Assembly (NCBI GenBank): GCA_017476765.1
Contig: JAFUZE010000252.1
Coordinates: 1-45,442 of the forward strand
Length of the DNA stretch: 45,442 nt
Reading direction: 5' to 3'
Origin: Lachnospiraceae bacterium
GTDB taxonomy: Bacteria > Bacillota > Clostridia > Lachnospirales > Lachnospiraceae
Under the pieces are notes generated by a model, which saw only the letters and a list, made by a program, of their open reading frames with translations, was not told the origin of the DNA and did not search any database. Positions 1 to 45,442 of the stretch are shown piece after piece. Each line of letters opens with the position of its first letter. Position 1 is the stretch's first letter. A program made the translations under genes and the position numbers.

Positions 1-2
1 AG

Positions 3-839
3 ACGGCGCGGCGAATGGTGCGGGAGCTTCGCCGGAAGCTGGATGCACAGTTCCGTGTCGGCATCGGCTCCGTGCGCAGGCTGAACGAGGCGGAAACCTC
101 CTACATGGAAGCGATGAATTCCATCCGTTTATCGACAGGCTCGGTGGCACATGTGAAGGATTTGCCGATCGGCTGCGATTATGAGGAGGATTATCCGGTC
201 GAGACGGAGAGAGCACTGCTTGAAAAGACGGAGCAGGGCGATGTCAGCGGCGCACTCGTGCAGGCAGGGCGTTTTTTTGACTGGATGACCGAGGCGTATC
301 CGGATGCGGTCATCGACATCAAGCTCAAGGCGCTGGAGATGGTGCTCTGGGTGGAGCACATCAGCTACGAGAGCGGCGGTATGACGTATCATTTCACATC
401 GCGGCATGATTATCTGCCGACGATTCTTGAGATCAGGGAATATGAGGAGCTGCGCACCTGGTTCGTGAATAAGATTCAGGAGGCGTGCAGAAATATTGCG
501 ACGAAGAAGGAGAAAAGCTCGGACAGTATTGTCTCACGTGCAAAGGACTACATCAAGGCACATTTCGGCAAGGATATTTCGCTTGATGATGTGAGTCGGG
601 AGGTCAATATCAGTCCGTACTATTTCAGCAAGCTGTTCAAGGAGGAGACCGGAGAGAACTTTATCGAATATGTGACGGCAGTGCGCATGGAGAAGGCGAA
701 GGAGCTGCTTACCGGCAGCGATAAGAGTATGAAGGAGATCGGTCTGGAGGTCGGCTATGCGGATCCGAACTATTTCAGCCGTACCTTCAAAAAGAATCTG
801 GGAGTCACACCGACGGAATATAAGGAGGGCAAAAGGTGA
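3..839 (+). CDS. YesN-type response regulator, AraC output domain (5' end outside window)
   Basis: The frame is open to the window edge, so the ATG at 15 is probably internal and the receiver domain lies upstream. The visible part begins with the GIGS-VRRL-NEAETSYMEAM stretch typical of the middle of YesN-like regulators. It ends with a full AraC double helix-turn-helix of about 100 residues (core motifs ISLDDVSREVNISPYYFSKLFK and IGLEVGYADPNYFSRTFKK). The family binds DNA and activates carbohydrate genes after phosphorylation by a LytS/YesM-type kinase; that kinase is not in view and should lie just upstream. The stop overlaps the GTG start of the next gene by 4 bases, so the two are translationally coupled. 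Family is clear; the target (the xyl operon at 2052) is inferred from position. Confidence 0.9.
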   Translation, partial: TARRMVRELRRKLDAQFRVGIGSVRRLNEAETSYMEAMNSIRLSTGSVAHVKDLPIGCDYEEDYPVETERALLEKTEQGDVSGALVQAGRFFDWMTEAYPDAVIDIKLKALEMVLWVEHISYESGGMTYHFTSRHDYLPTILEIREYEELRTWFVNKIQEACRNIATKKEKSSDSIVSRAKDYIKAHFGKDISLDDVSREVNISPYYFSKLFKEETGENFIEYVTAVRMEKAKELLTGSDKSMKEIGLEVGYADPNYFSRTFKKNLGVTPTEYKEGKR

Positions 840-1879
840 AAAAAATCCTTGCATTCATATTGCTTAGCATGCTTGTGCTGACAGGCTGCAGCGCCCGGGA
901 GGATGACGAGGCGGTTTTGACGCAGCAGGAAGAGAAAAAAATTCAGATCGGAATGATCTTCGATACCTTTGTCGTCGAGAGATGGGAGAGGGATCGGGAT
1001 ATTTTTGTCTCGACTGCAATGGAGCTTGGCGCAGAGGTCAATGTGCAGAATGCCAACGGCGATGTGAACGAGCAGATTGCCCAGATGGAATATTTTATTG
1101 ACAAAAAGGTGGATGTCATTGTCTTAGTGCCGATCGAATCGAGCGCACTGGTGCCATCGATCGAGAAGGCAAAAAATGCCGGCATCAAGGTCATCTCCTA
1201 CGACCGTCTCGTGCTGGGCGGCGGTGTCGATCTGTATGTATCCTTTGACAATGAGGAGGTCGGCAGGCTTATGGCGCAGGCTGTCGGCAGTCAGCTGGAG
1301 ACAGGGGATCAGGTGCTGATGATCTGCGGACCGAACAGTGATAACAATGTGTCGTTAGTGGAGAAGGGCTTTCAGGAGGGGCTTAAGGAGGACGGTCTGG
1401 AAATCGCCGCTGTTTTTCATGCGGATGACTGGCGGGCGGAGTATGCGGCGGATTTCATGGAGCAGTACGGAGAGGAAATTTACAATATCCGTGCGATCAT
1501 GTGCGGAAATGACAATCTTGCCGGACGGGTCATCAATGTTCTCTCGCGCAGGAGACTGGCAGGCTCGGTCTGTGTTGTGGCACAGGATGCCGATCTGGAG
1601 GCATGTCAGAGAATTGTAGAGGGTACGCAGTACATGACCGTTTATAAGTCTGTCGAAAAGCTTGCCGTAGAGGCGGCGCATGCGGCGGTGGAGCTTGCGC
1701 AGGGGCAGGAGATCGACACGCAGGATCAAATCGACGACGGCAGCTTCATGGTTCCGTATATCAAGCTGAGCCCGACGGCGGTCACTGCCGGTAATATGGA
1801 TGATACGATCATCAAAAGCGGCTTCCATCTGGCGGAAGACGTCTATTTGAACAGACCGGATTTATTAAAAAATCAATAG
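836..1879 (+). CDS. XylFII-like sugar-binding lipoprotein, probably sensory
   Basis: A 347-residue periplasmic-binding-protein-fold lipoprotein. The signal peptide ends in the lipobox LTGC (Cys18). The start is GTG at 836, preceded by AAGGAGGGC. Motifs of the ribose/xylose-binding family follow: IQIGMIFDTFVVERW, then DVIVLVPIESSALVPSIEKAKNAGIKVISYDR. It is fused by a 4-base overlap to a response regulator gene, and a second, separate binding protein heads the transporter operon 170 bases downstream. This matches the XylFII-LytS-YesN arrangement known from Clostridium, in which the binding protein presents sugar to a membrane kinase and does not feed a transporter. That role is inferred from context; it could instead be a second transport receptor. 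Confidence 0.85.
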   Translation: MKKILAFILLSMLVLTGCSAREDDEAVLTQQEEKKIQIGMIFDTFVVERWERDRDIFVSTAMELGAEVNVQNANGDVNEQIAQMEYFIDKKVDVIVLVPIESSALVPSIEKAKNAGIKVISYDRLVLGGGVDLYVSFDNEEVGRLMAQAVGSQLETGDQVLMICGPNSDNNVSLVEKGFQEGLKEDGLEIAAVFHADDWRAEYAADFMEQYGEEIYNIRAIMCGNDNLAGRVINVLSRRRLAGSVCVVAQDADLEACQRIVEGTQYMTVYKSVEKLAVEAAHAAVELAQGQEIDTQDQIDDGSFMVPYIKLSPTAVTAGNMDDTIIKSGFHLAEDVYLNRPDLLKNQ

Positions 1880-1886
1880 GATTTTT

Positions 1887-2002
1887 TTGCAAATAACGAA
1901 ATAATGCACAAAAAAATGCTGTCCTCCCCGGAACAGATTATCACTTTAGCATAAAAATTTGCTGATTATTGCAAATAAAGAGTGTCCTGCTTATGGTATA
2001 GT
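1887..2002 (+). promoter_or_regulatory. Promoter region of the xyl transporter with paired direct repeats
   Basis: A -10-like TATAGT lies at 1997-2002, but no good -35 box stands 17 bases upstream, as expected for an activator-dependent promoter. The 10-base word TTGCAAATAA occurs at 1887-1896 and again at 1969-1978, 82 bases apart (near eight helical turns). The second copy overlaps the -35 position. These are good candidates for the binding sites of the AraC-type regulator encoded upstream. The ribosome site AAGGGAGGA precedes the ATG at 2052. Confidence 0.5.
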
Positions 2003-2051
2003 ACACTTGTAACGCAAAGTTATAAATCTAGTTCAAGGGAGGATATTTAAA

Positions 2052-3245
2052 ATGAAGAAGAAGATTTTAAGTATGATTCTTGCAGTTACCATGGTAGCAG
2101 GTCTGCTTGCCGGGTGCGGCAACAGCGCATCGGACAACGGCGGTGACTCCGCAGAGGTGAAGGAAGATGCAGTGGAGATCGACGCTGACACATCCGGTTC
2201 CGGAGACAGCTCTTCCGCATCAGGCGATTTACAGGTTGGTATCGTTCTTCCGACGAAGGATGAGCCGAGATGGTTGCAGGATCAGGCACAGTTTGAGAAG
2301 ATCTTAGGTGATGCCGGATTTACCAATCAGGTATTGTTCAGTCAGGGCTCTTCCGCAACAGAGAAGACAAACGTTGAGACTTTGGTTTCTCAGGGTATCG
2401 ATGTCCTGATTATCTGTGCACAGGACGGTGCAGCAGCTGCAGCAGCAGTTGAGGCAGCAAAGGATGCAGGCGTAACCGTTATCGCTTATGACCGTCTGAT
2501 CACAGGCACAGAGGCAGTTGATTACTATGTAACGTTCGACAGCTTTGCAGTAGGTGTTGCACAGGGTCAGTACCTGATCGACAATGCACCGGAAGGCACA
2601 GGCATTCCGCTTTACCTGTACGCAGGTGCTGCAACAGACAACAACGCATTCATCTTCTTTGAGGGTGCATGGAGCCTGCTTCAGCCAAAGATTGCTGACG
2701 GTACCTTCACAGTTGCAAACTCTTCCGAAGCTGAGGCATTAAAGGACAAGGCTGAGCTTACCCGTGACGAGTTAGGAAAGATCATCGGTCAGGTTACAAC
2801 AGACTGGGATTTCAACGTAGCAAAGTCGAAAGCAGAGGCACACTTAACAGCAGTCGGTGCTGACTTAAAGGGTGATGTTTTAGTATTAGGTCCTAACGAT
2901 GGTACCGCTCGTTCTATCGCTGACGTATTCGCAACAGATAAGGATGTTACAAGCTACAAGGTAACCGGTCAGGACGCTGAGAAGGCTTCTGTTCAGTATG
3001 TAATCGACGGCAAGCAGTCCATGACAGTATTCAAGGATACACGTACACTGGCAGCTGACTCCGTTGCAATGGCAGTTTCCGTATTGAACGGCGAGACACC
3101 TGCAACAGATACAACCTACAACAACGAAGCAAAGGATGTTCCTGCTAAGCAGACAGACATCGTTGTTGTAACAAAGGATAATGTAAAGGCAGCTCTGATC
3201 GATTCAGGATACTATGATGCTTCTGAATTCACAGGCTTAGAATAA
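2052..3245 (+). CDS. xylF: D-xylose-type ABC transporter substrate-binding lipoprotein
   Basis: A 397-residue solute-binding lipoprotein, lipobox LAGC with Cys22, followed by an acidic, Ser/Asp-rich tether of about 45 residues and a type I periplasmic-binding fold (VGIVLPTKDEPRWLQDQ, DVLIICAQDGAAAAAAVEAA, GVTVIAYDRLI). It should capture xylose or a related aldose outside the membrane and pass it to the XylG/XylH pair encoded next. Codons in this gene are markedly more uniform (many GCA, GTT, AAC, TAC) than in its neighbours, which suggests high expression, as is common for binding proteins. A hairpin follows the stop. Sugar specificity is inferred from family resemblance and from the XylFII-type regulator upstream; glucose, galactose or other pentoses are not excluded. 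Confidence 0.87.
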   Translation: MKKKILSMILAVTMVAGLLAGCGNSASDNGGDSAEVKEDAVEIDADTSGSGDSSSASGDLQVGIVLPTKDEPRWLQDQAQFEKILGDAGFTNQVLFSQGSSATEKTNVETLVSQGIDVLIICAQDGAAAAAAVEAAKDAGVTVIAYDRLITGTEAVDYYVTFDSFAVGVAQGQYLIDNAPEGTGIPLYLYAGAATDNNAFIFFEGAWSLLQPKIADGTFTVANSSEAEALKDKAELTRDELGKIIGQVTTDWDFNVAKSKAEAHLTAVGADLKGDVLVLGPNDGTARSIADVFATDKDVTSYKVTGQDAEKASVQYVIDGKQSMTVFKDTRTLAADSVAMAVSVLNGETPATDTTYNNEAKDVPAKQTDIVVVTKDNVKAALIDSGYYDASEFTGLE

Positions 3246-3283
3246 GCGAAGAGCAGTGTAGCAGAGAAATAGGTATATCATAT

Positions 3284-3323
3284 AAGGTCGGCTTTTGAGG
3301 CTTCGGTTGAGAAAGCCGGCCTT
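3284..3323 (+). terminator. Intercistronic hairpin between xylF and xylG
   Basis: AAGGTCGGCTTT (3284-3295) pairs with AAAGCCGGCCTT (3312-3323), with one G-U pair and a 16-base loop. There is no strong U-run, so it is more likely a partial terminator or 3' stabiliser that keeps xylF mRNA above the level of the transporter genes than a full stop. Confidence 0.6.
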
Positions 3324-3345
3324 CTTAAGTTAAGGAGGCCCGGTC

Positions 3346-4872
3346 ATGAATGATTATATACTTGAAATGAGAGATATCACGAAAGAGTTTCCGGGGGTTA
3401 AGGCATTAAGTGATGTAAACTTCAAAGTAAAGCGTGGAGAGATCCATTGTCTGGTAGGCGAGAACGGTGCCGGTAAATCCACTCTTATGAAAGTTCTATC
3501 CGGTCTTTACCATTACGGCACATACTCCGGAGATATTGTATATAACGGTGAGGTACAGCAGTTTAAGTCCATTGCGGACAGTGAGGAAAAAGGAATTGTT
3601 ATTATCTATCAGGAGCTGGCACTGGTTCCTGAGTTAAGTATTTATGAGAACATTTATTTCGGACATGAGATCATGAAGGGACATGCGGTCGACTGGAACG
3701 AGACGATCGTCAGAGCGACGGAGATGCTCAAAAAGGTACGCCTGCATGTGGATCCGTCAACGAAGGTAAAGAATCTCGGCGTCGGTAACCAGCAGCTTGT
3801 GGAGATCGCAAAGGCGCTCAGCAAAAACGTAAAGCTTTTGATTTTGGATGAGCCGACAGCTGCCCTGAACGAGGACGACAGCGAGAATCTGCTTGCGCTG
3901 ATTCGTGAACTCAAGACGCAGGGTGTCACCTGTATCATGATTTCCCACAAGTTAAAAGAAATTACGGCGATCGCAGATACGATCACGGTACTGCGCGACG
4001 GTTCCACGATCTGCTCTATGGATACGTCGGAGCATCCGGTCACGGAAGCGGAAATCATCAAGCATATGGTAGGAAGAGAAATTGACAATATTTACCCGAA
4101 GAGAGAGAAGAAGGAAATCGGGGATATTTGTTTGGAGATAAAAGATTGGACGGTGGAGGACCCGGTAAAACAGCGTGAAATTCTGCATCATGTCAATCTA
4201 AACGTGAGAAAGGGCGAGATTGTAGGACTGCAGGGTTTGATGGGAGCAGGAAGAACCGAGCTTGCACTGAGCATTTTCGGCAATACGCCCGGATACAAAA
4301 TTACAAGCGGTGAGGTGCTTGTGAACGGAAAACCGAAGCACTTTAAAAATCCGAAGGAGGCAATCAAGGACGGTGTTGCCTATGTCACGGAGGATCGAAA
4401 AGGAAACGGACTGATTCTGATACAGGATATCAAGTATAACACGACGATTGCAAACCTCGAGGAGCTGGTGAGCGGGCTGGCGATCAATGAGAATGAGGAA
4501 ATCAACGTCTCAAACGAGTACAAAAAGTCCATCAACATCAAGGCTCCGTCCATTGAACAGAAGGTCGGGAACTTAAGCGGCGGTAACCAGCAGAAGGTAC
4601 AGCTTGCAAAATGGCTGTTCGTTAAGCCGCATGTACTGATTCTGGATGAGCCGACAAGAGGTATCGATGTCGGTGCAAAATATGAGATTTACACATTGAT
4701 GAATAAGCTGGTTGAGCAGGGTATGAGCATTATCATGATCTCATCGGAGCTGCCGGAGGTTCTCGGTATGAGCGACAGGCTTTACGTCATGTCCGAGGGA
4801 ACGATTACCGGAGAGCTGTCAGCGGATGAGGCAAATGAACAAACTGTCATGGCTATGGCAGTCAAATCATAA
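3346..4872 (+). CDS. xylG: Sugar ABC transporter ATP-binding protein (two NBDs)
   Basis: A 508-residue double nucleotide-binding protein, the usual length for XylG/RbsA/MglA. The first domain has Walker A GENGAGKST (residues 38-46), a degenerate signature GVGNQQLVEIAKAL and Walker B LLILDEPTAALN. The second domain has a weaker P-loop (LMGAGRTEL), signature LSGGNQQKVQLAKWL and Walker B VLILDEPTRGID. A degenerate second P-loop is normal in this family. It powers sugar import with the permease encoded 13 bases downstream. Start ATG at 3346 has TAAGGAGG at good spacing. Regulation is presumably shared with xylF through read-through of the hairpin. Confidence 0.93.
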   Translation: MNDYILEMRDITKEFPGVKALSDVNFKVKRGEIHCLVGENGAGKSTLMKVLSGLYHYGTYSGDIVYNGEVQQFKSIADSEEKGIVIIYQELALVPELSIYENIYFGHEIMKGHAVDWNETIVRATEMLKKVRLHVDPSTKVKNLGVGNQQLVEIAKALSKNVKLLILDEPTAALNEDDSENLLALIRELKTQGVTCIMISHKLKEITAIADTITVLRDGSTICSMDTSEHPVTEAEIIKHMVGREIDNIYPKREKKEIGDICLEIKDWTVEDPVKQREILHHVNLNVRKGEIVGLQGLMGAGRTELALSIFGNTPGYKITSGEVLVNGKPKHFKNPKEAIKDGVAYVTEDRKGNGLILIQDIKYNTTIANLEELVSGLAINENEEINVSNEYKKSINIKAPSIEQKVGNLSGGNQQKVQLAKWLFVKPHVLILDEPTRGIDVGAKYEIYTLMNKLVEQGMSIIMISSELPEVLGMSDRLYVMSEGTITGELSADEANEQTVMAMAVKS

Positions 4873-4885
4873 AGGAGGTTTCGCG

Positions 4886-6106
4886 ATGAGTGACAAGAAT
4901 AAAAAAGAGGTTTCATCCGGGACGGCAAAAGTAGGTCTTGGACAGGAAATTGCGAATTTGGTAAAAACGAATATCAGAGACTATATGATGTATATTGCTC
5001 TGGTTCTGATTATGGCATTCTTTACATGGAGAACACATGGAGGCTTCATACAGGCAAGAAATATTTCAAACCTGATTAACCAGGCGGCATATGTGGCAGT
5101 GCTCGCAATCGGTATGACGGTCATCCTTATTTTAAAACATATCGATTTGTCCGTAGGATATGTGGCAGGCTTCTGCGGAGCCATCGCTGCAATTTTGATG
5201 ACACAGTATAACGTCAATGAATGGCTTGCCATTCTGATCGTTATGTGCGTCGGCCTCGTCATTGGTCTTTATCAGGGACTTCTGGTAACCAGAGTCGGCG
5301 TTCCGGCATTCGTAACAACACTTGCAGGTATGTTCATGTTCAGAGGTTTACTGAACTTATCCCTGCAAAAGACCGGTACGATCATCGTTCCGAATGCAGG
5401 CTTCAATGCATTGTCCAACGGCTTTATTCCGGATATTCCGGGTGTGAATCTGGGCTTCCACTTCCTCACCGTGCTGATCGGTATCGTTGCGGTTGTCCTC
5501 GTGATCATTTCCCAGATCAAGGCAAGACGGCAGAAGATGAAATATAACTTCCAGGTTACATCCACTCCGGTGTTTGTCTTTACGTTAGTGTTTATCTCGG
5601 TGATCATCATGCTGATCATCTGGGTGCTTGCCGGCTACAGCGGTATTCCGTGGGCAGCTGTCATCGTGGGCGTAGTACTGTTTGTTTACAACTATATGCT
5701 CAACAAGACAAGATTAGGACGTTACATTTACGGTATCGGCGGCAACGATCAGGCAGCGGAATTGTCAGGTGTCAACGTAAAGAGAGTGACGCTGTTCGCA
5801 TTCTGCTCGATGAGCGTACTGGCAGCGTTATCCGGTGTCCTGTATACTTCCAGACTGCAGTCCGCAACACCGACTGCCGGTCTCGCCTTTGAGATGGATG
5901 CCATTGCATCCTCCTACATCGGAGGTACGGCTGTCAGCGGAGGTATCGGTAAGGTAACGAACACGATCATCGGTGCGCTTGTCATTATGTCCCTGACAAA
6001 CGGCATGAACCTGATGGGTGTGGATATCTCTTATCAGTACATTGTGAAAGGTATTATCTTCATCATTGCGGTTGCATTTGATGTTAGAACTCGTTCCAAG
6101 AAATAA
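4886..6106 (+). CDS. xylH: Sugar ABC transporter permease, XylH-like
   Basis: A 406-residue polytopic permease of the BPD_transp_2 (RbsC/XylH) family. I chose ATG 4886 because AAAGGAGG sits just before it, whereas upstream in-frame starts lie inside xylG and lack a ribosome site. Membrane segments begin at residue 35 or so (YMMYIALVLIMAFFTW); family motifs are ILKHIDLSVGYVAGFCGA near the front and IGGNDQAAELSGVNVKRV and MDAIASSYIGGTAVSGGIG near the end. The central insertion with a charged KARRQKMKY loop is typical of XylH and absent from shorter RbsC. It forms the membrane channel for xylF and xylG. Confidence 0.92.
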   Translation: MSDKNKKEVSSGTAKVGLGQEIANLVKTNIRDYMMYIALVLIMAFFTWRTHGGFIQARNISNLINQAAYVAVLAIGMTVILILKHIDLSVGYVAGFCGAIAAILMTQYNVNEWLAILIVMCVGLVIGLYQGLLVTRVGVPAFVTTLAGMFMFRGLLNLSLQKTGTIIVPNAGFNALSNGFIPDIPGVNLGFHFLTVLIGIVAVVLVIISQIKARRQKMKYNFQVTSTPVFVFTLVFISVIIMLIIWVLAGYSGIPWAAVIVGVVLFVYNYMLNKTRLGRYIYGIGGNDQAAELSGVNVKRVTLFAFCSMSVLAALSGVLYTSRLQSATPTAGLAFEMDAIASSYIGGTAVSGGIGKVTNTIIGALVIMSLTNGMNLMGVDISYQYIVKGIIFIIAVAFDVRTRSKK

Positions 6107-6130
6107 AACAGAGTCAGACAGCATTTTTTT

Positions 6131-6157
6131 ACTCCGGGTTATTTTATGACCCGGAGT
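6131..6157 (+). terminator. Hairpin terminator after xylH
   Basis: ACTCCGGGT (6131-6139) and ACCCGGAGT (6149-6157) form a perfect 9-bp stem with a 9-base loop. The trailing sequence GTTGTTATAG is only moderately U-rich, so termination may be partial. Confidence 0.65.
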
Positions 6158-6231
6158 GTTGTTATAGCGTTGCTGCGCAAAAGAAAGCATAAGCTTGTAT
6201 GGACAGTGACGAATATTACGAAGGAGGGAGG

Positions 6232-6315
6232 ATGGTTTGTTGTCGAGGCAGCAAAAATGTGGTTGTGGGTATTTGTGCTCTTGACAGAACCAGGATAATA
6301 TGGGCAATGAAGTAA
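6232..6315 (+). CDS. Possible 27-residue leader peptide overlapping the MCP start
   Basis: ATG 6232 follows an exceptionally strong purine-rich ribosome site (AAGGAGGGAGG, 6221-6231) and opens a 27-codon frame ending in TAA at 6313-6315, 16 bases inside the chemoreceptor gene, whose own start at 6300 has only a weak CAGGA. Cys-Cys near the N-terminus and two more basic stretches are the only visible traits. No family is recognised. It may act only to couple translation to the downstream gene, or be chance; spacing from AGGAGG to ATG is short (4 bases). Confidence 0.3.
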
Positions 6316-8537
6316 AGGAAGAAGTACCAAATAAGGAACAGGCTGAGGCAAAGCTGCCTGGCAGAAAGGGTAAGAAGAAAGCTCCGAAGCCGCCGAAAGC
6401 TCCGAAGCAGAAGAAGGAGCCGAAAGCCCGGAAATCCAAAAAGGGTGAGAAGGCAGCTGCATCTGTGAAAAAATCAGGCAGGAGATTTAGGCTGAAAATC
6501 GGAATCCGTGCGAAACTGTTGGTCGCATTTATCATACCGGTCACGGCGCTCATTTTCTTAGGCGTGACATCGTACCGCCAGACGGCGAACGCACTGCAGA
6601 GCCTCTATAAGACATCGTCCAGACAGATTCTGAGTAAATCTGCCGATTATCTGGAGGTATTGATGTTGGATGTGGAGACGACCGCATACGATATCTCGGT
6701 CGATCAGGACATGATCAATTACTTCAGCGGCACGCCGGACGAAGGGGTGACCTATTCGACGGTGGATGCCAGGCTCACTTCCATGCTTGGGACCGATGCG
6801 TATGTGGAGTACGGTTATTTTGTTTCGATTGAGGGCAGTGAGCATCTGAGCACAAATCCGGATGTCAAATTCGATGCGAATGCGTTCTCTGTGTTTGAAC
6901 AGTCGGAGGACTACATACAGGTAACGTCGAGAAACCGTAAGGTATGGCTCGGTGACAGCGAATTTTTAAATCACTATAAACCGGCACCGGAGCAGCCGTA
7001 TGACAACAAGCGGATGACGTTAATACGCCGTGTCGAAAATATCATGACAGGTCAGGATGTCGGCTTTGTGATTCTGGAAGTCCGGGATAATGTCATGGAC
7101 GAGCTGCTCGACGAGGTCAATCTCGGTGACAACAGTATGGTCATTCTCGTCGGACAGGACAGCAATGAGATTGCGAAGGCGGAAAATTATCCGGAAGATC
7201 CGGAGGATCGCATCATTTCCGATACGCAGGCGTTCGTGGCAGTGCAGCAGGGGCTGGAGAAGAGCGGTTCCTTCTATATGAGGCGGAACGGTACGCGCTA
7301 TTGGCTGTGCTATGATTATCTGGGTGATCTGGGCAACTGTCTGATCGGTATGATACCGGATACGACGATGAGCAAGCAGGCGAACGATATCAGGACAAGC
7401 ACGGTCGCAACGGTTATTATCGTCTCCATCATCGTTGTCATCATCGGTACGGTGATGGCGGCAGGCATGAGCAGTGCCATAAGGCGCATTATCAATCAGG
7501 TAGATAAGGTGGCAAAGGGTGATTTGACCGTACAGATCAGGACAAAACGCCGGGATGAATTTGCCGTGCTCAGCGCCAGCTTTAACGATATGATTGTCGG
7601 GATTAAGGGACTGATCGGAAAAGTGGCAGGCGGTGTCGAGCATGTGGATGCTGCGGTCGATAAGGTAAGCGATTCGAAGGAGAATGTGCGTGAGACGGCG
7701 GATATGCTCGGGGATGCGATCGGTCAGATTCAGGCGGGTGCAAAGCAGCAGGAGGATGCCGCACAGAACTGTCTTGTTGAGATGGATGATCTGGCAGATA
7801 AAATCAGAAAGGTTGTGGAGAATACCGGTGAGCTCGACGGAATTTCGCAGGAGACAAAGAATGCAGTGGAAAGCGGTATCCATGTGATGGACGAGCTGAG
7901 TATCTCCTCGGAGGATACGACACGCAACCTGCGGACGATCATGGAAGATATCCGGGCACTAGAGGAGCGTATTTCCAATATTACAAGCATTGTCGGTGTG
8001 ATTACGGAGATTGCGGATCAGACGAATTTGCTTTCCCTGAATGCGAGCATTGAGGCAGCGAGAGCCGGAGAAGCAGGAAGAGGGTTTGCTGTCGTTGCAT
8101 CAGAGGTGAAGACGCTGGCAGATCAGTCTGCGAAGGCGGCGGAGAGCATCAGCGATATTGTCGAAGAGGTACAGAATCAGGCAGATAAGATTCTTGGGCA
8201 TGGGGAGAAGACCGATGAGATTCTGCATTCCCAGGAGCAGGCGGTGAAGCGCGTGGTGGATTCGTTTCAGAATATTGACGAGTGCGTAAACCGTATGAAC
8301 AGCGATCTGGCGGATATCTCACTCCAGACACAGGCGATCGAGGTGGCAAAGAACCATACACTCGAGGCGGTTGAGGGAATCTCCGCTGTTATAGAGCAGA
8401 ACTCCGCTTCTACACTGGAGATGGGTGAAAGCATTCAGGGGCAGAAGAGCCAGGTTGAGGTCATGAGCGAATATACAAACGATCTGAAGGATGTATCGGA
8501 ATCCCTGCGTGAGGAGATCAATAAATTTCAAATTTAA
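6300..8537 (+). CDS. Methyl-accepting chemotaxis protein with Lys/Pro-rich N-terminal extension
   Basis: A 745-residue transmembrane chemoreceptor. Residues 1-65 are a cytoplasmic extension very rich in Lys, Pro and Ala; the first membrane helix spans about 72-90. An extracellular sensor of about 270 residues, probably Cache-like, follows, then the second helix ([20 protein letters not shown]), a HAMP domain ([21 protein letters not shown]) and the signalling domain with the conserved tip [20 protein letters not shown]. It should signal to CheA/CheW, none of which are encoded here. An in-frame stop at 6282 fixes the start near 6300. Its position behind the xyl genes suggests, but does not prove, sensing of the same sugars or of their binding protein. 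The basic extension is unusual for the family. Confidence 0.93.
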
Positions 8538-8576
8538 TCCGTTTTGCCCTTCAAATCATTTGAAAAATGATGGATA

Positions 8577-8602
8577 AAAAGTCCCTTTCGAGGGACTTTT
8601 TT
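8577..8602 (+). terminator. Rho-independent terminator after the chemoreceptor
   Basis: AAAAGTCCCT and AGGGACTTTT pair around a TTCG tetraloop (8587-8590), with a T-run through 8602. The flanking A-run makes it potentially bidirectional. Confidence 0.92.
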
Positions 8603-8687
8603 ATCCATCTGTGGCATAATCTGATAGAGATAACCAAAAAGACAGAGCGGGTCAGAGCGGAAAAAGGCTTTGTCTAAAAGGAGTTGC

Positions 8688-10412
8688 ATGGAGTGCAAGG
8701 AAAGAATTCTTTCGGAGGATTATTTGGATTTAATTGCCGACTACGATGTGATGCTGAGCTATGGACAGCAGGAGGGGGCGGATTTCTGTTACCAGCAAAT
8801 CGATGATGAGCTGTATATCGTCTACGGCAGTGAAAGAGAGATCGGCGGTTATGGAATTAACACGGAATACGAATCGATTCCTAAATGCTACGGACTGATG
8901 GATATTGCCGGAGCGCAGCTGGAAGGGGACTTTCAGGAGTTTAATTTTCAGCCTCTGATCAGCACGGGAATTCTGGAGGTAAACAATTCGCCGTTGTCGC
9001 TTACGGGGAAGGGCGTCATACTTGCGTTTATTGATACGGGAATCCGGTATGATCTCGATGTGTTCCGGTGGGAGGACGGCTCCAGCCGTATTTTGGCAAT
9101 CTGGGATCAGACGATTCAGACAGGAACGCCTCCGGAGGGTCTGTTTTACGGTACGGAATTTACGAGCGAACAGATCAATGAGGCCCTTGCCGTCGGGAAT
9201 CCATATGATATACTGCCGTCAAGGGATGAAATCGGACATGGGACGAAAATGGCGAGTGTGGCGGCAGGCTCCATCGTAAATAACGGATTTTTGTTTCGGG
9301 GAGCCGCACCGGATGCCTCGATCGTAGTTGTGAAGCTCAAGGAGGCGAAGCAGACGATCAAGGATTATTTTGCCATTCCGCCGGAGGCAGTCTGCTACAG
9401 CGAGAGTGATATTATTATGGCGCTGAAATATGTCCAGAGCTTTTATCAGGTGTTTGAAAGTCCCATCGTAATTTGCTTCGGGCTCGGCTCTACGATGGGA
9501 GATCACGCCGGTAATTCTTATTTTGCCAATTATCTCGACCGCATAGCCCGCAGAAGAAATATCGGACTGGTCATCTGCGGGGGAAACGAGGGAAACAGCG
9601 CATCCCATTTTACAGGACAAGTGCCGAGCATCGGTATAGACAGCTATGAGGATGTGGAAATCAAGGTCGGTGAGAATGAATTTGGGTTCAGCGCCTTTTT
9701 GTGGGGCGAGATTCCGAACATTTTTACCGTGGAGATTCGAAGTCCCGACGGGGAGGTCATACCGAGGATCAATTACCGTCTCGGGCAGGCTGCGACCTAT
9801 CGCTTTTTGTACAGCTCAACGATTGTGCATGTAGAGTATGTGCTCATCGAGCAGACCTCCGGGCAGCAGCTGATCTTTTTTAAATTCGAAAAGCCGCTTT
9901 CCGGTATCTGGACGATTCGGGTCTATGCGACTACGGACGGCAGTGAGGCGAGGTTTAATATGTGGCTTCCGATTGAAGGCTTTTTGCGCTCGGACACCTA
10001 TTTCTTAAGCCCTAATCCGTATATCACACTGACGGAGCCCGCCTATGTGCAAAGTGCGATTACAGTCTCGACCTACAACAGCGCCAACAACAGCTTTTAT
10101 CTGCGCAGCGGCAGAGGCTTCGGCAGAACGGGCAGTATTGTGCCGGATATGGCGGCACCGGGTGTTGATGTATCAACGATTCTCGGAAGCGACAGCGGTT
10201 CTTCGCTGTCTGCGGCGCTGACTGCGGGGGCGGTTGCGGATTTCTTTGAGTGGGCAATTACCGAGAGGAATGACCCGACGGTCAATTCCGTTACAACGAA
10301 CAATTATTTTATACGCGGGGCGATCCGGGAGAGAGGCATCGAGTACCCGAGCAGGGAGTGGGGTTATGGAAGGCTCGATCTGGCGGGGCTGTTCCGCGCA
10401 TTGATACCGTAA
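8688..10412 (+). CDS. S8 subtilisin-like protease, Csp-related
   Basis: A 574-residue subtilase. I chose ATG 8688 over the in-frame TTG at 8670 because AAAAGGAG (8676-8683) lies between them. The triad is intact: Asp in ILAFIDTGIRYD, His in DEIGHGTKMASVAAG and Ser in GSSLSAALTAGAVA, with the oxyanion Asn in GGNEGNSAS. A domain of about 130 residues, probably a jelly-roll, is inserted between the Asn and Ser motifs, as in the clostridial CspA/B/C germination proteases. There is no signal peptide, so the substrate is cytoplasmic or spore-located. Such genes are often multicopy in Lachnospiraceae and not all act in germination. A signal-peptidase-II-like gene follows 32 bases later, probably in the same transcript. 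Confidence 0.88.
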   Translation: MECKERILSEDYLDLIADYDVMLSYGQQEGADFCYQQIDDELYIVYGSEREIGGYGINTEYESIPKCYGLMDIAGAQLEGDFQEFNFQPLISTGILEVNNSPLSLTGKGVILAFIDTGIRYDLDVFRWEDGSSRILAIWDQTIQTGTPPEGLFYGTEFTSEQINEALAVGNPYDILPSRDEIGHGTKMASVAAGSIVNNGFLFRGAAPDASIVVVKLKEAKQTIKDYFAIPPEAVCYSESDIIMALKYVQSFYQVFESPIVICFGLGSTMGDHAGNSYFANYLDRIARRRNIGLVICGGNEGNSASHFTGQVPSIGIDSYEDVEIKVGENEFGFSAFLWGEIPNIFTVEIRSPDGEVIPRINYRLGQAATYRFLYSSTIVHVEYVLIEQTSGQQLIFFKFEKPLSGIWTIRVYATTDGSEARFNMWLPIEGFLRSDTYFLSPNPYITLTEPAYVQSAITVSTYNSANNSFYLRSGRGFGRTGSIVPDMAAPGVDVSTILGSDSGSSLSAALTAGAVADFFEWAITERNDPTVNSVTTNNYFIRGAIRERGIEYPSREWGYGRLDLAGLFRALIP

Positions 10413-10444
10413 GACAGAAAACAGGCAAAGGATGAGGTGAGGAT

Positions 10445-10894
10445 ATGGCATATGTGGCTTTGATTGTTGTGATTTTCGGGGCAGAGCTTTTGATGAAACA
10501 GCTGGTCGAACAGTTTGTCCGGTTGGGAGAAAAGCGGGAACTGCTCCAAAATCATGTGTTTCTGACCAAATATCATAATGAGGGGGCGGCGCTGAATTTT
10601 ATGGCAAAAAGGAGAGGACTGGTTGCAGTCTGCTCCGTTGTCCTGTCGGCGGCATGCACGCTTCTGTTCGCGGTGACCATGACAAGAGTGGGAAAGGACT
10701 TTTTAAAGCTGTCCCTTTCCTTTTTGCTCGGAGGCGCTTACAGTAACACCTATGACCGGCTCAGACGAAAATATGTCGTCGATTACCTGGGTTTTTCCCA
10801 CGGGAAACGGGGAAAACCGGATGTGATCTATAATCTGTCCGATTTCTGCATTATTCTCGGTGCTCTGGGGGTTGCGCTGTCCGCATTCGAATAG
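10445..10894 (+). CDS. Signal peptidase II-like membrane protein (divergent LspA family)
   Basis: A 149-residue protein with four likely membrane helices. LspA landmarks are recognisable: NEGAALN for the usual N-x-G-A-A box, SNTYDRLRRKYVVDYL for GNxxDRxxxGxVVDF, and YNLSDFCIILG for FNxADs; both catalytic aspartates are therefore present. Deviations are ELLMK in place of the DxxTK box in helix 1, SN in place of GN, and a GFSHGKRGKPD insert before the last helix. The family cleaves lipoprotein signal peptides at the lipobox. Here it is probably a second, specialised copy, cotranscribed with the subtilase; the main lspA gene would lie elsewhere. Ribosome site GAGGTGAGG. Confidence 0.78.
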   Translation: MAYVALIVVIFGAELLMKQLVEQFVRLGEKRELLQNHVFLTKYHNEGAALNFMAKRRGLVAVCSVVLSAACTLLFAVTMTRVGKDFLKLSLSFLLGGAYSNTYDRLRRKYVVDYLGFSHGKRGKPDVIYNLSDFCIILGALGVALSAFE

Positions 10895-10918
10895 AGAACG
10901 TATCTGTTCAAAAGAGTA

Positions 10919-10950
10919 TTGACATATCCAATTAAATTGTGTACAATTCG
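10919..10950 (+). promoter_or_regulatory. Strong sigma-A promoter with OhrR-like operator for the peroxidase gene
   Basis: TTGACA (10919-10924), 17-base spacer and TACAAT (10942-10947) form a near-consensus promoter. Overlapping it, CCAATTAAATTGT and GTACAATTCGAAT give the inverted repeat AATTGT-GT-ACAATT (10935-10948). This is very close to the known Bacillus OhrR operator made of TACAATT/AATTGTA halves. An OhrR-like gene lies at 12154, so repression relieved by organic peroxide is the natural reading. Confidence 0.75.
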
Positions 10951-10993
10951 AATAAGGACAGGACGATCATCTATTTCAAAGGAGGACGATGCA

Positions 10994-11542
10994 ATGAATA
11001 TTTACGATTTCAGCGTGACGGACGCAGACGGTAATGAGGTATCCCTGAGAGATTACGAGGGAAAGGTGCTGCTCATTAACAATTCGGCAACGGAATGTGG
11101 ATTCACGCCGCAGTATGATGCGCTTCAGGACATGTATGAGCTTCTCGGAGAAAGAGGCTTTGAGATACTGGATTTCCCGTGTAACCAGTTCGGCAATCAG
11201 GCACCGGGCAGCACGGATGAGATTGTGAGCTTCTGCGATTCGACTTACGGAATCACCTTTCCGATCTTTGATAAGATTGAGGTCAACGGAAAGAATGAGA
11301 GCCCGCTGTATGCCTATCTGAAATCGGAGAAGGGCTTTGAGGGCTTTGATGAGAGCCATGAGATGACACCGATGCTGAAAAAGGCAGTTGCTGCGATGGA
11401 TCCGGAATATGAGCAAAACAGCGATATCAAATGGAATTTTACCAAATTTTTAGTGGACAGAAAAGGAAATGTGGTGGCGCGTTTTGAGCCTACGGCGGAG
11501 CTCTACGAGATACAGGAAATGGTGGAAGAGCTGTTAAACTAA
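10994..11542 (+). CDS. Glutathione peroxidase-family thiol peroxidase (Cys type)
   Basis: A 182-residue peroxidase. ATG 10994 is chosen because GGAGG sits 10 bases upstream and the N-terminus MNIYDFSVTDADG matches the family. The peroxidatic cysteine lies in NSATECGFTPQYDAL, in place of selenocysteine; the Gln and Trp of the active site are seen in FPCNQFGNQAPGS and KWNFTKFLVDRKG. The family reduces hydrogen and organic hydroperoxides, in bacteria usually with thioredoxin and not glutathione. The second Cys in FPCNQFGN is a candidate resolving residue. It is transcribed from a promoter that carries an OhrR-like operator. Confidence 0.93.
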   Translation: MNIYDFSVTDADGNEVSLRDYEGKVLLINNSATECGFTPQYDALQDMYELLGERGFEILDFPCNQFGNQAPGSTDEIVSFCDSTYGITFPIFDKIEVNGKNESPLYAYLKSEKGFEGFDESHEMTPMLKKAVAAMDPEYEQNSDIKWNFTKFLVDRKGNVVARFEPTAELYEIQEMVEELLN

Positions 11543-11572
11543 CGAACGCAATTGATTTCCAAAAGCCGATAA

Positions 11573-11599
11573 ACGTTAGGTAGTATAAATGCTTAACGT
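11573..11599 (+). promoter_or_regulatory. Possible operator/promoter before the TSCPD gene
   Basis: ACGTTA (11573-11578) and TAACGT (11594-11599) form an inverted repeat around the AT-rich TATAAAT at 11584. No matching -35 box at 16-18 bases was found, so this is a weak call. Confidence 0.25.
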
Positions 11600-11690
11600 A
11601 AGGCGGGCAACGAGCCGGAGAAACAGACAGGTGGTTAATGCCGGACGCTTGACAGGCAGCGATTCAGAGGAAAGGAACAGGTGAAGCAGA

Positions 11691-11957
11691 ATGGAGTATA
11701 TTTATCAGACCGAAAATGTGTGTGCGAGAAGAATTAAAGTTGAAATAAACGGAGATGTTGTGACGAATGTGGAGTTTCTGGACGGCGGGTGCAACGGCAA
11801 TCTGAAGGCGGTGCCGAGACTGGTGGATGGCATGACGGTGACCCAGATTGAGAATATTCTGGGTGGAATTACATGCGGAAGAAGACCGACCTCCTGTGCC
11901 GACCAGCTGACAAAAGCGGTCAGGGCGGCATATGAGGAAGAGCAGAAGCAGCTTTAG
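11691..11957 (+). CDS. TSCPD domain protein (TIGR03905-like)
   Basis: An 88-residue protein consisting only of a TSCPD domain, the module also found at the C-terminus of vitamin-B12-dependent ribonucleotide reductases. Visible traits are CARRIKVEINGD near the start, the FLDGGCNGNLKAVPRLVDGM core and the RPTSCADQLTKAV end with its signature Thr-Ser-Cys. Three cysteines (residues about 11, 34 and 63) could bind metal or be redox active. The function of the stand-alone form is not known. It lies between a peroxidase and a peroxide-sensing regulator, so a link to thiol or metal homeostasis is possible. The ribosome site AGGAAAGGAACAGG is adequate. Confidence 0.85.
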   Translation: MEYIYQTENVCARRIKVEINGDVVTNVEFLDGGCNGNLKAVPRLVDGMTVTQIENILGGITCGRRPTSCADQLTKAVRAAYEEEQKQL

Positions 11958-11968
11958 GAGGCGTAGAA

Positions 11969-12098
11969 TCTAAGGAAACGCTGATTAAATCAGCTTTTCC
12001 TTAGATTGCTCCGCATGGATGCGCAGAAATTCGCTGTGGAAAGGCACTTTGTGCCTGCGAATTTCGCGCGGGAAACACTTAATCAGTGTTTCCCTAAA
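11969..12098. repeat. 130-bp MITE-like palindromic element
   Basis: The ends are 20-base inverted repeats with three mismatches (11969-11988 and 12079-12098; core GGAAAC-CTGATTAA). Both ends are also palindromic by themselves: 11967-11986 pairs with 11988-12007, and GGGAAACACT (12070-12079) with AGTGTTTCCC (12085-12094). The middle folds too: 12021-12034 pairs with 12057-12069, enclosing AGGCAC/GTGCCT. It has no coding capacity and fills the gap between the TSCPD gene and ohrR. No clear target-site duplication was seen. Confidence 0.65.
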
Positions 12099-12153
12099 GT
12101 AATGCTGTGAGTGCGAGAGAGGAAACAGCTTGAGAAAAGGGAGAGACAGTGAA

Positions 12154-12591
12154 ATGGAATCAGACAAATACGAAGGCTTAAAGCTGGAAAATCAGATTTG
12201 CTTTCCGCTTTACGCTGCAGCGAAGGAAGTGGTCAAAAGGTATAAGCCTTATCTCGATGAGATTGACCTGACCTATACGCAGTACATTGCGATGATGGTT
12301 CTGTGGGAAAAGAAATCGATGAATGTGAAGGAATTAGGGAGCTTCCTATTCCTCGATTCCGGTACGCTCACGCCTGTTCTAAAGAAGCTTGAGGCAAAAG
12401 GCTATCTTATCAGGGAACGGTCAAAACAGGATGAGCGAAACCTTGACATCCGCATTACAAGGGAGGGGGAGCTGCTGAGAGATCGGGCAGTTGACATTCC
12501 CGCCCAGATGGGACAGTGCATAAAGCTCGAGCCGGAGGAGGCGCTGCAGCTCTATCAGATTCTATATAAACTGCTCCGTTCTTTTGAATAG
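12154..12591 (+). CDS. ohrR: MarR-family organic peroxide sensor OhrR
   Basis: A 145-residue winged-helix regulator close to Bacillus OhrR in length and sequence: LKLENQICFPLYAAAKEVVKR holds the reactive cysteine at the position of OhrR Cys15, and LDSGTLTPVLKKLEAKGYL followed by RERSKQDERN is the recognition helix and wing. The family represses peroxidase genes until its single cysteine is oxidised by organic peroxide. ATG 12154 is preferred to the TTG at 12130 because AGGGAGAG lies about 10 bases before it. An OhrR-like operator overlaps the promoter of the peroxidase gene 1.2 kb upstream. There is no ohrA gene in view; here the target seems to be the glutathione peroxidase. A palindromic element separates it from the TSCPD gene. 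Confidence 0.9.
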   Translation: MESDKYEGLKLENQICFPLYAAAKEVVKRYKPYLDEIDLTYTQYIAMMVLWEKKSMNVKELGSFLFLDSGTLTPVLKKLEAKGYLIRERSKQDERNLDIRITREGELLRDRAVDIPAQMGQCIKLEPEEALQLYQILYKLLRSFE

Positions 12592-12599
12592 TAAAAAGG

Positions 12600-12682
12600 T
12601 CGTCAGGAACCGGTGTATAATACTAGCGCACTGACACGTTCAAATTTGAACGTGTCAGCACACTAGTTCCTGACGATTTTTT
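12600..12682. terminator. Large bidirectional terminator between ohrR and arcC
   Basis: Outer arms TCGTCAGGAAC (12600-12610) and GTTCCTGACGA (12666-12676) are perfectly complementary and are flanked by an A-run and a T-run, as in a terminator serving both converging genes. Inside lies a perfect 28-base palindrome (12631-12658) whose half is CTGACACGTTCAAA. The double-hairpin size is unusual. Confidence 0.75.
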
Positions 12683-12736
12683 ATGGAATATCCTTCTATG
12701 ACGTTTTTTCTTCTATGAGCGGGCACTGCAGAGCTG

Positions 12737-13672
12737 CTACAGGTTTTTGATTACCGTGCCGGTCTTGCCCTTCATGGCAGCATTTGCGTGTTTCAGGGAA
12801 GAAATTCTCACACAGCCCCTCGGATTCGCCTTCAAGTACAGGATGGCAGCCTCGATTTTAGGCCGCATGTTGGTCTCGCCGAACTGATCCTCCTTCAAAA
12901 GCTTCTGCATTTCCATCAGCGTTGTCTCTGTGATAGGTGCTTGTGTTTCCTTGCCGAAGTCCGTGTAAACGAAATCTACGCTTGTCAGGATCAGCAGCTC
13001 ATCTGCCTTCAAATCAGCAGCCAGCTTTCCGGCAATACTGTCCTTCTCGATGACCGCGGAGGCTCCCTTTAATGCGTGCTTCTGTTCAATGACCGGAATA
13101 CCGCCGCCGCCGCACGCAATGACGACCTGATCGGCATCGGACAGTGCTTTGATGGCATCAAGCTCCACGATATCGATGGGCTTCGGTGCTGCAACGACAC
13201 GGCGGAAGCCTTCTTTCTCCTCCACCACATAGTTGCCCTTCTTGAGCTCGAGGTCGGCATCCTCCTGACTCATGTATCGCCCGATCACCTTTTTTGGCTC
13301 ATAAAACGCTTCGTCATAAGGATCTACCGTGACCTGTGTCAGAATCGTACTGACCGGTTTGGAAATGCCCCTTGACAACAGCTCGGCGCGGAGGGAATTT
13401 TGAATATCATATCCGACATAACCCTGACTCATTGCGGAGCAGACACACATCGGAGCCGGAGTGTAGTCCGGATAGATGCGCCTCAGCTCTGTCATTGCCT
13501 TGTGGATCATACTGACCTGCGGCCCGTTGGAATGGGTAATGATCAGCTGATAATCTGCCTCAATCAAGTCTGCGAGAGCTTCCGCAGTCCGCTTTACCGC
13601 ATCAAGCTGCTCGCCGATGGTATATCCCAATGCTTCATGTCCTAAAGAAACAACTACCTTTTTTTTCTTCAT
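12737..13672 (-). CDS. arcC: Carbamate kinase, divergent N-terminal motif
   Basis: A 311-residue amino-acid-kinase-fold enzyme, normal length for carbamate kinase, which makes ATP from carbamoyl phosphate and ADP. Start at 13672 (MKKKKVVVSLG) has GAGGT upstream; the longer frame to 13765 lacks a site. Family motifs are THSNGPQVSMIHKAM, APMCVCSAMSQGYVGYDIQ, VIACGGGGIPVIE and EKDSIAGKLAADLKADELL. The first nucleotide-binding loop reads GHEALG, in place of the usual GGNALG or GHNALG, replacing a highly conserved Asn by Glu. No arginine deiminase, ornithine carbamoyltransferase or purine catabolism genes are adjacent, so the source of carbamoyl phosphate is unknown. Confidence 0.88.
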   Translation of the reverse strand: MKKKKVVVSLGHEALGYTIGEQLDAVKRTAEALADLIEADYQLIITHSNGPQVSMIHKAMTELRRIYPDYTPAPMCVCSAMSQGYVGYDIQNSLRAELLSRGISKPVSTILTQVTVDPYDEAFYEPKKVIGRYMSQEDADLELKKGNYVVEEKEGFRRVVAAPKPIDIVELDAIKALSDADQVVIACGGGGIPVIEQKHALKGASAVIEKDSIAGKLAADLKADELLILTSVDFVYTDFGKETQAPITETTLMEMQKLLKEDQFGETNMRPKIEAAILYLKANPRGCVRISSLKHANAAMKGKTGTVIKNL

Positions 13673-13781
13673 ATAATTACCTCGCTCTTTCACAGTGTAC
13701 GGAAGCTTTTGCAAACGCCGCCTGCTGATCGATAGGAAGCGAAGTGAAAGCTGTCTGCCGAACACAATCCTTTATATGAAA

Positions 13782-13810
13782 AGTATACCAAAAAGAAGGA
13801 AATTTGTACA
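13782..13810 (-). promoter_or_regulatory. Candidate promoter of arcC
   Basis: On the minus strand TGTACA (13810-13805) and TATACT (13787-13782) are 17 bases apart, with TGG directly before the -10 box. The -35 box lies in AAATTGTGTACAAATTT, which shares its AATTGTGTACAA core with the peroxidase operator at 10935. Confidence 0.45.
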
Positions 13811-13824
13811 CAATTTCTATTGTC

Positions 13825-16800
13825 CTATCGTATTTTATACAGCTTGTAGGAGACGGATTCCGGCTCAAGCTCTATTTCCGTTCCGGAATCGTCCATGCCC
13901 GTGAACGTGATCTCCTCAATCGTGCCAAGAAGCCAGCAGCAGTCCATGCCCATCGGAATAAGGAGCGTATCGCCGTTTGTACGGCAGGTGACGCTGCAGG
14001 ATTGCCGTCCGGTGTCTGCGACCGGCTCCCGGAACGTAAAGTGAACACAGACCGTGGAACAGCTTGCGGCATCATTCGACAGTTTTACGAGCAGGCAGTC
14101 ATAGTCAGAACCCTTAAAAGGAATAAAATCACTGTCGTTATCTTTGAAGGACATCGGAGTCAGAAGCGGCAGCAGGGTATCCGCCGAGTTGCCGAAGGAG
14201 GCTCCCACCAGCCCCAAATCCGTCGAATTGCAGGTCGTCCTGTAATCGTCCGGCACTCCGGCATCGAGAAGCTCATACAGTTCCCTCGGATAGAGTGCCT
14301 GATCCTCCGCCAAGTAGAGATAATCGTGCGTCATAATGTAATAATAAATGTAGTAGCTGCTCTTAGGCTCCAGCAAAAAGACGACCGGACGCTTCTTCTC
14401 GATAACGGAAAGCAGGGCACGTTGTGCTTCGTAGCCTTTTGCTGCCTGAATAAAACCGGTTCCGCACGCCTTCGCATTCAAATAATAGTAAAAGCCTTGT
14501 CCGTCGAGTCCTAAGTAGGTAGTATCGGGCTGTACTGCCTCGCACTTGTCCATGACCATCGAATAGTCGGTCAGATAGTGCAGCTGGTCTGCGACGATGA
14601 AGCCCTCCCCGAGTGTTGCGATCTGCTTTTCGCTCAGTCCGCTGTCGTACGAGCGGACGAAGCTGTCCGGCACATCATAATGGTCATAGATTTTGGCTCC
14701 GTCGTCCAGAACAAGAGCACTTTCCCCATCCGGATAAATCCACATATCCGGTCGTTTCACATCCGAAGTCTGGTGGTAGAGCAGCATCGGGAGTGAAAAG
14801 CAGGCTGCCGTAAGAAGCAGGGCGAGTGGCTGCGGAAGGAACGAACCGTCTGCCTTGCGTTTGAGACTGCCCTGTGAGCCGGAATGACCGGCTTTACAAC
14901 AGGAGCGGAGCATGACCGGAAGGAACATGCCTGCGACGGCGACGAGGATGTAAGAGGTGCGGGATAGGAGCATACCGGTGTCCGCGCGCACCAACGTGTA
15001 GGAGTAGGAGACAAGAAGGCTCAGACCGCCCGCAAGAAGGAAAAAAAGCGGGTGAACAGAGCTGTCAGCTTCCTGTTTTCTGTACTTGAAACGGCAGTTT
15101 GTTAAAACATAACTTAATAAAAATGCAAAGATTGCGACCCCGGATACAGGAAGCAGAAAACGCAGCAAAAGGTATAAAATACGGCGCTTTTCTGGATTTG
15201 ACACATATGTCATAAAGCAATCGGGAGGATTCTGACCCCACAAACTGATGCTGTCAGCAAGGATTGTCTGGGACGAATAGGTCAGGGTGTGCCTCAGCAT
15301 CCGCAGAAGGAGTCCTGCGCTTGCGAGCACCGGGAGCAGACAGAAAAACCAGTTTACATAAAATCCAGCACTTTTTCTGCATTTCTTCCATTCCTCGGAG
15401 CGGAGAAAGACCGTCAGCTGCCGAATCAGGAGCGGCAGAGTACCGATGACGAGCGCACCGCCGAAGAGCGGATAGTACAGCCCGGCAATAAAGCAGGAAA
15501 GGAGCCAGACCTTCATCCAAAGATTCGGTTTGCGCAGCAGCTTCGGGAGAAACAGCAAGAGCAGAACCGGCAGGACAAAATACTGACGGTTGTAGCAGGG
15601 CAGGCAGAAAAAGACCGCAAAGGCAACTCCCCATACCGTTCCGGCATGTTCTGTGATCAGATACATCGTGAGGATGCAAAACAGCACCATACTGATCGAG
15701 ATTGCCGGAGAGTAATCACTGACCGTTCCGTTTAGAAGCACATGCTGGATGGCTCCGGATAAAAACGGAAAGAGCCCGGATACCGGGGTGTACTCCTGAT
15801 ACAGCGATTGCCCGAGTGTGATTACCTGCTGCCACGGAATCATCTGCTCTCCGTGATGGTGCTGGTCAGGCTGTGCGTACATAGGCGCTGCCGAAAAGGA
15901 GTGATAGATATAGAGAAGAATCGGTGTTACTTTGCAGATTACGGCAGAGAGAGGAAAATAGGTCACATCCTTCAGCTGTTTCAGCCTGTCCTGCCGCCGG
16001 AGAAAATTCCGGATATGCACAAATAAGATGGCATAGGCGGCGGCAAACAGCAACATAAAAAAACAGGTGTATCCTTTTGCGTACGGAATCGTAAGCAGCT
16101 CGGAGCGGTACCGGTACTTGTCCACGAAACAGACGAGAAGCAATCCCGGAAACAGAAGCTGCAAAAAAAGCAGGGGCATCTGCAGCAGTGCATGCCGCCC
16201 GGTAATCAGAAACAGGACGAGAAAGCTTCCCGCTGCCACAAGTGCAGTGAGATACAGCTGCGACGAGCGGACTGTGCCGACCAGACCGAGACGGCAGAGC
16301 AGGGTGAATACGGCAGTGCTTCCGTAATATGCAAACAGAAAGAGCATGGCAACGGACAGCACGTTGTCGCGGAACAGGAACCATCCGATGACGCTGAGCA
16401 AGGATAAGAAGAGTAAGGGATAACTTATGTTACGATATAAAATAAAGCCACACACATTCGGAAGAAATGTCAGAAGGAACAGCTGACCGCACATGCTGCC
16501 CGTCCGGGGAGCGCCTGAGGCAATGCGGGGAGAGCCATCCGAACGATCTGCAGAGCCGGATGCATGTTTAATAAATAAAGAATCTGCCGCAGTATAGAGA
16601 ACGAAAAAAAGAAACACGCTGAGCAGCAGTACGGCATAGAACAGATGAAGCTCGCCGGTCTTGTTCGTACCGGTTTCCGCAAGCGTTTCGATGATAAAAT
16701 CGGTAAACACCTGATGCTTTTGCGCAGTCTGAGGAAAGAAATGCACAAAGGCAGCTGCATCTGCCAGAAATGTTAAAAAAGCGCATGTAATGAATAACGC

Positions 16801-16878
16801 TGTCCGGAGAAGGACTCCGCTTCTTAATGTATTTGATGTGTTTAGATGGTTTGTTATATTTACTTTTAATTTATTCAT
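13825..16878 (-). CDS. Large polytopic membrane protein with C-terminal extracytoplasmic domain, GT-C-like
   Basis: A 1017-residue protein with roughly 14-16 membrane helices in the first 700 residues, then a soluble domain of about 300 residues. The segment after the sixth or seventh helix, ITLGQSLYQEYTPVSGLFPFL, resembles the first extracellular loop of GT-C glycosyltransferases and flippase-like glycan proteins. The tail (SALVLDDGAKIYDHYDVPDS onward) looks like the soluble domain common in such enzymes. ATG 16878 is the best start; AAGGAG lies 14 bases before it, and TTG 16929 has no site. A divergent glycosyltransferase-like gene shares the promoter region. Transfer of a lipid-linked sugar outside the membrane is a guess from topology; substrate unknown. 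Confidence 0.72.
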   Translation of the reverse strand: MNKLKVNITNHLNTSNTLRSGVLLRTALFITCAFLTFLADAAAFVHFFPQTAQKHQVFTDFIIETLAETGTNKTGELHLFYAVLLLSVFLFFVLYTAADSLFIKHASGSADRSDGSPRIASGAPRTGSMCGQLFLLTFLPNVCGFILYRNISYPLLFLSLLSVIGWFLFRDNVLSVAMLFLFAYYGSTAVFTLLCRLGLVGTVRSSQLYLTALVAAGSFLVLFLITGRHALLQMPLLFLQLLFPGLLLVCFVDKYRYRSELLTIPYAKGYTCFFMLLFAAAYAILFVHIRNFLRRQDRLKQLKDVTYFPLSAVICKVTPILLYIYHSFSAAPMYAQPDQHHHGEQMIPWQQVITLGQSLYQEYTPVSGLFPFLSGAIQHVLLNGTVSDYSPAISISMVLFCILTMYLITEHAGTVWGVAFAVFFCLPCYNRQYFVLPVLLLLFLPKLLRKPNLWMKVWLLSCFIAGLYYPLFGGALVIGTLPLLIRQLTVFLRSEEWKKCRKSAGFYVNWFFCLLPVLASAGLLLRMLRHTLTYSSQTILADSISLWGQNPPDCFMTYVSNPEKRRILYLLLRFLLPVSGVAIFAFLLSYVLTNCRFKYRKQEADSSVHPLFFLLAGGLSLLVSYSYTLVRADTGMLLSRTSYILVAVAGMFLPVMLRSCCKAGHSGSQGSLKRKADGSFLPQPLALLLTAACFSLPMLLYHQTSDVKRPDMWIYPDGESALVLDDGAKIYDHYDVPDSFVRSYDSGLSEKQIATLGEGFIVADQLHYLTDYSMVMDKCEAVQPDTTYLGLDGQGFYYYLNAKACGTGFIQAAKGYEAQRALLSVIEKKRPVVFLLEPKSSYYIYYYIMTHDYLYLAEDQALYPRELYELLDAGVPDDYRTTCNSTDLGLVGASFGNSADTLLPLLTPMSFKDNDSDFIPFKGSDYDCLLVKLSNDAASCSTVCVHFTFREPVADTGRQSCSVTCRTNGDTLLIPMGMDCCWLLGTIEEITFTGMDDSGTEIELEPESVSYKLYKIR

Positions 16879-17006
16879 TTGCTTTACAGGATGCTCCTTT
16901 TTTATTTTTAGGTATTTGCGTGACAACAACTTTAGTAGTTACAATTCAGCGGTCAGTCACGGACGCTGTCAGCTGCGTACTTGCTGATTGTTAAATTGTA
17001 ATTTTT

Positions 17007-17035
17007 AGTATAGAGGCTTGGCAGTCATTAGGCAA
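17007..17035 (-). promoter_or_regulatory. Promoter of the large membrane protein gene
   Basis: On the minus strand TTGCCT (17035-17030) and TATACT (17012-17007) are separated by 17 bases, giving a leader of about 120 bases before ATG 16878. Confidence 0.55.
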
Positions 17036-17042
17036 CAAAAAA

Positions 17043-17071
17043 TTGACAGAGACATTTTTTTATCTTATATT
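17043..17071 (+). promoter_or_regulatory. Promoter of the divergent GT-C-like gene
   Basis: TTGACA (17043-17048), a 17-base spacer and TATATT (17066-17071) form a strong sigma-A promoter. It points into the repeat-containing leader before the gene at 17243. Confidence 0.65.
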
Positions 17072-17077
17072 TGTATT

Positions 17078-17206
17078 GATTATGCAGCCCTGCATAATCG
17101 TACTGTGCAATGTGGGCGAGGAAGTTCATGTGGTTTGGCATAAGCGATTGCGCAGCGCAGGCGGAGAGACTTAAGCGGCTCTGCATAAGCGGACTGTGCG
17201 GTATGC
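17078..17206. repeat. Hairpin and direct repeats in a 5' leader
   Basis: GATTATGCA and TGCATAATC (within 17078-17099) form a 9-bp hairpin. An imperfect copy of the segment at about 17082-17110 (core CTGCATAA-CG-ACTGTGC) recurs at about 17176-17204, and a third, weaker GGCATAAGCGATTGCGC lies between. The stretch 17072-17242 has no gene that I can support. Confidence 0.5.
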
Positions 17207-17242
17207 CCGCGGAGACTGCGGCTATGGAGGAAGGAATGTGTG

Positions 17243-18832
17243 ATGAAAAAGGAATGGAAGGCGAAGCTGGGGGAATATGCTTTTTTAATTGTAACGGCAG
17301 TTATTTTATTTGCGTTGGTACTTTTTTGTATTTTGAAGCCGGATAATCTGATGCATTCGGATACTACGGCGGAGGTCATTTTATCAAAGCTTCTCGCTGA
17401 CGAGAATCGGCTTATTACGAAGGATTGGTTTTATTCGACCGAAATCCGGATCGTCTATTCCCATCTTCTTATGATGCCCTTATTTAAAATTTTTGACAGC
17501 TACCGGCTCGTGAAATTTTTGTCGGTCTTTTTATTTTATCTGTTGATGCTGGTGGCATTCTGGTTTGTGTCAGGCAGATTTGAGCTAAAGAAGCAATGGC
17601 GCTTTTTGGGGCTGGCGTTGTTCTTTACGCCATTATCCAACGAATATTTGGATATGATGTTTATCGGCTGCTTTTACTCCAGTCAGGCAATCTGCACTTA
17701 TTTGGTGTTGGGAATTGCGGCAGGCTGGTTTGCGCAGCGCACGAAGGGAAGGCGGCGGGATATGGCTTCGTTGCTTTTCACACACCTGTTTGCGCTTGTT
17801 TTGGGGCTGTCCGGGCTTCGCTATCTCGCGAGTCTGTTCCTTCCGCTGTGTCTGGCGTTGTTTTGGCTGCTTTTTACGGAAGAGAAGGATCTTTTCCGGG
17901 AAGCTTTATTAAAAAACAACTGTTTTAAAATGCTGATACGGACGGGAACGCTGCTCGTGTGTGCCGGAGCAGGCTTTCTGATCAATAAATTTTATCTGGC
18001 GCGGCATTATTCGTTTGATACGACGACGGTTACCTTTGTGGAGCTTTCGGATGTGCCGGAGCGTTTTTTGACCTCGATCCGGCTGATGCCGGAGTTTTTT
18101 GGGTATTACCCGGTCGAAGCTGTTTCGGGACGGGGCATCGTCAATGCCGTGAAGCTTCTGCTGCTCGGTTTCTTTGTTTTTGCACTCGTGTATCTTGTGC
18201 GGGTGCGCAGGGAGAAGCTCAGCCGGCTGCAGCGGCTTTTGCTCTACTATTTTATTGCGGTCTTTTTGCTCAACTGGTATCTGCTTGTCTTTACGAATGT
18301 ACTGATGCAGTACCGCTACTGGATTCCGGTCTATCTCATTGCGGTTATTCTGGTGGCAGTGTTTTTTCAGGTATTTACGCCGCCGATTGCGTGGCAGAAG
18401 GGATTTTATGCAGTCTGTGTGGCATTGGCGGTTTTGAGCAGCCTGTACGGCGAGCTCTGGCAGGATGCCAAATACAATGACTGTGAGAAGCGTTACGGGT
18501 ATATGGCTTTTTTGGAGCAGCAGGATTATACGTTCGGTTATGCGACCTTCTGGAATGCGTCGGTCACCCAGTATCTTTCAAACGGAACGATCGAGGTCGG
18601 AAATCTGGGCGGCGAGAATGGCGTTGCGGCACCGTATGAGTGGCTGTGCAAAAAGGATTTGTACCGGGAAGGCTATCATACGGGAAAGACCTTTCTTTTG
18701 CTCGCCCGAACGGAGGAGGCGGGAATGTTAAAGGGAGATTTCACGGTCATGCCGGATGGAGTGAAGGTGTATGAGGATGAATATTACGCCATTTATGAAG
18801 GGCAGGGCATGTATCTGTTTTCGGAACCGTAA
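17243..18832 (+). CDS. Polytopic GT-C-like membrane protein
   Basis: A 529-residue protein with about 11-12 membrane helices and a short soluble C-terminus. After helix 1, DNLMHSDTTAEVILSKLLADENR resembles the acidic first loop of GT-C glycosyltransferases that use polyprenyl-phosphate sugars. ATG 17243, with AAGGAA upstream, is preferred over the adjacent GTG 17240. It is transcribed divergently from the 1017-residue membrane protein and converges on a flavoprotein gene that resembles nucleotide-sugar mutases. Together these indicate assembly of a cell-envelope glycan or modification of wall polymers. No signature specific to a named family is visible, so the substrate cannot be given. Confidence 0.72.
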   Translation: MKKEWKAKLGEYAFLIVTAVILFALVLFCILKPDNLMHSDTTAEVILSKLLADENRLITKDWFYSTEIRIVYSHLLMMPLFKIFDSYRLVKFLSVFLFYLLMLVAFWFVSGRFELKKQWRFLGLALFFTPLSNEYLDMMFIGCFYSSQAICTYLVLGIAAGWFAQRTKGRRRDMASLLFTHLFALVLGLSGLRYLASLFLPLCLALFWLLFTEEKDLFREALLKNNCFKMLIRTGTLLVCAGAGFLINKFYLARHYSFDTTTVTFVELSDVPERFLTSIRLMPEFFGYYPVEAVSGRGIVNAVKLLLLGFFVFALVYLVRVRREKLSRLQRLLLYYFIAVFLLNWYLLVFTNVLMQYRYWIPVYLIAVILVAVFFQVFTPPIAWQKGFYAVCVALAVLSSLYGELWQDAKYNDCEKRYGYMAFLEQQDYTFGYATFWNASVTQYLSNGTIEVGNLGGENGVAAPYEWLCKKDLYREGYHTGKTFLLLARTEEAGMLKGDFTVMPDGVKVYEDEYYAIYEGQGMYLFSEP

Positions 18833-18910
18833 CAGAAAACCTGCCGGCAGTGATGTACATGAGAATCATTTCCACGGAAACCATATATGTAAAACAGAAA
18901 AAACGTTATG

Positions 18911-18937
18911 AAAAAGCAGCCTATTCGGCTGCTTTTT
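18911..18937. terminator. Bidirectional terminator between converging genes
   Basis: AAAAAGCAGCC (18911-18921) and GGCTGCTTTTT (18927-18937) pair with a 5-base loop. It overlaps the last codons of the minus-strand flavoprotein gene, whose stop is at 18921-18923. Confidence 0.8.
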
Positions 18938-20498
18938 CTTCGTGATATTCCTGTTCGCTGTTGACCTCCCAGAGAATGTGTTTGTCGGTGGAGCCTTCCT
19001 TGATCAGGTTCACGGCTTCTATCGCTGTCAGCATCGAGTGATCCATGTTGTTGTAGCGGTGCTGGCCGTTTCTGCCGATGCACAGCAGATTGTCAAACCG
19101 GTCGAGATAATCCCTGACGAGACCGAAATCCTTGTAGGTGCCGAAGTATGCCGGATATGCCTTTTTTACCCGCAGGTGTGTGGCATCGAGTACATCGTCC
19201 TCGTCGATCACATCGATTTTGACGAGCTCGCTGATGGCAAACCGGATAAACTCCTCCGGCTCCATGTTCCACATCTCGTCGCCCTCGCCGCAAAAGTATT
19301 CCAGACCGATCCAGACCGTGTTTTCGTTGTCTGCCGGCATGTACGGCGACCAGTTGTTAAAAATCTGGAGCCTGCCGATTCTTACATCGCGCTCCTGAAT
19401 GTAAATCCAGCAGTCAGGAACGATATTTCCGACGGTGACATGCTTTGTTTTGTTTTCCAGCTTCAGCTTGTCCACGAGCAGACCGACAGTAATAAAATCG
19501 CGGTACGGGAGATTCACTGCGGTATCATAAACCTTCTGCGGAAGGTCAGGTGCGTGAAAGTTGGCAATCAGATCCTTGATCGGCATCGAGGAGAGATAGT
19601 ACATGCCCACGAAGGTCTTTTCCAGCTCCTTTTTGAGGAAATCGTCGTAGATGCGGGTTCCGACGTTTTTGATTTTCCCGTCCACACCGACGTTGAGTTC
19701 CACGACACGCGTGTTTAAATAAATCTCACCGCCCATCCGGACAATCTCGTCTGCCATCTTTTCCCAAAGCTGTCCCGGTCCATATTTCGGATACTGGAAC
19801 TGTTCGATCAGGGAAGTGTCCTTCGTCTGATAGCGGGGATTGATCAGCTTCTTAAAGAAATCGGCAATGACCTTTCCGAGGGAAAGCTCCTTGACGCGCT
19901 GCGCACCCCAGTCCGGTGCAATCTTGCTCGGATGGATACCCCAGAGCTTTTCGGTATAGTCCTCAAAGAACATCGAGTAAAGAGGCTTTCCGAAGCGGTT
20001 AATATAAAAATCCTCCAGAGAATTTTCTTTTCGTTTAAAAATACACGAAAAAAGGTAACCAAACCCTGCGGCGATCGTTCGTCTCAGCCCCATATTCGAA
20101 AACGTTGCGGGCTTGATCGTAATCGGATAGTCAAAGAAGCTGCGCAGATAGAAGATGCGGCTGACACGATTGCGGATCAGCAGCACGTCATCCTCCTTTT
20201 CCGGGTCGGGACCGCCGTCACTTAGCGGTACATCTCTGCCTGTCTGTAAATCGTCTTTGGCAGGCGCACCCTGAAGAGGCATGAGCTCCGCCCAGATTTT
20301 TGTGACCTCCTCATTTTTGGAAAAGAAACGGTGCCCGCCTAAATCCATGCGGTTCCCCTTGTAATTGACCGTTCGGGAGATGCCGCCGATGTGAGACGAC
20401 TGCTCAAGAATAATCGGCGTGATGTCCGTTTCCTTCAAAAGTTGATAAGCGGCAGTCAGTCCAGCCGGACCGGCTCCGATAATTACTGCTTGTTTCAT
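18921..20498 (-). CDS. NAD(P)/FAD-dependent oxidoreductase, UDP-galactopyranose-mutase-like
   Basis: A 525-residue flavoprotein. The N-terminal dinucleotide fold is [18 protein letters not shown], followed by [22 protein letters not shown], the FAD-contact region shared by amine oxidases and UDP-galactopyranose mutase. [21 protein letters not shown] is a motif of the mutase-like group. C-terminal motif [21 protein letters not shown] closes the FAD site. ATG 20498 has AAGGA about 12 bases upstream; TTG 20507 is possible. True Glf enzymes are near 370 residues, so this longer relative may act on another sugar or lipid-linked intermediate. The next gene upstream on the same strand ends 74 bases earlier, so cotranscription with the two esterases is likely. 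Confidence 0.82.
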
Positions 20499-20572
20499 GT
20501 ATAACAATATCCTTCCTGCTTGCGTTTACCTGTCCTGTTGTCCGCGATTGTATCTGCAAAGTGACAATGATA

Positions 20573-21697
20573 CTAATTATTGCATAAAGATCGGTATGTA
20601 TTGTGATAACGAGGATCCTTCATGGACGGTTCCTTGCCGGTGACGGTATAGGTGCCGGTCATCCTTCCGGCCTGTTCACCGACCTTATTGAGTGCCTTCT
20701 GGGTCAGGTGCACGCCGTCCCCCTGATAGTAGGATACCCCAAAGCTTGAGCCGATGGTCGCTGCCATGACAAACCGCGGGTCTTCCATACAGATGCGGGT
20801 CTGTACGGCTGCAATTTTATCATAGCTCTCCAGATTATTCAAATCGTTGCTGATGCGGATGATAAAGCAGCGGCTGACGTCACATTCGCTCTGTATATTG
20901 CTCATGAACAGCTCCATATGCTTGCGGTACACCGTCGTGACGATCGAGTTCATGGCGTCGTTTTCGCCCTGATAAAAGACAACGTAGACATTTCCCTTTT
21001 TCAGCCCCTTTTTCCGAAGGAGCTTCTCCATTGCCCTGACATCCGTTACAATCTCCTTGTAGTAGGATGCGCTCCACTGTCCGATGCTCGTGTTGCCCTT
21101 AGCGGTATTCATCGCCAGCACCGGTGTTTTCGCCTTTTTGTAGTAGGCGTTCACAAAAGCGGAGACAAGGGTGGCGCCCTGTGCGCTTTTTTTGGCGGTC
21201 GTTTTTTTCTGACCGACACCGAACGGCTCGACGAGATGGCTGATTTTTCCGCTTTTGGGAATCGCCTCATAAGCGGTTCCGGGAGTGACATCAGGAGCTT
21301 CGCTTGCCCGTCCTACATTGGTCATATTGCTTTGTCCGGCAAAGACGATGATGTCCATCGTATCATGGATCGTAATCTTACAGCGGCAGGTCTTCTTTGC
21401 GGTCCGGGCGGTAATGATCGTCTCGCCGCCTCCGACTGCACGAACCACCCCCTTTTTGGAAACCGTCGCAACGGCGGGATCTGCGGAGGCAAAGACCGGC
21501 TTGTTCTTCGTGCCCTTGAGGATGAGTGTGAATTTCTCGCCTTTTAAAAGAATCCGTTTCCGGACATTTAAATGGATGCCGGATGCCTTGACAGTCTGTA
21601 TGGTTTTCTGCGGAAACAGGATGGATGACAGTGGTGTCATGGATAGTAACAGGACGAGCACAAGCATCCCCCAATAGTTTCTGGACTGTTTGAACAT
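20573..21697 (-). CDS. Secreted SASA/SGNH-type esterase with Ig-like domain (copy 2)
   Basis: A 374-residue exported protein. A signal or anchor helix (residues 8-27) is followed by a bacterial Ig-like domain of about 80 residues (KRILLKGEKFTLILKG, VATVSKKGVVRAVGGGETI) and a catalytic domain of the sialate O-acetylesterase/SGNH type. Catalytic boxes are VFAGQSNMTN (Ser), YQGENDAMNS and GDGVHLTQKAL (Asp-x-x-His). The family removes acetyl groups from sugars. It lies 13 bases after a paralogue with the same architecture, so the pair arose by tandem duplication and is one transcript. Likely role: trimming acetyl groups on a host or own-surface glycan. Confidence 0.82.
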   Translation of the reverse strand: MFKQSRNYWGMLVLVLLLSMTPLSSILFPQKTIQTVKASGIHLNVRKRILLKGEKFTLILKGTKNKPVFASADPAVATVSKKGVVRAVGGGETIITARTAKKTCRCKITIHDTMDIIVFAGQSNMTNVGRASEAPDVTPGTAYEAIPKSGKISHLVEPFGVGQKKTTAKKSAQGATLVSAFVNAYYKKAKTPVLAMNTAKGNTSIGQWSASYYKEIVTDVRAMEKLLRKKGLKKGNVYVVFYQGENDAMNSIVTTVYRKHMELFMSNIQSECDVSRCFIIRISNDLNNLESYDKIAAVQTRICMEDPRFVMAATIGSSFGVSYYQGDGVHLTQKALNKVGEQAGRMTGTYTVTGKEPSMKDPRYHNTYRSLCNN

Positions 21698-21710
21698 AAT
21701 AATTCATTCC

Positions 21711-22841
21711 CTATTCTGCATTTGGCTTATATGTATTGTGATATTTTTCATCCTTGATGCTCGGCTCTTTGCCGGTTCTTGCATATTTACCCGCGTATTT
21801 TCCGGCTTCCCTGCCGATGATGTTCAGACCCTGCTGCGTAATGTGCAGCCCATCCTCCTGATAATTGCTGTCCGGAAGGGTGGCAGCCTTCGTCGAAACA
21901 AGAACAAAATTTTTATCTTTTTTACACAGCTGTGTCTGTGCCTTTAACACATTGTTGTAGAGGGAAGGCTGCTTCGTGTATTTGCCGATGCGAATGACGA
22001 GGCATGCTTCCACATCTGTTTTCTTGGAAAGATTTTTGTAAAAAAGCTTCAGGCTGTCCGTATACTCCTTGACGGTACTCCCTGCGAAGCCGTCATTTTC
22101 GCCCTGCATGTAGACGACATAAATATGGCGGATTTTCAGCTTCTTTTTCTGCAGAGCCTTCTGTGCTTTATTCAGTCTGCGGGCGGCTTCCTTGTAGTGA
22201 ATGGTACTCCAGCTGACTCTGCCGGAGCCTACGACCGTTGCACTGACACCGATGACCGGCACCTGTGTCTGCTTAAAATACTCATTGGCAAAGGCGGTGA
22301 CAAGGGAGCCGGTGCGCAAATTGCCGTCCCTCATCGTGCCGCTGTCCTGCCCCAGACCAAACGGCTCGGTGATCGGATTTAGCTGGTTTGGATTTGTGAC
22401 GACCTTGCACTCGTATCCTGCTCCGTCCGTCAGGGCAGGAGCGAGGGCTGGATCGCCTCGTCCGGTCATGTTGCTCTGCCCGGCAAACAGGAGCAGATCG
22501 ACCGTATCCGAAACCGTGACCTTGCAGGTATATTTTTTCTTTCCGATTTTTGCGACGATGACGGCAGTTCCGGCTTTCTTGCCAAGTACCTTGCCGCTCC
22601 CCGATACGGATGCGACCGATGGGGACTTGGACGAGAAGGTGACCGTCTGCTCCGTATCGGCGCTCAAAATAAACGATTCTCCCTTTAAAATTTGCTTTGC
22701 TTTATAATTTAAAGGATTTTTGGCGGCTGCCTCTGCTGTCATGGCAAATCCGGGCAAAAGCTGCGGCGGAAACGGTGAGATGAAGACGGCAGCGATAAAA
22801 AGTACAGTTCCTAAAAAGAGTGGTATGCAGTTTTTTTTCAT
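21711..22841 (-). CDS. Secreted SASA/SGNH-type esterase with Ig-like domain (copy 1)
   Basis: A 376-residue exported protein with a cleavable signal peptide, probable cleavage after AEA around residue 39. An Ig-like domain (KQILKGESFILSADTEQTVTF, VASVSGSGKVLGKKAGTAVIV) precedes the SGNH-like domain: LLFAGQSNMTGRGDPA (Ser box), YMQGENDGFAG and QEDGLHITQQGLN (Asp-x-x-His). Start ATG has AGAGGAATT upstream. It is first in a minus-strand transcript that includes its paralogue and probably the flavoprotein. The two copies share the plan but differ widely in sequence, so the duplication is old and substrates may differ. Acetyl-sugar esterase activity is inferred from the family. Confidence 0.84.
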   Translation of the reverse strand: MKKNCIPLFLGTVLFIAAVFISPFPPQLLPGFAMTAEAAAKNPLNYKAKQILKGESFILSADTEQTVTFSSKSPSVASVSGSGKVLGKKAGTAVIVAKIGKKKYTCKVTVSDTVDLLLFAGQSNMTGRGDPALAPALTDGAGYECKVVTNPNQLNPITEPFGLGQDSGTMRDGNLRTGSLVTAFANEYFKQTQVPVIGVSATVVGSGRVSWSTIHYKEAARRLNKAQKALQKKKLKIRHIYVVYMQGENDGFAGSTVKEYTDSLKLFYKNLSKKTDVEACLVIRIGKYTKQPSLYNNVLKAQTQLCKKDKNFVLVSTKAATLPDSNYQEDGLHITQQGLNIIGREAGKYAGKYARTGKEPSIKDEKYHNTYKPNAE

Positions 22842-22876
22842 TTTTGAATTCCTCTGATGTGTTTATTTTCTCTTCT

Positions 22877-22905
22877 ATTCTACTAGTCACAAACATTTTT
22901 CGCAA
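22877..22905 (-). promoter_or_regulatory. Promoter of the esterase transcript
   Basis: On the minus strand TTGCGA (22905-22900) and TAGAAT (22882-22877) are 17 bases apart, 36 bases before the start of copy 1. Confidence 0.5.
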
Positions 22906-22967
22906 GGAAATAAAACGATTTCCGTAAAAAAAGAAATAAAAAGAAGGGAAGATTTGTCACAGCTTAG

Positions 22968-22996
22968 TTGAGTTTTGGCGCTTTTCATGATAAAAT
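22968..22996 (+). promoter_or_regulatory. Promoter of the small secreted protein gene
   Basis: TTGAGT (22968-22973), a 17-base spacer and TAAAAT (22991-22996) preceded by ATGA form a plausible sigma-A promoter 60 bases before ATG 23057. Confidence 0.5.
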
Positions 22997-23056
22997 AAAT
23001 ATCGTTATCAGCAAGTGAAAAGGCTATGGTTCAATAATATGAGGTAAGGTGAGGCT

Positions 23057-23533
23057 ATGGAAAAGGAAAAACGGAGAAAAAGACAGCTTGGCATATGGGG
23101 ACTTCGGATTTTGCTCCTGTCCGCGCTACTTTTCCTTTATCCGATGGACTCTCAGGCGGCAAAGACAGATAAATACGGCACGTTTACGGGCAAGGCTCCG
23201 GATACCTACTCGATTTCCGGGGATACGCTCTACTTTTATCCGAAAAAAATTTATTACTCCGGGAACAAAATCGTATGCTATGCCTATGTGGTCAACAAGA
23301 CCGGACACAAGATCAAGGGGCTGTCGGATGTGACATTGACGCTGCGGAATAAGAAAAAGAAAACGGTGGCGCAGTATACGTTTAAGAAAAAAAGGAATAT
23401 CACGATCGCAAACAATAAATATAAGACGATAAAGTATATTTTTCCGAAATCGTCCGTAAAGATGAAAAAATTCTATTTTAAAAATGCAAAGAGAATGTCC
23501 ATCCGGGCTTCCTTTACTTATTATCTGCCGTAG
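23057..23533 (+). CDS. Small secreted protein, possibly SLAP-like
   Basis: A 158-residue protein with a classic signal peptide (basic MEKEKRRKRQ, hydrophobic helix, probable cleavage after SQA at residue 34). The mature part of about 124 residues is rich in Lys and Tyr and looks like a single beta-sandwich (IYYSGNKIVCYAYVVNKTGHKI, TLTLRNKKKKTVAQYTFKK), reminiscent of clostridial SLAP surface domains, though I cannot confirm the match. With a net strong positive charge it may bind wall polymers or anionic glycans. The ribosome site AGGTGAGG is close to the ATG. The next gene follows after 29 bases, so both are probably one transcript. Confidence 0.7.
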   Translation: MEKEKRRKRQLGIWGLRILLLSALLFLYPMDSQAAKTDKYGTFTGKAPDTYSISGDTLYFYPKKIYYSGNKIVCYAYVVNKTGHKIKGLSDVTLTLRNKKKKTVAQYTFKKKRNITIANNKYKTIKYIFPKSSVKMKKFYFKNAKRMSIRASFTYYLP

Positions 23534-23562
23534 GCTGCAAAAATATATTTGGAGGGAACATT

Positions 23563-24225
23563 ATGGAGTATAAGTTTGAGCAAAAAATCTCAAAAGCAGA
23601 TCAGCAGGGGTATCTGGAGATTCCTTTTAATGTCTGGGAAATCTGCAAGAAGGAAGGCGATGTGCCTGCAAAGGTGACGATCGGCGAGACTTCGTTCGTC
23701 TGTAATCTGGAGCCGAAGGGAAACGGCTACTATGTGATTCCGATTTCGGAGAAGGTGCTTCCGCAGTTTCAGGAGGAGGTCTACTATCCGGTCACGTTCT
23801 TCATCATGGTCAGACATGCGGAGGACAGTCCTTACAGCACGACGAACCCGATTCGTGTGATTGACGGAATCGACGTGATCATGCAGCCTCACGATGGCTT
23901 GTGCGGGCAGTCGTGTATCGGTATGCTGGCGGGAATTTCCCTTGAGGAGACGATTAACGTCATGCACTGCAGTGAGTGGCAGGCGACGATGGGAAAAATG
24001 ATCGAGGCGCTTGACTATTTCGGCATCGGTCATGCGGAGCAGATTATCTACACGGTCGGAAGGGAGACGGTGCTTCCGAAGTGCTGTATTATGATGGAGA
24101 AAATGGGACGCTACAGCCACTATCTGATTCACTATGACGGGGTCTATTACGATTCGTCTCTGGGCATTCTGACGGAATATGATTTGTCCAAGATGATGGG
24201 ATACCTGGAAATTCTCATTCCATAG
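23563..24225 (+). CDS. DUF1905 plus C39/papain-like protein
   Basis: A 220-residue protein with two parts. Residues 1-85 resemble DUF1905 (YLEIPFNVWEICKKEGDVPA, NGYYVIPISEKVL). Residues 105-220 resemble a cysteine-peptidase or transglutaminase-like C39 fold: MQPHDGLCGQSCIGMLAGI carries a Gln followed by Cys-Gly as in QxxxxxCGxxC catalytic boxes, and SHYLIHYDGVYYDSSLG offers the His and Asp partners. No signal peptide or membrane helix is visible, so it acts in the cytoplasm although its neighbours are secreted. The pairing of these domains is one I do not know. Cleavage of a leader or of an ADP-ribosyl or ubiquitin-like linkage are possible, but the substrate is not known. Confidence 0.72.
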   Translation: MEYKFEQKISKADQQGYLEIPFNVWEICKKEGDVPAKVTIGETSFVCNLEPKGNGYYVIPISEKVLPQFQEEVYYPVTFFIMVRHAEDSPYSTTNPIRVIDGIDVIMQPHDGLCGQSCIGMLAGISLEETINVMHCSEWQATMGKMIEALDYFGIGHAEQIIYTVGRETVLPKCCIMMEKMGRYSHYLIHYDGVYYDSSLGILTEYDLSKMMGYLEILIP

Positions 24226-24262
24226 GAAGAGAGGCTGTTATATTTCAAATTGAAAAAAGTGT

Positions 24263-24293
24263 AAAAAACCTAGATTTTATCTAGGTTTTTTTG
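24263..24293 (+). terminator. Rho-independent terminator
   Basis: AAAAAACCTAGAT (24263-24275) pairs with ATCTAGGTTTTTT (24279-24291) around TTT and runs into T residues. Confidence 0.9.
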
Positions 24294-24324
24294 ATTCAAA
24301 AAAAATTTGGAGGGTTTGCGGCTG

Positions 24325-24353
24325 TCGACAGGAGTGCAAATCTGTGCTACACT
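24325..24353 (+). promoter_or_regulatory. Promoter of the giant surface protein gene
   Basis: TCGACA (24325-24330) and TACACT (24348-24353) are 17 bases apart, with TGC before the -10 box (extended -10). The -35 box lies inside the palindrome CTGTCGACAG (24322-24331), a possible operator. Confidence 0.5.
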
Positions 24354-24491
24354 TCTGCTCACCGGTAATGGCAAGGACTGATTTCTGACGTCGCTCTCTT
24401 TTTCGTTATTTTCTACAAATTCTGATGCAGGAAGGGGAGTTCGCAAATTTCTGTGCCGGTATTATTCAGAAGGAGGTGCATGGAACAGTAA

Positions 24492-27400
24492 ATGAAGCAA
24501 AAAGAAAGGCAAAGGTATCTTTTTCGCCTGTTGAGTATTTCCTGTCTGCTGATCGGCTTGCTGTCCGCCTTGCTGCGACCATTCGGCGGAGGATGGAAGG
24601 CTTATGCGGGATACATCGAAGCGGAGCCGGAGGCGGTCGTCATAGGCAGAGAGGAAGTGGAAGAAAATCCGCAGGAGCAATCACGGCAGGAGACTGACGG
24701 GGCAGGAGCGCAGGCGCAGCCGAAGCAGGATGATTCGGGGGGAGCAGCGCAGAGACAACCGCAGAAGGAGGATGTCGGGGCAGGAGCGCAGGCGCAATCA
24801 CAGCAGGAAACGGTCGGGAAGGCGGAGAGTGGAAGGACTTCAAAGCAGACCTCAGACACGATCTCCGAAGCTCAGACAGGTACGAGTTATCCGCAGAATG
24901 CTGAAAGGCAGCAGCAGAATCGGGGCAGTACGGCAGTGCACGGAGCGGGCAGCGGAACCGGCACGGAGCAGCAGGATGCCGCAGATAGTTCTCCGGCAGT
25001 CAGTCAGAATTCCTCGATTCGGCGCATTGTTACGGAGGGAATTGCTTCCCATCAGGTGCAATCGGGTCAGGTATCACAAAACAATCCTTCATATAGCGAC
25101 AAATCACAATCCAATCATCAGAACAATCAAAATCAGTACAATCAAAATAATCAAAATCAAAATAATCAAAATCAAAACAATCATCAGAAGTATTCAAGAA
25201 AACAATCCAGTGAAACAAAGAATGGGGAAAGCACGCCTGCAATGGAGAAAGCAGATGCGTTCGCTGCATCGCAAAAGAGAGAAACGGTGGATGAAGCGGA
25301 GACGGCAGGTGTAACGGAAATAGCAGAAAAAACAGAAAGCTCACATACACAGAGCAACACAAAATCAATGCAGATATCAAGAGCAGAGGGAGAATACCGT
25401 CTGTGGATTGCAGGTCTTTTTGTCATCTACAGTACGACTGTTCTTCTATGGTTTTTGATATGCCGTGTTAAGGGAGGAAAAGAAAAGATGAAAATGTTAT
25501 GGAAGAAAATGGTAGGCTTATTTTTGCTGATGCTGTTTATGGCGGTCGAAAGTCCGCATTCGGCATATGCAGCGGAACAGACGGACCTTTTTGCCTTTGA
25601 CTGGAGGCAGGCATCCGATGAGGAGATCAATCATATGCTGGGTATTACCGATTACGAGGAAATCGGTTATTGGCTTCGTGCCATGCCGGAGGAGGAGCTA
25701 AGTGAGCTGCTGACCCGTGATACGGTGCTGCCGAAACAGACCTCGTTTGTCACCTATGGCATCGGGGAAAATGGGGAATGGACCGAGGAAAAGACCGAGG
25801 AGAACACCTATTACGAGTATTGCATGTCACAGGCAACGGGTCTTGTAAAGGCGCAGAAGTTTCTGCATGCCAGCGGATATTTTGATTACAGGTTTGTGAT
25901 GAAAACAGGTGGGGCGGACAAGGTGTCCCGTTACAGGATGAAAATATCCGGTCTGGATACGGAAAAGACGACAAAGGAGCAGCAGACAGTGACTGTCAAC
26001 ATTACGGCGGTGGAGGAGACAAACGGCAATTTTGCCGGTTTTTCGGCAAAAGCGGGAAATTATAATGCGGTTTCCGGCTATAACACGAAAAAACTGGACA
26101 ATGAACTGGACGGCAGCGGGAATTATTACAACCTGCTTTCCGGATTCGGCTTCACAAAGCCCGCCGGCTACACGGCTGCATTTCAAAGGGAAAACTATAA
26201 AGCCGGAAAGGCTGTGGTCTACTATTACGACAATAATAACTTTAAGACAAGCAAAAAGGAATTTACGGGAGATACAAACAGTGCGGAAGCAGTCTGGGAA
26301 AGTCTGGTTTCTTACACAAATATCATCAATAATACGACGGTTGGAGGCTCTTCTGAAGGGGAGGGAAAGGCTGTGTGCTACACATTTACCTTCTACCCGG
26401 TCACTTATACCGTCCAGTATAACGGAAACGGTGCAACGAGCGGAAGTGTGGCGCAGCAAAGCTGTACATACGGGCAGAGCTATTATACACAGCAAAACGG
26501 TTATGCAAAGCAGTTTCCCGTGACCTATAACGGCAACGGAGGAACGTCCGATAAGGCAGGTGATACCGCATCGTACGTGTTCAAGGGATGGGGCTTGGAA
26601 AACGCTGCTTCCGTTACACATGCGGCAAGTCAGGCTTATTCCAATGTAAAAAATACGCAGGGTGCTATTGGAACGTTTTATGCAATCTGGAATCCGGCAG
26701 GGGTCGTTCTTCCCTCTGCGCAAAGAGCGGGTTATACCTTCAAGGGCTGGAATGCGGACAGCAGGGCGTCAAGCGGAATGGGCGAAGGGACAGCCTTCAC
26801 TCCGGCAGCAGGGACTACTTTGTATGCCACATGGGAGGCAAATAAGTACACGATTGAGTATTACGATGGTATGACAGGAAGAAAGAGAGGCTCACAGAGC
26901 ATGACATATGGGGTAAGTGCACCTTTAAAAAAGGCAGAGGAGCTGGAAATTGCCAGAGCAGGCTATCAGTTTAGGGGATGGGCGGGTAACGGCGGAACGT
27001 ATCAGGACGGTCAGAGCGTGTCCGATCTGACAACAAAAAACGGCGGGACGGTGGCGCTGTCAGCTGTCTGGGAAGCCTGCACGGAAACCCCGTATGAGGT
27101 AAGACATCTTTTGGAAACCACGCAGGGTTCCGGTCAATATGTGCTGCGGGAGACGGAACGCCTGACCGCAACAACGGGTGCGAGCGTGACTCCGGCGACG
27201 AAGGTCTATGAGAACTATGCCGCTCCGTCTATGACGACGGTAACTGTTGCCGGAGACGGCAGCACGGTCGTCAGTTATTACTACAAGTGGCAGGGAAGTG
27301 CAGAGGACAGCGGAACTGCGAATCATACGACGAATATCGATCATGCGAACGGTACAATTAACACGGACAATACAAGCGGCGCAAGCAATGCAAACAATAC

Positions 27401-28211
27401 CAATCATGCGGGCAGTACGGACAATACAAACGATACAAGCGGTGCTGACGATAGGAACAGCCGCAGCAGCGCAAGTTTGAATGAGGGCAACCGCGCAGAG
27501 GAGGATCTGAATCATTTTAAGGCGGGAGATACCAGATATATTGTGGATGCATCCGGCAACAAGTATGAAATTTATGTCAATCCGGACGGGACGCTTACCA
27601 TCCGTTCGATGTCTGCCGCTGCCTCCGGGAAGGGGAATGTAAAAATAGCGGGCACGCTGTCGATCAACAACACCAAATATAAGGTGACGGAGATTGCTCC
27701 GTATGCGTTTCAAAACAATAAGAAGATAAAAACCGTGACGATCGGAAATGGCATTACTGCAATCGGAAAAAGCGCGTTTGAAGGCTGTACGAAGCTTAGG
27801 AGCGTAAAGCTCGGAACGGGTGTATCGGTCATCGGAACGAGGGCATTTTACGGATGCACCGCACTGGAAACCGTCAGGACACCAAAGACGCTGACAAGAA
27901 TTGAAGCAAAAGCGTTTTACAACTGTAAGAAGCTGAAAAGCTTCACGATCGGCAAATATGTCAGGAGCATTGGCTCGAAAGCGTTTTATAACTGCAGGAA
28001 GCTGAAAAAAATAACGGTCTCGGAGAGCGTGGAGCTGATTGAAAAGCAGGCATTTTATCAGTGCAGCAGCTTAAAAAGTGTCCGGATCAGGAGCACAAGG
28101 CTCGTCAAAATCGGAAGCGGAGCTTTTAAAAAATGTAACAGAAGCCTGAAATTTACCGTGCCGGCTAAGAAGAAAAAGGCATATATGAGGCTGTTAAAAG
28201 GAAAGGCGTAA
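24492..28211 (+). CDS. 1239-residue surface protein with internal signal peptide, InlB-type and BspA-type repeats
   Basis: Residues 10-35 are a first export signal. Residues 50-300 are low-complexity: two GAGAQAQ-containing Gln-rich repeats (DNA repeats 24699-24718 and 24777-24796) and an Asn/Gln tract near 208-238. A membrane helix near 306-328 with a basic end resembles a wall-anchor tail without LPXTG. It is followed, from Met333, by what looks like a second complete signal peptide (MKMLWKKMVGLFLLMLFMA to AYAAEQ). Then come InlB B-repeat or Flg_new modules (YNGNGGTS, GYTFKGWN, YQFRGWAG), a MucBP-like module, an Asn/Thr linker and about six BspA-type leucine-rich repeats. It should be an exported adhesin. 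AAGGAGG lies before the start; a three-codon frame ATG-GAA-CAG-TAA directly precedes ATG 24492. Confidence 0.82.
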   Translation: MKQKERQRYLFRLLSISCLLIGLLSALLRPFGGGWKAYAGYIEAEPEAVVIGREEVEENPQEQSRQETDGAGAQAQPKQDDSGGAAQRQPQKEDVGAGAQAQSQQETVGKAESGRTSKQTSDTISEAQTGTSYPQNAERQQQNRGSTAVHGAGSGTGTEQQDAADSSPAVSQNSSIRRIVTEGIASHQVQSGQVSQNNPSYSDKSQSNHQNNQNQYNQNNQNQNNQNQNNHQKYSRKQSSETKNGESTPAMEKADAFAASQKRETVDEAETAGVTEIAEKTESSHTQSNTKSMQISRAEGEYRLWIAGLFVIYSTTVLLWFLICRVKGGKEKMKMLWKKMVGLFLLMLFMAVESPHSAYAAEQTDLFAFDWRQASDEEINHMLGITDYEEIGYWLRAMPEEELSELLTRDTVLPKQTSFVTYGIGENGEWTEEKTEENTYYEYCMSQATGLVKAQKFLHASGYFDYRFVMKTGGADKVSRYRMKISGLDTEKTTKEQQTVTVNITAVEETNGNFAGFSAKAGNYNAVSGYNTKKLDNELDGSGNYYNLLSGFGFTKPAGYTAAFQRENYKAGKAVVYYYDNNNFKTSKKEFTGDTNSAEAVWESLVSYTNIINNTTVGGSSEGEGKAVCYTFTFYPVTYTVQYNGNGATSGSVAQQSCTYGQSYYTQQNGYAKQFPVTYNGNGGTSDKAGDTASYVFKGWGLENAASVTHAASQAYSNVKNTQGAIGTFYAIWNPAGVVLPSAQRAGYTFKGWNADSRASSGMGEGTAFTPAAGTTLYATWEANKYTIEYYDGMTGRKRGSQSMTYGVSAPLKKAEELEIARAGYQFRGWAGNGGTYQDGQSVSDLTTKNGGTVALSAVWEACTETPYEVRHLLETTQGSGQYVLRETERLTATTGASVTPATKVYENYAAPSMTTVTVAGDGSTVVSYYYKWQGSAEDSGTANHTTNIDHANGTINTDNTSGASNANNTNHAGSTDNTNDTSGADDRNSRSSASLNEGNRAEEDLNHFKAGDTRYIVDASGNKYEIYVNPDGTLTIRSMSAAASGKGNVKIAGTLSINNTKYKVTEIAPYAFQNNKKIKTVTIGNGITAIGKSAFEGCTKLRSVKLGTGVSVIGTRAFYGCTALETVRTPKTLTRIEAKAFYNCKKLKSFTIGKYVRSIGSKAFYNCRKLKKITVSESVELIEKQAFYQCSSLKSVRIRSTRLVKIGSGAFKKCNRSLKFTVPAKKKKAYMRLLKGKA
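25471..25490 (+). promoter_or_regulatory. Internal ribosome site and start inside the giant gene
   Basis: AGGGAGG (25471-25477) stands 10 bases before ATG 25488, in frame with the long gene and exactly at the start of the second signal peptide. A 907-residue protein (25488-28211) could be made from here, with or without the full-length product. Confidence 0.55.
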
Positions 28212-28281
28212 ATCAGATTGCTGGTCTGCAGGGCATAAATCAGATTGCTGGTCTGCAGGGCATAAATTAGATTGCTGGTCT
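28209..28281. repeat. 27-bp tandem repeat, 2.7 copies, at the 3' end of the giant gene
   Basis: Units 28209-28235 and 28236-28262 are identical, followed by a partial unit to 28281 with one change. The unit starts TAAATCAGATTGCTGGTC. The stop codon of the surface-protein gene is the first TAA of unit 1. Confidence 0.9.
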
Positions 28282-28287
28282 AACGGC

Positions 28288-28316
28288 TTGACGGGAAGAA
28301 GGGAGAGGGCTACAAT
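28288..28316 (+). promoter_or_regulatory. Promoter of the 55-residue protein gene
   Basis: TTGACG (28288-28293), a 17-base spacer and TACAAT (28311-28316) form a near-consensus promoter only 22 bases before ATG 28339. Confidence 0.7.
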
Positions 28317-28338
28317 GCCCATATAAGGGGGTGTGGCC

Positions 28339-28506
28339 ATGAGCGAAGAGATGGGAATGACGAATGAACAATACAAAGGTATCTTGCTTGACGAATTGGA
28401 GGACTGGGAGGAAGTTCTGGAATTGGCGTTGGAAGCGGACGACCGAAAGGTGATCGGGAAAGCGGAAAAGCAGATTGCGAAGATCAACGAGAAATTGAAA
28501 TTTTAA
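28339..28506 (+). CDS. Small acidic alpha-helical protein, 55 residues
   Basis: The ATG at 28339 has AAGGGGG at good spacing and its own strong promoter, and the frame encodes a highly charged, helix-favouring protein (LLDELEDWEEVLELALEADDR, then GKAEKQIAKINEKLKF). The first part is acidic and the second basic, so a helical hairpin or coiled coil is likely. There is no signal peptide and no cysteine. I do not recognise a family and cannot give a function. Codon use matches the neighbours, which supports a real gene. A GC-rich imperfect hairpin lies after the stop (28507-28550). Confidence 0.75.
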   Translation: MSEEMGMTNEQYKGILLDELEDWEEVLELALEADDRKVIGKAEKQIAKINEKLKF

Positions 28507-28559
28507 GGAAGGGCGGCCGGAAGCATTCGGTCGCTTCTTTCCTAAGTTGCAGTTCAGTC

Positions 28560-28588
28560 TTGGAAAAAGAGGAAGAAAATGGTATGAT
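28560..28588 (+). promoter_or_regulatory. Promoter of the DUF4317 gene
   Basis: TTGGAA (28560-28565), a 17-base spacer and TATGAT (28583-28588) lie 50 bases before ATG 28639. Confidence 0.5.
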
Positions 28589-28638
28589 AGTAGACGGATG
28601 TGCCTTATGACGGCGCAGGACGGAAGGACTGTAAGGAA

Positions 28639-29265
28639 ATGATCAACAGAGAGGATATGCTGGAGCTGACGAGGAGAATGACTCCGGCGCGTACTTGCTT
28701 TTCGCGCATTGCAGGTGCATACATGGACAGGGACGGGTTTGAGGATGGCACATTTAACACGCATTTTCTGAAGCTTCCTGCCGGCGAGCAGAAGAAAAAT
28801 CTGGAGCTTGCCAAGACGATTCCGTTTGCTAAGACAAACGAGGAACTGAAGGAATATGAATTTGCTTCCGGGGCGGAACGCAAAAACAGTATGTGGCCGA
28901 TTCTTATGTCTGTCAGGGAGCAGGGGCTTAAGGATGACGGACTGATGAGCCTTTTGTATGAGCTCATTGCCGAGAAATATCATGCGGATTCCGATTATGC
29001 GATTTTCGTCTTTTACGGCTCCTACGATGTGCCGGTCAAGGGAACGGACCGGGAATGGATGGAGGGCTCGGAAGAGGTGTACGATTTTATCATATGCGCA
29101 GTGGCACCGCTCGCCGGTGAGTATGAGCCGGGCCGACCGGAGTTTGGCTTTCTGTTTCCGGCATTTTCGGATCGAAGTGCAGATACCGACAGAATTGATA
29201 TTTTTCATGCGGCTTCGCAGCGTCCGCAGACGGAGCTGATCGGGAGGATACTGGGGCGAGCGTGA
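28639..29265 (+). CDS. DUF4317 family protein, short form
   Basis: A 208-residue cytoplasmic protein matching the N-terminal half of DUF4317 proteins common in Lachnospiraceae: INREDMLELTRRMTPARTC, FSRIAGAYMD, NTHFLKLPAGEQKKNLELAK. As I recall the family, members are often considerably longer, so this is a short form or has lost its C-terminal part; no frameshift remnant is visible downstream. ATG 28639 has GGAAGG 11 bases upstream; GTG 28600 has none. The end overlaps the GTG at 29262, and the next gene follows closely, so both are probably made together. Function unknown. Confidence 0.7.
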   Translation: MINREDMLELTRRMTPARTCFSRIAGAYMDRDGFEDGTFNTHFLKLPAGEQKKNLELAKTIPFAKTNEELKEYEFASGAERKNSMWPILMSVREQGLKDDGLMSLLYELIAEKYHADSDYAIFVFYGSYDVPVKGTDREWMEGSEEVYDFIICAVAPLAGEYEPGRPEFGFLFPAFSDRSADTDRIDIFHAASQRPQTELIGRILGRA

Positions 29266-29279
29266 GAGAGGAGCGGCAG

Positions 29280-30428
29280 ATGTTTAACAGGCACGATTTG
29301 ACACGAAATGAATATATGCTGACGGGAACGTTTGGCAGGAAGGGATATGACTGGTGGTGGCATTCGTTTACTGCGGTCAATGAGAGAACCGGGGAGGAGC
29401 GGGCGTTTTTTATCGAATATTTTATGTGCAATCCGGATCTGGCGGAGGAAAAACCTGTCTTTGGACAGCTGCCGGAAAATAAAAGAAGCGGAAAAAGACC
29501 ATCCTATGTAATGGTCAAGGCAGGCTGTTGGGGTGAAGAGCATGTCCAGCTACACCGATTTTTTGCATGGAAGGATGTGAAGATACGCAGGCATGCTCCG
29601 TATGCAGTCAAGGCGGGAGATTGCTTTGCTTCCGATTTTGTGCTCCGGGGCAGCGTGGAGCGATCAGAGGAGGAGTGCCGCATTCACCCGGAATATATGT
29701 GTGATGCCGGGAGTATGAGCTGGAACCTGCAATTATCCAAGAAGGTAGCTTTTCATGTCGGATACGGTGCAAGCAGGCTCCTGCGTGAAATCAAGGCGTT
29801 TGAAATGTACTGGCATGCCGAGGGCATGAAAACTCTGTACCGCGGCACAGTTACGCTCAACGGGGAAAAGTATGTGGTCACCCCGGAGTGTTCCTTCGGC
29901 TATGCAGATAAAAACTGGGGGTGCGGTTTTACGAGTCCGTGGGTGTGGCTTTCCTCCTGCTGCATGACAAGTAAGCTTACCGGGAAAAAGCTGCAAAACA
30001 GCGTGTTTGACATCGGAGGCGGCAGACCGAAGGTGTTCTTCGTGCCGCTCGATCGAAAGCTGCTCAGTGCCTTCTGGTACGAGGGAAGGGAGTTTGAGTA
30101 CAATTTCTCCAAGTTCTGGATGCTGCCGAGAACCCGGTTCTATTGTAAGGAAACGAAGGATCAGATCATATGGTATGTGAATCAGGACAATTATCATTCG
30201 ATGATCAAGACAAAATTCTGGTGCGATAAAAAGGATATGCTGCTCGTCAATTACGAAGCGCCGGATGGCTCAAAACGCCATAATCGGCTGTGGAACGGGG
30301 GAAACGGCAGGGGACGGATTCGGCTCTATGAGAAGAGAGGAAGGGCATGTACGCTGATCGATGATATCAGCGTGACGCATCTCGGCTGTGAGTACGGAGA
30401 GTATGACAGCGTCGCTCAGAAGTCGTAA
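29280..30428 (+). CDS. Tocopherol-cyclase-like protein
   Basis: A 382-residue soluble protein, Trp- and Tyr-rich, resembling the two-barrel tocopherol cyclase family known from plants and cyanobacteria. Matching landmarks are MLTGTFGRKGYDWWWHSF near the start and the central SFGYADKNWGCGFTSPWVWLSS, which mirrors the EKNWG-GFP-W-W-Q signature. ATG 29280 with GAGGAG is preferred to the overlapping GTG 29262. There is no signal peptide. Anaerobes do not make tocopherol, so another lipid or isoprenoid ligand is expected; a lipocalin-like carrier role is as likely as catalysis. It sits between a DUF4317 gene and a membrane glycosyltransferase, probably one transcript. Confidence 0.65.
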   Translation: MFNRHDLTRNEYMLTGTFGRKGYDWWWHSFTAVNERTGEERAFFIEYFMCNPDLAEEKPVFGQLPENKRSGKRPSYVMVKAGCWGEEHVQLHRFFAWKDVKIRRHAPYAVKAGDCFASDFVLRGSVERSEEECRIHPEYMCDAGSMSWNLQLSKKVAFHVGYGASRLLREIKAFEMYWHAEGMKTLYRGTVTLNGEKYVVTPECSFGYADKNWGCGFTSPWVWLSSCCMTSKLTGKKLQNSVFDIGGGRPKVFFVPLDRKLLSAFWYEGREFEYNFSKFWMLPRTRFYCKETKDQIIWYVNQDNYHSMIKTKFWCDKKDMLLVNYEAPDGSKRHNRLWNGGNGRGRIRLYEKRGRACTLIDDISVTHLGCEYGEYDSVAQKS

Positions 30429-30446
30429 AATAAAGGGATTCGATGT

Positions 30447-32282
30447 ATGCGAAAAGAAAAGCAAACAGTAGCAAAAAAAATCATATGGATTCTTGTCATT
30501 GCAGGCTCTCTTCTGGCGGCAGTCAGCAAGATTTTTGTCGGCTTTGATATTGACGAAGGGTATGCGCTTGCCCTGCCGTACCGGCTTTTGCAGGGTGATC
30601 GGCTGTTTTCGCAAATGTGGGAGGTGCATCAGACCTCCTCGATCTTTGCGGCGCTCATCCTGTATCCGTTTCTGGCGGCTGCGAAAGCCGCGACCGGTCT
30701 GGTGCTCTATGTGAGAATCGTCTGCTCTGTTGTGCATTTATTTGTCAGCCTCTGCGTTTACAGAACCGTGCGCCTGTTTGTTCAGAAGGAGCAGGCGGGC
30801 TTTCTGGCAGCGGTCTATTTTAATTTTCTGCCGAAATGGATGATGACGGCAGACTTTTCGATGCAGTTTACATGGTTTTATACGATTTGCATTCTGTGCC
30901 TGATGTGTGCGCAGTATCATGTGAATCGGCAGGAGGAGAAGGTTTCTGACAGAAGCTTTCTTTTTGCCATGCTTGTCTGCGGAGTGAGCCTGGCATTTCT
31001 CGTTCTGGGATATCCGACGATGGTTTTGCTCTATCCGCTCTTTTTGCTTCTCATTTTGCTAAGAAAGGAGTGGGGAAAAGGAAAACGCTGGAAGGCGGCG
31101 CTTTGTCTGACTGCCGGCTGCGGGATTCCTGCCATTGTCTTTCTCGGGTATTTACTTTCCTATATGAAGGTGCCGGAGCTGTTGCAGAACCTTTCCAACG
31201 TCTTTTCGGATGGTTCGCACCAATTCAGCGGCACGGCGAAGTGGAGTCTGTGGGTCGGACACGGCAGGGATGTCCTGTTGCAGACAGTGATCACGCTTGT
31301 TCCGGCAGCGGTGATTGCAGCTCTTTTGCAGCTTGTGCTGAAAGCGTATGGAGCAAAACAAGGAAGCCGGGGCGAAAGGCAAAGTGCAGACGCAGAAAAA
31401 AAATCATTCCCGCTTCTGCTTGTCTGTGTCTATACCTTTTTGACATCGGCTCTTGTCGCAGGAGCAAATGTGATAGGGATTGCGTGGGGACCGTTCCGCT
31501 TGCAGATCCGGTATCTGATTCTGTTTGCGTTTGGCTTTTTACTGGCGGGAAAGGGCAGTGAGGCAGAAAAGAAAAAATGGATTCGGGAGATATGCCTTGT
31601 CTCCTCGCTCGTTACATTTGCCGGCATTTTGCTGGCTTCGAATGTAGGACCGACCTCTAGCAGTTCTTATCTGGTTGTCGGTGTCATGGCAGCACTCTGG
31701 CTTGTTATGACAAACATGTCGGAAATTCAAAGTAAAATACCGGATTCCCCGAAGAAACCGCTGTTTTTTATCGAGAAGCTGACGTTGCTTTTCTTTTTGA
31801 TTAGTATTATGATGTGCAAGGGTTATTATGTACGTGTGACGGAATATCCGCCGTCAAACATTCTGATGGAGAGAAAGCAGATCGCAGAAGGTCCGGCAAA
31901 GGGAATTTATGTGTATCCTTCGGAGCATCGGGAGATGACCGAGACGTATGAGATGATAAGAAGGTACACGGGAGAGGCGGATCAGGTGCTTTATCTGGGC
32001 ACGCAGGCGCTCAGCAATTTGTATACAGACGGCAGGATAGTGCTGCCGACTACGATATCGACACCTGCTTTTAACGAGCAGTGGATTGCATATTTTGAGC
32101 AGAATCCGGATAAAATGCCGACGATCATTTTCTTATCGAAGACGACAGTGGAGAATCAGGAGAAGTTTTTTTCGAAGAACCCATTCGGAGTCTGGCTTGC
32201 TTCCCATTATGATGTGGAAAACCGCATTGATACAGAGTATTTGTGCATCATCCGGGAGAAAGTGCAGCTCGAGAGCCCGTAA
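30447..32282 (+). CDS. GT-C/GT39-like polytopic glycosyltransferase
   Basis: A 611-residue protein with about 12 membrane helices and a soluble C-terminus of about 140 residues. The first loop, KIFVGFDIDEGYALALPYRLLQGDR, has the Asp-x-Asp-Glu acidic motif typical of GT-C enzymes, followed by MWEVHQTSSIF, as in protein O-mannosyltransferase and ArnT relatives. These enzymes use polyprenyl-phosphate sugars outside the membrane. The start has AAAGGGA upstream and follows the preceding stop by 18 bases. It is the third GT-C-like protein in 17 kb, supporting a surface glycan role. Downstream lies a repeat array, not a terminator. Donor and acceptor unknown. Confidence 0.8.
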   Translation: MRKEKQTVAKKIIWILVIAGSLLAAVSKIFVGFDIDEGYALALPYRLLQGDRLFSQMWEVHQTSSIFAALILYPFLAAAKAATGLVLYVRIVCSVVHLFVSLCVYRTVRLFVQKEQAGFLAAVYFNFLPKWMMTADFSMQFTWFYTICILCLMCAQYHVNRQEEKVSDRSFLFAMLVCGVSLAFLVLGYPTMVLLYPLFLLLILLRKEWGKGKRWKAALCLTAGCGIPAIVFLGYLLSYMKVPELLQNLSNVFSDGSHQFSGTAKWSLWVGHGRDVLLQTVITLVPAAVIAALLQLVLKAYGAKQGSRGERQSADAEKKSFPLLLVCVYTFLTSALVAGANVIGIAWGPFRLQIRYLILFAFGFLLAGKGSEAEKKKWIREICLVSSLVTFAGILLASNVGPTSSSSYLVVGVMAALWLVMTNMSEIQSKIPDSPKKPLFFIEKLTLLFFLISIMMCKGYYVRVTEYPPSNILMERKQIAEGPAKGIYVYPSEHREMTETYEMIRRYTGEADQVLYLGTQALSNLYTDGRIVLPTTISTPAFNEQWIAYFEQNPDKMPTIIFLSKTTVENQEKFFSKNPFGVWLASHYDVENRIDTEYLCIIREKVQLESP

Positions 32283-32310
32283 AGAGGGATATACCGGCTG
32301 ACAGCGGAGT

Positions 32311-32519
32311 AAGAATAGAAGAAAAAGCGTAAAATAGGAGAAGTGATGAAAATAGGCGAGAAAGAGCAAAGTAGTAGGAGAAGCGATTGTAACCGGAGAG
32401 AAAGAGTAAAATAGAAGAACTGATTAAATATAGAAGAAAAGACCAAAATAGAAGAACAGAGTAAAATAGAAGAACAGACCAAAATGGAAGAACAGAGTAA
32501 AATAGAAGAAAAGAGGAAG
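32311..32519. repeat. Array of about eleven degenerate 18-bp tandem repeats before hisC
   Basis: Consensus unit TAAAATAGAAGAACAGAG, with copies of 17-21 bases; the last five (about 32421-32515) are the best conserved. The stretch is purine-rich on the plus strand and runs directly up to the hisC start, replacing a normal leader. The unit contains stops, so no protein is encoded on this strand. Several units hold AGAAGA or GGAG and so can mimic ribosome sites. Confidence 0.85.
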
Positions 32520-32523
32520 AATC

Positions 32524-33576
32524 ATGAATTATGATGCATGTGTCAGAACGGTAGAGCCTTATGTTCCGGGTGAGCAGCCGAATCAGCCCGGGATGATCAA
32601 GCTCAATACGAATGAATGCCCATATCCTCCGGCACCGTCCGTTGCGGAGGCGATACGGCAGATGGATATGGATAAGCTGCGCCTGTATCCGGATCCGGAG
32701 GCGAAGGAGCTGACCGGGGCGTTGGCGGATTATTATCATGTAAAAAAGGAACAGGTCTTTGTAGGGGTCGGTTCGGACGATGTGCTGTCGATGGCATTTC
32801 TGACCTTTTTTAACAGCGGCAGACCGATTCTGTTTCCGGATATTACCTATTCCTTTTATGATGTCTGGGCAAATTTATACAGGATTCCGTTTGAGCGGCC
32901 GAAGCTGGATGAGAATTTCCGCATTGTGAAGGAGGATTATAAGAAGGAGAACGGGGGAATCGTCATTCCAAACCCGAATGCTCCGACCGGTATTTTGGAA
33001 GGTGTTGACACGTTTGAGGAAATTGTGAAAGCCAATCCTGACAGCATCGTCATCATCGATGAGGCGTACATAGATTTCGGAGGAGAGAGCTGCCTGCCTC
33101 TCATCGAGAAGTACGAGAATGTATTGGTTGTGCAGACCTTTTCCAAATCAAGGGCGATGGCGGGGATGCGTATCGGATTTGCCATCGGCAATGAAAAGCT
33201 GATTCGTTATCTGAATGACGTAAAATTTTCGTTCAATTCCTATACGATGAATCAGACGGCGCTTGCGGCGGGTGTAAAGAGCATCGAGGAGGATGCTTAT
33301 TTTAAGGAGTCGGTCGCAAAGGTAATCCGCACGAGAGAGGCGGCGAAGCTCCGGCTTAGGGAATTGGGCTTTACGTTTCCGGATTCCTACAGCAATTTCA
33401 TTTTTGCCACGCACAGGGAGAAAAAGGCATCCGATCTTTTTGAGCAGCTGAAAACGAGGAACATCTATGTCCGGTATTTTGATGCAGAACGTATTTGCAA
33501 TTATCTGCGGATCAGCATCGGAACGGATGAGGAGATGGAAGCAGTATTTCGTGCGCTGCAGGAGATTTTGCAGTAA
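32524..33576 (+). CDS. hisC: Histidinol-phosphate aminotransferase
   Basis: A 350-residue fold-type-I PLP aminotransferase that converts imidazole-acetol phosphate to histidinol phosphate in histidine synthesis. Family motifs: IKLNTNECPYPPAPSV near the start, VGVGSDDVLSMAF, the PNPNAPTG substrate loop, VIIDEAYIDFGG (PLP Asp and Tyr) and TFSKSRAMAGMRIGF with the PLP lysine; RISIGTDEEME ends it with the carboxylate-binding Arg. Length is normal. It is not in a his operon here. The leader consists of the 18-bp repeat array, and the only ribosome site is AGAGGAAG at the end of the last repeat. Confidence 0.95.
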   Translation: MNYDACVRTVEPYVPGEQPNQPGMIKLNTNECPYPPAPSVAEAIRQMDMDKLRLYPDPEAKELTGALADYYHVKKEQVFVGVGSDDVLSMAFLTFFNSGRPILFPDITYSFYDVWANLYRIPFERPKLDENFRIVKEDYKKENGGIVIPNPNAPTGILEGVDTFEEIVKANPDSIVIIDEAYIDFGGESCLPLIEKYENVLVVQTFSKSRAMAGMRIGFAIGNEKLIRYLNDVKFSFNSYTMNQTALAAGVKSIEEDAYFKESVAKVIRTREAAKLRLRELGFTFPDSYSNFIFATHREKKASDLFEQLKTRNIYVRYFDAERICNYLRISIGTDEEMEAVFRALQEILQ

Positions 33577-33587
33577 ATAATAAAGAA

Positions 33588-33892
33588 TTTCAGTGCAAAA
33601 TGATTCCCACGGATTGTTCCGCACTTCGTGCTCCCACAATCCTCCCCGGATACAACAGGGAGACCCTGTTGTCTTGTATTCGCATTCTTGTGGTGCTTCG
33701 CCCCACTTCATGCTCATATCGGGGCGTGCAGGAAACCCATCTCTCCACTTATGTGAAAGCGGGGCGTGGAGAATGGCTTTTTGCACTGGAATCATAAATT
33801 TGTGACAGGATGGCTTACAACCGAACCGGTTGTTGCTATCGGAGACATAAACAGATAGCATAGGCAATTGCGAAGCTTTGCAAGGTTTCGCA
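33588..33892. repeat. Hairpin-rich intergenic region, MITE-like in its first 200 bases
   Basis: CAGTGCAAAA (33591-33600) is repeated inverted as TTTTTGCACTG (33778-33788). Between them fold ACAACAGGG/CCCTGTTGT, CGCCCC/GGGGCG and TCTCCAC/GTGGAGA. Downstream are ACAACCG/CGGTTGT (33817-33833), GCTATC/GATAGC (33835-33859) and a near-palindrome at 33869-33892. No supportable gene lies in 33577-33951. Confidence 0.6.
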
Positions 33893-33951
33893 TGCATCAA
33901 AACAGATTGTAACAGGAAAGGAGCGTATGGCTTGTCCATACAGAAAGCAGC

Positions 33952-34452
33952 ATGGAAAGTTTGGCAATGTGGTTTGCGGAGACGCTTGGAAAATATGTTT
34001 CGGGGGAGTTCGTGGTATTTTTCATTTCGATGATTCCTCTTCTGGAGCTCAGAGGAGGGCTGATTGTCGCAAAGCTTTTGCAGATCAGCATTCTGAAAGC
34101 GATTCCGCTATGTATCATCGGGAATATTATTCCGATTCCGTTCATCCTTCTGTTTATCCGGCAGATTTTCAAATGGCTCAAAAAGGTGCCGGGAATCAGT
34201 AAGCTGATTTACAAGATTGAGGATCGTGCGATGGGGAAGAGCGATAAAATCGAGCAGTATGAGTTCTGGGGACTGGTTCTGTTTGTCGGGATTCCGCTTC
34301 CGGGAACGGGTGCATGGACCGGTTCGCTGATTGCGGCTCTTTTAGAGATTGACTTTAAGAAAGCAGTTTTAGCGGAGCTGCTTGGAATTGCGATTGCGAC
34401 GATCATTATGTCATTCGTGTCATATGGACTGTTGGGAGTGATACTTGGTTAA
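33952..34452 (+). CDS. Small multidrug export family membrane protein (COG2426-like)
   Basis: A 166-residue membrane protein with four or five helices, matching the COG2426 or Sm_multidrug_ex family: FFISMIPLLELRGGLIVA, IGNIIPIPFILLFIRQIF, FWGLVLFVGIPLPGTGAWTGSLIA and the closing IIMSFVSYGLLGVI. Related proteins have been named exporters but the substrate is not established; the fold is related to DedA. Start is uncertain: ATG 33952 has no good ribosome site, while the strong AAAGGAG at 33917-33923 precedes an ATG at 33927 in another frame. The next gene overlaps the 3' end. Confidence 0.82.
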   Translation: MESLAMWFAETLGKYVSGEFVVFFISMIPLLELRGGLIVAKLLQISILKAIPLCIIGNIIPIPFILLFIRQIFKWLKKVPGISKLIYKIEDRAMGKSDKIEQYEFWGLVLFVGIPLPGTGAWTGSLIAALLEIDFKKAVLAELLGIAIATIIMSFVSYGLLGVILG

Positions 34453-35215
34453 TATGGAAGCATATTCGGATTTTGCAGAGGTATATGATATTTTCATGGA
34501 TGAGACACCCTATGAGCAGTGGGCGGATTTTTTGTGCCGCCAGCTGAAAAGGGATGGGATTGTGGACGGAATCGTGCTCGATCTGGGCTGTGGAACCGGT
34601 ACGCTCACGAGACTGCTCTCAGCACAAGGCTACGACATGATCGGTGTTGACCGCTCCCCGCAGATGTTAAGAATCGCAATGGAGAAGGAGCCGGAGGAGA
34701 GCACGATTCTCTATCTATTGCAGGATATGAGAGCGTTTGAGCTGTATGGGACGGTGGCGGCCGTAGTCAGCGTGTGCGATTCCGTGAATTATGTGACGGA
34801 TGAAGAGGAGCTTTTGCAGGTGTTTTCGCTTGTAAACAACTATCTGGACCCGTCGGGGTTATTTGTCTTTGATTTTAATACGGATTACAAATACCGGGAG
34901 ATCATCGGGGATACGGTCATTGCGGAAAATCGTGAGGAGTGCAGCTTTATCTGGGATAACTATTACGATGAGGAAAGCCGTATCAACGAATATGACCTGA
35001 CGATTTTTGTCAGACAGGAGGAGAATCTGTTCCGCAAATTCGAGGAGACCCACTTTCAGAGGGGGTATACGCTTGATGAAATCAGACAGCTGCTCGAAAG
35101 GGCAGGCTTGGAATTTGTCAGGGCGCTCGATGGCGAGACGGAGGGAGAGCCTACGGAGACGAGCGGGCGAATCTGTGTCATAGCCAGAGAATGCACAAAA
35201 GCGGTTACGGCTTGA
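34445..35215 (+). CDS. Class I SAM-dependent methyltransferase
   Basis: A methyltransferase of 253 or 256 residues. Motif I is GIVLDLGCGTGTLTRLL, followed by MIGVDRSPQMLRIA (acidic ribose-binding loop) and LQDMRAFEL; YSDFAEVYDIFMDETPYEQW is the typical start of the YqeM/Ubie-like group in Firmicutes. TTG 34445 has GGGAG at 6 bases and overlaps the previous gene by 8; ATG 34454 lies one base after the preceding stop but is 15 bases from that site. Either may be used. The methyl acceptor is not known; several relatives act on small molecules or tRNA. It is coupled with the exporter-like gene upstream. Confidence 0.88.
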   Translation: MVNMEAYSDFAEVYDIFMDETPYEQWADFLCRQLKRDGIVDGIVLDLGCGTGTLTRLLSAQGYDMIGVDRSPQMLRIAMEKEPEESTILYLLQDMRAFELYGTVAAVVSVCDSVNYVTDEEELLQVFSLVNNYLDPSGLFVFDFNTDYKYREIIGDTVIAENREECSFIWDNYYDEESRINEYDLTIFVRQEENLFRKFEETHFQRGYTLDEIRQLLERAGLEFVRALDGETEGEPTETSGRICVIARECTKAVTA

Positions 35216-35303
35216 GGAGCTATGCAGGCGTCTGCATAAAATGGATGTTTGGTATCGGGAAAGGAGAGAGATACGTCTGCATGACAGATGTGTCATAGAA
35301 AAG

Positions 35304-36179
35304 ATGACAGATTATATCGTGAGAGCGACGGCAAAGAACGCACAGATACGTGCCTTTGCATGCACAACCAGAGAAATCGTCGAGACGGCGAGAAGGGCAC
35401 ACAATACGAGCCCTGTTGCAACGGCGGCACTCGGCAGGCTGCTGACAGCAGGCAGCATGATGGGCAGCATGTTAAAAGGAGAGAAGGACATTCTGACGAT
35501 TCAGATAAAAGGCAGCGGCCCTTTGAAGGGAATCACTGTCACTGCCGATTCGCACGCCAATGTCAAGGGCTATGTGATTGAGCCGAATGTGCTGATTCCG
35601 GCGAATGACAAGCATAAGCTGGACGTAGGCGGCGCAGTCGGCATGGGTGTCATGAGTGTCATAAAAGATATGGGGTTAAAAGAACCATATGTGGGACAAA
35701 CTGTATTACAGACCGGTGAGATCGGGGATGATTTGACCTATTATTTTGCAACCTCGGAACAGATTCCGTCCAGTGTGGGTCTGGGCGTTTTAATGGAAAA
35801 GGACAATACGGTCAGGCAGGCGGGCGGCTTTATCCTTCAGCTCATGCCGTTTGCCGAGGAGGAGGTCATCCGTCAGCTGGAGGAGAATCTCTCGGGAATC
35901 AGCAGTGTGACCTCCCTTTTGGACGAGGGAAAGAGCCCGGAGGGGATTTTGGAGCTGCTTTTAGGAAATCTTGATTTGGAGATTCTGGATAAGGTTCCGA
36001 CGCAGTTTGCTTGTAATTGCAGCAAGCAGCGTGTGGAGAAGGCGATCATCAGCATCGGAAGAAAAGACCTTCAGGAAATGATCGATGAGGGACAGGATAT
36101 CGAGGTGAACTGCCATTTCTGTGCAAAGCATTATCGGTATACGGTGGAGGACTTGAAGGAAATGCTGAAAAAGCTGTAG
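35304..36179 (+). CDS. hslO: Redox-regulated chaperone Hsp33
   Basis: A 291-residue holdase activated by oxidation. The N-terminal body has VRATAKNAQIRAFACTTREI and PVATAALGRLLTAGSMMGSM; GPLKGITVTADSHANVKGYV and GGAVGMGVMSVIKDMG are family blocks. The zinc switch is complete: Cys-Asn-Cys (QFACNCSKQRV) and Cys-His-Phe-Cys (VNCHFCAKHYRY). MTDYIVRAT is the normal N-terminus; its ribosome site is weak (GAAAAG), while a good AAGGAG at 35261-35265 precedes an ATG at 35281 that opens a five-codon frame ending just before. With the peroxidase module it forms part of the oxidative defence in this window, but they are not linked. Confidence 0.95.
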   Translation: MTDYIVRATAKNAQIRAFACTTREIVETARRAHNTSPVATAALGRLLTAGSMMGSMLKGEKDILTIQIKGSGPLKGITVTADSHANVKGYVIEPNVLIPANDKHKLDVGGAVGMGVMSVIKDMGLKEPYVGQTVLQTGEIGDDLTYYFATSEQIPSSVGLGVLMEKDNTVRQAGGFILQLMPFAEEEVIRQLEENLSGISSVTSLLDEGKSPEGILELLLGNLDLEILDKVPTQFACNCSKQRVEKAIISIGRKDLQEMIDEGQDIEVNCHFCAKHYRYTVEDLKEMLKKL

Positions 36180-36277
36180 AAGCTTCCGCTACACTCGTGT
36201 AGTGATTTGTGAAACGCTGCACTGGGGACAGCGGGGCGAAGGTAAGGAGAATATCATAACAGAAGCGGAGGATTGCT

Positions 36278-38209
36278 ATGAGACAGGGATTTGTTAAGGT
36301 GGCAGCGGCAACACCGAAAATTGTCGTTGCCGATGTGAAACAGAATGTAGAGAAAATCAAGGCGCAGATTGATGAGGCGACAGAAAACGGAGCAAAAATT
36401 GTTGTATTTCCGGAGCTTTGCATCACCGGATACAGTTGTCAGGATCTGTTTATGCAAAACACACTCCTGTCCGGTGCACTCGATGGCTTATACGAGCTGG
36501 CGGATTATACGGATGGTCTGGATGCGCTTATTTTTGTAGGTATTCCGTTCCAGTATAAAAATTGTCTGTACAACGTGGCGGCAGCGCTGAACGACGGTCA
36601 GGTGCTGGCACTGATTCCGAAGACGCAGATTGCAAATTATGCGGAGTTTTATGAGGCGAGGTATTTTGCAAAGGGTCCCAAAGAGCCGATTCCGGTCACA
36701 TTGTTTGATGAGGAGATTCCGTTCGGGACGGAGGTTTTATTTGAGACGGATGCGATGCCGGATATGCTCATCGGCGCAGAAATCTGTGAGGATGCATGGG
36801 TACCGAATCCTCCTTCGACGAATCATGCGCTCGCCGGGGCAAATGTGATCGTCAATCTGTCCGCATCGGATGAAATCGTCGGGAAAGCTTCGTATCGCGA
36901 GATGCTCGTCAAAGCAACGAGTGCAAGGCTGGTTGCCGGGTATATTTATGCAAGTGCGGGCGAGGGAGAGTCCACACAGGACGTAGTGTACGGCGGACAT
37001 CAGCTGATCGGGGAAAATGGGCTGATGCTTGCACAGTCGGAGCGGTTTGGTACCGGTATTACTTACGCCGATCTGGATATCGAGAAGCTGCAGATGGAGA
37101 GAAGGCGCATGAACACCTTCGGTTATACGGGCGATCAGGCAGCGGACGGTGAGTCTTATATGATTGTTCCGTTCCAGCTTATTTTGGAGGAGACCCCGCT
37201 CGGACGAACATTTGCGAGGACTCCGTTCGTGCCGGGCGATCTGCAGCTCAGGGAGAGCCGGTGCGAGGAAATCCTGAATATTCAGTCCTACGGGCTCAAG
37301 AAGCGCCTGGAGCATGCGCAGGCGAAAAGTGCCGTGCTCGGAATATCGGGCGGTCTGGATTCCACGCTGGCGCTGCTTGTGACGGTGCGGGCATTCGACC
37401 TGCTCGGCAAGCCTCATGAAGATATTTTGGCGGTCACCATGCCTTGCTTCGGAACGACGGACCGAACCTATGACAATGCCTGCAAGCTGGCTAAAACATT
37501 TGGCTGCACACTTGAGGAAATTGACATTAAGAAATCGGTGACACAGCATTTTGAGGATATCGGGCAGGAGCTTTCCGAACACGACGTGACCTATGAAAAC
37601 GGTCAGGCAAGGGAGCGCACGCAGGTTTTGATGGATATTGCCAATCAGAAAAACGGTCTTGTCATCGGAACCGGAGATATGTCGGAGCTGGCGCTCGGCT
37701 GGGCAACCTACAACGGAGATCATATGTCGATGTACGGGGTGAATGCATCCGTGCCGAAGACGCTCGTAAGGCATCTGGTCAAATATTATGCGGATACTTG
37801 TGAGGAGAAGGAACTCTCAGCGGTGCTGGAGGATGTACTTGACACACCTGTCAGCCCGGAGCTTCTGCCTCCGGAAGGCGGTGTGATCTCACAAAAGACG
37901 GAAGATTTGGTAGGACCCTACGAGCTGCATGATTTCTTCCTGTATTATATGCTCAGATATGGATTTTCACCGGCAAAAATATATCGGCTGGCGATTCCGA
38001 CCTTCGAAGAGAAATATGGGCAGGAGGAGATTCTCAAATGGTTAAAAACCTTTTACAAGCGCTTTTTTGCGCAGCACTTTAAACGCTCCTGCCTGCCGGA
38101 CGGACCAAAGGTCGGCAGCGTGGCGGTATCTCCGAGAGGAGATTTGCGTATGCCGTCGGATGCATCCGCAAATCTGTGGCTTCTTCAGTTGGAGGAATTG
38201 GATATTTGA
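36278..38209 (+). CDS. nadE: Glutamine-hydrolysing NAD+ synthetase
   Basis: A 643-residue two-domain enzyme that makes NAD from nicotinic acid adenine dinucleotide. The N-terminal nitrilase-type glutaminase has Glu46 in VVFPELCITGYSCQDLF, Lys in LIPKTQIANYAEFYE and Cys in GAEICEDAWVPNPPS. The C-terminal synthetase has the P-loop SGGLDSTLAL, followed by CFGTTDRTYDNA and GTGDMSELALGWATY. Length is usual for this clostridial form. ATG 36278 has GCGGAGG at good spacing. The last 25 bases overlap the 3' end of a gene on the other strand. Confidence 0.96.
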   Translation: MRQGFVKVAAATPKIVVADVKQNVEKIKAQIDEATENGAKIVVFPELCITGYSCQDLFMQNTLLSGALDGLYELADYTDGLDALIFVGIPFQYKNCLYNVAAALNDGQVLALIPKTQIANYAEFYEARYFAKGPKEPIPVTLFDEEIPFGTEVLFETDAMPDMLIGAEICEDAWVPNPPSTNHALAGANVIVNLSASDEIVGKASYREMLVKATSARLVAGYIYASAGEGESTQDVVYGGHQLIGENGLMLAQSERFGTGITYADLDIEKLQMERRRMNTFGYTGDQAADGESYMIVPFQLILEETPLGRTFARTPFVPGDLQLRESRCEEILNIQSYGLKKRLEHAQAKSAVLGISGGLDSTLALLVTVRAFDLLGKPHEDILAVTMPCFGTTDRTYDNACKLAKTFGCTLEEIDIKKSVTQHFEDIGQELSEHDVTYENGQARERTQVLMDIANQKNGLVIGTGDMSELALGWATYNGDHMSMYGVNASVPKTLVRHLVKYYADTCEEKELSAVLEDVLDTPVSPELLPPEGGVISQKTEDLVGPYELHDFFLYYMLRYGFSPAKIYRLAIPTFEEKYGQEEILKWLKTFYKRFFAQHFKRSCLPDGPKVGSVAVSPRGDLRMPSDASANLWLLQLEELDI

Positions 38210-38640
38210 TCTAGCGAAGCCTTTTCCAGCGCAGCGGAAATCGCCTCCAGGAGAACGGTAGCGGTATACCGGTTGTCATCGGAATATTTTACGGCAGATA
38301 AATTCTGATTTTGATAAATCTGCGACGCAATGTCGTCAAGAGCAGGCTGCATCAGCGGATACATTGTCGTGACGGTATCCTCCAGATTGACAAAGCGTAT
38401 GGATGTGACGTTTGATTCGTCCACAGCGACCTCCAGATCGACGCTGCACCCGTTTAAGATCATCGAGGTCGTATAGATTCCCGGTGTGTAGAGTGCGCTG
38501 GCGCTGTCCCGGGAGGCTTCCTTCTCCGGGCGGAACATAATGATAAGCAGTATGACAAACAGGATTCCCAAAAGGAGAAAAAGCCCTGTATAAAGTAATT
38601 CTTTCATATGAAGTACGACGATTTTTGTTTTAGAACGCAT
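38185..38640 (-). CDS. Membrane-anchored small protein, FMN-binding-domain-like
   Basis: A 151-residue protein with one membrane helix (residues 14-37, LLYTGLFLLLGILFVILLIIMF) and an extracytoplasmic domain of about 100 residues: YTPGIYTTSMILNGCSVDLEVAVDESNVTSIRF, then a helical QPALDDIASQIYQ. This order of strands and helix recalls FMN-binding domains of Rnf and Nqr proteins, but the usual flavin-linking Ser/Thr motif is not clear. ATG 38640 is chosen because GAGGAG lies 6 bases before it. Its 3' end overlaps nadE by 25 bases. No partner gene is adjacent on its strand. Confidence 0.72.
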   Translation of the reverse strand: MRSKTKIVVLHMKELLYTGLFLLLGILFVILLIIMFRPEKEASRDSASALYTPGIYTTSMILNGCSVDLEVAVDESNVTSIRFVNLEDTVTTMYPLMQPALDDIASQIYQNQNLSAVKYSDDNRYTATVLLEAISAALEKASLDQISNSSN

Positions 38641-38706
38641 TGGATGCTCCTCTGACAAGGATTTCTTTCTTGATATAAAAATATGCCGGGGAGTCCCAAA
38701 TTAGAC

Positions 38707-38749
38707 CTTGAAGTTCAAGTTGACAAATCGTATCGCCTGCTGTTATGAT
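38707..38749 (+). promoter_or_regulatory. glnA promoter with upstream palindrome
   Basis: TTGACA (38720-38725), 18-base spacer and TATGAT (38744-38749). Directly upstream is the palindrome CTTGAA-G-TTCAAG (38707-38719), which touches the -35 box and could be an operator. Confidence 0.7.
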
Positions 38750-38760
38750 GAATAGGAACA

Positions 38761-38792
38761 AAGGCGTTCTTACCAAGGGGTAAGAGCGCCTT
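38761..38792 (+). ncRNA. glnA 5' leader hairpin
   Basis: AAGGCGTTCTTACC (38761-38774) and GGTAAGAGCGCCTT (38779-38792) pair over 14 bp with one G-U pair and an AAGG loop, starting only about 5 bases after the expected transcription start. There is no U-run behind it, so it is not a plain terminator. An ANTAR regulator, a family that binds leader hairpins, is encoded directly after glnA. Confidence 0.65.
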
Positions 38793-38833
38793 CCTATGTG
38801 TATAAACTAAGAAAAGGAAAGGAAGAGGTGTCA

Positions 38834-40165
38834 ATGAAAAATTACACCAAAGAAGATATTATCAAGCTGGTCGAGGAGCAGGATGTGGAATTTATCCGGC
38901 TTCAGTTTACGGACATTTTCGGCAATTTGAAAAATGTAGCGATCACATCGAGCCAGTTGGAGAAGGCGCTGGATAACAAATGCATGTTTGATGGTTCTTC
39001 CATCGAAGGATATGTGCATATTGAGGAGTCGGATATGTATTTATATCCGGACTATAATACACTGGAGATTTTTCCGTGGCGTCCGCAGCAGGGAAAGGTC
39101 GCACGCCTGATCTGTGATGTGTATCGTCCGGACGGAAAGCCTTTTGAGGGAGATTCGCGCTATATTCTAAAGCGGGCGCTTGCAGAGGCGGAGGAAATGG
39201 GATATACGTTCGAGGTAGGTCCGGAATGCGAGTTCTTTTTGTTTCATACGGATGAAAACGGACAGCCGACGACGCTGACCCATGAGCAGGCTACTTATTT
39301 TGATTTAAGTCCGATCGATTTAGGCGAGAATGCGAGAAGAGATATGGTTCTGACGCTCGAGGAAATGGGCTTTGAGATCGAATCCTCGCACCATGAGGTG
39401 GCACCGGCGCAGCATGAAATCGACTTTAAATATGATGAAGCACTTGCGACCGCTGACAACATTATGACCTTCAAGCTGACGGTCAAGACGATCGCAAAGC
39501 GGCATGGGCTGCATGCGACCTTTATGCCGAAGCCGAAATACGGCATCAACGGTTCCGGCATGCATATCAATATGTCGCTGACGAAGGACGGAAAGAATAT
39601 TTTTGCCGATGAAACGGATCCTGCGGGACTGAGCAGGGAGGCGTACTATTTTATCGGAGGCATCATGAAGCATATTAAGGGAATGACCGCCATCACGAAT
39701 CCGCTTGTCAACTCGTATAAGAGACTGGTTCCGGGCTATGAGGCACCTGTTTATATCAGTTGGACCGGAGCCAGCCGAAGACCGCTGATCCGTATTCCGG
39801 CATCAAGAGGGGAAAACACGAGAGTGGAGCTTCGCTCTCCGGATCCTTCTGCGAATCCGTATCTGGCGCTTGCGGCGTGCTTAAGGGCAGGACTTGACGG
39901 AATCAGGAATCAGATCATGCCGCCGGAGAGCTTTGACAGCAATATTTCAGAGCTCTCGGCAGCCCAGAGGCAGGAGCAGGGAATCGAGGAGCTTCCGACC
40001 ACTCTGATCGAGGCAGTCTCGGAGCTGGAAAAGGATGAACTGATGAAGGATGTATTAGGTGAGCTGGTTGCCCCGAGATATATTGAGGCAAAGAAAAACG
40101 AATGGAAGAAATATAATGAGCAGGTAAGCGACTGGGAGCTTGGCAATTATCTGTACCGGTTTTAG
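38834..40165 (+). CDS. glnA: Glutamine synthetase type I
   Basis: A 443-residue enzyme that joins ammonia to glutamate, the Gram-positive GSI-alpha length. Visible blocks: beta-grasp start [13 protein letters not shown], latch [10 protein letters not shown], metal and substrate motifs [18 protein letters not shown]-type [26 protein letters not shown], and the [34 protein letters not shown] region. The adenylylation-site loop of GSI-beta is not seen, so control should be by feedback and transcription. ATG 38834 has GGAAGAGG upstream. The transcript has a prominent 5' hairpin, and an ANTAR protein gene follows, which suggests RNA-level control by nitrogen supply. Confidence 0.97.
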
Positions 40166-40228
40166 CGCCAGAAAGTCAGCAACTAAGGAGAGGATAAGGA
40201 GCGGAACGAATCGTCAGGAGGTGCAGGT

Positions 40229-40777
40229 GTGACTAATATTATAATCGTTCTTCCTAAGCTCGAGGATGCGAAGAGCATCAAAAACATATTGGTCAGACAT
40301 GGCTTTCGGGTGACTGCGGTCTGTACTTCGGGGGCACAGGCGCTGAGCCAGATTGACAATCTGACCGAGGGTATCCTCATCAGCGGATACCGGCTGAAGG
40401 ATATGCTGTATTCCGAGCTCGGCAGTGATCTGCCCATAGGCTTTGAGATGCTTCTTCTTGCCTCACAAAACGTGCTCATGGAGTGCATGGGCAGCAATAT
40501 TATGTGTCTGGGTATGCCGTTTAAGGTGCAGGATCTGTTAAGTACGGTTGATATGATGGCGACATCGATGGCGTATAAGCGAAAGAAGCGGCGTTCGCAG
40601 CCTAAGGAGCGCAATCCGGAGGAAAAGGCTCTGATCAATGAGGCAAAGCGCCTGCTGATGAGCAGGAACAATATGACGGAGGAGGAAGCACACCGATATA
40701 TCCAGAAATGCAGTATGGACAGCAGCACGAATATGGTAGAGACTGCGCAGATGATACTGTCGATGATGGGCAGTTGA
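40229..40777 (+). CDS. ANTAR-domain regulator with degenerate receiver
   Basis: A 182-residue protein. Residues 1-115 resemble a receiver domain, but the strand that should carry the phosphoacceptor Asp reads GILISGYRLKDM, with Ser-Gly in its place, and the conserved Lys of the KPF motif is Met (CLGMPFKV). Phosphorylation by a histidine kinase is therefore unlikely. Residues 125-180 are an ANTAR domain (EKALINEAKRLLMSRNNMTEEEAHRYIQK), which binds hairpins in nascent RNA to prevent termination. GTG 40229 has AGGAGG at 6 bases. The gene follows glnA by 63 bases. ANTAR proteins next to glnA are known in clostridia; the natural target is the leader at 38761. Confidence 0.87.
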   Translation: MTNIIIVLPKLEDAKSIKNILVRHGFRVTAVCTSGAQALSQIDNLTEGILISGYRLKDMLYSELGSDLPIGFEMLLLASQNVLMECMGSNIMCLGMPFKVQDLLSTVDMMATSMAYKRKKRRSQPKERNPEEKALINEAKRLLMSRNNMTEEEAHRYIQKCSMDSSTNMVETAQMILSMMGS

Positions 40778-40792
40778 TCTGAATCGGATCGT

Positions 40793-40940
40793 GGAAATAT
40801 TGTTACTATTCACGGCTCACTGCGCATTTACTGCGCAGTGAAGCCCCAATACAGTACAATTGGCGGCATATTGCCCATCGCCGCAGGCGATATGCGTTAC
40901 CATTCGCGGACGGTTAGACCGTGAATGGTAACGAAATATT
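40793..40940. repeat. MITE-like palindromic element after the ANTAR gene
   Basis: The ends are inverted repeats: GTTACTATTCACGG (40802-40815) and CCGTGAATGGTAAC (40919-40932), extended outward by AAATATT on both sides. Inside, CACTGCGCA (40818-40826) pairs with TGCGCAGTG (40832-40840), and another copy of the end motif, GTTACCATTCGCGG (40896-40909), can pair with the right end. No gene lies in 40778-41089. Confidence 0.6.
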
Positions 40941-41089
40941 TGTTTATGCGGTATCGCAGCAGGAGGGAACGCCGGGGAGTGCGGCAATGCTGCATGGGAG
41001 AAGAGGAAACGGAATCGAGGTGGCGCAGACAGAGCCGGAAACCGAGAACTGAAAATCGGCTTGCAGGGCTGTGCCGGAAAGGAAAGAAT

Positions 41090-41926
41090 ATGAAATTTAC
41101 AAAAATGCATGGGTGTGGCAATGACTATGTCTACATCAATGGTTTTCAGGAAAAGATCGAGGACAAAGCAGAGTTTGCAAGATGCGTCAGTGACCGTCAT
41201 TTCGGTGTCGGTTCCGACGGGGCGATTTTTATCAATCCATCCGACGAGGCGGACTTTGAGATGGAGATGTACAACGCCGACGGAACGAGGGCAGAGATGT
41301 GCGGAAACGGAATCCGCTGTGTCGCAAAATATGTGTATGATTACGGATTGACCGATCAGACCAAGATATCGATCGCCAGCTTTCACAAGATTAAATATCT
41401 CGATTTGACGGTGGAAAACGGAAAGGTGACAAAGGTAAGAGTCGATATGGGACAGCCGATTCTGGATGCGGATCAGATACCGGTCGTTTCCCAGAGCGAG
41501 CAGGTTATCCATGAGCGCATAGAGGTGGATGGAAAGGAATATAAAATGACGTGCGTGTCAATGGGAAATCCGCATGCAATTGTTTTTATGGATGATGTGG
41601 CGAATCTACAGATTGAGAAGATCGGACCATCCTTTGAGAATCACCCACGCTTTCCAAAGCGGATTAACACGGAGTTTGTCAAGGTCATCGATTCGTCCTA
41701 TGTGGAAATGCGAGTCTGGGAGCGAGGCACCGGCGAGACGCTTGCCTGCGGCACCGGATGCTGTGCGACAGTCGTGGCATGTGTGCTGAACGGGCGGACG
41801 GACCGGAAAGTGACTGTCAAGGTATTGGGCGGTGAGATTGACATTGAGTGGGACGAGAAAACAGATCATGTGTTCATGACAGGTCCTGCGGCGACCGTCT
41901 TTGAAGGCGAGTTTCCGTGGAAGTGA
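41090..41926 (+). CDS. dapF: Diaminopimelate epimerase
   Basis: A 278-residue enzyme that converts LL- to meso-diaminopimelate for lysine and peptidoglycan. The N-terminus MKFTKMHGCGNDYVYING is typical. The catalytic pair is Cys in RAEMCGNGIRCVAKY and Cys in TLACGTGCCATVVA; GERGTGET-type binding is seen as VWERGTGETLA. ATG 41090 with GGAAAGGAAAG is chosen; the open frame further upstream runs into the palindromic element and is not coding-like. dapL follows after 144 bases and supplies the substrate. Confidence 0.96.
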   Translation: MKFTKMHGCGNDYVYINGFQEKIEDKAEFARCVSDRHFGVGSDGAIFINPSDEADFEMEMYNADGTRAEMCGNGIRCVAKYVYDYGLTDQTKISIASFHKIKYLDLTVENGKVTKVRVDMGQPILDADQIPVVSQSEQVIHERIEVDGKEYKMTCVSMGNPHAIVFMDDVANLQIEKIGPSFENHPRFPKRINTEFVKVIDSSYVEMRVWERGTGETLACGTGCCATVVACVLNGRTDRKVTVKVLGGEIDIEWDEKTDHVFMTGPAATVFEGEFPWK

Positions 41927-42070
41927 CAGAACCGTCAGTGACTGCGGATAGGCAGCTGTCAGAGGAGAATTCTCCGGCAAAATTAAAGCCTGCATTGGGG
42001 TCAGAGCTGCGATAACAAACACGATGCAGGCGGATGACATACAGTTATAGGATACGAGGGAGTGTGCACA

Positions 42071-43285
42071 ATGTTTAAGATCAATGAAGAGTATTTAAAA
42101 TTACCGGGCAGCTATCTGTTCTCAACGATTGCGAAAAAGGTAGCGGCATTTAGTGAGGAGAATCCGGAGGCTAAGATTATCCGTCTGGGAATCGGCGATG
42201 TGACACAGCAGTTAGCCACTGCGATTATCGATGCATTACATAAGGCAGTGGATGAGATGGGAGCAGCGGAGACATTTCGCGGCTATGCTCCGGATCTGGG
42301 CTATGAGTTTTTGAGAAACGCAATCGCCGAAAATGATTACAAGGCAAGAGGGTGTGAGATTGCGGCAGATGAGATTTTTATTTCCGATGGTGCGAAGTGC
42401 GATTCCGGCAACATTCAGGAAATCTTCAGCAAGGACAATAAAATTGCAGTCTGTGACCCGGTATATCCGGTCTATGTTGACACGAACGTCATGGCCGGGA
42501 GAACCGGTACTTATGATCCGGAGCGTGAGACCTGGAGCGATGTCATCTATATGCCATGCACGAAGGAGACAAATTTTGCTCCGTCGCTTCCGAAGGAAAC
42601 ACCGGATCTGATCTATCTGTGCTTTCCGAACAATCCGACCGGCTCTACGATCACAAAGAGCCAGCTGCAGGAATGGGTGGATTATGCGAACAAAAACGGC
42701 TGCGTTATTATATATGATGCGGCTTACGAGGCTTATATCAGTGAGGCGGATGTGCCGCATTCCGTTTATGAGTGTGAAGGCGCAAGAACGTGTGCGATTG
42801 AGCTGCGCTCCTTCTCCAAGAATGCCGGATTTACCGGTGTGCGTCTTGGATTTACCGTGATTCCAAAGGAGTTAAAGGCGGGAAGCGTGTCACTGCACAG
42901 TCTCTGGGCGAGACGCCACGGCACGAAGTACAACGGTGCGCCGTATATCGTGCAGAGAGCGGGAGAAGCGGTCTACAGCGAGGCGGGCAAAGCACAGCTG
43001 AAGGAACAGGTCGCTTATTATATGCGAAATGCTGCCTATATCAAAAACGGCTTGAAGGATGCCGGTTATGAGGTATCCGGCGGTGTCAATGCCCCTTATA
43101 TCTGGCTGAAGGCACCAGGCGGCATGACAAGCTGGGAATTCTTTGACGATTTGTTAAGAAGAGCCCATGTTGTCGGAACGCCGGGTTCCGGCTTCGGACC
43201 AAGCGGGGAGACTTATTTCAGACTGACTGCGTTTGGTTCGTATGAAAATACGGTGGAGGCAATCGATCGGATTAAGGCGCTGTAA
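42071..43285 (+). CDS. dapL: LL-diaminopimelate aminotransferase
   Basis: A 404-residue fold-type-I aminotransferase that makes LL-diaminopimelate directly from tetrahydrodipicolinate, bypassing the acyl intermediates. Motifs: IRLGIGDVTQQLATAI, AETFRGYAPDLGYEFLR, FISDGAKCDSGN, LCFPNNPTGSTITK, VIIYDAAYEAYIS (PLP Asp and Tyr) and ELRSFSKNAGFTGVRLGF with the PLP lysine. Length and the AETFRGY motif separate it from ordinary aspartate aminotransferases. ATG 42071 has GAGGGAG at 8 bases; GTG 42062 is less likely. With dapF it gives the end of the lysine branch. A clear terminator follows. Confidence 0.96.
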   Translation: MFKINEEYLKLPGSYLFSTIAKKVAAFSEENPEAKIIRLGIGDVTQQLATAIIDALHKAVDEMGAAETFRGYAPDLGYEFLRNAIAENDYKARGCEIAADEIFISDGAKCDSGNIQEIFSKDNKIAVCDPVYPVYVDTNVMAGRTGTYDPERETWSDVIYMPCTKETNFAPSLPKETPDLIYLCFPNNPTGSTITKSQLQEWVDYANKNGCVIIYDAAYEAYISEADVPHSVYECEGARTCAIELRSFSKNAGFTGVRLGFTVIPKELKAGSVSLHSLWARRHGTKYNGAPYIVQRAGEAVYSEAGKAQLKEQVAYYMRNAAYIKNGLKDAGYEVSGGVNAPYIWLKAPGGMTSWEFFDDLLRRAHVVGTPGSGFGPSGETYFRLTAFGSYENTVEAIDRIKAL

Positions 43286-43354
43286 GGTCCGGACAGGAAG
43301 GAATGATTGCCCGATTTATTTTGGCAGGTCATTGTGAAACATTTTGTAAAACAG

Positions 43355-43394
43355 AAACTCCGAAAATCAGAATAGTATTTTTCGGAGTTTTTTT
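43355..43394 (+). terminator. Rho-independent terminator after dapL
   Basis: AAACTCCGAAAA (43355-43366) pairs with TTTTCGGAGTTT (43379-43390) and continues into a T-run. Confidence 0.9.
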
Positions 43395-43588
43395 GTATAC
43401 TTATGAAGGAATTCAGGAAAAAGATAAAATTTGATGGATGATAAACCATAAAATCAGGAAAGGAAAATCGTATTCCTTATAGCGGGTACTTTTGAACAGG
43501 ATTTTTGCGGGAAAGCTGTACGGTACGCAAGCTATGCGTATGCAAGGCTCTGCCATAATCTGTGATGAATACGATGGAAAGGACTGCC

Positions 43589-44182
43589 GTGACAGATAAA
43601 GAATTTGATTTATGCATGCAGCGCATGAGAGCGGGCGACAAGTCGGCGCTGCGGGACGTGTATGAGGCGTATCTCCCATACATCTATGCGATCGTGCTTG
43701 GAGTCGTAAACAGAAGGGAGCAGGCGGAGGATGTGACGAGTGATTTTTTTATCCGGCTGTGGGAAATCTCAGATACTTATAAGGCAGGAAACGGTCATCG
43801 GGCATGGCTCGCAAGAATTGCCAAGAATCTTGCAATCGATTCGATGAGAAAAAGCAAGCGTGAGGTGCTCTCTGAGATGATTGATGAGGGAAATGTGGTA
43901 TCCGGCGATGCCCCCGATACAGGAAGCCGTAAAGGGAGTGAAGGAAATCCTTCAAAGCTGGCAGGTGCAGGGAGTGCAGTCGAGTCAAAGGTCGTTGCGG
44001 ATATTTCAGTAGACGAAGCCTTGCGGATGCTGACCGAAAAAGAACGGGAGGTTGTCCGCCTTAAGGTCATGGGAGAGCTTTCTTTCAAGGAGATTGCGAA
44101 AGTATTGAAACAGCCGATGGGGACGGTTACCTGGAGGTACCGGAATGCCATGAAGAAGTTAAGGGGGTGCGGTTATGAGTAA
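43589..44182 (+). CDS. ECF-like sigma-70 family RNA polymerase sigma factor
   Basis: A 197-residue sigma factor of the two-domain type. Region 2 is SALRDVYEAYLPYIYAIVLG to EQAEDVTSDFFIRLWE and NGHRAWLARIAKNLAIDSMRK; region 4 is MLTEKEREVVRLKVMGELSFKEIAKVLKQPMGTVTWRYRNAMKKL. The linker of about 50 residues between them, rich in Gly, Ser and Asp, is longer than usual. GTG 43589 is chosen because GGAAAGGA lies 5-6 bases before it; ATGs at 43565 and 43574 lack a site. It overlaps by 8 bases the gene for a membrane protein with an anti-sigma-like N-terminus, the standard arrangement for a sigma and anti-sigma pair. Confidence 0.87.
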   Translation: MTDKEFDLCMQRMRAGDKSALRDVYEAYLPYIYAIVLGVVNRREQAEDVTSDFFIRLWEISDTYKAGNGHRAWLARIAKNLAIDSMRKSKREVLSEMIDEGNVVSGDAPDTGSRKGSEGNPSKLAGAGSAVESKVVADISVDEALRMLTEKEREVVRLKVMGELSFKEIAKVLKQPMGTVTWRYRNAMKKLRGCGYE

Positions 44183-45083
44183 AAGCTTTGAAGAAGAATA
44201 CAGACAGCTGATGACGGACGAAGCACCGGACTTATGGGATCGCATCGAGGCGAATTTGCCGGAAAAGACAGCGGTTCCTGCGGAGATTCCGTCGATTGAG
44301 CGCAGCAGGGACAAAGCAGTCAGGAATAGGAGCCTGCAAAAGACTGCGATTGCAGCCGGAATCAGCCTGCTAGTCCTCGCCGGAGGAGCGGCAGCCTTTG
44401 GCATAGGCAGTGGAAGAGGGAAGAATAACAGCATGATGGATGCCTCGGATGTGGCAATGGTACCGGACGAGGCATGGGACGATGCGGCATATGTGGCGGA
44501 GTCTGATGAGGGAGCGGATGCGATGGAGTCAGATGATGTGGCATACGAGATGGCGGAAGATGTTTTGGCAGATGAGGCAGCTTCCGATACCGTCACGGGA
44601 GCGGAGGAAAATGCCGATGCTGCGCAGGAGAGCAGTTCCGAGATGAAAGCGCAGGACAGCGTGGCAGCGAACAGGAACGAGACATCGAAGGGAGCCGCAC
44701 AGAGTTCCGGAAATTTGTCTGATTCGGAGAAAGCTATGACCGATGCCGCTACGGCAGATGCTGCAAAAGGGGCGGAAGATGCGGCTGATGATACCCCTGC
44801 GCAAACGAATGGTGCGAGTGTACTCACGGCGGAAGGAGTCTTGTATCATCTTACTCTAAGGATAACCGGAAGGGAAAATACAGGGGAAGAGATTATTTAT
44901 TACGGAGAAGTAATTCTTGCACAGGAGCAGGCGGTCAGCGAAGGAAGCACCGTTTCCTTCTGTATAAGCGATGATGCGTTTGCAGAGCCGGAGGACGGAC
45001 AGATTTATGCCGTGACGCTGGAGGATAGTACTCCCGGACTTTCGGAAGAACATCCTTATATTTTGAGAGAGATTTCGCAGTAG
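44175..45083 (+). CDS. Anti-sigma-like single-pass membrane protein with acidic linker
   Basis: A 302-residue protein. Residues 1-50 are cytoplasmic (FEEEYRQLMTDEAPDLWDRIEANL), a pattern common at the start of anti-sigma factors in Lachnospiraceae. One membrane helix follows at about 55-76 (TAIAAGISLLVLAGGAAAFGI). Residues 85-215 are an outside linker dominated by Ala, Asp, Glu, Ser and Met, with hardly any basic residue; the last 80 residues form a small beta-rich domain (GVLYHLTLRITGR, YYGEVILAQEQ). It should hold the sigma factor inactive until an envelope signal arrives. No zinc-binding HxxxCxxC motif is seen. The coupling with the sigma gene supports the call. Confidence 0.78.
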   Translation: MSKSFEEEYRQLMTDEAPDLWDRIEANLPEKTAVPAEIPSIERSRDKAVRNRSLQKTAIAAGISLLVLAGGAAAFGIGSGRGKNNSMMDASDVAMVPDEAWDDAAYVAESDEGADAMESDDVAYEMAEDVLADEAASDTVTGAEENADAAQESSSEMKAQDSVAANRNETSKGAAQSSGNLSDSEKAMTDAATADAAKGAEDAADDTPAQTNGASVLTAEGVLYHLTLRITGRENTGEEIIYYGEVILAQEQAVSEGSTVSFCISDDAFAEPEDGQIYAVTLEDSTPGLSEEHPYILREISQ

Positions 45084-45141
45084 GAGACTTGTATGACTAA
45101 TCAGCGGCAGCAAGAAGGCAAAGATTAAGCCTGTATTATTC

Positions 45142-45173
45142 ACCGAATGAATCGGTGGCGGCTTAAAGCCGCA
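45142..45173 (+). terminator. Paired small hairpins after the anti-sigma gene
   Basis: CACCGA/TCGGTG (45142-45158) is followed at once by GCGGC/GCCGC (45159-45173). No T-run, so terminator function is uncertain. Confidence 0.35.
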
Positions 45174-45201
45174 TAGTTCCTTGACATTTTAATACTGTTG
45201 C

Positions 45202-45244
45202 TTTCATCTATTAGATGAAAAAAGGGCTTCTGATATGGTATAAT
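45202..45244 (+). promoter_or_regulatory. Left end and promoter of the IS1380-type element
   Basis: The near-palindrome TTTCATCTATTAGATGAAA (45202-45220) precedes TATAAT at 45239-45244, which has TGG before it (extended -10) but no good -35. The exact insertion boundary and inverted repeat cannot be set because the right end is outside the window. Confidence 0.4.
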
Positions 45245-45286
45245 TTAGGTGTCGAATCTAAAAAAAATACTATAAGGAGAAGCCCT

Positions 45287-45442
45287 ATGAATAGTTTAAA
45301 AGACACCGCACTTGAAAGCAACCCCTATCTGAAAATAAATTTTGACGGCGGAGACCTATCATCTGATGCAGGACTCCTTCTGATAAAGCAGTTAGCTGAA
45401 AAAATATGGCTGGTCAAACTTGTATACCTCCTGTTTAAGACG
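45287..45442 (+). mobile_element. IS1380-family transposase, N-terminal fragment (cut by window end)
   Basis: ATG 45287 follows AAGGAGAAGCCCT and opens a frame running to the end of the window. The first 52 residues, with NPYLKINFDGGDLSSDAGLL, are typical of the start of IS1380 DDE transposases (usual length near 430-450 residues). The frame is intact as far as it can be seen. It closes the accessory end of the region after the sigma/anti-sigma pair. Confidence 0.87.

Follow-up and report, generated by a model that had tools for sequence, protein, structure and literature searches.

On the forward strand of a 45,442-nt stretch of DNA from a Lachnospiraceae bacterium (contig JAFUZE010000252.1, assembly GCA_017476765.1; the entire stretch is hereafter referred to as the window), positions 24492-28211 form one open frame of 1239 amino acids that is stop-free to its end (TAA, 28209-28211). 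Unless stated otherwise, coordinates are window positions on the + strand. Hydropathy is maximal at three places in the frame: residues 7-35 (first signal peptide), residues 303-325 (KD 2.2, then the tail RVKGGKEK) and residues 333-360 (second signal peptide). The frame thus falls into two halves, gene A (half 1, 24492-25487) and gene B (half 2, 25488-28211), in agreement with the original prediction of a signal peptide and a membrane anchor tail up to residue 332, all in one frame, the coordinates of which all hold. No riboswitch or other Rfam element was found at the locus. Elsewhere in the window, a Clostridiales-1 RNA (RF01699, 71.6 bits) lies at 33601-33794 (- strand), and a pair of neighbouring secreted SASA-family esterases that resemble each other and carry Big-like domains (20573-22841, - strand) apparently represents a tandem duplication. 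Just upstream of the frame, a small exported protein (23057-23533) matches SLAP_DUP (TIGR04398, 35.7 bits, exceeding the cut-off).

Half 1 is preceded by a Shine-Dalgarno sequence (AAGGAGG, 24470-24476, duplex energy -14.4 kcal/mol) that lies 15 nt from its ATG (24492) and 3 nt from another ATG (24480), the latter opening a three-codon mini-ORF (ATG GAA CAG TAA, 24480-24491) with a stop that adjoins the start of half 1 (TAAATG). Since the spacing is poor to both start codons, translation of half 1 may begin by reinitiation after the mini-ORF. The hydropathy profile and a signal rule scan place the first signal peptide at residues 1-39 (24492-24608, ending KAYA|G). It is followed by a putatively exported stretch of some 260 residues (residues 40-302, 24609-25397), assigned by its Q/S/A/E/N-rich composition and carrying tandem repeats (39-bp and 9/15/24-bp), and by a membrane helix (residues 303-323, 25398-25460, KD hydropathy 2.2). 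Searches of 298 other genomes of the family detected no relative of half 1. Codon use was best in frame 0 for seven of nine 120-bp windows of this half, and stops are confined to the other frames (eight in frame 1, ten in frame 2, none in frame 0); for these reasons half 1 is, by its coding signature, very probably a genuine gene.

The junction is compact. Behind the helix lies a positive linker (CRVKGGKEK, residues 324-332, 25461-25487) that is predicted to be cytoplasmic, and the 16-residue loop preceding the second signal peptide holds seven K/R and one D/E. Within the linker sits an internal Shine-Dalgarno sequence (AGGGAGG, 25471-25477, -11.7 kcal/mol), and at Met333 begins a full signal peptide with the sequence MKMLWKKMVGLFLLMLFMAVESPHSAYA|A (residues 333-360, 25488-25571, AYA|A cleavage), the start of which coincides with those of the relatives described below. 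Both elements had been predicted, and the AGGGAGG does lie exactly 10 nt ahead of the ATG at 25488. The two other frames are closed within 20 bp of the junction, frame 2 by a TAA at 25469 (just 5' of the Shine-Dalgarno sequence) and frame 1 by a TGA at 25489, which overlaps the ATG at 25488 as ATGA.

Half 2 opens, after its signal peptide, with an N-terminal domain of ~280 residues (25572-26423; helices, then a beta-rich part) that was delimited by alignment and by an AlphaFold model (mean pLDDT 73), and for which a Foldseek search of this model against the PDB gave no known fold match (best TM ~0.15). It continues with a region of Listeria-Bacteroides repeats (Flg_new, PF09479/TIGR02543; 26424-27287, limits approximate), of which the best single repeat spans residues 741-779, an N/S/T/D-rich linker (27288-27519, limits approximate) and BspA-type leucine-rich repeats (LRR_5, PF13306; 27672-28199; E 6e-56 with half 2 alone). 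The scores are above the cut-offs (PF13306, 188 bits against a gathering score of 27.7; PF09479, 38 against 27; TIGR02543, 39 against 20.95), and the surface-protein family in which half 2 takes an ordinary place is already known. Assignment to the HupY/LrrG adhesin equivalog (NF047961) was rejected, as the match reached only 45 of the 1250 bits required and covered the leucine-rich repeats alone. A 27-bp tandem repeat (28205-28281, 2.9 copies, 96% alike) begins where the frame ends, at its stop codon.

The start at 25488 is well formed. Its Shine-Dalgarno duplex energy (-11.7 kcal/mol) falls among those of the other well-marked starts of the window (about -10 to -14), and the surrounding region is unusually unstructured (-3.3 kcal/mol per 70 nt, against an ORF folding mean of -14.3 and sd of 5.2; 3.7% of positions are equally weak). 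When the window was scanned with lax cut-offs (signal-like sequence, Shine-Dalgarno <= -9), about two internal starts were expected (20 x 61 / 541) and two were observed, both at the 25488 site; as this count equals the chance expectation, the combination of Shine-Dalgarno and signal sequences is not compelling by itself. With strict cut-offs (signal score >= 4, Shine-Dalgarno <= -11) the 25488 site was the sole one in the window, none was found in 177 kb of the same genome (20 stretches around leucine-rich-repeat genes), and a single one (L051) appeared in 554 kb of other loci. The L051 site is an ordinary gene start, and the open frame upstream of it arises when another gene is read out of frame. 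None of the approximately twenty leucine-rich-repeat loci inspected in the same genome held a comparable internal start. The strong and decisive evidence comes instead from homology, the relatives beginning exactly at the position of Met333.

Relatives of half 2 were sought by scanning 84,980 species and by searching up to 397 genomes of the family. A first scan with the single protein returned no matches, whereas an alignment-based scan did recover relatives, and starts were read for eleven of them, from seven genera: four from one genus (L022, L023, L024 and L123), two from another (L093 and L124), and L017/L038, L020/L056 (Kineothrix sp. MSJ-39), L132, L133 and L018. Three are distant, with matches that are partial only (L018, L132 and L133; E 1e-13 to 1e-14). 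The second half was encoded as a separate, stand-alone gene in all eleven, every one of them beginning at the signal peptide equivalent to Met333, and in none was anything fused in front of the adhesin. Most of these genes have a good Shine-Dalgarno sequence at their start (that of L093 is weak). From the signal peptide to the last residue, half 2 is collinear with L022, L023, L024, L017/L038 and L020/L056, and identity to the aligned full-length relatives is 28-38% over all of half 2. These relatives indicate that the adhesin gene probably has its true start at the ATG at 25488 (Met333).

What precedes the adhesin differs among the relatives. In three of them (L093, L124 and L133) an unrelated gene, in no case akin to half 1, lies hard against its start: a protein-kinase gene whose end overlaps the start of the adhesin as ATGA (L093), a kinase-like gene that ends with TAA 20 nt upstream (L124), and a neighbouring gene that overlaps the longest reading of the adhesin frame by ~20 nt (L133). 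The position of the adhesin behind a protein-kinase gene (L093, 1888-6055; L124, 2488-5462) is seen in one Lachnospiraceae genus, in which Ser/Thr phosphorylation is possibly tied to the adhesin; the kinase was assigned by PF00069 in L093 and the L124 protein is similar by eye, and in L093 a further ORF stands beside kinase and adhesin, as if in a single operon. Across genera, L022, L023, L024, L056 and L132 have in common a promoter and leader upstream of the adhesin (TTGACTAAC, a 17-18 nt spacer, TATACT, followed in L022, L023, L024 and L056 by CACAAA), and L022, L023, L024 and L132 share one large upstream gene ending FFEANGN.F.TY. The idea that half 1 had been inserted between such a leader and the adhesin was discarded, as a profile search of the window did not find the relatives' promoter and leader.

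We reason that the 1239-residue frame derives from two neighbouring genes that were joined in one frame through stop loss, and that both routes of expression would lead to the same mature adhesin (a reading to which we assign a probability of roughly 0.6). Gene A would yield a small exported protein held by its C-terminal membrane helix, and gene B a secreted adhesin-like protein whose translation starts at Met333 with the help of the internal Shine-Dalgarno sequence. Ribosomes passing through A would continue into B and produce some full-length chain, predicted to thread the membrane from in to out with the first signal peptide, from out to in with the helix at residues 303-323, and again from in to out with the second signal peptide. 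Signal peptidase could then cut the long chain after AYA, so that initiation at Met333 and cutting of the long chain would release an identical mature B. Because both routes would give the same product the join would be near-neutral, which could explain its persistence. Termination-reinitiation requires an upstream stop near the downstream start in another frame, while here frame 0 runs through; as the stop is absent, this process cannot operate in the frame. Since stops in the other frames flank the junction (25469 and 25489), the gain or loss of a single base close to it, whether in the organism or only in the assembly, could convert an ordinary abutting or overlapping pair into the present arrangement; loss of the stop by substitution is as possible a route.

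The original prediction had offered three readings, namely fusion through loss of a stop, two products from one frame, and a chain that crosses the membrane twice. As an account of origin, the first is favoured by the stand-alone second half of all eleven relatives; the other two are compatible with it, given the well-formed internal start and the coherent topology, and concern products that are predicted from sequence. The search among relatives for a stop between the halves gave a partial answer: the second half is separate in each of the eleven, but the pair of half 1 and half 2 is itself without a relative. Among the genomes searched the genus is represented by the source genome alone, and viral contigs and plasmids searched for other strains or mobile copies gave no matches. 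The evidence for the join is one metagenome contig, and neither a relative of half 1 nor a congener was found that might show an ancestral stop.

An assembly artefact, by which a single-base error joined genes that are separate or ATGA-overlapping in the organism, is unlikely, though it has to be taken seriously: the assembly is metagenome-derived and fragmented (306 contigs, 93% complete), both other frames hold stops close to the junction, and an ATGA overlap is the very arrangement seen in L093. However, the frame 0 tail (ICRVKGGKEK) makes a good positive-inside anchor, and the nearby sequence bears no other signs of error. It is doubtful that the frame is a natural Gram-positive surface polyprotein, in which signal peptidase, acting at the internal signal peptide, would separate a Q/N-rich protein anchored in the membrane from a secreted adhesin with leucine-rich repeats, while the internal ribosome site set the excess of adhesin over anchor. 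Improbable as well is a functional long chain that is either cut at the second signal peptide into equal amounts of anchor and adhesin, or remains whole, with half 1 as a hairpin that anchors the adhesin in the membrane. The membrane topology would be coherent with such a chain, and an anchor could be useful, the C-termini of the relatives lacking LPXTG or an obvious anchor; yet the strong Shine-Dalgarno sequence of the internal start would be needless, the fusion occurs in none of the eleven relatives, and the uncut hairpin is unlikely because the second signal peptide has a good AXA site. That half 1 is a chance upstream frame and Met333 the only true start is very improbable, for although half 1 is of low complexity and without relatives, and the control locus L051 shows that chance frame extensions occur, it possesses its own Shine-Dalgarno sequence, signal peptide and membrane tail, the frame 0 codon bias (7/9 windows) and 332 stop-free codons against the eight and ten stops of the other frames.

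If the join is real, the locus offers a clean natural case of two exported-protein genes losing a stop at little cost, as both products could be recovered through the membrane topology and the action of signal peptidase. It also exposes an annotation hazard: the adhesin, with its likely start at Met333, would be annotated wrongly as a protein of 1239 residues that contains an internal signal peptide.

Among known systems, half 2 corresponds to a full-length member of the Lachnospiraceae proteins that combine BspA-type leucine-rich and Listeria-Bacteroides repeats (PF13306, PF09479), and differs from the stand-alone adhesins of the family in that 332 in-frame, stop-free codons precede the gene. 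FbcH of Bradyrhizobium, a cytochrome b / c1 polyprotein, is cleaved at a signal peptide that lies inside the chain. The full-length chain would resemble FbcH if it is cut at the second signal peptide (the AYA|A site and the topology are present, and cleavage is predicted), but the proteins are unrelated, the present locus has an internal ribosome site as well, and conservation of the fusion among relatives, as expected of an FbcH-like system, was seen in 0 of 11; in the literature searched we found no FbcH-like precedent. Overlapping or abutting co-directional pairs, for their part, are usually coupled by termination-reinitiation at ATGA or TGATG (PMC6728339, PMC10666635). The present locus is like them in having two adjoining genes, a Shine-Dalgarno sequence within the upstream frame and an ATGA at the junction, and unlike them in that the two genes share one stop-free frame, where only internal initiation or continued translation is possible. 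The stopless in-frame pair in this sense departs in an unusual way from a gene arrangement that is itself common.
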